Source: Ferrithrix thermotolerans DSM 19514 (GTDB taxonomy: Bacteria; Actinomycetota; Acidimicrobiia; Acidimicrobiales; Acidimicrobiaceae). From it: DNA of 39,936 nt. Of the stretch, positions 1-39,936 are shown piece by piece. Under the pieces are notes generated by a model that was not told the origin of the DNA, ran no database searches, and worked only from the letters and a program-made list of their open reading frames with translations. Location: contig NZ_FQUL01000021.1 of the NCBI RefSeq assembly GCF_900128965.1, positions 1 through 39,936 on the forward strand, given 5' to 3'. Within the stretch, counting starts at the first letter, position 1, and each line of letters starts with the position of its first letter. Made by a program: the position numbers and the translations under genes.

Positions 1-1842
1 TTACTTTACAAAGTACCAGGTCTCAGGCGTAATGTTAGCATATGGGTTTTGTGTTACGCCCTTGAGGTTGCTTTGGATCTCCGACAGCTGGAAAGGTGGG
101 TTTGGCTGATAGAAGACTGGCAACTGCTGCACCATGTAGTCCTGGTACTGGTTGAACACCGAGTTGAACTGCGATGCTGGAGCTGTATGAGTCTCGTTTA
201 TCAACTTATCCGCCGTTGGATCGTTGTAACTTCCAAAGTTAGAGCCAGCGGTAGATGAGAAGATCTCACCTCCGGTTGGAGCGTAGTCTGGAGCATATAC
301 CCATCCACCGGCCCAGTTCTCCATCTGCCAGGAGGTAGAGGTGGGGCTAGCGTTTGAGATTACCTGATTGAATGGTGCTTGAGATAGGTTTATGGTGATA
401 CCTACCTGAGCTGCGGCTGACTTTAGAGCCTGCATCTCCTGGCTGACCGATGAGAGCCCGGAGGCGTACTGCAGGTTGAAGGTCAACGGAGTGTTGGCTG
501 CGATTCCCGCTCCACACTCATTTGCCGCTGTACCAGGGCGTACACATACCGTGACTCCATTTGGCTTTACATCCCATCCATGAGAAGTTAGAAGTGACTT
601 AGCGGCAGAGATACTATATGGGTACATCCCCGTCTTTGACAGAGAGTCAGCGAATGGGTTTGCAATGGCTGTTGGGACAGGGCTGTAGGTTGGAACACCT
701 AGTCCGTGTAGGAAGCTCTGGATCCACTGTTGCTGATCGATCAGGTGCTGAAACGCCTGACGGAAGTAGAGCTGCTTGAAGATCGGTCCTGCGGTTGGGT
801 TGTTGAAGTTTTCCACCCAGTAGTTGAATCCAAAGAGGTTCCATGGCTGTAAGGTGTAGCCCTCCTGTGCAAGGACGCTTTTTTGTGCTAGGTCGCTTAC
901 AGGTATGTATCCGTATGTGAGTCCCTTTGCCCTAAGCACGTTGAACTCGGCTGAGTCAGAGGTGAAGGGTAGCTCTACGAACTCTGACAGGGTCGGCTTT
1001 ACGGGTCCTCCATAGGTTGGATTAGGCACAAATACCGCTTTGCCTTGGGTGGTAAAGCTCTTTAGCTTCCAAGGACCATCCACGATCGACCAGATTGGGC
1101 TGGTTGCATAGGTTGAGAGATCACCGGCTTGGGTGTTTAAGAAGTTGTAAACAGCCGTGGCACCGCTTGTGGTCTGATCAGGAAGTGACGACACAGGGGT
1201 TGACGCCGTTGGAGAGGGCGCTGACAGAGAGGTCTTGTCCCAAGCAAGGGGAAGCGGTGTTATCTGAGAGAGTTCGTTGTAGGTGAACCAGGTTGGGTTG
1301 TAACTCTTGTCCAGCTGGAACACCACCTGATACTTAGATGTAGCCGTGTAAGAGGTGATGTTGTCAGGGAATGCACCTGGAACATAAGCAGCCCAGTTTG
1401 CTCTATTAGCCTTTACAAGGTTCATCCAAAAGATTACGTCCTGGGCATCCACAGGCTCCCCGTCAGACCACTTGTAGTTTTGGTTCAGATCGACTGTCAC
1501 GGTCTGGTTGTTGTTCGAGAACACCGGTGGCTTCGCCAGGCTGTACTGGTAGTTGATCTCAGCGTTTGAGCCGACTCCAAACCAGTAAAGCGGTCTATAC
1601 ATGAGCTCTTGGAACAGGCTCAAATTTGAAGTAGAGAAGTTCGTTCCCGGAGTAAGGGGGAATATGTAGTTAGGGTTAGCGCCAGGACCCTCAGCAAATG
1701 TGGCGACCCCTCCTTGAACCTTGGTCGTTCCCGAGCTGCTAGACGACGAAGCCGACGACCCAGAGCCACAAGCAGCCAAAGTTATAGCTGCCACTGTGGT
1801 TGCAATTACGGCGCTGCTTCTGCGCCTTATCCTTTTCTTCAT
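1..1842 (-). CDS. ABC transporter substrate-binding lipoprotein (family 5, peptide/nickel type)
   Basis: This is a 613-residue extracytoplasmic solute receptor of the SBP_bac_5 (DppA/OppA-like) family, expected to be lipid-anchored on the outer face of the membrane and to deliver peptides or similar solutes to an ABC permease. The N-terminus has a basic segment, a hydrophobic stretch and a lipobox LAAC at residues 22-25, followed by a Ser-rich linker. Family-typical stretches include FSDGEP-like KWSDGEPVDAQDVIFW and the region around FRQAFQHLIDQQQW. The length is normal for the family and the gene is complete, with its stop codon at the very edge of the window, so permease genes could lie just outside. 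The ATG start at 1842 follows a GGGGAGG sequence with long (about 12 nt) spacing. The substrate cannot be told from sequence alone. Confidence 0.9.
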   Translation of the reverse strand: MKKRIRRRSSAVIATTVAAITLAACGSGSSASSSSSSGTTKVQGGVATFAEGPGANPNYIFPLTPGTNFSTSNLSLFQELMYRPLYWFGVGSNAEINYQYSLAKPPVFSNNNQTVTVDLNQNYKWSDGEPVDAQDVIFWMNLVKANRANWAAYVPGAFPDNITSYTATSKYQVVFQLDKSYNPTWFTYNELSQITPLPLAWDKTSLSAPSPTASTPVSSLPDQTTSGATAVYNFLNTQAGDLSTYATSPIWSIVDGPWKLKSFTTQGKAVFVPNPTYGGPVKPTLSEFVELPFTSDSAEFNVLRAKGLTYGYIPVSDLAQKSVLAQEGYTLQPWNLFGFNYWVENFNNPTAGPIFKQLYFRQAFQHLIDQQQWIQSFLHGLGVPTYSPVPTAIANPFADSLSKTGMYPYSISAAKSLLTSHGWDVKPNGVTVCVRPGTAANECGAGIAANTPLTFNLQYASGLSSVSQEMQALKSAAAQVGITINLSQAPFNQVISNASPTSTSWQMENWAGGWVYAPDYAPTGGEIFSSTAGSNFGSYNDPTADKLINETHTAPASQFNSVFNQYQDYMVQQLPVFYQPNPPFQLSEIQSNLKGVTQNPYANITPETWYFVK

Positions 1843-2270
1843 TTTTTCCAGCTACCTCCCCAGGTAAGTGTGGTAAACAACAAGTGTCACATTTGTGAAC
1901 GTAAGAGATGATACATCGAATCTCAAAATATGTTGTAAGCACGGAGAGAATTTATACAGCATTGTCATAAAGTCTTTTTTCACTGGCACTACCACATACT
2001 GTATACATACATATCTATCTGCTCTTATGTCTTCAAATAGCGATTTTCAGAAAAGCTTTTGGTTACATCAAGCTGAAAATAGGCTGAGAAGTAACCACCT
2101 TGAGTATTCTTGGCGTCGTCGAAATCTATAAGTCACTCGATAAACCAACTTATTTCTTAGCTAATACTCAGGAACAAAGACCACGATGGAAGACGACAAC
2201 AACAAGTGGTAACACACTATCCTCCCACACGCCGCCGACGGATACATCCCCGTCGGCGGCTTCTATCTTC
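1843..2270. other. intergenic region upstream of the substrate-binding protein gene
   Basis: No convincing gene is seen in this 428-base gap. It should contain the minus-strand promoter of the substrate-binding protein gene. It holds a strong hairpin close to the diguanylate cyclase stop (2231-2260), a small TCACA-N2-TGTGA inverted repeat at 1887-1898 and a 5-bp hairpin around the Shine-Dalgarno at 1853-1866. The short open frames here have no recognisable content. Confidence 0.5.
2231..2260 (-). terminator. GC-rich hairpin, candidate terminator after the GGDEF gene
   Basis: A perfect 11-bp inverted repeat, GCCGCCGACGG and CCGTCGGCGGC, is separated by an 8-nt loop. It lies 10 bases beyond the stop of the minus-strand diguanylate cyclase gene. 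There is no clear T-tract on the minus strand, so termination may be weak or factor-assisted. The structure is seen directly, but its role is inferred from position. Confidence 0.6.
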
Positions 2271-3260
2271 TCATCCGACCTCTCGCCTTTGGAGCAAACG
2301 TCTACTTTGTTTGTTGGCGTACATCTGAGCGTCTGCGACGACGATCAAGTCGTCTATCGAGGTCGAGCCTGCATCGTCGCTAGCGAATCCAAATGAGACC
2401 GGCACTTGGCTTTCTGTGAAGACACGACGAAGCCTACTCGCCATCTGCTGTGCTGAGGTGGAGTCTGTGTGAGGGGCCAAAACGGCGAACTCGTCTCCCC
2501 CTAATCGAGCTGTAAAGTCGATTGCCCTACAGGTCTGTCCTAACAATGTTGCAAACCTCTGAATGTACTGGTCTCCGGCCTGGTGTCCATAGGTGTCGTT
2601 AATGGTCTTTAGACCATCTAAGTCAAACACAAATATCGATACCGGCATGGGATATCGCTCCCGTCGCCTTTGTTCTCTCTGGATAGCGAGAGTGAACCCA
2701 TAGCGATTGAGGAGTCCTGTTAGCTCGTCGGATGAGGCCTTGTTCTCGACGAAATCGAGCTTCTGGGTTACCTTTTGGAGGGTGTTTCTCAGGCGAAGGG
2801 CGTTCTCGCAGTGCAAAGTGAGCATCTCGACCGTCATGACAAGGGCGTCTTGTGGGAGGTTCATTGCTTTGTTAGCGTAAAGACACACAAAGAAACCTTC
2901 CTTGTCGACCTCGAAGCTTCTGAGAAAGATACTCTTTATTGGACCCATGGTAAGTAGCTGTGTTGAAAACTCCACATATGGTGGCTTCTCCAGATGGACG
3001 ACGTCTGTCTGGTAGCCGGTTTTGGAGTTAGAACTCCCGCCTAATATCGATCTTTGGACCCTCGGGAGTCTTCTTATCACCAGTGAGTCACCGCTTCGCA
3101 GGGCAGAGAGTGAAGATCTTGATATCTCAACGGTGGCGGTTAGATCGTCAGAGGTCGATGCTAGAAGCACCCCTGTAGCACCACACGCTAGTCTCACCTG
3201 GTCCATGGCAGCCACTATCGAGGCCCTGGCCTCATCTCCGGGAAGAAAGCCCTGTTTCAC
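2271..3260 (-). CDS. diguanylate cyclase (GGDEF domain) with N-terminal GAF-like region
   Basis: This 329-residue protein makes the second messenger cyclic di-GMP from two GTP. The C-terminal GGDEF domain begins at DELTGLLNR (about residues 178-186) and carries an intact GGDEF active-site motif at 254-258. An RxxD inhibitory site (RAID, 245-248) sits exactly five residues before it, so product feedback inhibition is expected. Residues 1-160 resemble a GAF-like sensory module and have no obvious membrane segment or signal peptide, suggesting a cytoplasmic sensor. A helical linker (about 150-177) joins the two parts. The start is GTG at 3260, preceded by a strong GGGAGGAGG ribosome-binding site. 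The ligand or signal is unknown. No EAL domain is fused. Confidence 0.93.
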   Translation of the reverse strand: MKQGFLPGDEARASIVAAMDQVRLACGATGVLLASTSDDLTATVEISRSSLSALRSGDSLVIRRLPRVQRSILGGSSNSKTGYQTDVVHLEKPPYVEFSTQLLTMGPIKSIFLRSFEVDKEGFFVCLYANKAMNLPQDALVMTVEMLTLHCENALRLRNTLQKVTQKLDFVENKASSDELTGLLNRYGFTLAIQREQRRRERYPMPVSIFVFDLDGLKTINDTYGHQAGDQYIQRFATLLGQTCRAIDFTARLGGDEFAVLAPHTDSTSAQQMASRLRRVFTESQVPVSFGFASDDAGSTSIDDLIVVADAQMYANKQSRRLLQRREVG

Positions 3261-3276
3261 TGTGGAACCTCCTCCC

Positions 3277-3282
3277 TATAAT
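3277..3282 (+). promoter_or_regulatory. candidate -10 box (TATAAT) upstream of the ABC ATPase gene
   Basis: A perfect TATAAT lies in the gap between the divergent diguanylate cyclase and ABC ATPase genes, reading toward the ABC gene. A TTTCAC sequence 16 nt upstream could be a weak -35. It would give a leader of about 120 nt. Assignment is by sequence match only. Confidence 0.35.
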
Positions 3283-3409
3283 GTAATTACAGCTTTGCAA
3301 TTTAACGTCACTCATCGTTCGGAACTTTAGAGCATGCAAGAATTAGCCAGAATCCTCCCATGGGTGTTGCCTGGGAGATCGAGGAGAAAGAGGTTGAAGC
3401 CTTGAGCAT

Positions 3410-4243
3410 TTGTACGGATTTACCTCAGTGTCGATAGAAGAGCTACCGATCTTTCGTCTCGAAGACGCCATGATGGTTAGGCAAGGAAATCGCCTTTTAG
3501 ATTGCGTTACATTCTCAATCCATAAGGAGGAGAAGGTTGTCGTAATGGGTAGAAACGGAGCGGGCAAATCTTCCTTTGTGAGAGCCCTAACGGGGTTCGA
3601 ACGGTTAAGTTCTGGCTCGTTGTATGTTGATGGACAAGACTCTAAGACGAAAGATCTAAGAGAGTTAAGGTCTCATGTTTCCTATATAGGATCTTCCCTC
3701 CAGGACAGATTCTTAGGCGACGTTTCTGCGTCGGAGGTTGTCTTGACGGGTCTGTACGGAGACTTGGCGCCTTACTGGCACAGCTTTAGCGTAAAAGACA
3801 TTGAACGTGCCTGCCAATTGCTCCTTGACTTCGGAGTCGGATCGAAGGAGTCGTCTCTTTTCCGAAACTTGTCGCAGGGAGAGCGTCAACGAACACTGCT
3901 GGCCCGGGCGTTTGCGACAGCCTCAGATTTGGTGATCGCTGATGAGCCCTTTGTAGGTCTGGATCTGGTTGCCACAGATGAACTCTTCATGGTTCTTGAC
4001 GGTCTTGGAGGACCACAAAGCGTCTCCATTATAAGAGATAAGGCGGTACTACTCGTCGTACACTCTACCGCTGAGATCCCACGATCTTTCGACAGGGTTG
4101 TATTTCTAAGAGACGGTGGGATCGCCTGGTCTGGGGAACCTAGAGAGTTCTTGGATAAGTCCTTACTAAGCGAACTCTATGGAACTAGCCTTGAGACATA
4201 CGAGGTAGGTGGTCGCATCTACACACACCTAAAGCAGCCATGA
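3410..4243 (+). CDS. ABC transporter ATP-binding protein (YlmA-like), no partner permease
   Basis: This is a 277-residue single ABC ATPase. Walker A is GRNGAGKSS (47-55), the signature is LSQGE (154-158), Walker B is LVIADEP (174-180), and a switch His is in VVHSTAE. All catalytic motifs look intact. The sequence around the signature resembles YlmA-type and iron- or molybdate-type ATPases, but no permease or binding protein is adjacent, so the substrate is unknown. It may serve a non-transport role. The start is uncertain: TTG at 3410 has no Shine-Dalgarno, and GTG at 3428 is also possible. A downstream ATG at 3470 would remove conserved beta-strand residues. The gene converges with the gamma-CA-like gene, with only six bases between the stops. 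Confidence 0.85.
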   Translation: MYGFTSVSIEELPIFRLEDAMMVRQGNRLLDCVTFSIHKEEKVVVMGRNGAGKSSFVRALTGFERLSSGSLYVDGQDSKTKDLRELRSHVSYIGSSLQDRFLGDVSASEVVLTGLYGDLAPYWHSFSVKDIERACQLLLDFGVGSKESSLFRNLSQGERQRTLLARAFATASDLVIADEPFVGLDLVATDELFMVLDGLGGPQSVSIIRDKAVLLVVHSTAEIPRSFDRVVFLRDGGIAWSGEPREFLDKSLLSELYGTSLETYEVGGRIYTHLKQP

Positions 4244-4249
4244 TGTCCT

Positions 4250-4768
4250 TTACTCTATACGTCTTAGCTCACGTTTGTACCTGGCTGCATTTTCAACGTA
4301 GAGTTGAACGGCCTCTTTGAACTGTCCCTCCGTAACTTTATTCTGGAAGATCTTAGCTGGAACCCCTAGGGCCATTGAGTAGCTAGGTACCAAGGTACCG
4401 TTAGTCACGACAGCGTTCGCTCCAACAAGCGAGTGGCTTTCGCACAGTACCTCATGCAGTACGATCGAACCCGATCCGATCAAGACATCACTTTCTATTC
4501 GACATCCTTCCAAATGGACGATATGACCTACCACGCAGCGGGATCCAACCAAAGTGGCTAGTTCTGCGGTCGCATGGATGACTGTTCCATCCTGAATCGA
4601 TGTCTCTGAACCGATCTCGATGTGTCCATAGTCTCCTCTCAGAACAGCCTGTGGCCAGATGCTTGCGTATTCACCGATCGTGACATCGCCGATTACGGTT
4701 GCGTCGGGGTGCACAAAGGCACTTGTATGAATCTTGGGCTTTAGATCACCTAATGCATATATAGCCAT
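4250..4768 (-). CDS. gamma-carbonic-anhydrase-like hexapeptide-repeat protein
   Basis: This 172-residue left-handed beta-helix protein is of the YrdA/PaaY/gamma-carbonic anhydrase family, normally a zinc- or iron-binding trimer that hydrates CO2 or acts on thioesters. Hexapeptide repeats run from about residue 20 to 130 (IGDVTIG, IGSETSIQDGTVIH, and so on). His65 (VIHA) and His82 (GH) match the first two metal ligands. The third ligand, normally His in a GHxxxxHGC arrangement, is Glu87 here (GHIVHLEGC), with a His at residue 85 instead. Catalytic activity is therefore uncertain. The ATG start has no Shine-Dalgarno but has a TAACCT -10-like box seven bases upstream, suggesting a leaderless mRNA. 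Confidence 0.88.
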   Translation of the reverse strand: MAIYALGDLKPKIHTSAFVHPDATVIGDVTIGEYASIWPQAVLRGDYGHIEIGSETSIQDGTVIHATAELATLVGSRCVVGHIVHLEGCRIESDVLIGSGSIVLHEVLCESHSLVGANAVVTNGTLVPSYSMALGVPAKIFQNKVTEGQFKEAVQLYVENAARYKRELRRIE

Positions 4769-4775
4769 AGGAGTC

Positions 4776-4781
4776 AGGTTA
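4776..4781 (-). promoter_or_regulatory. -10-like box for a leaderless start of the gamma-CA-like gene
   Basis: TAACCT (minus strand, TANNNT type) ends exactly seven bases before the ATG at 4768. No purine-rich ribosome-binding site lies between. The spacing puts the expected transcription start on the A of ATG. Confidence 0.45.
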
Positions 4782-4824
4782 GCGGATCAATAGGACGATA
4801 ACTTAGCTCTATCACCTAAGTTGC

Positions 4825-6108
4825 TCAGCTCGAAAGCGCCCGTCGGCTCGCCGAGAACGAAAAGGCACCTACTAAAGCAGCTGTTGCTACGACGACATCT
4901 CCAGTGGCAAGAGGTATGTATATCAGTGTTGGAACTATTGCCCCTATAACCCAGGCCAGTTGGAGGCGGGTTTCGTAACGTGCAAATGCTCTGGCTTGTA
5001 AGTTCGGAGGGACATGGTGTTGGACTATCGAATCAAACGCAAGCTTTCCTCCGCTCGCTACAAGTCCTATGATGCCCGCCAGAGCGATCTGTGAGCCGAT
5101 AGTATCTAACTTGCCAGCTGCAATCGCAGCTAGCGCCTCGAGTATCAGGGCGGATATCAGGATCTGCTGTTCCGACAACCGCCTGCGTGCGAGCGGCGTA
5201 GCGGCTGTGGCCAGAGCTGCCCCCGAGGCGCTGGCTAGCAGCGTCAAGCCGTAGATAATGACAGAGGAGTGTGACTCTTTGAGCTGGAAGGCTACAAGGA
5301 AGGTGAAAAAGCCTACACCTGCACGAAGCACAGCGATCGCTGTGGACGCTACCAAGGCCACATGATGGTCCATAAATCTTGGTGAGCTTACGTCCCTAGA
5401 GACTTTGAAACCTCGTGCACTGTAGAGATGTGCAAGGTGGGTTCTTCCCATGAACCTTATCTCTGCCAGCAACACTAATAAAGGGATAAGCTCTGCTCTT
5501 AGGATCCACGCAGTACCTAAGCCGGGTGTCTTTAGAATCCCTCCCGCAAGAGCTCCAGCTACTACGCCAACTACAGCACCTAGGAGCGATAGCTGTGAGT
5601 TGGTCTTTACCAAGACAGAGTCAGGGCTATCTTCGACTTTGCCTTCTTTCAAACCTTCGTAACTTAGGATCTGAGGAACTAGAGATGCCTTTGCAACCAG
5701 ATACAACTTTGAAGCGACTAGAGCCATGAGAGCCTCGGGGAACAAAAAGAGAGAGCGGTAGTCGAAAGATATCGCAAAGACCGCCACCACCTTTATCGTT
5801 GCGGAGAGATAAAGAGCCCCTTCCCGAAAGCGTGTGTCTCTGTCCAGTAAAGGAGCTAGAAGCGGCGCTACAAATGCGTAGGGCAGGACTGTAAGCGCAA
5901 GGTAAAGGGCAACTTTTGACTTCGCTTCGTGCGGTGATATCGAAAAAAATAGGCTACCCGCCAATGCGACCGTTGTCATTGTATCCGATGCCAGGGAAAG
6001 CGCATGGACCCTTCGGAAAGAGCCGATAGGTTGAGATCTATCGAAGAGTCGTGCGATGTAGGCAAACACCTCTTTTATGATGCCCAACGCCAACTGCACA
6101 ACTCTCAC
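4825..6108 (-). CDS. MFS-type integral membrane transporter
   Basis: This 427-residue polytopic membrane protein has about ten to twelve hydrophobic segments and the general pattern of the major facilitator superfamily. It resembles actinobacterial MFS proteins with an N-terminal soluble lead (residues 1-35), then SDTMTTVALAGSLFF and a loop ending LLAPLLDR that matches the MFS loop between helices 2 and 3. The substrate cannot be inferred. The GTG start at 6108 has no Shine-Dalgarno, but a TAGCAT box lies seven bases before it, so it is probably leaderless. It lies just downstream of the parA-like gene on the same strand, 56 bases away, and so may have its own promoter as well as operon read-through. 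Confidence 0.8.
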   Translation of the reverse strand: MRVVQLALGIIKEVFAYIARLFDRSQPIGSFRRVHALSLASDTMTTVALAGSLFFSISPHEAKSKVALYLALTVLPYAFVAPLLAPLLDRDTRFREGALYLSATIKVVAVFAISFDYRSLFLFPEALMALVASKLYLVAKASLVPQILSYEGLKEGKVEDSPDSVLVKTNSQLSLLGAVVGVVAGALAGGILKTPGLGTAWILRAELIPLLVLLAEIRFMGRTHLAHLYSARGFKVSRDVSSPRFMDHHVALVASTAIAVLRAGVGFFTFLVAFQLKESHSSVIIYGLTLLASASGAALATAATPLARRRLSEQQILISALILEALAAIAAGKLDTIGSQIALAGIIGLVASGGKLAFDSIVQHHVPPNLQARAFARYETRLQLAWVIGAIVPTLIYIPLATGDVVVATAALVGAFSFSASRRALSS

Positions 6109-6115
6109 CAGTTTT

Positions 6116-6121
6116 ATGCTA
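6116..6121 (-). promoter_or_regulatory. -10-like box for a leaderless start of the MFS gene
   Basis: TAGCAT (minus strand) is followed by exactly seven bases and then the GTG start at 6108. No Shine-Dalgarno is present. This is the same geometry as at 4776, 14577 and 36304. The -35 region is weak. Confidence 0.4.
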
Positions 6122-6164
6122 GGCAGACAGAGCCTCGACCTTGGTCGGCAAAAGCGGTTCAGTG

Positions 6165-6911
6165 TTACGAAAGTAGATCAAGCTCTCTCCAAAGACTTAG
6201 AAAGTTTTGCGCAACCGTCGATCTGGGATGTGCTGTGACAGTGGGAATGCGCTCAAGCGCCATATTTTCTATAAGGGAAGACCTCCGAATTACGCTTCTC
6301 GTAAGGTTCAGAGCTGTGATCTTCCTTAGATCCTCGATTAACTCAAGGTGTCTCTTTGATCTTGTCTCTACCATCTGTAAGGTAGTGCGATGAGGTGCAT
6401 TGGATCGATATTGGTCTCTAACGTGCGTCAGGTACTCAATAGTTGCTCGAAGCGCAAGGGGAGATACCGTAGTTACCATAAGGGTGAGGTCGGTGGCAAG
6501 AAGCTGAAACTTCAGTACGTCATCAGCTGTGGGAGGGGAGTCGATTACGACTAGGTCGAAGTCGTCATCGATGGATGAAAGAGCCTTGGAGACTCTTATT
6601 TCTAAGGAATCTATCTCCTTTAAGTCTGAGGAGAAAAACCTCGTACGGTCGTTGAATGGAAGGATGTAGAGACGGTCAACATTCGTCGCCCTAAGTGGCC
6701 TTAGAAGGTTCGGCTTTTTCTTCTGTAGTTCCTCGCCAAGACCGGCGCCTTCTAAGTGATCGTGATGAAGGAGAAAGGAGGACGCGCCTTGTGGATCTAG
6801 GTCGATCAGGAGAACCCTCCAGCCATCGGCTGCGGCGACAGCGCCAAGGTTCACGGCGGTTGAGGTCTTCCCGACTCCTCCTTTGAGGCTGTAACAGTTC
6901 AGGACCTTCAT
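6165..6911 (-). CDS. ParA/MinD-type P-loop ATPase
   Basis: This 248-residue ParA-superfamily ATPase belongs to the group that positions DNA or protein cargo by ATP-dependent dimerisation on the nucleoid or membrane. The deviant Walker A is KGGVGKTST (residues 10-18, with both signature and catalytic lysines), the A' motif is LLIDLDPQG (34-42), and Walker B is VVIDSPP (121-127). It has no N-terminal helix-turn-helix, so it is a stand-alone small ParA. No parB is nearby. I start it at the ATG at 6911; a longer frame to 6995 runs into the upstream CYTH-CHAD gene and adds residues unlike the family. The start lies five bases after the CYTH-CHAD stop, indicating one transcript and a probable functional link with a polyphosphate-binding protein. 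Confidence 0.9.
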   Translation of the reverse strand: MKVLNCYSLKGGVGKTSTAVNLGAVAAADGWRVLLIDLDPQGASSFLLHHDHLEGAGLGEELQKKKPNLLRPLRATNVDRLYILPFNDRTRFFSSDLKEIDSLEIRVSKALSSIDDDFDLVVIDSPPTADDVLKFQLLATDLTLMVTTVSPLALRATIEYLTHVRDQYRSNAPHRTTLQMVETRSKRHLELIEDLRKITALNLTRSVIRRSSLIENMALERIPTVTAHPRSTVAQNFLSLWRELDLLS

Positions 6912-6916
6912 TTGCG

Positions 6917-8476
6917 CTATCCAATCTTCTTGAGTGTTTGGCGTAGTCTGTTGACCGGGGTCTCTTTCCCAGGGTCTATAAGAAGCTGAGAGCAAGAGGT
7001 AAAGGATCTGTCTCTTTCTTGCGACAACTCCTCTAACAGACCATGTTCATAGGTTAGAGAGCGGCACTTTGCAAGGATTTGAATCGTGACCTCTTTGTCC
7101 TGGAACTCACCCAAGCGATCCTGGATAATACGTAGCTCATCTAGAGCGCGACCAAAGAGCTTCGCATCGATCAGAGATTCAAAGAGCTCGAGGGTGTATC
7201 TGAGGTTCTTGGCTTGTTTTCTCCACCTGTGCATCTGCTCATGGGTCATAGACTTCTTTGTGACCCTGGCTTGGTGCAAGAATTCACGGGAAGCCCCCTT
7301 GATGGCGATCTTTGTAAACTCCTCCATCGATAGATGTAACGGGTTAGACCTTATGTCGCCCGTCAGCCGCAAATAAAGGGTTGTCCAACTCTTCGCAATC
7401 TCCTTTATGACCATCTCGTCTAACGCTACTTCAAGACCCTTATGGGCAAGCGCCCTTCTTTCCACTAGCTCTTCTAAAAGAGCGCTGTGGCTCGAGTCTC
7501 TAGCCAACCTTTGACCAACGGTCGATGAGAGCAGCACGTCGAGATCTCGTTGTTCCCCACATATTCTCTGAAACTCTTTGAGCGTAAACAAGATGGAGGA
7601 TCTGGCGCTCTTCGTCTTGTGGCTTGCGTTTTTGGGGATTAGGTAGTGCGTAAGCTGGGTTGCCACGCGCATTCTACGGATATCAACCCTAAGATCGTGA
7701 CAGAACTCGAGGTCCAGGTCCTTAGCAGCACCGTTCGTATTGAGTTCCATGCGGCGGATGAGCCCGGTGATCTTTGAGTTGAGTTTTACGAGGGGATCAT
7801 CGTCCTTTGAACAACTAAGGGACAAGTAATCGGTGTAGTCAAAGCGTCGACGGGACTGCCGCCTCATAACAGACTCCCAGATGTCCCAGTTTGAGTCCGA
7901 TATAAGCCTGCCCTTTAGATGTTTTGACATTTCCATTACCATCTCTTTATGGTCTTCCCCCGGCATCACAAATATCCGTAACCACTGTTCAGGAAGACCT
8001 ACTGGAGTAACTACGTCAACCTTGGCGATTCGAAGGCCATTGGCGTCTCGGAGTTCGACTGAGTTTGTAACCGCTTCGATCGACGCCATCTTTAGTAGAG
8101 CTCTGTTCTTTGCAAGCCTGTAGAGCAAGGCTCGTATCCCATTCTCGTTGATGTTGGTAATGGGAAGGTGATCGAAGTCAGCCGGTCTGTCCAAGGTAAA
8201 TGGAGAAGGTGCCAGTCTCTTTGCGTATACAACCCCGCTGGTCTTGGTGTCTTCGACCGTTATCTCAAGCGACAAGCCGTTTTTGGCGAGGCCCCATATC
8301 TGTGTGTCGTAAAGAAGCAGCGTCACTTGGTGGCTACAGCGAGGATTCACATGAACAGATCCCACTTTGTGCAGAGATTTTACGACAAGATTTGCTAACT
8401 CTAGGTGGGTAAGTGTCTTATCTGTAGCTAGCACCCTCTCTATCTGGTTAGGAGGTGCCTCTCCGTGGGTTGCCGT
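6917..8476 (-). CDS. CYTH-CHAD domain protein (probable polyphosphate-binding), apparent ACG start
   Basis: This is a protein of about 519 residues. The N-terminal third resembles a CYTH (triphosphate tunnel) fold, with LLYDTQIWGLAKNGLSLEI matching the usual YYDTxxxxLxxxGxxLR pattern. The C-terminal half is a CHAD domain with its two conserved basic helices: CHDLRVDIRRMRV (about residues 259-270) and MHRWRKQAKNLRYTLELFE (415-433). CHAD domains are known to bind polyphosphate. The ExExK catalytic motif of CYTH enzymes is degenerate (QIERV at the very N-terminus), so triphosphatase activity is doubtful. GTG at 8434 has no correctly spaced ribosome-binding site. ACG at 8476 lies 8 nt after GGGAGG and restores the IER segment, so I prefer it. 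An in-frame stop at 8492-8494 limits the frame. The gene is followed after five bases by a parA-like gene. Confidence 0.85.
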   Translation of the reverse strand, partial: TATHGEAPPNQIERVLATDKTLTHLELANLVVKSLHKVGSVHVNPRCSHQVTLLLYDTQIWGLAKNGLSLEITVEDTKTSGVVYAKRLAPSPFTLDRPADFDHLPITNINENGIRALLYRLAKNRALLKMASIEAVTNSVELRDANGLRIAKVDVVTPVGLPEQWLRIFVMPGEDHKEMVMEMSKHLKGRLISDSNWDIWESVMRRQSRRRFDYTDYLSLSCSKDDDPLVKLNSKITGLIRRMELNTNGAAKDLDLEFCHDLRVDIRRMRVATQLTHYLIPKNASHKTKSARSSILFTLKEFQRICGEQRDLDVLLSSTVGQRLARDSSHSALLEELVERRALAHKGLEVALDEMVIKEIAKSWTTLYLRLTGDIRSNPLHLSMEEFTKIAIKGASREFLHQARVTKKSMTHEQMHRWRKQAKNLRYTLELFESLIDAKLFGRALDELRIIQDRLGEFQDKEVTIQILAKCRSLTYEHGLLEELSQERDRSFTSCSQLLIDPGKETPVNRLRQTLKKIG

Positions 8477-8483
8477 TTGATAT

Positions 8484-8490
8484 TCCTCCC
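8484..8490 (-). promoter_or_regulatory. Shine-Dalgarno serving the apparent ACG start of CYTH-CHAD
   Basis: GGGAGGA (minus strand) lies with ideal spacing before ACG at 8476 and is far (about 50 bases) from the first canonical start, GTG at 8434. It is the main evidence for the upstream non-canonical start. Confidence 0.55.
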
Positions 8491-8599
8491 GCTATGGGTT
8501 AGGAGTATAGGTTCCTTGAGTGAGAAGGCAGACCGTGCTCTTTATTGGCATAAAGATCGGGGTTCTCCTAGCAGTTTGATCCTCATGTCAGGTTTGTGA

Positions 8600-9430
8600 T
8601 TAGTAGTGGTGAACTACCGAGTTGAAGTGATCTAGTGGTCCAAAGCCATGACCTAGTGCCCAACTCTTCGACCCTGCTATTGCGCTTGTAACATAAGCCT
8701 TCGCTTCCCTTACCGCTTCCGTTAACGTAACCCCACGCGCAAGGTTGGCGGTGATAGAGGCTGAAAGGGTGCAACCTGTTCCATGGGTGTTTTTAGACTC
8801 AATTCTTGCCGCCCGAAAGGTAATGACCTGGTCACCGTCGTAAAGCACGTCAATCGCATCAGGATCACCCTCTAGATGACCGCCCTTTACAAGTACGTTG
8901 GCCGGTCCCATCTGCTTTAGCTCCTTTGCCACAGTGACGAGATCGGCGGCGTCAGATATCTTTAGCCCCACCAACTTCGATGCCTCAGGGGCGTTTGGAG
9001 TGATGAGATAGGCGTGGGGAAAGAGTAGGTCTATGTAAGCCTCGATAGCATCGCTGTCAATTAGGGGATCGCCTGAGGCGGCTACCATAACGGGATCTAC
9101 GACCAACTTGTGCAAGGTTCGATCCTTTGCTAGATTCGATACCACCCGTACGATCTCACGGGTAGCAAGCATCCCGGTCTTTGATCCGCGAATCCAAAAG
9201 TCCGATAGGACCGATCTGATCTGAGCGTCAACTAGGTCTGGATCGACAACTTTGTAGTCCTGCACCCCAACGGTGTTTTGTGCTGTAACTGCTGTGATGG
9301 CACAGGTTCCAAAGACGTGATGTGCTGCAAAGGTCTTGAGGTCGGCCTGAATCCCTGCACCGCCACCGGAGTCCGAACCGGCTATGGTCAGTGCAACTGG
9401 AGGATTGCGATGATTTGAGGTAGTATCCAA
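8600..9430 (-). CDS. thiD: hydroxymethylpyrimidine/phosphomethylpyrimidine kinase
   Basis: This is a 276-residue ribokinase-fold kinase that phosphorylates HMP and then HMP-phosphate in thiamine synthesis. The N-terminal substrate-binding motif GSDSGGGAGIQAD (about residues 18-30), the GTCAITAVTAQNTVGV block and the C-terminal anion-hole and catalytic motif KNTHGTGCTLSAS are all intact. The length is normal for ThiD without fusion to ThiE. It starts with TTG at 9430, supported by AGGAGG nine bases upstream (9440-9445). It is the last gene of the leftward thiO-thiS-thiG-thiD group but is separated from thiG by 218 bases, so it may have its own promoter. thiE and thiC are not in the window. Confidence 0.95.
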   Translation of the reverse strand: MDTTSNHRNPPVALTIAGSDSGGGAGIQADLKTFAAHHVFGTCAITAVTAQNTVGVQDYKVVDPDLVDAQIRSVLSDFWIRGSKTGMLATREIVRVVSNLAKDRTLHKLVVDPVMVAASGDPLIDSDAIEAYIDLLFPHAYLITPNAPEASKLVGLKISDAADLVTVAKELKQMGPANVLVKGGHLEGDPDAIDVLYDGDQVITFRAARIESKNTHGTGCTLSASITANLARGVTLTEAVREAKAYVTSAIAGSKSWALGHGFGPLDHFNSVVHHY

Positions 9431-9648
9431 ATTTCAAAGCCTCCTGATGTACTAGACGCCCTGCTATCCTAGCCAACTTGCTCTGTGAACCGGGCAAATA
9501 TAGATCTCACGCACACCTATTCGAAATATGCAGTACTAAATCTATAAGGGGTTCTATGTGCTCATCTTGGATAGTGGAGTTTCTTCCAACTTAGCGACGT
9601 CGTTTCGTCGTGCGCTCATAGTGCCTAATAGAACACCATGAACCTCTT

Positions 9649-10446
9649 TCATGTGAATGGTTTTCCTTCATCTGTGGTCGATGCCTGCGCCAGTCGCCGC
9701 CTTGGTATGCGTCCCGATAGATAAGAAAGTCTTCCAGCGCGAACCGCCATCGAGATGGACCTTGCCATGGACTTGGGTACTTTAGCCCTGGTGATCGCTG
9801 AAGCTGCGAGCACCGCGTCGCAGCCGAGCTCCATAGCGAACGCTGCGTCTGAGGCACATCCAATACCAGCGTCCAACACCACTGGACACTCGATGCGTTC
9901 GGCTATCAGCTCTATGTTGTGTGGATTTAAGATCCCAAGGCCAGATCCTATCGGAGAACCTAAAGGCATAACTGCGGTAGCACCAAGGTTTGCTAAGTGG
10001 CTAGCCAAGGCTGGGTCGTCGTTGGTATAGGCAAAGACGTAAAACCCTCGCTTCACAAGCTCTTCGGTAGCTCTGGCTAGCTCCAGCGGATCTGGAAGCA
10101 AGGTGTCTTGGTCACTGATTACCTCTACTTTGACAAGGTCCGTCTGTAAAGCCTCTCTACCGAGTTCTGCTGTAAGTACCGCGTCTCGTGCTCCAAAACA
10201 TCCAGCGGTGTTTGGCAAAACATGTACCGAGAGCTTTGCTAGCTCTTCGAAGATCGATCCGTCTCTAAGTGTTGGATCAAATCTTCTAATAGCAACGGTC
10301 ACCATCTCAGCTCCTGACGCTGTGATCGTCTCGGAAATAACCCTATGGGACGGAGCCCCGCCTGTGCCAAGGATCAGTCGGCTCGATAGCGTGAGGGGAC
10401 CGATCTTTAGAGCGTCTTCGTCGTTTTCTATGTAGTGTCGATTCAA
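9649..10446 (-). CDS. thiG: thiazole synthase ThiG
   Basis: This is a 265-residue TIM-barrel enzyme that forms the thiazole phosphate moiety of thiamine from deoxyxylulose phosphate, dehydroglycine and ThiS thiocarboxylate. The Schiff-base lysine lies in LVKVEVISD, followed by the LLPDP segment. The phosphate-binding loops GSPIGSGLGI and DAGIGCASDAAFAMELG are present. I start it at TTG 10446, just three bases beyond the thiS stop, because AAGGAGG (10453-10459) lies six bases upstream. The longer frame to 10515 only overlaps thiS in another frame. The gene follows thiS directly, as expected for partners in one reaction. Confidence 0.94.
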   Translation of the reverse strand: MNRHYIENDEDALKIGPLTLSSRLILGTGGAPSHRVISETITASGAEMVTVAIRRFDPTLRDGSIFEELAKLSVHVLPNTAGCFGARDAVLTAELGREALQTDLVKVEVISDQDTLLPDPLELARATEELVKRGFYVFAYTNDDPALASHLANLGATAVMPLGSPIGSGLGILNPHNIELIAERIECPVVLDAGIGCASDAAFAMELGCDAVLAASAITRAKVPKSMARSISMAVRAGRLSYLSGRIPRRRLAQASTTDEGKPFT

Positions 10447-10448
10447 AC

Positions 10449-10652
10449 CTATCCTCCTTGAAAAATAGTGACTACCTCTATGGCGTCTTGGTCTGAGAGA
10501 AAGAAGGTATCCCACTTGGATCTAGGGACGATCTCCCGGTTTACCGCAACGGCCACGCCATTGGTTGGAGCTTTGAGCTCATCTACAAGCTTGGAGATCG
10601 AGGTAGGTGCCTCGATGGTTACCACTTCGCCGTTTAAGACCACCTCTAACAA
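10449..10652 (-). CDS. thiS: sulfur carrier protein ThiS
   Basis: This 67-residue ubiquitin-like sulfur carrier ends in the essential Gly-Gly (IFQGG), which is adenylated and converted to the thiocarboxylate that donates sulfur to ThiG. The beta-grasp pattern (LNGEVVTIEAPTSISKLVDEL, then GVAVAVNREIVPRSKW) is typical. It starts with TTG at 10652, preceded by GGGAGGT with good spacing. It sits between thiO and thiG, three to four bases from each, clearly co-transcribed. The adenylyltransferase ThiF is not in the window. Confidence 0.95.
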   Translation of the reverse strand: MLEVVLNGEVVTIEAPTSISKLVDELKAPTNGVAVAVNREIVPRSKWDTFFLSDQDAIEVVTIFQGG

Positions 10653-10655
10653 CGG

Positions 10656-11831
10656 CTACCTCCCATCTTGTAGTCTTCGATAAGGGTCTAATATTTCGGT
10701 GAACCTCTGAAGTCTCACGGAAAAGTTGGCGTTCGACCTTCGTCCAATGGCCTGTACCAGCAAAGAGGCGGTGTAAGGGGCAAGTAAAAATCCGTGCCGA
10801 TAATGACCGCTATGTATATAGAGATTAGGCAGAAGCTCGCCGACGTTTGGATAGTTATCGTAGGTGCCGGGTCGATAACCACTTGAGAGTTCCACGATCT
10901 CCATCTCCCGCAACGACGGAACGCTGTAGATGGCGTCGTATAAGAGATCAAACACCCCTCCGGCCTTTGGGAGAGAGTTGTTCATCAAAGGCACTTCTTC
11001 TTGGGTCGCGCCCACCACTACCTCACCTGAGGTTCGGGGGACTATGTAGTTCCATCGCCCGTGTCTTATGGAGCGTACGCACACCGACGGTCCGATCTTT
11101 TGAGTGTCTCTGAGGCGTATTATCTCTCCACGCACGGGACGGGTTGCGACCGCACGAGCTAAGTCTTCGTCCAAAAGACCGCTTAGAACCTCCTCCGGCG
11201 AGATCATCGGGTTACAAAGAACGACCCTTTCGCCTTCAACGACGTCGAGGTTATCGAGCCTGAGTTGATACCTGCCCTGAGCTGTCCGCACAACCCTTTT
11301 TACCCTGGCCCTTACGATCCTTGCGTGACCTTCAACGATCTCGATCATACGACCTAGGACTACCCGGTTGTCTACCTGGTAGTCCTTCGGAGTGTAAAGC
11401 CCCCCAATTACCTTTGGCGAAAGGGTAGGCTCAAGGTCTAACACCTCACTTCGTCCCATTAGATGAGATTCGATTCCAAGTTCTTTATGGAAGCTTTGTA
11501 AGCGCATGAGCTCGTCAAAGTCTCCATGCTCGGTAGCGCTGAGGAGGGTGGCACGCCTTTCATAACCACAATCCAGCGAGGTATAGGACTCGAGCACTTT
11601 AACAAAGTCGTCCCAGTATTGAGCAGCCTCAATCAGCAGTTTTCCCATGAGAACTTCGCTGTAGTTGACCTCTGAGGCGGGAGCTAGCATACCTGCTGCG
11701 ACGTAAGAGGTACCACCACCGGGATCGGGGTCTACCACTATGAGATCATGTCCATGGTCGAGCAGCTCGATAGCGACAGAAAGTCCAGCTACTCCGCCGC
11801 CTACAACGATAAACTCCGAGTCACTTTCCAT
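10656..11831 (-). CDS. thiO: glycine oxidase ThiO
   Basis: This is a 391-residue FAD-dependent DAO-family oxidase that makes dehydroglycine (iminoacetate) from glycine for ThiG. The N-terminal Rossmann dinucleotide motif VVGGGVAGLSVAIEL is followed by the conserved SYVAAGMLAPASE segment. The C-terminal GYRPGT and HYRHGFLLAPYTA blocks place the FAD and active-site Arg. It is the first gene of the thiO-thiS-thiG unit. The ATG at 11831 follows AGAAGG with short spacing. No TPP riboswitch core was found upstream, so control of this unit is unclear. ThiO rather than ThiH implies an oxygen-dependent route. Confidence 0.94.
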   Translation of the reverse strand: MESDSEFIVVGGGVAGLSVAIELLDHGHDLIVVDPDPGGGTSYVAAGMLAPASEVNYSEVLMGKLLIEAAQYWDDFVKVLESYTSLDCGYERRATLLSATEHGDFDELMRLQSFHKELGIESHLMGRSEVLDLEPTLSPKVIGGLYTPKDYQVDNRVVLGRMIEIVEGHARIVRARVKRVVRTAQGRYQLRLDNLDVVEGERVVLCNPMISPEEVLSGLLDEDLARAVATRPVRGEIIRLRDTQKIGPSVCVRSIRHGRWNYIVPRTSGEVVVGATQEEVPLMNNSLPKAGGVFDLLYDAIYSVPSLREMEIVELSSGYRPGTYDNYPNVGELLPNLYIHSGHYRHGFLLAPYTASLLVQAIGRRSNANFSVRLQRFTEILDPYRRLQDGR

Positions 11832-12578
11832 TGCCCTTCTAGACTAACCTAGCTTCCAGATGCTCAAGGCGATAGGGGCTAAAGACCGTTTGCAGCGGCT
11901 AGTTCAACTGACTTCTTAATCTAACGATGCGTGCGATTGGTAACTTTTATAGTCTTGACAGCTCCATCGTGATTCTCGTTGGAGGTTATCTAGATTCGGT
12001 GCTTCGATAAAAAGGTTGTGTCGGCGTCAAGATCAATGTAGGTGGAGTTGCTTCTCGTCTTTTAGATAGGTGCATTTATTTCATGCCAACTCTAGGAAGC
12101 CTAACCGCTATAGCCTTAGGGTTGCTTTGCGTAGGGACTGAGATTGAGAGGAAGAAAAAGTTGTGTTTGTCTGAACCCCACGGGATAGCTGGTTCAACGT
12201 TTGCGCTGCGCTTCCCACCTGTCAAAGGGTAAGTACTTGAAGGTACCTAGATGATAATCGTGCTGTCGAAGATAGAAAGGGGGTATCGCTAATTAGAGGT
12301 CGGGTTCGTGCGTGTCTTATCTAACTGCCAGTAGGTCGACCTTAGTCGTTAGAGTAAGGAAATAACTTTGAGCTCAAACTTTGCGTTACTATAGGTTGTG
12401 CTTCGATGTGATGACTTTATCTCTTGGAGTTGGCTCTCAAACACTGGCTTATAGATGCAGATCCCCTCGAAGGCCGTTCTGAACCACAGCCAGATCGGTG
12501 CTATAACTTAGGTATTACTTTTATGATCTCTGCGTTTTATGCTCGACAGAGTCTGAGATATTGAGAGTTGAGGGTTAT
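11832..12578. other. long intergenic region between thiO and the acyl-CoA synthetase gene
   Basis: This 747-base divergent intergenic region has no open frame above about 60 codons on either strand and no recognisable tRNA or TPP riboswitch. It should hold the promoters of thiO (minus) and of the acyl-CoA synthetase (plus). Small inverted repeats exist (for example TGAACC and GGTTCA around 12172-12196), but nothing I can name. It could be decayed sequence or carry an unknown RNA. Confidence 0.4.
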
Positions 12579-14207
12579 ATGAAAAGTACTATGCAAGAGG
12601 CTCCGCTACTGGTTTCTGCGATACTAAGGTATGGAGCTTACGCGTATGGCGACTCCAACGTTTACACCTACCACGGAGACACGACGACGAAGAGGAGCTT
12701 TGCTGAGATATACACCCGGTCTTCTCAGTTAGCACACGGCTTGGCCTCTATAGGTGTGTCCACAGATGACAGGGTGGCAACGTTCTCCTTTAACCATAAC
12801 CAGCATCTCGAGGCTTACTACGCTGTCCCTTCTATGGGTGCGGTTCTTCACACCTTGAACATAAGGCTTTTTGCGGATCAGCTCAGTTTTGTGATCAACG
12901 ACGCCGCAGACTCAGTGGTAGTTGCAGACGTCGGGGTACTCCCACTCTTAGCGAGGGTACTTAGAGAGACTCCGACCGTCAAGCACGTAGTCGTCGTTGG
13001 ATCGGGAGATACCTCCGTTTTGGATGGGTTCAACGTGACGGTGCATGACTATGAGTCTCTAATTGCGGATAGGCCAGAGGAGTACCCTTGGGTCGATATC
13101 GACGAGCGTTCCGCTGCAGCTATGTGTTACACCTCTGGCACTACCGGTAATCCAAAGGGTGTGGTGTACTCGCACCGCTCTACTTATCTACACTCCCTGT
13201 CTGCGATCTCTGGTAACTCTTTGGGTTTAAACAAAGACGATCGTGCACTTGTCATAGTCCCGATGTTTCATGCCAATGCATGGGGTATACCCTATGCAGC
13301 CTTTATGGCGGGTGCTGATATGATTATGCCGACTCGCTTTCTTCAGGCTAAGCCTCTGGCGGACATCATCGAGAAGCTGCGGCCTACGATCGCCTCTGGG
13401 GTCCCTACAATCTGGAACGACCTCTACCACTATCTAGAGAGTAACCCTATCGACATAAGCTGCTTTCGGTTGATCTCATCTGGGGGTGCGGCGGCACCTG
13501 AGGCACTGATCCGTGGTTATAAGGAGCGATTTGGGGTCCATCTCGTACAAGGTTGGGGCATGACCGAAACCTCCCCCTTGGTGACACTTGCCATGCCTCC
13601 AAGAGGTGTAGATGAAGAAGGCTGGATGAAATATCAGCTCAGTGCAGGTAAGCCCGTGATTGGTACAGAGATAAGAGTTGTAGATGATAGCGGTAAGGAG
13701 CTCCCCAACGACGGTAAGTCCATCGGCGAGTTGGAGGTGAGAGGACCCTGGATTACTGGCTCTTACTACAATCGCGACGCCCCTGACTCCTTCGACAACG
13801 GGTGGCTGCGCACCGGAGATATGGCCACCATCGACCCTGAGAGGTACATGCGGATAGTAGATCGTACCAAAGATGTCATCAAGTCGGGAGGGGAGTGGGT
13901 CTCCTCTGTTGAACTTGAAAATACCATCATGGCACACGAGGCCGTGTTAGAAGCTGCAGTAATTGGCGTGCCAGATGAGAAGTGGGACGAGCGTCCGTTA
14001 GCCTGTGTTGTAATCAAGCCAGGTCTAAACGTGACGCCCGAAGAGCTGAGCGAGTTTCTGAAGAGCCGAGTTGCCAAGTGGTGGATTCCGGAGAGGTGGT
14101 GTTTCGTGAGTGAGATACCTAAGACCTCGGTAGGTAAGTTCGACAAGAAGGTTCTTCGCAAAGACGTCGGTGACGGTCGCGTCGAGGTACTAAAGGCTGG
14201 GTCCTAG
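12579..14207 (+). CDS. medium/long-chain fatty-acid-CoA ligase (FadD-like, AMP-binding)
   Basis: This 542-residue ANL-superfamily enzyme activates a fatty or related acid with ATP and ligates it to CoA. The P-loop YTSGTTGNPKG (about residues 184-194), the adenine-binding GWGMTETSP, the hinge and ribose motif GWLRTGDMATID, and the C-terminal lysine motif PKTSVGKFDKK are all intact. The VIKSGGEWVSSVELEN block is typical of fatty-acyl-CoA synthetases. I start it at ATG 12579 behind GAGGG; a TTG frame to 12561 has no support. It stands alone. The nearest metabolic relative is the YhdH/AcuI reductase downstream. Chain-length preference cannot be read from sequence. Confidence 0.93.
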   Translation: MKSTMQEAPLLVSAILRYGAYAYGDSNVYTYHGDTTTKRSFAEIYTRSSQLAHGLASIGVSTDDRVATFSFNHNQHLEAYYAVPSMGAVLHTLNIRLFADQLSFVINDAADSVVVADVGVLPLLARVLRETPTVKHVVVVGSGDTSVLDGFNVTVHDYESLIADRPEEYPWVDIDERSAAAMCYTSGTTGNPKGVVYSHRSTYLHSLSAISGNSLGLNKDDRALVIVPMFHANAWGIPYAAFMAGADMIMPTRFLQAKPLADIIEKLRPTIASGVPTIWNDLYHYLESNPIDISCFRLISSGGAAAPEALIRGYKERFGVHLVQGWGMTETSPLVTLAMPPRGVDEEGWMKYQLSAGKPVIGTEIRVVDDSGKELPNDGKSIGELEVRGPWITGSYYNRDAPDSFDNGWLRTGDMATIDPERYMRIVDRTKDVIKSGGEWVSSVELENTIMAHEAVLEAAVIGVPDEKWDERPLACVVIKPGLNVTPEELSEFLKSRVAKWWIPERWCFVSEIPKTSVGKFDKKVLRKDVGDGRVEVLKAGS

Positions 14208-14576
14208 AAGGAGATCGATGATCCACTTCACGACCAGTCACTCCTAATTTGGCCCTATCTGAGCACTATCAGTGGTCTGTTGGCTATCCTGATGAGATGG
14301 CCCAAAGGATTAGCGTCTTGGCAGTAAGTAGGTACTGCTTCGACGATATCGACAACTCGCCTTCGCGCCTCTCAGTTTCGTCTGAGGTTGGATTAAATGT
14401 CTTGAGAGACCCAAGATCTGGGATCGTGACCTAATAGTTCGTAGGAGATTTAGATCCCGCTATCCCCTAAACCCCGCTGGGAAGAGAATGAACTTTCAAT
14501 GATTTGAAATACGTCCATGTCCTTGTTGCACCCCAGGTTCATGAACTCCACTACTTGGGTAGCGCTTTTGCTCCAT
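14208..14576. other. intergenic region downstream of the acyl-CoA synthetase gene
   Basis: This is about 370 bases with no supported gene. A TTG-initiated 61-codon frame (14249-14434) has no ribosome-binding site or recognisable features. The right end carries the promoter of the next small gene. Confidence 0.4.
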
Positions 14577-14582
14577 TAGCTT
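14577..14582 (+). promoter_or_regulatory. -10-like box for a leaderless start of the small helical protein gene
   Basis: TAGCTT ends exactly seven bases before ATG 14590. TTGGGT at 14555-14560 is a plausible -35 with a 16-base spacer. No Shine-Dalgarno is present, so the mRNA may be leaderless. Confidence 0.45.
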
Positions 14583-14589
14583 GTACAAA

Positions 14590-14811
14590 ATGGAGTTTTA
14601 TGAACGTTTGACGGAGCTTATAGAAAGTGCAGAGACCCTCGCCGAAGGTCTAAGAGATCTGGCTTATGGGTACCTAAGAGAGGGTTTCTTCAATAAATCC
14701 GAAGACTCATTGAAGCTGGAGAGAGAGGTTGCAAAGGCTCGGCGTTCCGTTGAAAAGGCAGTTCACATCATGTGCTCTCTTCAAAGAATGATCGAAGTAT
14801 CCGATGAGTGA
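14590..14811 (+). CDS. small all-helical hypothetical protein
   Basis: This is a 73-residue, highly charged, cytoplasmic protein predicted to be nearly all alpha-helical, with heptad-like patterning in both halves (LTELIESAETLAEGLRDLA, then LEREVAKARRSVEKAVHIM). That suggests a helical hairpin or short coiled coil. I do not recognise the family. The ATG at 14590 lies seven bases after a TAGCTT box. The longer TTG start at 14581 overlaps that box and is less likely. It resembles in style, but is not clearly homologous to, the 63-residue helical protein at 21881-22072. No function can be assigned. Confidence 0.55.
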   Translation: MEFYERLTELIESAETLAEGLRDLAYGYLREGFFNKSEDSLKLEREVAKARRSVEKAVHIMCSLQRMIEVSDE

Positions 14812-14876
14812 CAATGGGTTTTAGGTGTTAGTGTGAGTTAGTACTAAAGACCACTTCGACAAAGGATGATTTCAAG

Positions 14877-15869
14877 GTGAAGTTTAAGGCGCTCGTGTTG
14901 GATCAATCGGGAGACTCTGTTACCGCTGAGGTGAGAGAGGTGGACGAACGGCTTCTCGGTGAGGGCGAACTCACCATCAAAGTACACTACTCCACGATTA
15001 ATTACAAAGACGGGATGGCTATTACCGGTACAGGAAAGATAGTCAGATCGTATCCTATGATTCCTGGAGTGGATCTTGCCGGAGAGGTTGTGAACTCCGA
15101 CTTTGAAGAGTTCTCAGTCGGCGACCTAGTTGTGGTAACTGGCTTTCGAATGGGCGAGCTATACCCCGGTGGTCTCAGTCAATTTGCACGAGTTCCGGCA
15201 CGCTGGGCTATCAAACTCCCTGAATCGATATCAACAAGACGGGCCATGGAGATAGGAACCGCTGGCCTAACCTCGATGTTGTCGATCTTGGCGCTTGAGG
15301 AGCATCAGGTGGTTCCAGGCAGCTCTGTTTTGGTGACAGGAGCTGCTGGAGGCGTAGGCTCAACGGCTGTGTCTTTGCTCTCGAAGTTGGGATACCACGT
15401 AGTTGCGTCGACGGGGAGGCGCTCTGAGGAGCCTTATCTGCGAGAGCTTGGAGCATCGGAGATTATTGATAGGTCAGAGTTGTCGACTCCAACTCAGAGG
15501 CCGCTTCTGTCGGAACGCTGGCACGGTGCGATTGATGCTGTGGGTGGAGATACTCTCTCTAACATCTTGTTACAGACACGCTATGGCGGCTGCGTCGCAT
15601 CTGTCGGTCTTGCAGGAGGGGCAAATTTCTCTACAACGGTTTACCCGTTCTTGGTGCGCGCCGTGACACTCGTTGGGATCGACTCTGTTATGACGCCTCT
15701 TGCTAGACGGGAGCTTGCGTGGAGTCGTCTCGCTCGAGATCTGGACCTGTCTCTTTTGGATAAGATGGTCTCCTACGTATCTCTCTCAGAGGTCATCGAT
15801 GTAGCCAGAAGGATCATGAAGGGAGAGGTAAGGGGAAGAGTAGTGGTGGATATGGACCAAGAGAGTTAG
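14877..15869 (+). CDS. YhdH/AcuI-family NADPH-dependent reductase (acryloyl-CoA reductase-like)
   Basis: This is a 330-residue zinc-independent medium-chain dehydrogenase/reductase. The catalytic-domain block STINYKDGMAITGTG and PMIPGVDLAGEV are signatures of the YhdH/AcuI group, whose studied members reduce acryloyl-CoA to propionyl-CoA. The NADPH-binding motif is VLVTGAAGGVGS, followed by GYHVVASTGR with a basic residue suited to NADPH. The C-terminal GRVVVDM is typical. The start is GTG at 14877 behind AAAGGA with nine-base spacing. It converges with the dGTPase gene. A role in detoxifying reactive acrylates or handling propionate precursors is inferred from the family. Confidence 0.88.
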   Translation: MKFKALVLDQSGDSVTAEVREVDERLLGEGELTIKVHYSTINYKDGMAITGTGKIVRSYPMIPGVDLAGEVVNSDFEEFSVGDLVVVTGFRMGELYPGGLSQFARVPARWAIKLPESISTRRAMEIGTAGLTSMLSILALEEHQVVPGSSVLVTGAAGGVGSTAVSLLSKLGYHVVASTGRRSEEPYLRELGASEIIDRSELSTPTQRPLLSERWHGAIDAVGGDTLSNILLQTRYGGCVASVGLAGGANFSTTVYPFLVRAVTLVGIDSVMTPLARRELAWSRLARDLDLSLLDKMVSYVSLSEVIDVARRIMKGEVRGRVVVDMDQES

Positions 15870-15915
15870 GTCCAACAATCTCTTTGCATCTGTTGCATAA
15901 GCTAGTCCTTTTGTT

Positions 15916-17046
15916 CTAGATAGAACCCAGATCTACTCCACGGGGGAGTTTTGATGTCGACCAGCCGAGATGTTTCATTGCGCTTCTGACCGCAAATCTG
16001 TCGGTCATTCCTGCTACATAGGCGACCGCTTGCTCGGTTGCGGCCACCGAACCTGCTGTCACCTCGTCATGGTTTCTCTCACCAAAGACATCTAGGTGCG
16101 GTCGATCGATGAAGTACTCAACGAGTGACTGTAGCATCTCAACTACAACCTTGTTCTGTTCTACAGAGGCCGGACGCATGTAGATGTATTCGTAGTTAAA
16201 GGTCCGGAATTCAGCGAGGATATCAGCCATATCAGGTGACATTCCCACTCTCCCTGACTTTAGGGAGGTCTCTATAATATCTGTGATCAACACATCGAGC
16301 TGGCGTCCTTTGACACTGCCTAAGGTGTCGAGCACAGCCTTGGGCAACATGGACTCTCTGACTATCCCAGCTCTACATGCGTCTTCAAAGTCGTGACACA
16401 CATAGGCAACCCGGTCAGCCCATGACACTACCTCTCCTTCGAGTGTAGATGGAGCCGGTAGTGACCATGAGTGGCAACGAATGCCGTCAAGGGTCTGCCA
16501 GGTTAGATTCAGATCTTTGAGGACTACGTCTGCACCGAACCTTGCGTGGTCGAAGCCCCTCTCAAGATAAGGAGAGAGAGCGTCTTCAGATGCGTGGCCA
16601 AATGGTCCGTGACCACAGTCGTGTCCAAGTGCTATCGCCTCGGCTAAGGTCGTATTTAGGCAAAGAGCTGATGCGATTGATCTTGCTACCTGCTCCACCT
16701 CCAAGGCATGGGTGAGGCGCGTTCTCATATGGTCCTCGGGAAAGATAAAGACTTGGGTCTTTCCCGCAAGTCTGCGAAATGCAGTGCCTTTGTGCAAGAT
16801 TCGGTCACGATCCACCTCAAAGCATGTCCTATATGGATCGGCTTCTTCTAAATTAGCCCTTTGGCCAGCACCGCTTGACCTTGTAGCATTGGGATCGAGG
16901 TGACTCTCGAGACGCTCTCTTTGTTGTCTATCGAACGATGAAGGACTAATAAGGCGCCGATCTGAGTCGCTGTGGGCTAGCACTACGTCGTTAGCAATTG
17001 TTCCTCGCATAGTGGATCTCCACGTCTCCGCTCTCTCTGTTACCAT
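15916..17046 (-). CDS. dgt: deoxyguanosinetriphosphate triphosphohydrolase-like protein (HD domain)
   Basis: This 376-residue HD-superfamily enzyme hydrolyses dNTPs to the nucleoside and triphosphate, keeping nucleotide pools balanced. The N-terminal block FEVDRDRILHKGTAFRRL and KTQVF are dGTPase signatures. The metal-binding H...HD...D set is visible as TRLTHALEVEQVA, then LGHDCGHGPFGHASED, and a later SWADRVAYVCHD. I start at ATG 17046, which follows AGGAGAG closely; a TTG frame reaching 17157 adds 37 residues unlike the family. The gene is monocistronic and converges with the reductase gene. In many actinobacteria dgt lies beside dnaG, but not visibly here. Confidence 0.92.
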   Translation of the reverse strand: MVTERAETWRSTMRGTIANDVVLAHSDSDRRLISPSSFDRQQRERLESHLDPNATRSSGAGQRANLEEADPYRTCFEVDRDRILHKGTAFRRLAGKTQVFIFPEDHMRTRLTHALEVEQVARSIASALCLNTTLAEAIALGHDCGHGPFGHASEDALSPYLERGFDHARFGADVVLKDLNLTWQTLDGIRCHSWSLPAPSTLEGEVVSWADRVAYVCHDFEDACRAGIVRESMLPKAVLDTLGSVKGRQLDVLITDIIETSLKSGRVGMSPDMADILAEFRTFNYEYIYMRPASVEQNKVVVEMLQSLVEYFIDRPHLDVFGERNHDEVTAGSVAATEQAVAYVAGMTDRFAVRSAMKHLGWSTSKLPRGVDLGSI

Positions 17047-17514
17047 AGGCTCTCCTAAAATGTGTGATTTTATCCAACTATGAGTCGTCGTAGTTACAAG
17101 GTTCTGAGTGACTTGAACGTTACCTCCCTCTTTAGCTGGAAAGGCTTCGCTAAGCAAACTCTACTTATGCGGGCCTCGCTTCGAAGCATTTGGTGTCCCT
17201 AGTTCTACATCCGACCTATATCTTTGGGGTGTGCAAAAGAAACGCCTTTTAGATCAATAACATCTGAAGCCGGAGATCGAAAATCTCGCTTAGGGGTACA
17301 CTACCCTCCTCTACCAACAAATCTTTCGCCACCCCTGATCAGGTCCATTTACAAGCTATGCAAACACAAAGAGTGGTCCAAATCTGTTTCGGCCGAGGAA
17401 CCTCACGATCGCAGGTATCTTGAGAGATCTGTGCCTTTACAGCACAACTCTGGCTTTGGATAGAAGCAGGTAGCATCTGACGCCAACTACGTTCTCCATC
17501 ACCTGTTCAGACGC
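17047..17514. other. intergenic region upstream of dgt
   Basis: This gap of about 470 bases carries no supported gene. It must contain the minus-strand dgt promoter and the end of the membrane protein transcript. A plus-strand 79-codon frame (17224-17463) has no ribosome-binding site and no recognisable protein features. Confidence 0.4.
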
Positions 17515-17889
17515 CTAACGCGTAAACCAAGTATTTACGTACGTTCTCGACTGAGGATGAATTAGAAGGACAAAGGGAACCAGGGACAAAATCACCTGGA
17601 GAAAGTCACCGGTTATAACCCCTAAACCAAACTCGACGACGAACAGAATTATTATTACAACTGGAATGGCAGCTGCTACCACACCAACGTAGTAGCCCCA
17701 CTTTTTGTCGTTGGCGATACCATAAGCACCAGCAATGGGGAGCACGATCCCCACCAAGGAAAGTGCGGTCGAGTAACCGCTGTATAATGCTACGTTTACT
17801 ATGGCAAACAAAGCGTTTACGTACAGCAGGATCGTCGCTATCATCAACGTCTGCGGGTGTGTACTGTTTACAAGCTTCAATGACCGCAT
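17515..17889 (-). CDS. small integral membrane protein, unknown function
   Basis: This 124-residue protein has four predicted transmembrane segments (about residues 14-35, 42-58, 65-85 and 90-112) joined by short loops, with a conserved-looking NDKKWGYYVGV stretch between segments 2 and 3. I do not recognise a named family; many actinobacteria encode comparable small four-helix membrane proteins. The ATG at 17889 follows AGGTGG with good spacing. It lies 72 bases beyond rlmN on the same strand, so it could be last in the mshD-EamA-rlmN direction. Confidence 0.7.
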   Translation of the reverse strand: MRSLKLVNSTHPQTLMIATILLYVNALFAIVNVALYSGYSTALSLVGIVLPIAGAYGIANDKKWGYYVGVVAAAIPVVIIILFVVEFGLGVITGDFLQVILSLVPFVLLIHPQSRTYVNTWFTR

Positions 17890-17961
17890 TTAAACCACCT
17901 ATTCCGCCCGTGGGCGCCAGATCTCCCTAGGTCCATGTTAGCGCTAAAACATGGCATGTAC

Positions 17962-19095
17962 CTAGGAGGTGGGGACTGAAGCCCGTCTTACTCTTAGCTT
18001 GTCGCTTTGTACGACAAGCTGTCCACACGCGGCTGCAATGTCTGAGCCTCGAGTGTCCCTCACGGTAACGTTGACGGAGTTGTTGCTCAGTATCTCTTTA
18101 CATCTAGCCACCGTCTCAGGAGGTGAACCCGGATAGTCATACATCGGCGTGGAGTTAAGTGGTATGAGATTGACGTGAGCCCTAAGCTCTTTGGCGATAA
18201 CGGTTAGCTGTCTCATCTGCTCAGGAGAGTCGTTGACTTTGTCGATGAGTGCGTACTCTAGCGTAACTCGCCTACGGCTTTTTGTCCTGTATTGGTGTAA
18301 AGATTCGATCAGGGCATCGATACTATATCTACGGTTTATTGGAACGATCTGATCCCTGGTCTCGTTGTCGGGAGCGTGCAAGGATACCGCTAGATTGACC
18401 TGCAGATCCTCCTCGGCCAGCTTTAGGATGCCTGGGACCACTCCTACTGTAGAGAGGGTTATCGATCGGGCTCCAAGCTGAAACTCCGATATTAGGGACC
18501 TCACAAAGGCGAGCGTGTTGTCGTAGTTCGCAAGCGGCTCGCCCATTCCCATAAGTACCACGTTGGTAATCCTCTTGGTGGGGTCGATCTCCCTTAGCTC
18601 CTTTGACGCCCAGAAGAACTGCTCTTGCATCTCAGAGACCCTTAGGTGTCTACCAAAACCACCTTGTCCAGTAGCGCAAAAGACGCATCCCATAGCGCAT
18701 CCCAACTGGGTGGATACACAGACGGTATCTCGCTTTCGATAGCACATTAGCACGGTCTCGATCTTGCTATCGTCTCTGAGGGTAAGAACTGCCTTTCGTG
18801 TCCGTCCTTGATCGGTACTTACCACAAAGGCACTCTCGGCGCTCAGATACATCTGATCCCGAAGGCGACTACGCAGGTTTTTGGGCAACGTCATGTTATC
18901 CCAAGGAGCTATGAAGCCCTTGAACAACCCCTCCTTAATCTGCGTTACCCGGAATCGGGGCTGATCTTCACCTAAGATTGTGGCAGCGTTTTGATTACTT
19001 AGCTCAAAGGGACTAGGGCGCGCCTCGGTAGTTGTCTCTTCATCTGGTAAGTTCTCATATCGGTCGACTCTCAAGTCTCTCGTCTCCTTAGTCAA
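17962..19095 (-). CDS. rlmN: dual-specificity RNA methyltransferase RlmN (radical SAM)
   Basis: This is a radical SAM enzyme that methylates C2 of A2503 in 23S rRNA and usually A37 of some tRNAs. The iron-sulfur cluster motif CxxxCxxC is visible in CAMGCVFCATGQGGF. The GMGEPLANYDN SAM-binding block, the SVSLHAPDNETRD segment and the methyl-carrying cysteine of AACGQL near the C-terminus are present. Two starts are possible. TTG at 19095 gives 377 residues. TTG at 19074 has a better AAGGAG upstream (nine-base spacing) and would give 370. The gene follows the EamA permease gene by about 18 bases and is probably co-transcribed. Confidence 0.94.
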   Translation of the reverse strand: MTKETRDLRVDRYENLPDEETTTEARPSPFELSNQNAATILGEDQPRFRVTQIKEGLFKGFIAPWDNMTLPKNLRSRLRDQMYLSAESAFVVSTDQGRTRKAVLTLRDDSKIETVLMCYRKRDTVCVSTQLGCAMGCVFCATGQGGFGRHLRVSEMQEQFFWASKELREIDPTKRITNVVLMGMGEPLANYDNTLAFVRSLISEFQLGARSITLSTVGVVPGILKLAEEDLQVNLAVSLHAPDNETRDQIVPINRRYSIDALIESLHQYRTKSRRRVTLEYALIDKVNDSPEQMRQLTVIAKELRAHVNLIPLNSTPMYDYPGSPPETVARCKEILSNNSVNVTVRDTRGSDIAAACGQLVVQSDKLRVRRASVPTS

Positions 19096-19113
19096 AGTGA
19101 GTTTCGCTCCAGC

Positions 19114-20046
19114 TCACCCAGATCTCCTTGCGGGCCGAGCCTCGAGGGTCTCTGTTGGATGAGAGAGCTCTGATGAGGTTGATCTAACGGCAAGTATCAC
19201 TCCCACTGCGACCAACAACCCACCTAGGACCGTCTCGGGGGAAACTCTCTCTCCAAGAATCAAAGCACCAAGGATAACACCTACTACGGGCTGAAAAAGA
19301 AGCATAACGCCGCCTCGAGATGCACTTACATGGTTGAAGCCCCAGCTCCACATAAAAAACGCAAGAGCCATTCCGATAACCGATATATAACCGACCAAGA
19401 GCCAGGCAACGATACCCACTGGGAAGGGTCTCGGTGAGTTTAGAGTAGAGTAGGCGGCGAAAGGAGCGCTTGTAAGCGCTCCAACCAACGATGCGACAGA
19501 GACGACGACAAGAGCGCTGTGTCGTCTTAGAAGGCTTGTGCTCAAAACGGTGTAGGTGGCCCAAGCCAAAGTGGCCACGAGAAGATAAAAGATTCCAAGC
19601 TTCACCTGCGCACCACCTACCGGCGATCCTACGATCACTACCACACCAACAAGGGCTAACGCCATCGCAAGCCAGCGGCGAAGTGGTATCTGTTCCTTCA
19701 GCACGGTCGCTCCCAAGACGGCGATGGCAACCGGAGATGAAGCGGTAATTAGGGAGCCGAGTGCCGCTCCAGCAAGATGGGTTCCGTAGAACTGAAAGCC
19801 AACCGAGAGAGAAAATCCGACGACTCCCGCACCAACAAGCTGAATGACGTCCGTTTTTGAGATAGCCCTAAGGCCACCGCTACGATAGGCAAGGGGAAGC
19901 AGAACAACCGCCGATATCAGCTCTCGTAGTTCGAGAACTATCATTGGCGGCACGTTGCGCATAAGGGCATCACTTGCTACGTACATGCCTCCCCATATCG
20001 CAGAGGCTACCGATAGCGCCAGCAGTCCTTTGGTGGAGTTTTTCAC
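19114..20046 (-). CDS. EamA/DMT-family permease
   Basis: This 310-residue membrane protein is of the drug/metabolite transporter superfamily, with ten hydrophobic segments arranged as two EamA repeats (about residues 8-140 and 150-285). The first repeat has SAIWGGMYVASDAL, and the second ends with VLGGLLVAVGVIL. Such permeases export amino acids or other metabolites; the substrate is unknown here. The GTG start at 20046 has no clear Shine-Dalgarno but has TAGTCT six bases upstream, so it may be leaderless. The C-terminal tail after the last helix is hydrophilic and Arg-rich. It lies between mshD and rlmN on the same strand. Confidence 0.88.
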   Translation of the reverse strand: MKNSTKGLLALSVASAIWGGMYVASDALMRNVPPMIVLELRELISAVVLLPLAYRSGGLRAISKTDVIQLVGAGVVGFSLSVGFQFYGTHLAGAALGSLITASSPVAIAVLGATVLKEQIPLRRWLAMALALVGVVVIVGSPVGGAQVKLGIFYLLVATLAWATYTVLSTSLLRRHSALVVVSVASLVGALTSAPFAAYSTLNSPRPFPVGIVAWLLVGYISVIGMALAFFMWSWGFNHVSASRGGVMLLFQPVVGVILGALILGERVSPETVLGGLLVAVGVILAVRSTSSELSHPTETLEARPARRSG

Positions 20047-20052
20047 ACATCC

Positions 20053-20058
20053 AGACTA
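20053..20058 (-). promoter_or_regulatory. -10-like box for a leaderless start of the EamA gene
   Basis: TAGTCT (minus strand) lies six bases before the GTG start, with no ribosome-binding site between. The 76-base gap to mshD allows a separate promoter. Confidence 0.35.
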
Positions 20059-20122
20059 CCTAGGTCGCTGGAGCTGTCACCGGCACCTATGCCTCAATGT
20101 GTAACCCAAAAGATCTGTGGGG

Positions 20123-21031
20123 CTACAGATCTATGGTGTATGCCCGATCGATATGGTCAACACTAAAGCCCAAGGACCTATATAGACAAAGCGCCGGTTC
20201 GTTTGTGGAGTCAACGTACAACATGCCTGTGGTTATGCCAAGAGAGCTTAGATAACTAAGACCGTACTTACATATCTCCTTGCCAATTCCGCGATGTGCA
20301 TAGTCAGGGTTGGTAGCGACAACATATATCTCTCCTATCGGAGCCTCTTCGTCAAGGTGTACCTTGGTCCACACAAAAGCCGCTAGGTCCCCCTCTAGCT
20401 CCAGCAGGAAGAATCCCTTAGGATCGAACCAAGGCTCCTGCTCACGTGATAAAAGGGTTTCCCTCGTCCAACCCCCCTGTTCAGGGTGCCACGCAAAGGC
20501 TCGATTATTTACTGAGAGCCACCTATCTTCGTCAACACCTACTTGGAAGTGCCTTATCGTTCCTGGGAGCTTTGGGAGTGGAAGCGGAAGTGGAAGCTTG
20601 CAGCGCATCTGATATAGGTCACGCCCGCGAGTAAATCCAGCCTCTTTAGCGAGATCGTCTAGATAGGGTGAGGGCTTAGGTAGCCACATATGGACGTGAC
20701 CACCTCCATTAGCCTTGATCTCTTCGATAGCTCCTTTTAGCAAATACTTTCCGACCTCAGATTCGCTTCGGCGTTCCATGGGATGGATCAGTAGTTCTAT
20801 CCCCCAGGACTGCGGACCTTTGGATATCTGTACATATCCAACCGCAACTCGTGGGTTACTTCTGTAGGCAATCAGACCTGTTACACCCTTTCGACCTCCC
20901 TGCACAAGGTCAACCCAGGTATGGTCTTCTAAAGCCTTATGGCCGTCAGAGCGCTCAATCGTCTTCGCAAGAATCAAGACTGAGGCGATCTCTTGCTCTC
21001 CGATGCGTCTGTGTAAATCTAGGTCAGTCAT
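20123..21031 (-). CDS. mshD: mycothiol synthase (tandem GNAT acetyltransferase)
   Basis: This 302-residue enzyme catalyses the last step of mycothiol synthesis, acetylating Cys-GlcN-inositol with acetyl-CoA. It has two GNAT domains (about residues 1-145 and 160-302). The C-terminal one carries the acetyl-CoA loop IYVVATNPDYAHRGIGKEI and the LYVDSTNEPALCLYRSLGF block diagnostic of MshD. FAWHPEQGGWTRETL and EPWFDPKGFFL are also family signatures. An unusual linker with three Pro-Leu repeats (KLPLPLPLPKLPG) joins the domains. The start is ATG at 21031. Presence of mshD places the organism in Actinomycetota. It is divergent from nth. Confidence 0.93.
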   Translation of the reverse strand: MTDLDLHRRIGEQEIASVLILAKTIERSDGHKALEDHTWVDLVQGGRKGVTGLIAYRSNPRVAVGYVQISKGPQSWGIELLIHPMERRSESEVGKYLLKGAIEEIKANGGGHVHMWLPKPSPYLDDLAKEAGFTRGRDLYQMRCKLPLPLPLPKLPGTIRHFQVGVDEDRWLSVNNRAFAWHPEQGGWTRETLLSREQEPWFDPKGFFLLELEGDLAAFVWTKVHLDEEAPIGEIYVVATNPDYAHRGIGKEICKYGLSYLSSLGITTGMLYVDSTNEPALCLYRSLGFSVDHIDRAYTIDL

Positions 21032-21223
21032 ATCACTTAGAAACTACTTTGAAGTGGGGTAGGATCGGTCTTTTCCTCTACATTTACACAAGACATGGGG
21101 CACGTCCTCACTCTTTGTTGATCAAAATCAAATGAAGATTCGAAGTCTTTAGTTCATTAGGTGCAGTTAGAGTCTAGGGGTGACAAGCTCGTGCATTAGG
21201 GGAGATGTAGGTGGTGAGAGCAA

Positions 21224-21910
21224 TTGGCTTTAGTGGGCGAAGACGAAGATCGTATTCGAGTAGATGAGATATTGAGACGTCTTGAGCTAAATTATCCAGG
21301 ATCCGAACAGGATCTATGTGAACTTAACTTTACCTCAGCCTTCCAGCTTCTCGTGGCAACGGTGCTGTCTGCGCAGTGCACCGACAAGGTAGTAAACAAG
21401 GTGACTAGCTCCCTATTTGCACGGTACCCAGACGCTTACTATCTAGCCCACGCTGAGATAGGCGATGTCGAGTCGATAGTGAAACCGACGGGCTTCTATC
21501 ACAACAAGGCCAAGAACATCGTCGATCTGTCAGGTAGGCTCATAAGCAGCTATGGTGGTGAAGTACCAAAGGACATCGACGACCTTACAAAACTCCCAGG
21601 AGTTGGGAGAAAAACAGCCAACGTTGTACTACCGATAGCTTTTCGCATTCCCGGACTTGCGGTTGATACCCATGTGAAGCGGCTGTCAAGGCGCCTGGGA
21701 CTAACACAGTCATCGGATCCTCTAAAGGTTGAAGAAGACCTATGTTCAAAGGTAGAACCATCTGAGTGGGCACGGCTCTCGCTAAGACTCATCCTCCATG
21801 GACGAAGAGTCTGCAGTGCGCGTGCCCCCGAGTGTTCTCAGTGTTTCCTCGAGGACCTATGTCCCTCTAAAGACACCTATCTATCTGGTAGCGTTCTCAA
21901 GTCGCCTTAG
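21224..21910 (+). CDS. nth: endonuclease III (DNA glycosylase/AP lyase)
   Basis: This is a 228-residue base-excision repair enzyme that removes oxidised pyrimidines and cleaves AP sites. The helix-hairpin-helix LPGVGRKTANVVL, the catalytic Asp in VDTHVKRLSRRLG and the catalytic Lys in LSAQCTDKVVNKV are present. The C-terminal [4Fe-4S] loop has the normal C-X6-C-X2-C-X5-C spacing (CSARAPECSQCFLEDLC). The start is TTG at 21224, behind a GGTGG-like sequence, or GTG at 21233; an in-frame stop at 21215 excludes longer forms. Its 3' end overlaps a small gene on the opposite strand by 30 bases. Confidence 0.95.
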   Translation: MALVGEDEDRIRVDEILRRLELNYPGSEQDLCELNFTSAFQLLVATVLSAQCTDKVVNKVTSSLFARYPDAYYLAHAEIGDVESIVKPTGFYHNKAKNIVDLSGRLISSYGGEVPKDIDDLTKLPGVGRKTANVVLPIAFRIPGLAVDTHVKRLSRRLGLTQSSDPLKVEEDLCSKVEPSEWARLSLRLILHGRRVCSARAPECSQCFLEDLCPSKDTYLSGSVLKSP

Positions 21911-22072
21911 AGCAACCAAGAGCGCTTTTTCGGCTTGATATAGTTCGGAGGCGCTCGCTTCATCTCTCATCGACCGCATCTTGTCTCCCAGTGAGCTGGC
22001 TCGTTTTGCCAGCTCAGAGATCGTGTAGCTCATCGAGGAGATCTCTGCCTTTGCCGAAGGGTCTAAGCTCAT
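21881..22072 (-). CDS. small helical hypothetical protein overlapping the nth 3' end
   Basis: This 63-residue charged protein is predicted to be two amphipathic helices (ISSMSYTISELAKRASSLG, then ASELYQAEKALLVALRRLE), a possible coiled-coil hairpin. The ATG at 22072 has only a weak AGAAAGA ribosome-binding site. It is convergent with nth, and the last ten codons overlap nth antiparallel. It fills the gap between nth and hisD on the opposite strand. I do not recognise a family. It could be a real conserved small actinobacterial protein or a chance frame; the well-formed helix pattern favours a gene. Confidence 0.5.
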   Translation of the reverse strand: MSLDPSAKAEISSMSYTISELAKRASSLGDKMRSMRDEASASELYQAEKALLVALRRLENATR

Positions 22073-22188
22073 GTGTCAGGATCTTTCTACTTTGGTTTAC
22101 TGCGTTAAAGAACAAAGATTACGGTAGGTTTTACTCAAAGGTTCCGAGGCCATGACTGCGGTCGTATGTGATTAGGAAGTTACCCACC

Positions 22189-23502
22189 ATGCTAAAGAGT
22201 TTAGACCTTCGCCCCTTTAGGGGTACGGCGCTACTAGGCGCACTGCCTCGCCCAAGCATTGGAACTGCTGATCCCACCGGGTCCGTAAGGGAGATCTTGT
22301 CGCGAGTCAAAAACGAAGGTGACAGTGCTCTTTACGATCTGACCAAACGGTTTGACAACGTTACACTTGATCATCTCCAAGTTGGCAAAGATGAGATGGA
22401 AGCCGCCTTTGGCCGCATAGACAACGCCTTGAGAGAAGCTCTCCTTGCGGCAAAGTACTCGGTAGTAAGGGTGCATGAAGAAGAGCTAAAGTTGCTAGCT
22501 GAGCACGAGCTTATCGATAACTTTGGCATGCGGATAACGTATAAGACCCAACCGGTGGATCGTGCTGGATGTTATGTTCCCGGTGGCGTCGCTAGATACC
22601 CCTCTTCGGTTATCATGACCGCTTCGATCGCCAAGGTAGCGGGGGTGAGAGAGGTCGTACTGTGTGTTCCACCTCAGCCAGATGGAACTGTGGATGATGC
22701 AACTTTGGCAGCGGCGCACATTTGTGAGGTCGACTACGTCTTTAGTATCGGTGGAGCCCAGGCAATCGGAGCGATGGCCTATGGTACTGAGTCGGTGCCC
22801 AAGGTGGATGTGATAGTAGGACCTGGAAACGTTTATGTGTCAATAGCTAAGCGCGAGGTGTCCCAGGTAGTGGGTGTACCTTCTTCCTTCGCGGGACCTT
22901 CAGAGGTGGTTGTGGTTGCAGACGAGTCTGTTCCTCCTAAGTGGAGTGCTCTCGACATTGCTGTGCAAGCGGAGCACGGTCCGAACGGACTCGCCTGGTT
23001 TATTACCTGGAACGAAGAGTACGCAAAGGCCGTAGAGGAGGAGTTGGAGAGCTACCTAGACGAAGCCTCACGCAAGGATCACATCGCATCGACGCTTTCT
23101 ACTCAGGGCTACTCGGCTTTAGTTCGTAACCGTGACCAGGCGATAGAGGTGGCTAACTTGATCGCTCCTGAACATCTCGAGCTGCTATATCACGACGCTG
23201 GGCAAGATCTGGATAAGGTAACCAACGCAGGAGCGGTCTTTGTAGGACCATACGGAACAGCGGCCTACGGTGACTACGTAGCTGGTCCCTCCCATGTGCT
23301 GCCGACGTACTCAACAGCGCGCTTTGCTTCGGTCCTTGGCGTAAGTGACTTTAGAAAGAGGATGCACTTTATCGAGGTCACTCGAGACGCAGTTGATCAG
23401 ATCTCATGGGCAGCTGAAGAGATCGCTGGGGCCGAGGGTCTAGAGGCTCATAGCGACTCTATAAGGGTTCGTCGCTCTGAGGGAGAACTAGATGAAGCCT
23501 AG
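22189..23502 (+). CDS. hisD: histidinol dehydrogenase
   Basis: This is a 437-residue zinc enzyme that oxidises L-histidinol to L-histidine in two NAD-dependent steps. The signature region VDVIVGPGNVYVSIAKREV, the VQAEHGPNG zinc-ligand block, the NLIAPEHLEL motif and the C-terminal GDYVAGPSHVLPT are all typical. I start at ATG 22189 behind AGGAAG; the longer GTG frame from 22168 is unsupported. It is the first gene of a long operon whose genes mostly overlap or nearly touch. hisG and hisE are not in the window, so the pathway is completed elsewhere. Confidence 0.96.
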   Translation: MLKSLDLRPFRGTALLGALPRPSIGTADPTGSVREILSRVKNEGDSALYDLTKRFDNVTLDHLQVGKDEMEAAFGRIDNALREALLAAKYSVVRVHEEELKLLAEHELIDNFGMRITYKTQPVDRAGCYVPGGVARYPSSVIMTASIAKVAGVREVVLCVPPQPDGTVDDATLAAAHICEVDYVFSIGGAQAIGAMAYGTESVPKVDVIVGPGNVYVSIAKREVSQVVGVPSSFAGPSEVVVVADESVPPKWSALDIAVQAEHGPNGLAWFITWNEEYAKAVEEELESYLDEASRKDHIASTLSTQGYSALVRNRDQAIEVANLIAPEHLELLYHDAGQDLDKVTNAGAVFVGPYGTAAYGDYVAGPSHVLPTYSTARFASVLGVSDFRKRMHFIEVTRDAVDQISWAAEEIAGAEGLEAHSDSIRVRRSEGELDEA

Positions 23503-24541
23503 GGATTCGCTGGGGCTTAGAGAGGGATATCACTCTCCCCAGCTAGACGTGGAGGTGAGACTCAATACGAACGAGTCGCCTTTTCCGCCACCGAGGGAGT
23601 TTACATCTGCTTTTGAGTCTTATCTCAGGAAACTTACGCTCAATCGTTATCCCGATCGGAGCTACAAAGAGGTCAGAGCAGCCATAGCGGAGGCGTACGA
23701 TACAGAGCCGGAGCGGGTTTTCTGTGGAAACGGGTCCAACGAGGTTCTTCTAAATATTGCTCTTGCATACGGAGGTCCAAACAGACGAGCCGTCGTCTTT
23801 GAACCCACCTACTCCCTACACTCACACATCGCATCTACGGTCGGTACCGAGGTCGTGACCCTTGGCAGAGACTCTTCCTTTCAGATCAACGACGCTTTAG
23901 TGCAACAGGCCGAAGATATCTCACCTGAGATGGTTTATCTGTGTTCTCCAAATAATCCAACAGGAGCCTTAGAAGACGCCGATATTGTGAAGAAGATCTT
24001 TGCGTTGTCCTCAGATCCCCTCGTGATGTTAGACGAGGCGTACGCTGACTTTCTTGGACAAAAAACGAACTTGGGGTCCGAACCAGAAACTCTGATTCGA
24101 CTTCGTACCTTCTCTAAGTGGTTTGATCTTGCAGGTCTTCGATTTGGATTTTGCATAGCATCAAAAGAGGTTGTCTCTGTGTTAGATCAGGTGGTGTTGC
24201 CGTACCACCTAGATCAGATCAAGCAGGTGGCCGTGTTGGCTGCACTTAGAACAAGACAACACTTTGAGGACAAAGCCAATGCAATCTGTAAGCTAAGGGA
24301 CGATCTCTATGATTCGCTGGTCTCCCTTGGTGTAAGGGCTCATCCTTCCAACGCAAACTTTATCCTTGTGGAGTTTCCTGAGAAGGACCCAAAGATGATA
24401 TGGAGACAGCTCGTGGAAAGGTCGATACTGGTCCGAGATACAACCTCTTGGCCCATGCTGCCTCCTTCTCTGCGAATTACCGTCGGTACGGCACTGGAGA
24501 ACGAGAGGCTCCTTGTGGCGTTGCAAGAGATATTGCGCTGA
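23492..24541 (+). CDS. hisC: histidinol-phosphate aminotransferase
   Basis: This is a 349-residue fold-type I PLP aminotransferase converting imidazole acetol phosphate to histidinol phosphate. The N-terminal RLNTNESPFPPP, the NRYPDRSYKEVRAAIAE segment, the CSPNNPTG cofactor motif, the Asp-Glu-Ala-Tyr of MLDEAYADF and the PLP-lysine motif FSKWFDLAGLRFGF are all intact. The ATG lies inside the 3' end of hisD, overlapping by 11 bases, so translation is coupled. The usual actinobacterial order hisD-hisC-hisB is conserved. Confidence 0.95.
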   Translation: MKPRDSLGLREGYHSPQLDVEVRLNTNESPFPPPREFTSAFESYLRKLTLNRYPDRSYKEVRAAIAEAYDTEPERVFCGNGSNEVLLNIALAYGGPNRRAVVFEPTYSLHSHIASTVGTEVVTLGRDSSFQINDALVQQAEDISPEMVYLCSPNNPTGALEDADIVKKIFALSSDPLVMLDEAYADFLGQKTNLGSEPETLIRLRTFSKWFDLAGLRFGFCIASKEVVSVLDQVVLPYHLDQIKQVAVLAALRTRQHFEDKANAICKLRDDLYDSLVSLGVRAHPSNANFILVEFPEKDPKMIWRQLVERSILVRDTTSWPMLPPSLRITVGTALENERLLVALQEILR

Positions 24542-24561
24542 AAGGACCTCAACGAAAGACG

Positions 24562-25152
24562 ATGCGAAGCTGTTATTTGTCACGAAAGACCAATGAAACA
24601 GAAGTAGAGGTGTCCCTCGTGTTGGAGGGCCGAGGAGTTAGGACTATCTCCACCCCAATACCCTTCTTCGACCATATGCTTGATCAGGTTGCCAGATTCT
24701 CAAATGTAGATATGGAGGTAAAGGTAACAGGGGATATCGATGTGGACGGCCATCACATAGTCGAAGATACAGGGATTGTACTAGGAAGCTGCCTCTCAGA
24801 CGCATTGGGTGATCGCAAGGGAATAGAACGCTTCTCCCAAGCAGCCGTTCCCATGGATGAAGCTTTAGTAGTAGTTACCCTAGATCTATCCGGGAGGCCC
24901 TATCTACACTACGAAGATGCAGCTCTAAGGGGTCATGTTCCTCTTGGTTCACCGAGTTTCGATCCACAACTGGCGGAGGAGTTCTTTCGTGCACTATGCG
25001 TTGGAGCCAGATTGACTCTTCATGTCGACTATGTGAGGGGTAAGAACACTCATCACATGCTCGAAGCGGCTTTTAAGGCCTTTGGAAGAGCACTTGGCAA
25101 GGCGATCTGCATTACTGGAGCAGAGGTTCCATCCACGAAGGGTGTGATCTAG
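24562..25152 (+). CDS. hisB: imidazoleglycerol-phosphate dehydratase
   Basis: This is a 196-residue monofunctional IGP dehydratase, a manganese enzyme. The first metal site is in PFFDHML and DGHHIVEDTGI, and the second is in RGKNTHHMLEAAFKAFGRAL. The start is ATG 24562, giving MRSCYLSRKTNETEV, which matches the usual HisB N-terminus; an upstream frame inside hisC is spurious. It lies 20 bases after the hisC stop. Its TAG stop is followed immediately, in the same reading frame, by the HisH coding sequence, which has no canonical start codon, so read-through to a HisB-HisH fusion is formally possible. Confidence 0.95.
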   Translation: MRSCYLSRKTNETEVEVSLVLEGRGVRTISTPIPFFDHMLDQVARFSNVDMEVKVTGDIDVDGHHIVEDTGIVLGSCLSDALGDRKGIERFSQAAVPMDEALVVVTLDLSGRPYLHYEDAALRGHVPLGSPSFDPQLAEEFFRALCVGARLTLHVDYVRGKNTHHMLEAAFKAFGRALGKAICITGAEVPSTKGVI

Positions 25153-25770
25153 ATAGCTATTGCAGTAGTTGACTACGGTATCGGCAATCTGTTTTCTGCA
25201 TATAAAGCTCTCCAGTTGATCGCACCGGATACGTACTGTGCGACAGATCCGTCCCAGATTGGTACGCCAGAAGGCGTTGTCCTGCCTGGGGTAGGAGACT
25301 TTGGAGCGTGCATGACGGCGCTCAGGCAGAGCGGATTTGACAGAGTAATCCATGAACTTAGAGAGAGTTCAGTTCCGATTTTAGGCATATGCGTTGGAAT
25401 GCAGATGCTCTTCGAATACTCATCTGAGTCTGGCGGTCATGAAGGGTTAGGTCTAATCCCTGGTCAGGTTAGGCGTCTAGAGGGATCAAGACGTCTACCG
25501 CAGATGCAGTGGAATCAGTTAGAGCTAGTCGAAGAGGCCGGAGATCTTTATCGAGGAGTGGAGAGTAAGGCTTGGGTCTACTTTGTGCACTCCTATGCAG
25601 TACCAAGCAGCGACTATGCAACGGCGTACAGCTTCTACGGGCAGCGTTTCGTCGCATCGATTCAAAGTGGAAGGATCTTTGGAACCCAGTATCATCCTGA
25701 GAAGTCTTCTAGAGCTGGAATAGAGTTGCTTAGCAACTTTGTCTCTTACGCGAAGGGATCAAGAAGATGA
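25153..25770 (+). CDS. hisH: imidazole glycerol phosphate synthase, glutaminase subunit, apparent ATA start
   Basis: This is a class I glutamine amidotransferase of 205 residues if read from ATA 25153. It supplies ammonia to HisF. The diagnostic N-terminus (IAVVDYGIGNLFSAYKAL) begins right after the hisB stop. The oxyanion loop PGVGDFG, the nucleophile Cys in GICVGMQMLFE and the catalytic His-Glu in GTQYHPEKSS are intact. The first canonical start, TTG 25216, would delete the whole VDYGIGN strand-loop and cannot give a normal enzyme. ATA (25153) is one transition from ATG, follows AAGGG by ten bases and gives MAIAVVDYG. ATT at 25159 is a weaker option. The gene overlaps hisA by four bases. 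Confidence 0.9.
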   Translation: MAIAVVDYGIGNLFSAYKALQLIAPDTYCATDPSQIGTPEGVVLPGVGDFGACMTALRQSGFDRVIHELRESSVPILGICVGMQMLFEYSSESGGHEGLGLIPGQVRRLEGSRRLPQMQWNQLELVEEAGDLYRGVESKAWVYFVHSYAVPSSDYATAYSFYGQRFVASIQSGRIFGTQYHPEKSSRAGIELLSNFVSYAKGSRR

Positions 25771-26504
25771 AGGTAATACCCGCTATCGACATCATAAACG
25801 GTAGATGCGTCCGGTTGGTTCAAGGGGACTACGAGAGTGTTATCAACTATCAGGAGGTGGAGGCCACTGCGACAGAGTTCTTTGATAAAGGCGTCACATC
25901 TCTTCACATAGTTGATTTGGACGCTGCCAAGCTAGGCTGCCCGGTAAATGTTGCTTCAATCCAAGGAGTAGTTGGCCGTGGAGGAGCGGAGATTCAGGTA
26001 GGCGGAGGAGTGCGATCGTTGGACTCTGCGAAGATCTACCTCGACATGGGTGTATCACGAGTGGTGGTAGGTACGTCGGTCGTGCACGATAGGGAGTTCT
26101 TTGCGCTTCTCAACAAGGAGTATCCAGGTAGGGTAGTTGCTTCACTTGACTATCGGCGGGTCGGACGCAAACTTATGGTGGCGACACACGGATGGCAGAA
26201 GTCTTCCGAGGTAGAGCTGTTCGCTGCTATAGCTGCCGTGGTGGAGCTTGGCTGTCGCAACGTGCTTGCCACAGACATCTCAAAAGACGGGACCTTCAGG
26301 GGTCCAGACACTGTCACTTACGGACAGATCCTGGAGCGCTTTGACGTAGACCTTATTGCTTCTGGCGGGGTTGGTTCGATCTCGGATCTTGAGGAGTTGT
26401 CCATGGTCGAGGCCTCAAACAGGCAGCTCTATGGGGCGGTCGTAGGTCGTGCGATACACGATGGCCGTATCGATGTGCAGGAGGCGCTCGCTAGGTGGAG
26501 GTAG
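25767..26504 (+). CDS. hisA: ProFAR isomerase HisA (possible bifunctional PriA)
   Basis: This 245-residue TIM-barrel isomerase acts on ProFAR. The catalytic Asp near the N-terminus (PAIDIINGRCVRLVQGD) and the second Asp in VASLDYR are present, with both phosphate-binding loops (VGGGVRS, and SGGVGS). In many actinobacteria this enzyme (PriA) also does the TrpF reaction. The HGWQ active-site loop is more HisA-like than PriA-like, but no trpF is seen in the window, so dual function remains open. The start is ATG at 25767, overlapping the hisH stop as ATGA. Confidence 0.94.
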   Translation: MKVIPAIDIINGRCVRLVQGDYESVINYQEVEATATEFFDKGVTSLHIVDLDAAKLGCPVNVASIQGVVGRGGAEIQVGGGVRSLDSAKIYLDMGVSRVVVGTSVVHDREFFALLNKEYPGRVVASLDYRRVGRKLMVATHGWQKSSEVELFAAIAAVVELGCRNVLATDISKDGTFRGPDTVTYGQILERFDVDLIASGGVGSISDLEELSMVEASNRQLYGAVVGRAIHDGRIDVQEALARWR

Positions 26505-27289
26505 TAAGGGTTATTCCCTGTCTGGACGTAAAAGATGGACGGGTTGTAAAAGGGGTCAGCTTCATCGATCTCAAAGATGCAGGTGATCCGGTCGAGCTGG
26601 CGGCGGCCTACGAGGAGCAAGGAGCCGATGAGCTTGTCTTTTTAGATATAAGTGCGACCATAGAGGGTCGTACGACCCTATACGAACTCCTCAGAGAGAC
26701 AGCGGCTGCTGTGTTCATCCCTCTTACAGTCGGGGGCGGTATAACCTCCTTGTCGCAGGCGGCCGAGATACTCCACTCCGGAGCAGATAAGGTGTCTCTC
26801 AACTCCGCAGCACTGTTACACCCTTCACTAATAACAGAGATAGCAGATCGGTTTGGTTCGCAGTCCGTCGTCACCGCCATAGATGCAAAGCGAGTCGGGG
26901 GTACATATCGCGTGTTTACCCACGGTGGCACTAAGGCAACTGAAAAAGAGGTGGTTGAGTGGGCGAAAGAGGCGGAGAGTCGCGGAGCTGGCGAGATCCT
27001 TCTAACATCAATGGATCGAGACGGCACGAAGAAGGGGTTCGATCTAGATCTTCTTAGAGCAGTTACAGACGCCACAAACGTCCCCGTTATAGCTTCAGGG
27101 GGAGTGGGGGAGCTACAGCACTTCGTAGATGGAGTAGTCTTGGGCCATGCGCAGGGGATATTAGCGGCGTCGGTGTTCCACTATGGAGAGATACGAATAA
27201 AAGATGTAAAAGATACGCTATTTTCTAATGGACTAAATGTACGTCCAGTCGAGAGTAGTTCTCGACCAAGTTATTTGGAGGCGCCGTGA
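26495..27289 (+). CDS. hisF: imidazole glycerol phosphate synthase, cyclase subunit
   Basis: This 264-residue TIM-barrel cyclase partners HisH to make IGP and AICAR. The catalytic Asp residues lie in IPCLDVKDGRVVKG and LTSMDRDGTKKG. The phosphate loops (TVGGGI, and ASGGVG) and the VAIDAKR-like segment TAIDAKRV are present. GTG 26495 starts within the hisA 3' end (ten-base overlap). The protein has a short C-terminal extension of about a dozen residues (PVESSSRPSYLEAP) beyond the usual HisF end. Confidence 0.95.
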   Translation: MEVVRVIPCLDVKDGRVVKGVSFIDLKDAGDPVELAAAYEEQGADELVFLDISATIEGRTTLYELLRETAAAVFIPLTVGGGITSLSQAAEILHSGADKVSLNSAALLHPSLITEIADRFGSQSVVTAIDAKRVGGTYRVFTHGGTKATEKEVVEWAKEAESRGAGEILLTSMDRDGTKKGFDLDLLRAVTDATNVPVIASGGVGELQHFVDGVVLGHAQGILAASVFHYGEIRIKDVKDTLFSNGLNVRPVESSSRPSYLEAP

Positions 27290-27615
27290 GCGACGGAGAC
27301 AGAACCAAGCAGCCCATTACAATGTTGGCTGACCGAGTATTGGTCTCCCAGCCAACTGGAGACGGTGAAAGACAGTCGAGATCAGGGATCTTGATTCCAG
27401 CCACTGCTCAGGTGGCTAAACGTTTGACGTGGGCAGAGGTCGTAGCTGTAGGACCGAATGTGCGTTCTATCAAAGCTGGAGATCTGGTTCTGTTCTCACC
27501 CGAAGACCGTTACGAGGTAGAGGTGCAAGGAGACGCCTATCTTATTCTCCGTGAGCGCGACATACATGCTGTTGCAGCGGACCGGATTGAAAATGAGACT
27601 GGACTATACCTGTGA
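27286..27615 (+). CDS. GroES-like (Cpn10) family protein within the his operon
   Basis: This 109-residue protein has the Cpn10 fold pattern: ADRVLV, then a flexible loop with GILIPAT, then AEVVAVGPNV, GDLVLFSPED and a terminal YLILRERDIHAV. It differs from canonical GroES in the mobile-loop region and has a C-terminal extension ending in TGLYL. I recognise this as a divergent actinobacterial GroES paralogue of unknown role. It overlaps both hisF (four bases) and hisI (four bases), so it is firmly part of the his operon. Whether it interacts with GroEL is not known from sequence. Confidence 0.82.
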   Translation: MSDGDRTKQPITMLADRVLVSQPTGDGERQSRSGILIPATAQVAKRLTWAEVVAVGPNVRSIKAGDLVLFSPEDRYEVEVQGDAYLILRERDIHAVAADRIENETGLYL

Positions 27616-27983
27616 GTGATACTACACAATGTTCTCCGCTGTCGGTCTCAATCGATCTAGATAGCCTTAAGTTTGCCTCTGACGGACTAATTCCAGCGGT
27701 TGTGATAGACAGCGACGACAAGGTTCTCATGGTGGCCTACATGGATCGTAACGCACTTGAGCGATCCATCTCCTCAGGCAGAACATGGTTCTATTCACGA
27801 TCACGAAAGAGTTACTGGGCAAAAGGTGAGACCTCTGGAAACATCCAAAAGATATTGGAGATCAAGACGGACTGCGATCTAGATACGTTGTTGGTTAAGG
27901 TTGAACAGATGGGGCAAGGAGCATGCCATACAGGAAGCTACTCCTGTTTCTTCAATAACGTTGCAGAGACGAGACGGTGGTAA
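27612..27983 (+). CDS. hisI: phosphoribosyl-AMP cyclohydrolase
   Basis: This 123-residue zinc enzyme opens the purine ring of PR-AMP. The conserved VLMVAYMDRNAL, TWFYSRSRKSYWAKGETSGN and KTDCDLDTLLVKVEQ blocks and the cysteine-rich GQGACHTGSYSCF are all present, including the zinc Cys residues. It is monofunctional (no HisE domain), which is usual in actinobacteria. It starts with GTG overlapping the previous gene by four bases and runs directly into trpE. Confidence 0.96.
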   Translation: MSDTTQCSPLSVSIDLDSLKFASDGLIPAVVIDSDDKVLMVAYMDRNALERSISSGRTWFYSRSRKSYWAKGETSGNIQKILEIKTDCDLDTLLVKVEQMGQGACHTGSYSCFFNNVAETRRW

Positions 27984-29513
27984 GTGATAGATGTTGAAGG
28001 ATTGGTGCAAGGCGATCTTCAGTCCTTTTTAGACAGTTGCCTTAGTTCCAAGTTGGCACAGCTAAAGGTTGAGCTCGTAGGTGACGGCCTTACCCCCCTG
28101 TCGGTGTTTCACTCCCTGGTCAAGGTGGACGAGCCTGGCTTTATCCTTGAGTCGGTTGAACAAGGGGAGCGCTGGTCGAGGTACTCCTTTATAGGTAGAA
28201 AACCTCTAGCGATAGTTGCTAAGAACATAAGCGGAGAGGTATCGGTGAAGGGAGTGGGCCTTCCATCGCCTACTAACAGTCCCGGCCTACTTCAGTACCT
28301 TGAGCTATTGGTTGAGACATACTCGTCCAAGGAATCGTCATTCCCCTTTGACTCTGGACTTGTGGGGTATCTAGCTTACGACATAGTCCGCGAGGTGGAA
28401 CCCGTTCTTGGTAAGGGTAAGGTCTCTTCCTCTGGCACTTACGATGGGTACCTTTATCTCGTGGGTGAGATTGCAGTTTTTGACCACTGGCGTCAAACCA
28501 TAACGCTGGTGAAGAATATCCTAGTGCCAGAGTCAGTCTCAATTGAAGACGCCAAGGGTCTATATTACGAGGCCGTGCAAGGTCTCAAAGACATGGCCAA
28601 CAATCTAAATACCTCGTCACTACCTCTGGTAGGTGCCCACAAGACAGAGAAGCTTTCGACGGATTTGGGTCGACGGTCTGTAGGGGGTGATGAGTTTCAA
28701 TGGTGGGTGCAAACGGCAAAGGAGAAGATTTTAGAGGGTGAGATATTTCAAGTGGTGCTTTCTCAGCGCTTTGGATTTCACCTTGAGGTATCTCCGTTGG
28801 CGCTCTATCGGGCTCTCAGGTTGCTTAATCCTTCACCTTACATGTACCTCTTCCAAGGCGAAGATCACTATGTGATAGGCTCATCCCCTGAGGCGCTTGT
28901 GCGGATAGATGGTAGCCGGGTTGTTACACGTCCAATAGCAGGAACTAGGGCACGGGGTGACTCCGAAGAAGCTGATAGGGCTTTGGGTGCTGAGCTGTTG
29001 GAGCATCCAAAGGAGATCGCTGAGCACGTTATGTTAGTTGATCTGGCAAGGAACGACATCGGTAAGATATCCTCCTTTGGGTCCGTAAAGGTCGATGAGT
29101 TTATGGTACTTGAGAAGTTCTCTCATGTGATGCATCTTTCATCGGAGGTGAGCGGAGATCTGCGTAGCGAGGTCAGTTCAATCGATGTTCTTCGGGCTAC
29201 AATGCCGGCCGGTACTCTCTCTGGGGCTCCAAAGGTAAGAGCGATGCAGATCATAGAGGAACTTGAACCGATTCGACGTGGACTCTATGGTGGTATCTTT
29301 GGTTACATCGGCTTCAACGGTAATCTTGACGTTGCTATCGCGATACGAACCGCTGTGGTAGACAAGAACGGGAATGGTTGGGTGCAGTCAGGAGCGGGAG
29401 TTGTAGCTGACTCCGATCCAGCATCTGAAGATACAGAGTGCGTCAATAAAGCCAAGGCTCTCCTCTCTGCGGTTCAGATTGCCAACGAACTTTTTAGGGA
29501 AGATATCGGATGA
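27984..29513 (+). CDS. trpE: anthranilate synthase component I
   Basis: This 509-residue chorismate-utilising enzyme makes anthranilate using ammonia from TrpG. The feedback-site motif ILES (in FILESVEQGERWSRYSF) suggests tryptophan inhibition. Catalytic blocks include IGSSPEALVRI, RPIAGTRARG, HVMLVDLARNDIGK, FSHVMHLSSEV, MPAGTLSGAPK and GYIGFNGNLD. The GTG start comes directly after the hisI stop. trpE behind hisI is a known actinobacterial arrangement, but trpG, trpC, trpB and trpA are not adjacent here. The next gene is ygfZ, overlapping by four bases. Confidence 0.95.
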   Translation: MIDVEGLVQGDLQSFLDSCLSSKLAQLKVELVGDGLTPLSVFHSLVKVDEPGFILESVEQGERWSRYSFIGRKPLAIVAKNISGEVSVKGVGLPSPTNSPGLLQYLELLVETYSSKESSFPFDSGLVGYLAYDIVREVEPVLGKGKVSSSGTYDGYLYLVGEIAVFDHWRQTITLVKNILVPESVSIEDAKGLYYEAVQGLKDMANNLNTSSLPLVGAHKTEKLSTDLGRRSVGGDEFQWWVQTAKEKILEGEIFQVVLSQRFGFHLEVSPLALYRALRLLNPSPYMYLFQGEDHYVIGSSPEALVRIDGSRVVTRPIAGTRARGDSEEADRALGAELLEHPKEIAEHVMLVDLARNDIGKISSFGSVKVDEFMVLEKFSHVMHLSSEVSGDLRSEVSSIDVLRATMPAGTLSGAPKVRAMQIIEELEPIRRGLYGGIFGYIGFNGNLDVAIAIRTAVVDKNGNGWVQSGAGVVADSDPASEDTECVNKAKALLSAVQIANELFREDIG

Positions 29514-30346
29514 CCAGATTCGAGATGGATTGCGTTGTACTAAGTGGTAAGGGCGCTGAGACCTACCTTCAGGGACAGATCACTCAAGACGTGACAGAGG
29601 TAGCAGTTGGCGGATCTATCGATGCCTTCGTTTTAGAGCCAAGCGGCAAGGTTCACTCCTTAGTAACTGTACTAAGGGCCGAGTCAGAGTTCTATCTCCT
29701 TATCGATTCTGGATACAGAGACGGCCTTATTGAGCGTCTGGAGCGTTTTTCTATCCGTTCAAAGACGGAGTTTGACACGGTCGCAGCAACGATCACGAGT
29801 CACGAAGTACAAGCGCTTTCTGGAGAGGCAGCGACTCATGTCTATAGAGCGACGAAGCTAATTCCTCTGGAGTTTTCCATCTCGATCGGTGAACCGATCG
29901 AGCATTTGAAAGACACGAATTTTGAGGTTATTCGTGGACTCAGAGTATCAAGTTGTATACCTTCGATGGTGGATGTGCTGGGTCAAAACGTATTTCCAGC
30001 CTCATTCCCTGCGCTATTTGAAAGCGCTGTCTCTTTGAAAAAAGGCTGCTACACAGGCCAGGAACTTGTAGCCCGTATGGACTCCAGGGGGTCGAGTGCC
30101 CCACTAGTATTTCGTGGCTTTCGTCCTTATGGTGAGACCGCTTTGTACAGAGATATGATTCCACAAAGTCTTGAACTTAGATATAAAGACGATAAGGCAG
30201 GGGTTCTGACTTCCCTGGTATTCGATGAAGATAACAAGCTTGTTGTGGCAGGTGGGTACCTGAAGCGCACAGTACGTCTTGACGTAACAGAGACTTTAGG
30301 CATTGTCGGCACAGACCTGTCTCTTGAGCCTTGTTTTTGCCTGTAG
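29510..30346 (+). CDS. ygfZ: YgfZ/GcvT-family folate-binding protein (iron-sulfur cluster assembly factor)
   Basis: This 278-residue GcvT-like protein carries the YgfZ hallmark KGCYTGQELVARMDSRG. YgfZ proteins bind tetrahydrofolate and help assemble or repair certain iron-sulfur enzymes. The N-terminal YLQGQITQDV block is also typical. It starts with ATG in the ATGA overlap with trpE and is the last gene of the his operon. A relevant client in this window could be RlmN or Nth, both iron-sulfur proteins, but that link is only inference. A stable hairpin follows the stop. Confidence 0.9.
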   Translation: MTRFEMDCVVLSGKGAETYLQGQITQDVTEVAVGGSIDAFVLEPSGKVHSLVTVLRAESEFYLLIDSGYRDGLIERLERFSIRSKTEFDTVAATITSHEVQALSGEAATHVYRATKLIPLEFSISIGEPIEHLKDTNFEVIRGLRVSSCIPSMVDVLGQNVFPASFPALFESAVSLKKGCYTGQELVARMDSRGSSAPLVFRGFRPYGETALYRDMIPQSLELRYKDDKAGVLTSLVFDEDNKLVVAGGYLKRTVRLDVTETLGIVGTDLSLEPCFCL

Positions 30347-30409
30347 CTTAGCTAGATAACCTATCGAACAAAAACGCGATTCGCCACTTGGAGGAAGCGG
30401 TCTCTTGAA

Positions 30410-30450
30410 CTAGTGATAGCAGCAATGAGTCGCATCTAAGCTATCGCTAG
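30410..30450. terminator. hairpin between convergent ygfZ and EthD-like genes
   Basis: CTAGTGATAGC and GCTATCGCTAG form an 11-bp stem with one G-U wobble and a 19-nt loop. It lies in the 122-base gap between convergent genes, suitable as a bidirectional terminator. There is no strong T-tract. Confidence 0.5.
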
Positions 30451-30468
30451 AACTTCTTCACCTCTTAT

Positions 30469-30777
30469 CTAACGATTCTCTTCCACTGCCACGAAGTTAG
30501 TCAACGAGACGCCGTATCTGTCGACGAGTACCTTCGAGTGGTCCACAAGCGCAGTGCCTTCTGGCGAGGAGAGTGCTGCTTGTAACGATGCGACGTCAGG
30601 GAAATACAACTCGGCGAGGCGTGAGTAGGGGCCTTTGGGAATCTGAGATAAGGTAACCGAGCTCAGGTGTGGCACCTTGTCTACTAAGGGGATATGGTCT
30701 TTCAAGTACTCTTCGACGAAGTCCTCTTGGGATCTTTCATCCTCTAGTCGACCCCAAAGGGCAACAAGCTTTACCAT
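30469..30777 (-). CDS. EthD-domain protein
   Basis: This 102-residue dimeric alpha-beta barrel-like protein is of the EthD family (MVKLVALWGR, then EYLKDHIPLVDKVPHLSSVTL and LYFPDVASLQAALSSPEG). EthD proteins accompany degradative oxygenases and other enzymes; their exact role is often unknown. The length is typical. The ATG at 30777 follows AAGGAGAGG. It lies downstream of the MBL hydrolase gene by about 30 bases on the same strand, so the two are probably co-transcribed. Confidence 0.85.
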   Translation of the reverse strand: MVKLVALWGRLEDERSQEDFVEEYLKDHIPLVDKVPHLSSVTLSQIPKGPYSRLAELYFPDVASLQAALSSPEGTALVDHSKVLVDRYGVSLTNFVAVEENR

Positions 30778-30810
30778 GAGCCTCTCCTTCTTTGTTTCAT
30801 TAGCACAATA

Positions 30811-31821
30811 CTATCTTTGTCTAAGGCTATAGATGGTTGGGTGCCGGCCGGATGCAACCACCTCTTGTTTGCTGTGGAGGTAGATCAGGTGCGAGATCGT
30901 CTCCCCAACAGCCATCCGTTTCATAAAGGCTGCATAGGTGCTAAAGGGTTTAGACCATGTCAAGGACTGGGCTACCTCCCACGCGCTCTGGGCTCCGTTT
31001 GTCCTAAGTGACTTTCTTATCTCCCTTAGTCGTTCGAGGTGATGATCTTCGATCTCCTTGATTCGGCCGTTCATGTTGGTAAAAGGATACTCATGTGCCG
31101 GTTCGACGTTCTCGACATCAAGGCTGCGCACCTTTTCTAACGATGATAGGTACTCCTGCAAGGGGTTCTCGCCGGATTGGGGATGAAAGGATATATTGGC
31201 GGTTATGTGTGGCAAGATGTGGTCACCAGAGTATAGTCTTCTAAAGCGCTCTTCATATAGACAAACATGTCCCGGTGAGTGTCCCGGAGTCCAGATCACC
31301 TTTAATTTCCGACCAGGGATAGGGGCGAGTTCGCCGTCTACGAGATCTACGTCAGGCTCGACAAAACTTCTTCTATCAAGAGCAGGAAGAGAAGCATTTT
31401 GGAGTTCTTCGAGGCTGTCCTTTGGTGCTCCGGCATCTATCAAGAACTCCCGCATCTGTTCTAGGAGTTCCTTTGGGTCTAAGTAACGAGATCGCGTTAG
31501 CTTGGCGTCCATTGGATGTAAGGCAACTTTGGCGCCCGACACCTCCCTTACTCTACCAGCTAAGCCGTAGTGATCAGGGTGAATGTGTGTTACTACTATC
31601 GCCTCGATCGCCTCGATCGAGGCGCCCAAGGTCTCAAGGCCCTGCTTTAGGGTTGCAAAAGCTTCATCGGTGTTCCAACCGACATCTAGTATTGAGACGC
31701 CGTTGTTGGTCTCAAAGACGTACACCAGCACGTAACCAAGACCCCCACCTGGAATTGGAACAGGTATCGACCAAGTGCCTGCTCCAAGGTCTCTTATCTC
31801 GGGAAGTTCAACTAAGGCCGT
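30811..31821 (-). CDS. metallo-beta-lactamase-fold hydrolase, apparent ACG start
   Basis: This is an MBL-fold hydrolase of about 336 residues. The metal-binding THIHPDHYGL (HxHxDH) motif, the later GHSPGHVCLYE and SGDHILPH are intact, with a C-terminal helical segment as in glyoxalase-like or PksB-like hydrolases. The first canonical start (GTG 31731) would remove a conserved N-terminal strand reading GAGTWSIPVPIPGGGLGYV. That stretch is in frame back to a TAG at 31831-31833 with no ATG, GTG or TTG. ACG at 31821 lies six bases after AGGAG and gives M(T)ALVELPEIRDLG, so I use it. The substrate is unknown. The gene is upstream of the EthD-like gene. Confidence 0.88.
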   Translation of the reverse strand, partial: TALVELPEIRDLGAGTWSIPVPIPGGGLGYVLVYVFETNNGVSILDVGWNTDEAFATLKQGLETLGASIEAIEAIVVTHIHPDHYGLAGRVREVSGAKVALHPMDAKLTRSRYLDPKELLEQMREFLIDAGAPKDSLEELQNASLPALDRRSFVEPDVDLVDGELAPIPGRKLKVIWTPGHSPGHVCLYEERFRRLYSGDHILPHITANISFHPQSGENPLQEYLSSLEKVRSLDVENVEPAHEYPFTNMNGRIKEIEDHHLERLREIRKSLRTNGAQSAWEVAQSLTWSKPFSTYAAFMKRMAVGETISHLIYLHSKQEVVASGRHPTIYSLRQR

Positions 31822-31827
31822 TGTGTA

Positions 31828-31832
31828 CTCCT
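31828..31832 (-). promoter_or_regulatory. Shine-Dalgarno for the apparent ACG start of the MBL hydrolase
   Basis: AGGAG (minus strand) has ideal six-base spacing to ACG at 31821 and overlaps the in-frame TAG that bounds the frame. No canonical start lies within reach. Confidence 0.6.
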
Positions 31833-31908
31833 AACACTCTTACTCAGTCGAAGGCTACTATAGTTACTACGCAGTAGCAACGCGTCAAATACTTTCGTGT
31901 CGACAAGG

Positions 31909-32916
31909 TTATGATCCATCTGACCATGGGATTAGGCCCATCGCCGACTTGGCTCTTCGAAGCGTATCTCTCGACGCCACTGCAGCCTTTTCTGCTCCAT
32001 TGTGTAAGAGTTCAATTAGGTGGCGATCATCGTTCCTTAGCTCTTCGATCATTGTCCTGATAGGAGTCAGAGTCTCGTTGATCACCTCTGTGAGATCACT
32101 CTTTAGATGACCGTAACCGCTGTATCTTGCGGCGATCTCGTTTGGCTCTTCGTCTTTTAGGGCTGAGAAGATGGAGAGAAGGTTGTTTACTCCGGCCTTC
32201 CCGGGGTTGTTTGGGTCGAAGTACACCTTGTTTTCGGTGTCCGTTACTGCCCGTTGTACCTTTTTGGCCACTGCGTCTTTAGTGTCGGTCAGATAGATGT
32301 TTCCAGCGTCGCTCTTGGAGGACTTTGACATTTTGCGAGTAGGGTCTTGTAGATCCATGACCCTAGCTCCCACCTTTGGTATCTCTGGTTCTGGGATAAC
32401 AAATGTCTCCCCGTAACGGTTGTTAAATCTGGTTGCGAGGTTTCGGGTAAGCTCGAGATGTTGCTTTTGGTCATCACCGACTGGAACGTGAGTGGCTCGA
32501 TAGAGGAGGATGTCCGCAGCCATTAGGGCGGGATAGGTGAACAGTGATGCTCTTACAGTGCTTGATCCTTTCCCTTTGTCTTTGAACTGTGTCATTCTTG
32601 AAAGCTCGCCGTATGTCGCCACACACTCCATGATCCACGAAAGTTCGGCGTGATGGGGTACCTGACTCTGAAGAAAAAGTGTCGATCGATTTGGATCGAT
32701 TCCAACAGCTAGTAAGAGAGCGGCGAGTTGCAAAGTCTGCTCACGTAAGCTTGCTGGGTCTTGGTCGACGGTGAGGGCGTGGAGATCCACGATGCAGTAA
32801 AGGCAGTCAGAGGTGTCCTGGTCATCTACCCAGAACTTCAAGGCTCCAACGTAGTTCCCAAGGGTTGCAGATCCAGATGGCTGAATACCAGATAGGACTC
32901 TTCGTTCGTGTTTCAT
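31909..32916 (-). CDS. trpS: tryptophanyl-tRNA synthetase
   Basis: This 335-residue class I aminoacyl-tRNA synthetase charges tRNA-Trp. The HIGH-equivalent lies in GIQPSGSATLGNYVGAL, and the KMSKS loop is RKMSKSSKSD. The tryptophan-binding VPVGDDQKQHLELTR and LMAADILLYRA blocks are also typical. The length is normal for bacterial TrpRS. The start is ATG at 32916. I saw no T-box element upstream. It is followed on the same strand by the MBL hydrolase gene after about 90 bases. Confidence 0.96.
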   Translation of the reverse strand: MKHERRVLSGIQPSGSATLGNYVGALKFWVDDQDTSDCLYCIVDLHALTVDQDPASLREQTLQLAALLLAVGIDPNRSTLFLQSQVPHHAELSWIMECVATYGELSRMTQFKDKGKGSSTVRASLFTYPALMAADILLYRATHVPVGDDQKQHLELTRNLATRFNNRYGETFVIPEPEIPKVGARVMDLQDPTRKMSKSSKSDAGNIYLTDTKDAVAKKVQRAVTDTENKVYFDPNNPGKAGVNNLLSIFSALKDEEPNEIAARYSGYGHLKSDLTEVINETLTPIRTMIEELRNDDRHLIELLHNGAEKAAVASRDTLRRAKSAMGLIPWSDGS

Positions 32917-33304
32917 AACTAATCTACGTTAGTCGAAGAGATCATGATCACAGTGTTTGGACCCGTTCTTGTATTCTCGGGTATTTTGGTCTAATCAAGG
33001 CCGTAGCGCAAAGGAGTTATCGGATCGAGGGGCGATTTAGACAACTTGTTGACCCGTGATCTGCTAGATGCTAGTATCTCACATCGTATCGGCGGGACAT
33101 CTGCTCTTAGGTTGTAAGACCGTGAAGTGTGTCATCTCGGAGTTGTTCGAAGGGTAAGAGGATCGTGATCTAGGGGGATAGGCGCAGATGACCTCGGAGC
33201 TATGACGCTTATGGCTGCTTTACTATGTCGCTAGATGCGGTACGTCGCAGAGTTAGCTAGCCTGGAAGACAGCTAGGTAAGTGAGTTGAAGGAGGAGGTC
33301 AACT
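32917..33304. other. divergent intergenic region between trpS and mtnN
   Basis: This 388-base stretch has no supported gene and no recognisable tRNA or T-box. It must hold the divergent promoters of trpS and of the mtnN-scpA-scpB-rluB operon. A short inverted repeat (CTAGC and GCTAG) lies near 33257-33275, upstream of mtnN. Confidence 0.4.
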
Positions 33305-34066
33305 GTGACCCTCGGAGTCGTCGTAGCAATGAACGAAGAGGCACAAGATCTCCGCAGAGTTATCGAGGATCTACCCGGCACCGAGTCTTTTATGTGCGGT
33401 GTATCTGAGCTAATGGTCAACGATCAGGTGGTTGTTTGTAAGAGCGGGATAGGCAAGATCAACGCCGCTTCAGCAGTGACCGCAATGCTTGCTCGCGTAA
33501 AGATAAATGCAGTGCTGTCGATTGGCATGGCTGGATCTCTCCTTCCTTGCTTTGGTGTTGGAGACATCGTGGTGGCGTCGGGCGCTGTCGAACACGATCT
33601 CGATCTGAGGCCGATCGCGCGGGTTCCGGGGGAGATGTTGGGGTCGTCATCTGTCTGTCACCAATCCGACAAGGACTTTGTACGCCTTCTAAAGGGTATC
33701 GTAGAACGAGATATGGAGACGTGGAGGTCCGTTGTAAGGGACGAATTCAATAGAGATGCAACATTGAGTGAGACAGTCGTAGCCTCCGGCGACTCGCTTG
33801 TTACCTCTAAAGAGAACAAGTCCAAGATCTCAAGGCACTTTCCTTATGCTGGCGTTGTGGATATGGAGACCGCTGCGGTGGCCCGAGTAGCTATGCAATA
33901 TAAGGTTCCATGGAGTGCTCTAAGGATAGTATCCGATACCGCTGACTCCAAAGAGGTCGGCGCAAAGGTTCTAGAGTTCTGTCGGTGGCAAGGTTCAAAG
34001 ATGATCGCCGATACCGTTGTGCAACTTGTAGGACTTAGCGCAAAGTCAAGATCGGACGGGCGATGA
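33305..34066 (+). CDS. mtnN: 5'-methylthioadenosine/S-adenosylhomocysteine nucleosidase
   Basis: This 253-residue nucleosidase cleaves MTA and SAH to adenine and the thio-sugar, removing by-products of SAM use. The first catalytic Glu lies in VAMNEEAQDL. The GIGKINAA loop, the IGMAGSL segment and the AVEHDLDLRP block are family-typical. The C-terminal VVDMETAAVA and IVSDTAD provide the ribose Glu and the general acid Asp. The GTG start has a strong AGGAGGAGG upstream. It leads a unit with scpA, scpB and rluB, four bases before scpA. It is somewhat longer (about 20 residues) than the E. coli enzyme, owing to an insertion near residues 115-150. Confidence 0.9.
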   Translation: MTLGVVVAMNEEAQDLRRVIEDLPGTESFMCGVSELMVNDQVVVCKSGIGKINAASAVTAMLARVKINAVLSIGMAGSLLPCFGVGDIVVASGAVEHDLDLRPIARVPGEMLGSSSVCHQSDKDFVRLLKGIVERDMETWRSVVRDEFNRDATLSETVVASGDSLVTSKENKSKISRHFPYAGVVDMETAAVARVAMQYKVPWSALRIVSDTADSKEVGAKVLEFCRWQGSKMIADTVVQLVGLSAKSRSDGR

Positions 34067-34069
34067 AGC

Positions 34070-34861
34070 GTGCCTTACGAGATGAAGGCTAACGGTTTCG
34101 GCGGCTCCCTAGATGCTCTCATCGGACAGGTCAGCTCTGGAAAGGTTGATATAAGGACGATTGCGCTCTTATCTTTAATTTCTGAGTTTACTGCGGCACT
34201 AGAGTCTAACCACGACAAGGAGCTGGATAGTTTAAGCCGCTTTGTCTCTGAAATGGCGATTCTTCTTAGGTATAAGTGCCGGTACATCTTGGGAAAAGAT
34301 AGTGAAGAGGATCTCGAGCTGGAAGATATCTCAACTGCAGAAGAGAAAGAGGTATTGCTCATCTCACTGTTAGGCGCCACCGTTTTTCGGGAGGTGTCTA
34401 TTGAACTTGAAAGGAAGCTTCAAGAGACCAGTTTGACGGTTCCCCGTTCGGTGGGACCTGATCTCTCGTTGGTCGCTGAGATAAAAGATCCACTTCGAAA
34501 GATATCTCCGATGCAGCTGAGAGATACATTTGAGCGGATCTTGCACGTCGTGGAGCGAGAGGTCGTCGATGCATCGCATATAACGTCGGTACCCGTGTCG
34601 GTGCGTGAGGTGGGAGAGACGGTGATGAGACGTCTTCTGTCTCAGTCGGAGGTAACCTTTACAGACCTGGTCCTTTTCGCAAAGAGCCGCTTTGAGATCG
34701 TCGTTAGCTTTCTGCTAATCCTTGAGGGATCCAGAGTTGGGTTCTTGGAGCTCGAAATGGTGGAGGGGACTGAAAAGGATCTTGTGCTTGTACGCATAAG
34801 TAGAGAAGCTAGCCAATCAGCGGCAGAGGTGTTTGCTGAGATATTTAGGGTGATTGAGTGA
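34070..34861 (+). CDS. scpA: segregation and condensation protein A (kleisin)
   Basis: This 263-residue kleisin bridges the SMC dimer together with ScpB in chromosome condensation. The N-terminal GGSLDALIGQVSSGKVDI and EMAILLRYKCRYIL match the SMC neck-binding region. The middle is acidic (EDLELEDISTAEEKE), and the C-terminal winged helix (SEVTFTDLVLFAKSRFEIVVSFLLILE) contacts the SMC head. The protein is diverged from firmicute ScpA but syntenic with scpB. The start is GTG 34070; the scpA stop overlaps the scpB start as GTGA. Confidence 0.9.
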   Translation: MPYEMKANGFGGSLDALIGQVSSGKVDIRTIALLSLISEFTAALESNHDKELDSLSRFVSEMAILLRYKCRYILGKDSEEDLELEDISTAEEKEVLLISLLGATVFREVSIELERKLQETSLTVPRSVGPDLSLVAEIKDPLRKISPMQLRDTFERILHVVEREVVDASHITSVPVSVREVGETVMRRLLSQSEVTFTDLVLFAKSRFEIVVSFLLILEGSRVGFLELEMVEGTEKDLVLVRISREASQSAAEVFAEIFRVIE

Positions 34862-35484
34862 CTAGTCAAGACGACTTCGATTCAGACAGTATTGCAGCTG
34901 TAAAGCCAAACACGAAGGATAGACATCTAGCAGCACAGGTGGAGGCCCTATTGATAGTGGCAGCCGAGCCCATAACCGCAGATGAGATCGCAAAGCTCGT
35001 AGGCGTCGAGATACCTTTTGCTGTAGAGGCGCTTGGATGTCTTGAAGAGTTTTACGAGCAGTCAAGGCGTGCATTTTATCTTGCGCACATCGGTGGAGGA
35101 TTTCAGATCCGAACGCGACCGGAGTTCGAAGGAGTCGTCAAACGCTACGTGGACTTCAACTATAGCGACAGGTTATCGAAGGCGGCTCTTGAAGTACTCT
35201 CGATAGTCGCCTATCGTCAACCTATCTCTAAAGCACAGATATCGCAGATCCGTGGAGTCAACTCTGACGCAACGGTGCGCCTGCTTTTAGACAAGGGTTA
35301 CCTCGAGGCGAAAGAGAGAGACAGTGGTCCTGGACAGGCTTACCTTTACCGAACGACAAAGCTGTTTCTTGAGCGTCTTGGACTTTATTCTTTAGACGAT
35401 CTGCCCAAATTGGATGGCTATGTTCCTGACGCCCGCTTCGTTGAAAACCTTGAACGAACCTTGATATTAGATAGGGAAGGTTAA
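34858..35484 (+). CDS. scpB: segregation and condensation protein B
   Basis: This 208-residue protein has tandem winged helices and is the dimeric regulatory subunit of SMC-ScpAB. Typical blocks are VEALLIVAAEPITADEIAKLVG, GGFQIRTRPEF and LEVLSIVAYRQPISKAQISQIRGVNSD, ending with LGLYSLDDLP. It starts with GTG overlapping scpA by four bases and is directly followed by rluB, the usual bacterial arrangement. The C-terminal tail after the second domain is about 20 residues. Confidence 0.95.
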   Translation: MTSQDDFDSDSIAAVKPNTKDRHLAAQVEALLIVAAEPITADEIAKLVGVEIPFAVEALGCLEEFYEQSRRAFYLAHIGGGFQIRTRPEFEGVVKRYVDFNYSDRLSKAALEVLSIVAYRQPISKAQISQIRGVNSDATVRLLLDKGYLEAKERDSGPGQAYLYRTTKLFLERLGLYSLDDLPKLDGYVPDARFVENLERTLILDREG

Positions 35485-36243
35485 TTGGGGGAGTCGGCAG
35501 ATGAGAGAAAGCCAGAGCGCATACAGAAGGTTCTAGCTCGTCTGGGTTACGGCTCCAGGAGATCTTGCGAACAGATAATTCTGCAAGGCCGGGTAAAGAT
35601 AAACGGTCGCCTTGCGACACTAGGTGACAAAGTGCTAGCTGGCCACGATGAGCTTAGGGTAGACGGTCACTTGGTGCTCGGATCCAGTGAGTTGACGTAC
35701 TATTTGGTGCATAAACCAAAGGGAGTAATATGTTCTTCCTCGGACCCATACAACAGAAAAAGCATCCTTGAACTGGTGCCCTCTACCCCTAGAGTTTTCT
35801 CAGTTGGTAGGCTCGACTTCGACTCTGAGGGACTGATCATACTGACAAACGACGGCGATCTGAGCTACGCCCTTACCCACCCTTCGCTGGCGGTGGAGAA
35901 GGAGTATCTAGTGCAGCTAAGAAGAAGACCAACAGACTCCGAACTGAACAGACTTAGGCACGGGATCTTACTGGAAGACGGTCGAACACATCCTGCCACC
36001 TTTACCCGCCTTGACGATACGCTAGTTCGCGTAGTCTTGCACGAAGGTAGAAACCGCCAGATTCGCCGCATGTTTGAGGCGACATCCAACGAGGTAACAA
36101 GGCTCGTAAGAGTAAGGATCGGTGATCTTGTGGATCAACGTTTGGCTCCAGGGGCATATCGGGTCTTAACCTCATCTGAGGTTATATCTCTAAGAAAATC
36201 AGTTGGAAACAGTCGTCTTGGCAAGAGGTCTGAAAGGCCGTAG
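35485..36243 (+). CDS. rluB: 23S rRNA pseudouridine synthase (RsuA/RluB family)
   Basis: This 252-residue enzyme has an N-terminal S4 RNA-binding domain (RIQKVLARLGYGSRRSCEQI, about residues 10-60) and a catalytic domain with the Asp motif GRLDFDSEGLIILTNDG. The KPKGVICSS and EGRNRQIRRMF blocks are also family signatures. RluB-type enzymes isomerise a uridine in helix 89 of 23S rRNA; exact site assignment is by family. The TTG start comes directly after the scpB stop, with GGGAAGG upstream. It is the last gene of the mtnN-scpA-scpB-rluB unit. Confidence 0.93.
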   Translation: MGESADERKPERIQKVLARLGYGSRRSCEQIILQGRVKINGRLATLGDKVLAGHDELRVDGHLVLGSSELTYYLVHKPKGVICSSSDPYNRKSILELVPSTPRVFSVGRLDFDSEGLIILTNDGDLSYALTHPSLAVEKEYLVQLRRRPTDSELNRLRHGILLEDGRTHPATFTRLDDTLVRVVLHEGRNRQIRRMFEATSNEVTRLVRVRIGDLVDQRLAPGAYRVLTSSEVISLRKSVGNSRLGKRSERP

Positions 36244-36303
36244 AGCAAAGTTCATCTCACTGTCGCTGACTTGTTCTGGCGCCTTGGTGCTTTATCGTCG
36301 CTG

Positions 36304-36309
36304 TATACT
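36304..36309 (+). promoter_or_regulatory. -10 box for a leaderless aroH start
   Basis: TATACT, a near-perfect -10, ends seven bases before ATG 36317. No ribosome-binding site is present between rluB and aroH. This is the clearest example of the leaderless pattern in the window. Confidence 0.55.
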
Positions 36310-36316
36310 TTCGTAG

Positions 36317-36679
36317 ATGCCAGTTCGAGGATTAAGAGGTGCGACCACTGTCTTGGAGGACACCATAAGTGAGGTTACCTCCAAGACCAAGGAGTTAGTT
36401 TCTAAGATGCTGGAGGTAAACGGCATCGACAAGGAACAGCTGATCTCAATCATATTTACAGCGACAAACGATGTTCACTCGATGTTCCCGGCAACTGCGG
36501 CTCGGGAACTTGGGCTTGGAGACGTCCCTTTGATGTGTGCCAGGGAGCTCGACATCGTAGGTGCCACTCCACTGTGCCTACGGGTTCTTATGCATCTAGA
36601 GACTGACAGAGGTCGAAGAGAGCTCCATCACGTATATCTTCACGGCGCAAAAAATCTTCGCGACGATCTGCCGGAGTAG
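36317..36679 (+). CDS. aroH: chorismate mutase, AroH class
   Basis: This 120-residue trimeric AroH-type chorismate mutase converts chorismate to prephenate for Phe and Tyr. The N-terminal VRGLRGATTV with its active-site Arg, the IIFTATNDVHSMFPATAARELG block and the C-terminal HHVYLHGAKNLRDDL (with the second Arg) are diagnostic. The length matches the Bacillus-type enzyme. The ATG is probably leaderless. It precedes aroA by eight bases, so both chorismate-pathway genes are likely one unit. Confidence 0.94.
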   Translation: MPVRGLRGATTVLEDTISEVTSKTKELVSKMLEVNGIDKEQLISIIFTATNDVHSMFPATAARELGLGDVPLMCARELDIVGATPLCLRVLMHLETDRGRRELHHVYLHGAKNLRDDLPE

Positions 36680-36687
36680 AAGCGAAG

Positions 36688-38049
36688 ATGAACAAGGAGC
36701 ACGAATCAGGATCGAACGCCAGAGCGGTAGTGCGCGGCGGCGGTAGTTTCAATGGTGAGTTAGAGCCGCCTGGAGACAAGTCAATCTCACACAGAGCCCT
36801 GATCTTCGCCTCTTTCTGTAAAGGTAGATCTACGTTGTCAGGGGTATCACTAGGCGCAGATGTCAGTGCTAACGTAAACACCTTGCTCAAGCTTGGAGTC
36901 GATGTCCACCGGGATCCTGTAGACCCCACCCGCATAACCGTTGTCAGCGACGGGCCGTCTTCTTACGGCGAGCCCTCGGAGATATTGGATGTGGGTAACT
37001 CTGGCACCTTACTGCGTCTCATGACAGGCGTGCTCGTTGGGTGCGAAGGCCACTTTGTACTTACCGGCGACAGATCCATAGTTCAAAGACCAATGATGAG
37101 AGTGGTATCTCCCTTGCGACAACTGGGTGCCAAGGTGGACGGTAGAGACGGTGGTGCGTACGCCCCGATATCAATCAGGGGATCAAGATTAAAAGGACGA
37201 GATCTTTCTACTCAAGTTCCATCGGCGCAAGTAAAGTCCTCACTCATTCTTGCTGGTCTTATGGCTGAAGGTACGACCAAAATACACGAGTTAATAAAGA
37301 CCCGAGCGCACACCGAGGAATTTCTTAGCTATCTTGAAATCGATCATGAGATAGTAGATTTCGACTCTGGTGCCAGGGATGTGACGGTGAATAAGCTAAC
37401 CCGAGCTCCCAGAGCCTTTACCCTTGGGATTCCCGCCGATCCTTCACAGGCTGCCTTTTTTATTGCCGGAGCGCTTATCTCCTCTGACTCGGATCTCGTC
37501 CTTAGAGGTATCTATCTGGGTGAAGGGCGCGACGCTTATCTCAAGGTTTTAGAGAGGATGGGGGCCCACCTGAGTTATGAAAATCTCAGAGACGGTGCAT
37601 TTCCCATTGGTGATGTAGGTGCCCGGTCCTCGTTGCTGAAGGGCACAGAGATATCATCCGCCGAGGTCCCTGGGCTTATAGATGAGATACCGATTCTGGC
37701 AGCAATAGCCACTTTCGCTGAAGGGGTTACTACCTTTTACGGTGTCAGTGAACTGAGAGCGAAGGAGTCCGACCGTATCGCTACCACAATAGAGATGATC
37801 AAGAGATTTGGGGGTAGAGCCGAGAGTGACGGCGAGAGGCTTAGCGTCTTTGGTCAGCGCAACTTTAAACCAAAAGCCTGCGTGGTCGATAGCTACGGCG
37901 ATCATCGAATCGCCATGTCGTCTGCGATTATGGCCACTCAGGCAGACGGGGATACCGAGATTCTGGACTTTGGGTGCGTAGAGACATCGTATGTAGACTT
38001 TGCCGAGCACCTCAGCCAGATGCGTTCGGGAGAGATTTTTATCGCATAG
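36688..38049 (+). CDS. aroA: 3-phosphoshikimate 1-carboxyvinyltransferase (EPSP synthase)
   Basis: This is a 453-residue two-domain shikimate-pathway enzyme transferring enolpyruvate from PEP to shikimate-3-phosphate. The N-terminal PPGDKSISHRALI and LDVGNSGTLLRLMTG (the PEP-site NSGT) and SLRQLGAKVD-like PLRQLGAKVDG are present. The central IPADPSQAAFFIAGALI and the C-terminal LRAKESDRI and DHRIAMSSA blocks complete the site. An Ala rather than Gly follows PEP-site residues in some tolerant forms; I do not try to class sensitivity here. In many bacteria cmk and der follow aroA, but here the synteny ends. Confidence 0.95.
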   Translation: MNKEHESGSNARAVVRGGGSFNGELEPPGDKSISHRALIFASFCKGRSTLSGVSLGADVSANVNTLLKLGVDVHRDPVDPTRITVVSDGPSSYGEPSEILDVGNSGTLLRLMTGVLVGCEGHFVLTGDRSIVQRPMMRVVSPLRQLGAKVDGRDGGAYAPISIRGSRLKGRDLSTQVPSAQVKSSLILAGLMAEGTTKIHELIKTRAHTEEFLSYLEIDHEIVDFDSGARDVTVNKLTRAPRAFTLGIPADPSQAAFFIAGALISSDSDLVLRGIYLGEGRDAYLKVLERMGAHLSYENLRDGAFPIGDVGARSSLLKGTEISSAEVPGLIDEIPILAAIATFAEGVTTFYGVSELRAKESDRIATTIEMIKRFGGRAESDGERLSVFGQRNFKPKACVVDSYGDHRIAMSSAIMATQADGDTEILDFGCVETSYVDFAEHLSQMRSGEIFIA

Positions 38050-38288
38050 CCAAACATCACACGTTAGTTGCGAGATGGACCTTATAGCCATCGAAGTGAT
38101 TGCACGAACGTAACGCTATCGAAATCGAACCATCATTCATCTATAGATCACGATATTTCGGTCGATCGCTATTTTAGGTTGCCGTTTATCAACAAGTAGG
38201 TCGGTCATTGGGTGGGTTCGTTCGACTGAGACAGTATGAGAATTCGCTTTGTAAGGGGAGGCTTGGCAGTTCCTTGTTTTGTGCTCCA

Positions 38289-39080
38289 ATGATGCAACCG
38301 TTCTGTGAGCAGGAGTGCTCGGAGTTAGAACCCCTAAAGTTGGCAATGTTGCTCTTTGAGGACTTCGAGCTGCTAGATGTTACCGGTCCCCTTGAGATTC
38401 TCGGACGCCTCCCGGAACTCTTTACGATTACTTTGATCGGTTGTGAACTCAAGCCTATAAGTAGCGTTCAAGGAGTCTCCATCATGCCCTCTACCCCGAT
38501 GTTAGAGGAGTCTAGGGTTGATCTTCTGATGGTCCCTGGAGGAAGAGGTACACGCACGTTGATGAACGATGAAGCGTTGATCGATTGGCTTATGCCTACG
38601 GGTCTCAGGCGTCGATTGTCGCCTCTGTGTACCGGTGCATACCTTTTGGCAAAAGCCCATCTCTTAGACGGTTACCGTGCAACCACTAACAAGCGAGCAC
38701 TTGAGTGGGCGCAGGAAGTAGCTCCGAACGTTATCTTTGAACCAAGAGCCAGGTGGGTGAAGGATCGAGACAGATGGACCTCTTCGGGGGTTGCGGCGGA
38801 AATTGATATGACTCTTACCCTTGTGGCCCACCTTGCGGGCGAGTCCCAGGCGCAGGAGGTAGCTAGCGTAATTGAATATAAGTGGGATGACGATCCGGAT
38901 CACGATCCTTTCGCCAAGGATGATAGTCGCAAGGGACTTCAGAGTTCCCCGGCTATTGTTACGGCTTTCCGCTCTCGTCTGAAACCCAATCACCAGGAGT
39001 ATGAGGTCATTGCTGAAGATCTTGAACGGCTTGCTCGAACCCAACCCGGACTTCGATTCTTTAAGACCTACCAAGCTTAG
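38289..39080 (+). CDS. DJ-1/PfpI-family glutamine amidotransferase-like protein
   Basis: This is a 263-residue protein of the ThiJ/DJ-1/PfpI superfamily. The core reads LAMLLFEDFELLDVTGPLEIL at the start, then VDLLMVPGG, and the nucleophile elbow SPLCTGAYLLAKAHLLDGY with Cys. The following TTNKRALEW and WTSSGVAAEIDMTLTLVAHL match the family, including the usual post-Cys helix. It resembles the N-terminal domain of GATase1-like AraC regulators but has no DNA-binding domain; instead the C-terminus is a hydrophilic tail of about 50 residues. ATG 38289 has no Shine-Dalgarno. TTG 38208 (27 residues longer) or 38274 are alternatives. The substrate is unknown. Confidence 0.82.
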   Translation: MMQPFCEQECSELEPLKLAMLLFEDFELLDVTGPLEILGRLPELFTITLIGCELKPISSVQGVSIMPSTPMLEESRVDLLMVPGGRGTRTLMNDEALIDWLMPTGLRRRLSPLCTGAYLLAKAHLLDGYRATTNKRALEWAQEVAPNVIFEPRARWVKDRDRWTSSGVAAEIDMTLTLVAHLAGESQAQEVASVIEYKWDDDPDHDPFAKDDSRKGLQSSPAIVTAFRSRLKPNHQEYEVIAEDLERLARTQPGLRFFKTYQA

Positions 39081-39362
39081 GATGGAAAACGGTGATATGT
39101 TTTAGCATTCGAGACCAAGGAGACCCAAAGGCAGCGGAAAGTCAACCCTCAGCACTTAGAGGCACAACGCCGTGCGGCACGGGACTTCTACTCGGAGTGT
39201 ACAGGTAGCTACCCTGTTCCGGGAAGCTAGGGTGGAAGACACCGTTAGCTGAGAGCACAACCACTAGTGTTTGCCAACCGCTGTCGTCGCCATGTCACCT
39301 CGATGGCGACTCCCTCAACACATCATTGAAGGGCAACTCACCTCTTACCAGCTGACCTTGCT
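39081..39362. other. intergenic, possible remnants
   Basis: This region between convergent genes has no full gene. One plus-strand frame (about 39100-39228) reads HLEAQRRAARDFYSE and similar charged sequence before a stop, perhaps a decayed coding remnant that I cannot identify. It also holds a palindrome GGTAGCTACC (39204-39213) and a hairpin at 39286-39310. Confidence 0.35.
39286..39310. terminator. hairpin between convergent genes
   Basis: GTCGCCAT and ATGGCGAC form a perfect 8-bp stem with a 9-nt loop, between the DJ-1-like gene and the channel remnant. It has no T-tract. A terminator role is inferred from position. Confidence 0.4.
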
Positions 39363-39707
39363 TCAATTGGTGATATCGTTGCGCAGGTATTTTTTTACTT
39401 TGCGTACCACGATAATAGAGTCCTCAAGAGACAAAGTGAAGTCCGTGTCAACCCCTATCTCGATGCCCGTCTTGGTCTTGGCTCCGAGCACAAGGTCTTC
39501 GCTATTAGACCGAATCTCTGAGAGTAGTTTACCGCTCTGTCCAGGACTTATCTTCTCTTCCATTAACTGGTAGGTTTCGCTCCCGAGTAACTTTCTTAGT
39601 ATGGCTGACGCGTGAGGTGCCTCCAGACTCTTTGCCAGAGTGTGACCTACAAGTTCTTCGACCGAAACCGATACATCAACGCCTAGTGTCCCTAGCCAAA
39701 GTTTCAC
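39363..39707 (-). pseudogene. 3' remnant of a TrkA-type potassium channel gene (RCK_C domain)
   Basis: The 114-codon frame matches the end of a bacterial potassium channel or TrkA-like protein. GVDVSVSVEELVGHTLAKSLE corresponds to the last strand and helix of RCK_N; the rest (ILRKLLGSETYQLMEEKISPGQSGKLL, then LVLGAKTKTGIEI and LSLEDSIIVV) is an RCK_C/TrkA_C domain. The pore helices and most of RCK_N are absent. Coding sequence in this frame runs only to about the TA at 39711-39712, where an IS630-like end begins, so the gene appears cut by that insertion. GTG 39707 is probably not a native start. Confidence 0.65.
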
Positions 39708-39710
39708 TAC

Positions 39711-39936
39711 TAAACAGGAATTTTCAAGTTTCGGCCCCTGTTGAACCCATTATACACCTACTCTTTAGAGGAAAAGGCAATGACAATAGCTAAGCAGATA
39801 TCGAGGAGCAACCCAAGCGGCGAAAGATTCACAAGGGTCCAAGAAGCGCACCGGCCGTAGACCAACCTACGTCGTCACGTTGAGCGATGAGGATAAAGAG
39901 TTCCTCACCTCCGTCATCGCCAAAGCTAGCGCTCCA
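39711..39936 (+). mobile_element. left end of an IS630-type insertion sequence (partial)
   Basis: The element seems to begin at the TA at 39711-39712, the usual IS630/Tc1 target. The end carries an internal inverted repeat AACAGG (39713-39718) and CCTGTT (39737-39742), then a promoter-like region and a transposase start region. The other end is outside the window. The inferred boundary coincides with the break in the potassium-channel gene. Confidence 0.6.
39780..39936 (+). CDS. IS630-family transposase, N-terminus only
   Basis: From 39841 the frame reads KKRTGRRPTYVVTLSDEDKE and onward to the window edge, a typical IS630 transposase beginning just before its helix-turn-helix. No canonical start precedes this motif in that frame; the first is TTG 39880, inside TLSDED. 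ATG 39780 has a good GAGGAAAAGG ribosome-binding site but is in another frame and ends at 39858-39860. The copy may be frameshifted, or use frameshifting as some IS630 transposases do. Confidence 0.6.

Follow-up and report, generated by a model that had tools for sequence, protein, structure and literature searches.

Several systems that position cellular bodies or bind polyphosphate (polyP) in bacteria have been described. In McdAB carboxysome positioning, a ParA-type ATPase acts with a cargo-binding adaptor that is no ParB, and the cargo is a cellular body (PMC13052382). McdA is not known to carry the signature Walker A lysine of the ParA/MinD family. In the chromosomal ParABS system (Soj/Spo0J), the ATPase is partnered by ParB. 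For polyP granules, a 2025 review of organelle positioning names AlgP alone, names no ATPase, describes the proteins involved in Caulobacter as unidentified, and asks whether energy is needed (PMC13052382). AlgP spaces polyP granules in Pseudomonas aeruginosa, but it is a histone H1-like DNA-binding protein, no ATPase was named for it, and the word ParA does not occur in the main text of that paper (PMC9239181; PMC13052382). The CHAD domains, or phosins, bind polyP but not nucleic acids, as shown by Lorenzo-Orts et al. for proteins including CtCHAD (PMC6537752). Finally, two papers on Acidithiobacillus noted the conservation of a folD-ppk-parA-CHAD cluster, which was discussed for copper resistance or cAMP signaling in this one genus, with coordination with cell division functions mentioned in passing in the second paper and no granule role given to ParA (PMC10892726; PMC6416229).

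The same two kinds of genes were found in the window analyzed here, which is a stretch of 39,936 nucleotides that makes up a whole contig of the 2.49-Mb draft genome of Ferrithrix thermotolerans DSM 19514. On the minus strand, a gene for a 505-aa protein (6917-8434, GTG start) is followed by a gene for a 248-aa ATPase (6165-6911, with an ATG at 6911), and the two are separated by a 5-bp spacer (6912-6916). A sequence-only reading of this DNA had described a CYTH-CHAD gene five bases from a small ParA-type ATPase gene with no parB beside them, and this observation was confirmed. The start of the first gene had been placed at 8476, which is an in-frame ACG, so that 8434 is the better, although unproven, start. 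A single CHAD match was found in the genome. Besides this pair, the genome encodes one PPK1 and another ParA beside a ParB-like gene, recognized by eye, on a different contig (C95). The ParA of the window is therefore an additional one.

The first protein matched the CHAD family (Pfam accession PF05235) with 107.6 bits (cut-off 25.6) over residues 224-454 (7073-7765), and the second matched AAA_31 with 84.6 bits (cut-off 27). A CYTH domain was not found by Pfam. However, an AlphaFold model built on 56 sequences (mean pLDDT 87.1) showed a predicted CYTH, or triphosphate-tunnel, fold at residues ~7-194 (7853-8416), with similarities to human ThTPase (3bhd, Z 10.2, 3.7 A over 162 residues) and a class IV adenylyl cyclase (2fjt, Z 9.3), and a CHAD fold at residues ~200-505 (6920-7837), with similarities to 6qv5 (Z 26.9) and 6qv7 (Z 26.4, 2.9 A over 291 residues). 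Hence, the description as CYTH-CHAD is right by fold. The CYTH half lacks the ExExK motif, which was absent from the first 80 residues of all 47 ParA-linked proteins examined (the window protein and 46 of 56 linked loci), while it was present in one of nine unlinked proteins. This argues against the possibility that the protein is mainly an enzyme with ParA as an accessory, either a triphosphatase or a class IV adenylyl cyclase regulated by polyP, as proposed for Acidithiobacillus, where the active-site residues are said to be conserved (PMC6416229). Although the CYTH fold is present, this alternative is considered unlikely, and the CYTH half is inferred to be a non-catalytic, perhaps ParA-facing or regulatory, domain.

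The model of the ATPase (54 sequences, pLDDT 86.8) matched the Soj/ParA fold best (TM 0.77-0.79), while matches to BcsQ and FleN were also observed; the absence of other Foldseek/VIA families was not taken as evidence. The deviant Walker A motif KGGVGKT (6864-6884, minus strand) includes the signature lysine, and K10 and K15 were present in 80 of 80 aligned rows, in which the window was counted twice. The catalytic Walker A' and B aspartates are also kept, as D124 was invariant and D39 was conserved at 90% or more in the ParA alignment. The presence of the signature lysine distinguishes this protein from McdA, and in a profile search the McdA chains scored 73-79 bits against 111-148 bits for the Soj/ParA chains. 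While the fold, the deviant Walker A motif, and the similar length are shared with Soj, the protein differs from chromosomal ParA in that no parB is beside it and the RxVR DNA-binding loop is replaced. It also scored only 75.9 bits against the cut-off of 180 for the NCBIfam partition equivalog NF041546.

To examine whether the adjacency is conserved, a fixed set of 60 genomes around the window (own genome included) was analyzed, where CHAD was found in 44. In 26 of these, the ParA gene lies directly 3' of the CHAD gene on the same strand, including 21 in the family of the window (genera labeled g1, g3, g4, and g7, but none in g2, g5, g6, and g8) and one in each of five other families. One genome (G002) was undecidable as its contig ends inside CHAD, and 17 have CHAD without an adjacent ParA. 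In addition, public genomes were scanned with four CHAD sequences, and the best 80 of 131 confirmed loci were retained. The ParA gene follows directly in 56 of these, including one (locus L115) that initially looked like a CHAD-ParA fusion of 746 aa. This reading was rejected because the junction holds unknown bases, so that it represents an assembly gap. Of the remaining loci, 22 have no ParA beside CHAD, and two are undecidable due to a contig end (L148) or an apparent frameshift (L174). Of the 55 resolved junctions, 45 overlap by 4 bp, where the ParA starts were assigned by rule. The linked loci were labeled as Actinomycetota, Gammaproteobacteria, Desulfobulbus and relatives, Chlorobi, Ignavibacteria, Acidobacteriota, Phycisphaerae, Dadabacteria, and Schekmanbacteria, or about eight phyla, although many are metagenome bins and single labels may be wrong. 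Cultured examples included Thiohalocapsa halophila DSM 6210, Desulfobulbus elongatus, D. rhabdoformis, Geodermatophilus aquaeductus, and Mycolicibacterium wolinskyi, and a bin of Candidatus Microthrix parvicella was also found. The lack of conserved adjacency in relatives had been set beforehand as grounds for rejecting the proposed role of the pair, and this clearly did not apply: the adjacency is far beyond chance. On the other hand, the 17 of 44 CHAD genomes near the window and the 22 of 78 decidable named loci without an adjacent ParA indicate that CHAD works without it.

The structurally characterized CHAD is itself a member of this group. A linked CHAD from Chlorobiaceae matched PDB 3e0s/6qv7/6qva, the domain of C. 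tepidum solved with polyP. In a sample of 41 genomes of that family, 39 have a match to it. One genome, a single contig of 2,154,946 bp, matched at 100%, and its ORF numbering reproduces the published residue numbers, so it is almost certainly Chlorobaculum tepidum. Its CHAD gene is directly followed by the ParA, a neighbor that is not mentioned by that word in the structure paper. Of 30 loci inspected in this family (of 40 matches), 27 are linked, while three (L225, L226, and L233) are not, and the last two have PPK1 beside CHAD instead.

Phylogenetic and score comparisons indicated that one type of ParA goes with CHAD. A quick maximum-likelihood tree of 111 rows separated 87 CHAD-linked ParAs and two orphans from 22 other ParAs by a branch with SH-aLRT 99, although long branches were present among the other ParAs. 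In ten linked genomes, the linked ParA scored 272-326 bits and the next best at most 160. In contrast, in the genomes of 22 of the 24 loci not counted as linked (L148 and L174 excluded), the best ParA scored 173.2 bits, so these genomes seem to lack this type, with the caveat that several are incomplete bins. Among the 60 genomes, all 28 with this ParA type have CHAD, against 16 of the other 32 (Fisher p 4e-6, not corrected for kinship). A reverse search by ParA over 198 genomes of the phylum identified nine hits, which is a lower bound as at most 13 candidates were scored per genome. Five of these are beside CHAD, two (genomes G143 and G158) are beside an aminotransferase gene while CHAD is on another contig, and two weak hits of 198-210 bits (G236 and G321) are in genomes with no CHAD. 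Together with G037 and G054 of the 60-genome set, which also carry the ParA away from their CHAD, six genomes have this type apart from CHAD. No second adaptor was found among the scanned neighbors of such ParAs, which were the aminotransferase in G143 and G158 (with no CHAD similarity for that of G143) and dapB, M16 peptidase, or lactamase-fold genes in G236 and G321.

The CHAD and ParA distance matrices correlated at r 0.87 over 45 pairs (0.84 without the window; best of 999 permutations 0.44), which shared descent alone could give. This signal and the patchy distribution of the module are compatible with functionally unrelated neighbors kept together by operon inheritance or joint transfer. 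However, this alternative appears very unlikely, as the two genes persist across families and phyla, mostly with overlapping ends, while other neighbors change, and the ParA type and CHAD co-occur even when apart in four of six cases. Specifically, no third conserved gene was found among 28 upstream and 28 downstream neighbors of the 55 coordinate-resolved linked loci, where no Pfam family was hit by more than two members at E 1e-5 and many members hit nothing. These neighbors were selected by a crude ORF rule that can pick spurious frames in GC-rich DNA. Within the family of the window, several neighbors are shared.

The genomic context provided some connection to polyP metabolism. PPK1 was found in 57 of the 60 genomes, so its presence alone says little, while its position says more. 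It lies within 2 kb of CHAD in G037, G045, G048, and G056, none of which has ParA beside that CHAD, and 3.7 kb from the CHAD of the pair in G044, with a separate CYTH gene, PhoH, NUDIX, and a histidine phosphatase in between. In G058, a CYTH-like gene (21.9 bits, just under the cut-off) and a NUDIX gene lie beside the pair. Of the 80 named loci, seven have PPK1 in the flanking DNA retained, four of them linked, including two Chlorobiaceae with PPK1, CHAD, and ParA in this order on one strand. In the family of the window, PPK1 is on another contig or over 100 kb away. An alternative in which ParA is a non-positional regulator, as BcsQ, FleN, or other MinD-like proteins can be, that switches the polyP-binding protein or PPK1 on and off with its ATP state is possible but less likely. 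It is consistent with the fold matches to BcsQ and FleN, the loss of one of two common DNA-binding arginines (see below), and the fact that CYTH-CHAD proteins such as ygiF can be enzymes (PMC6537752). In contrast, the nearest solved structures by both sequence and fold are ParA/Soj, and PPK1 is close in only a minority of loci.

In the published work on CtCHAD, mutations of His253, Arg256, Arg260, Arg296, and Arg418/Tyr419 in the central cavity weakened polyP binding, and outer surfaces were also mutated (PMC6537752). At these central-cavity positions, the window protein has H246, R249, and R253 (7676-7699), R296 (7547-7549), and R412/Y413 (7196-7201), all on the minus strand. The five basic positions were basic in 48 of 48 rows, and Y413 was invariant in the CHAD alignment. 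However, the window protein has lost three further basic residues that most linked relatives keep (G380, E384, and F478). The retention of the central positions, the report that CHAD domains do not bind nucleic acids, and the separate ParA with a ParB-like gene in this genome also argue against a system that partitions DNA with CHAD as an odd ParB. This alternative is considered quite unlikely despite the homology to ParA and the dependence of polyP granule position on chromosome segregation in Caulobacter (PMC13052382).

Two arginines used for DNA binding by several ParAs (R195 and R224 of Caulobacter ParA, PMC7229837) were mapped through the Soj of this genome by a constant offset. The equivalent of R195 was basic in 90% of rows and that of R224 was lost, while positions 91, 185, and 221 were basic in 95% or more of rows, although the window has a serine at 185. 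Hence, nucleoid binding is plausible but uncertain. The sequence-only reading had also suggested the CHAD N-terminus as a stimulator of the ATPase, which received no support, as no N- or C-terminal motif and no ParB-like tail was seen to be conserved by eye. A basic C-terminal tail was considered as a universal ParA-binding motif but rejected, since it is common in proteins of one family (f1) but not across phyla, and, being near the ParA start, it may simply encode the ribosome-binding site. K134 and Y162 (window numbering, although the window itself differs at both) were enriched in ParA-linked CHADs, but only nine unlinked rows were compared, and no interface is claimed.

Altogether, the most likely explanation, held with moderate confidence, is a ParA-type positioning or partition system whose cargo is the polyP granule. 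In this model, the CYTH-CHAD protein would coat or grip polyP through the basic CHAD channel and serve as the adaptor, the role that ParB-parS or McdB has elsewhere. The ATPase would bind ATP, dimerize, and bind the nucleoid, and contact with CHAD on a granule would trigger hydrolysis and release, with the resulting gradient spacing the granules or sharing them between daughter cells. The comparison demonstrates a conserved and coupled gene pair, a distinct ParA branch, intact ATPase motifs, and intact central polyP-contact residues that make polyP binding likely, whereas nucleoid or other DNA binding, direct contact between ParA and CHAD, and the positioning or movement of granules are inferred. 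The interpretation of the sequence-only reading, a ParA that uses a CHAD protein as its cargo adaptor to space or share out granules, thus gained strong comparative support and is the simplest one, but it remains an inference, as no experimental data on any pair, including localization, ATPase, or DNA-binding data, were found and some ParAs of this type stand apart from CHAD. Its statement that such a role has not been described was nearly right: apart from the adjacency noted in Acidithiobacillus, no paper proposing a ParA for polyP granules was found by searches pairing polyP or CHAD with ParA, in a collection lacking many journals and all preprints. What would be new, compared with known ParA cargo positioning, is the cargo.

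A broader possibility, about as likely as not, is that a general, ATP-driven partition system for polyP granules exists across many bacterial phyla, including Actinomycetota with Candidatus Microthrix, purple and green sulfur bacteria, Desulfobulbus, Acidobacteriota, and others, and that CtCHAD, the best-studied CHAD-polyP structure, is its cargo adaptor, unrecognized as such. How polyP granules are placed and inherited is an open question, which the presence of a conserved CHAD-ParA pair in what is almost certainly C. tepidum and in several other cultured strains makes directly testable. The pair also bears on Candidatus Microthrix, for which polyP accumulation is reported (PMC5406452), and would add polyP granules to the cargos moved by ParA ATPases.

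In the genome of the window, a ParA was found next to a ParB-like gene on contig C95 (locus L003, 573-1541 and 1474-2247, minus strand), and by appearance these represent the canonical chromosomal pair of this genome. Just upstream of the CHAD-ParA pair, thiamine-type genes were found in the window at 8600-11831. These included a member of the HMP-P kinase family as identified by NCBIfam, while the next two genes resemble thiG and thiO, and the same gene clusters recurred beside the pair in the family of the window. Downstream of the pair, the window encoded a gamma-carbonic-anhydrase-like hexapeptide protein at 4253-4768, which matched the NCBIfam model NF050158 with 130.7 bits, below its cut-off of 250, and was kept in many relatives (cluster 2 of the neighboring genes). 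In addition, a metallophosphoesterase gene and a large AAA_27/SMC-like ATPase gene were observed near CHAD in several genera of the family designated f1 (loci L070, 6512-7831, and L077, 4229-7087), and by appearance the two resemble an SbcCD/YhaN-like repair pair.

An apparent fusion of CHAD and ParA at locus L115, one of the CHAD loci examined, was caused by unknown bases at the junction, near position 9480. ParA proteins close to the CHAD-linked type, scoring 198-210 bits, were found in genomes without any CHAD (loci L243, 1477-2232, and L244, 1498-2238), where dapB was encoded nearby. These proteins may represent a sister group with another cargo.
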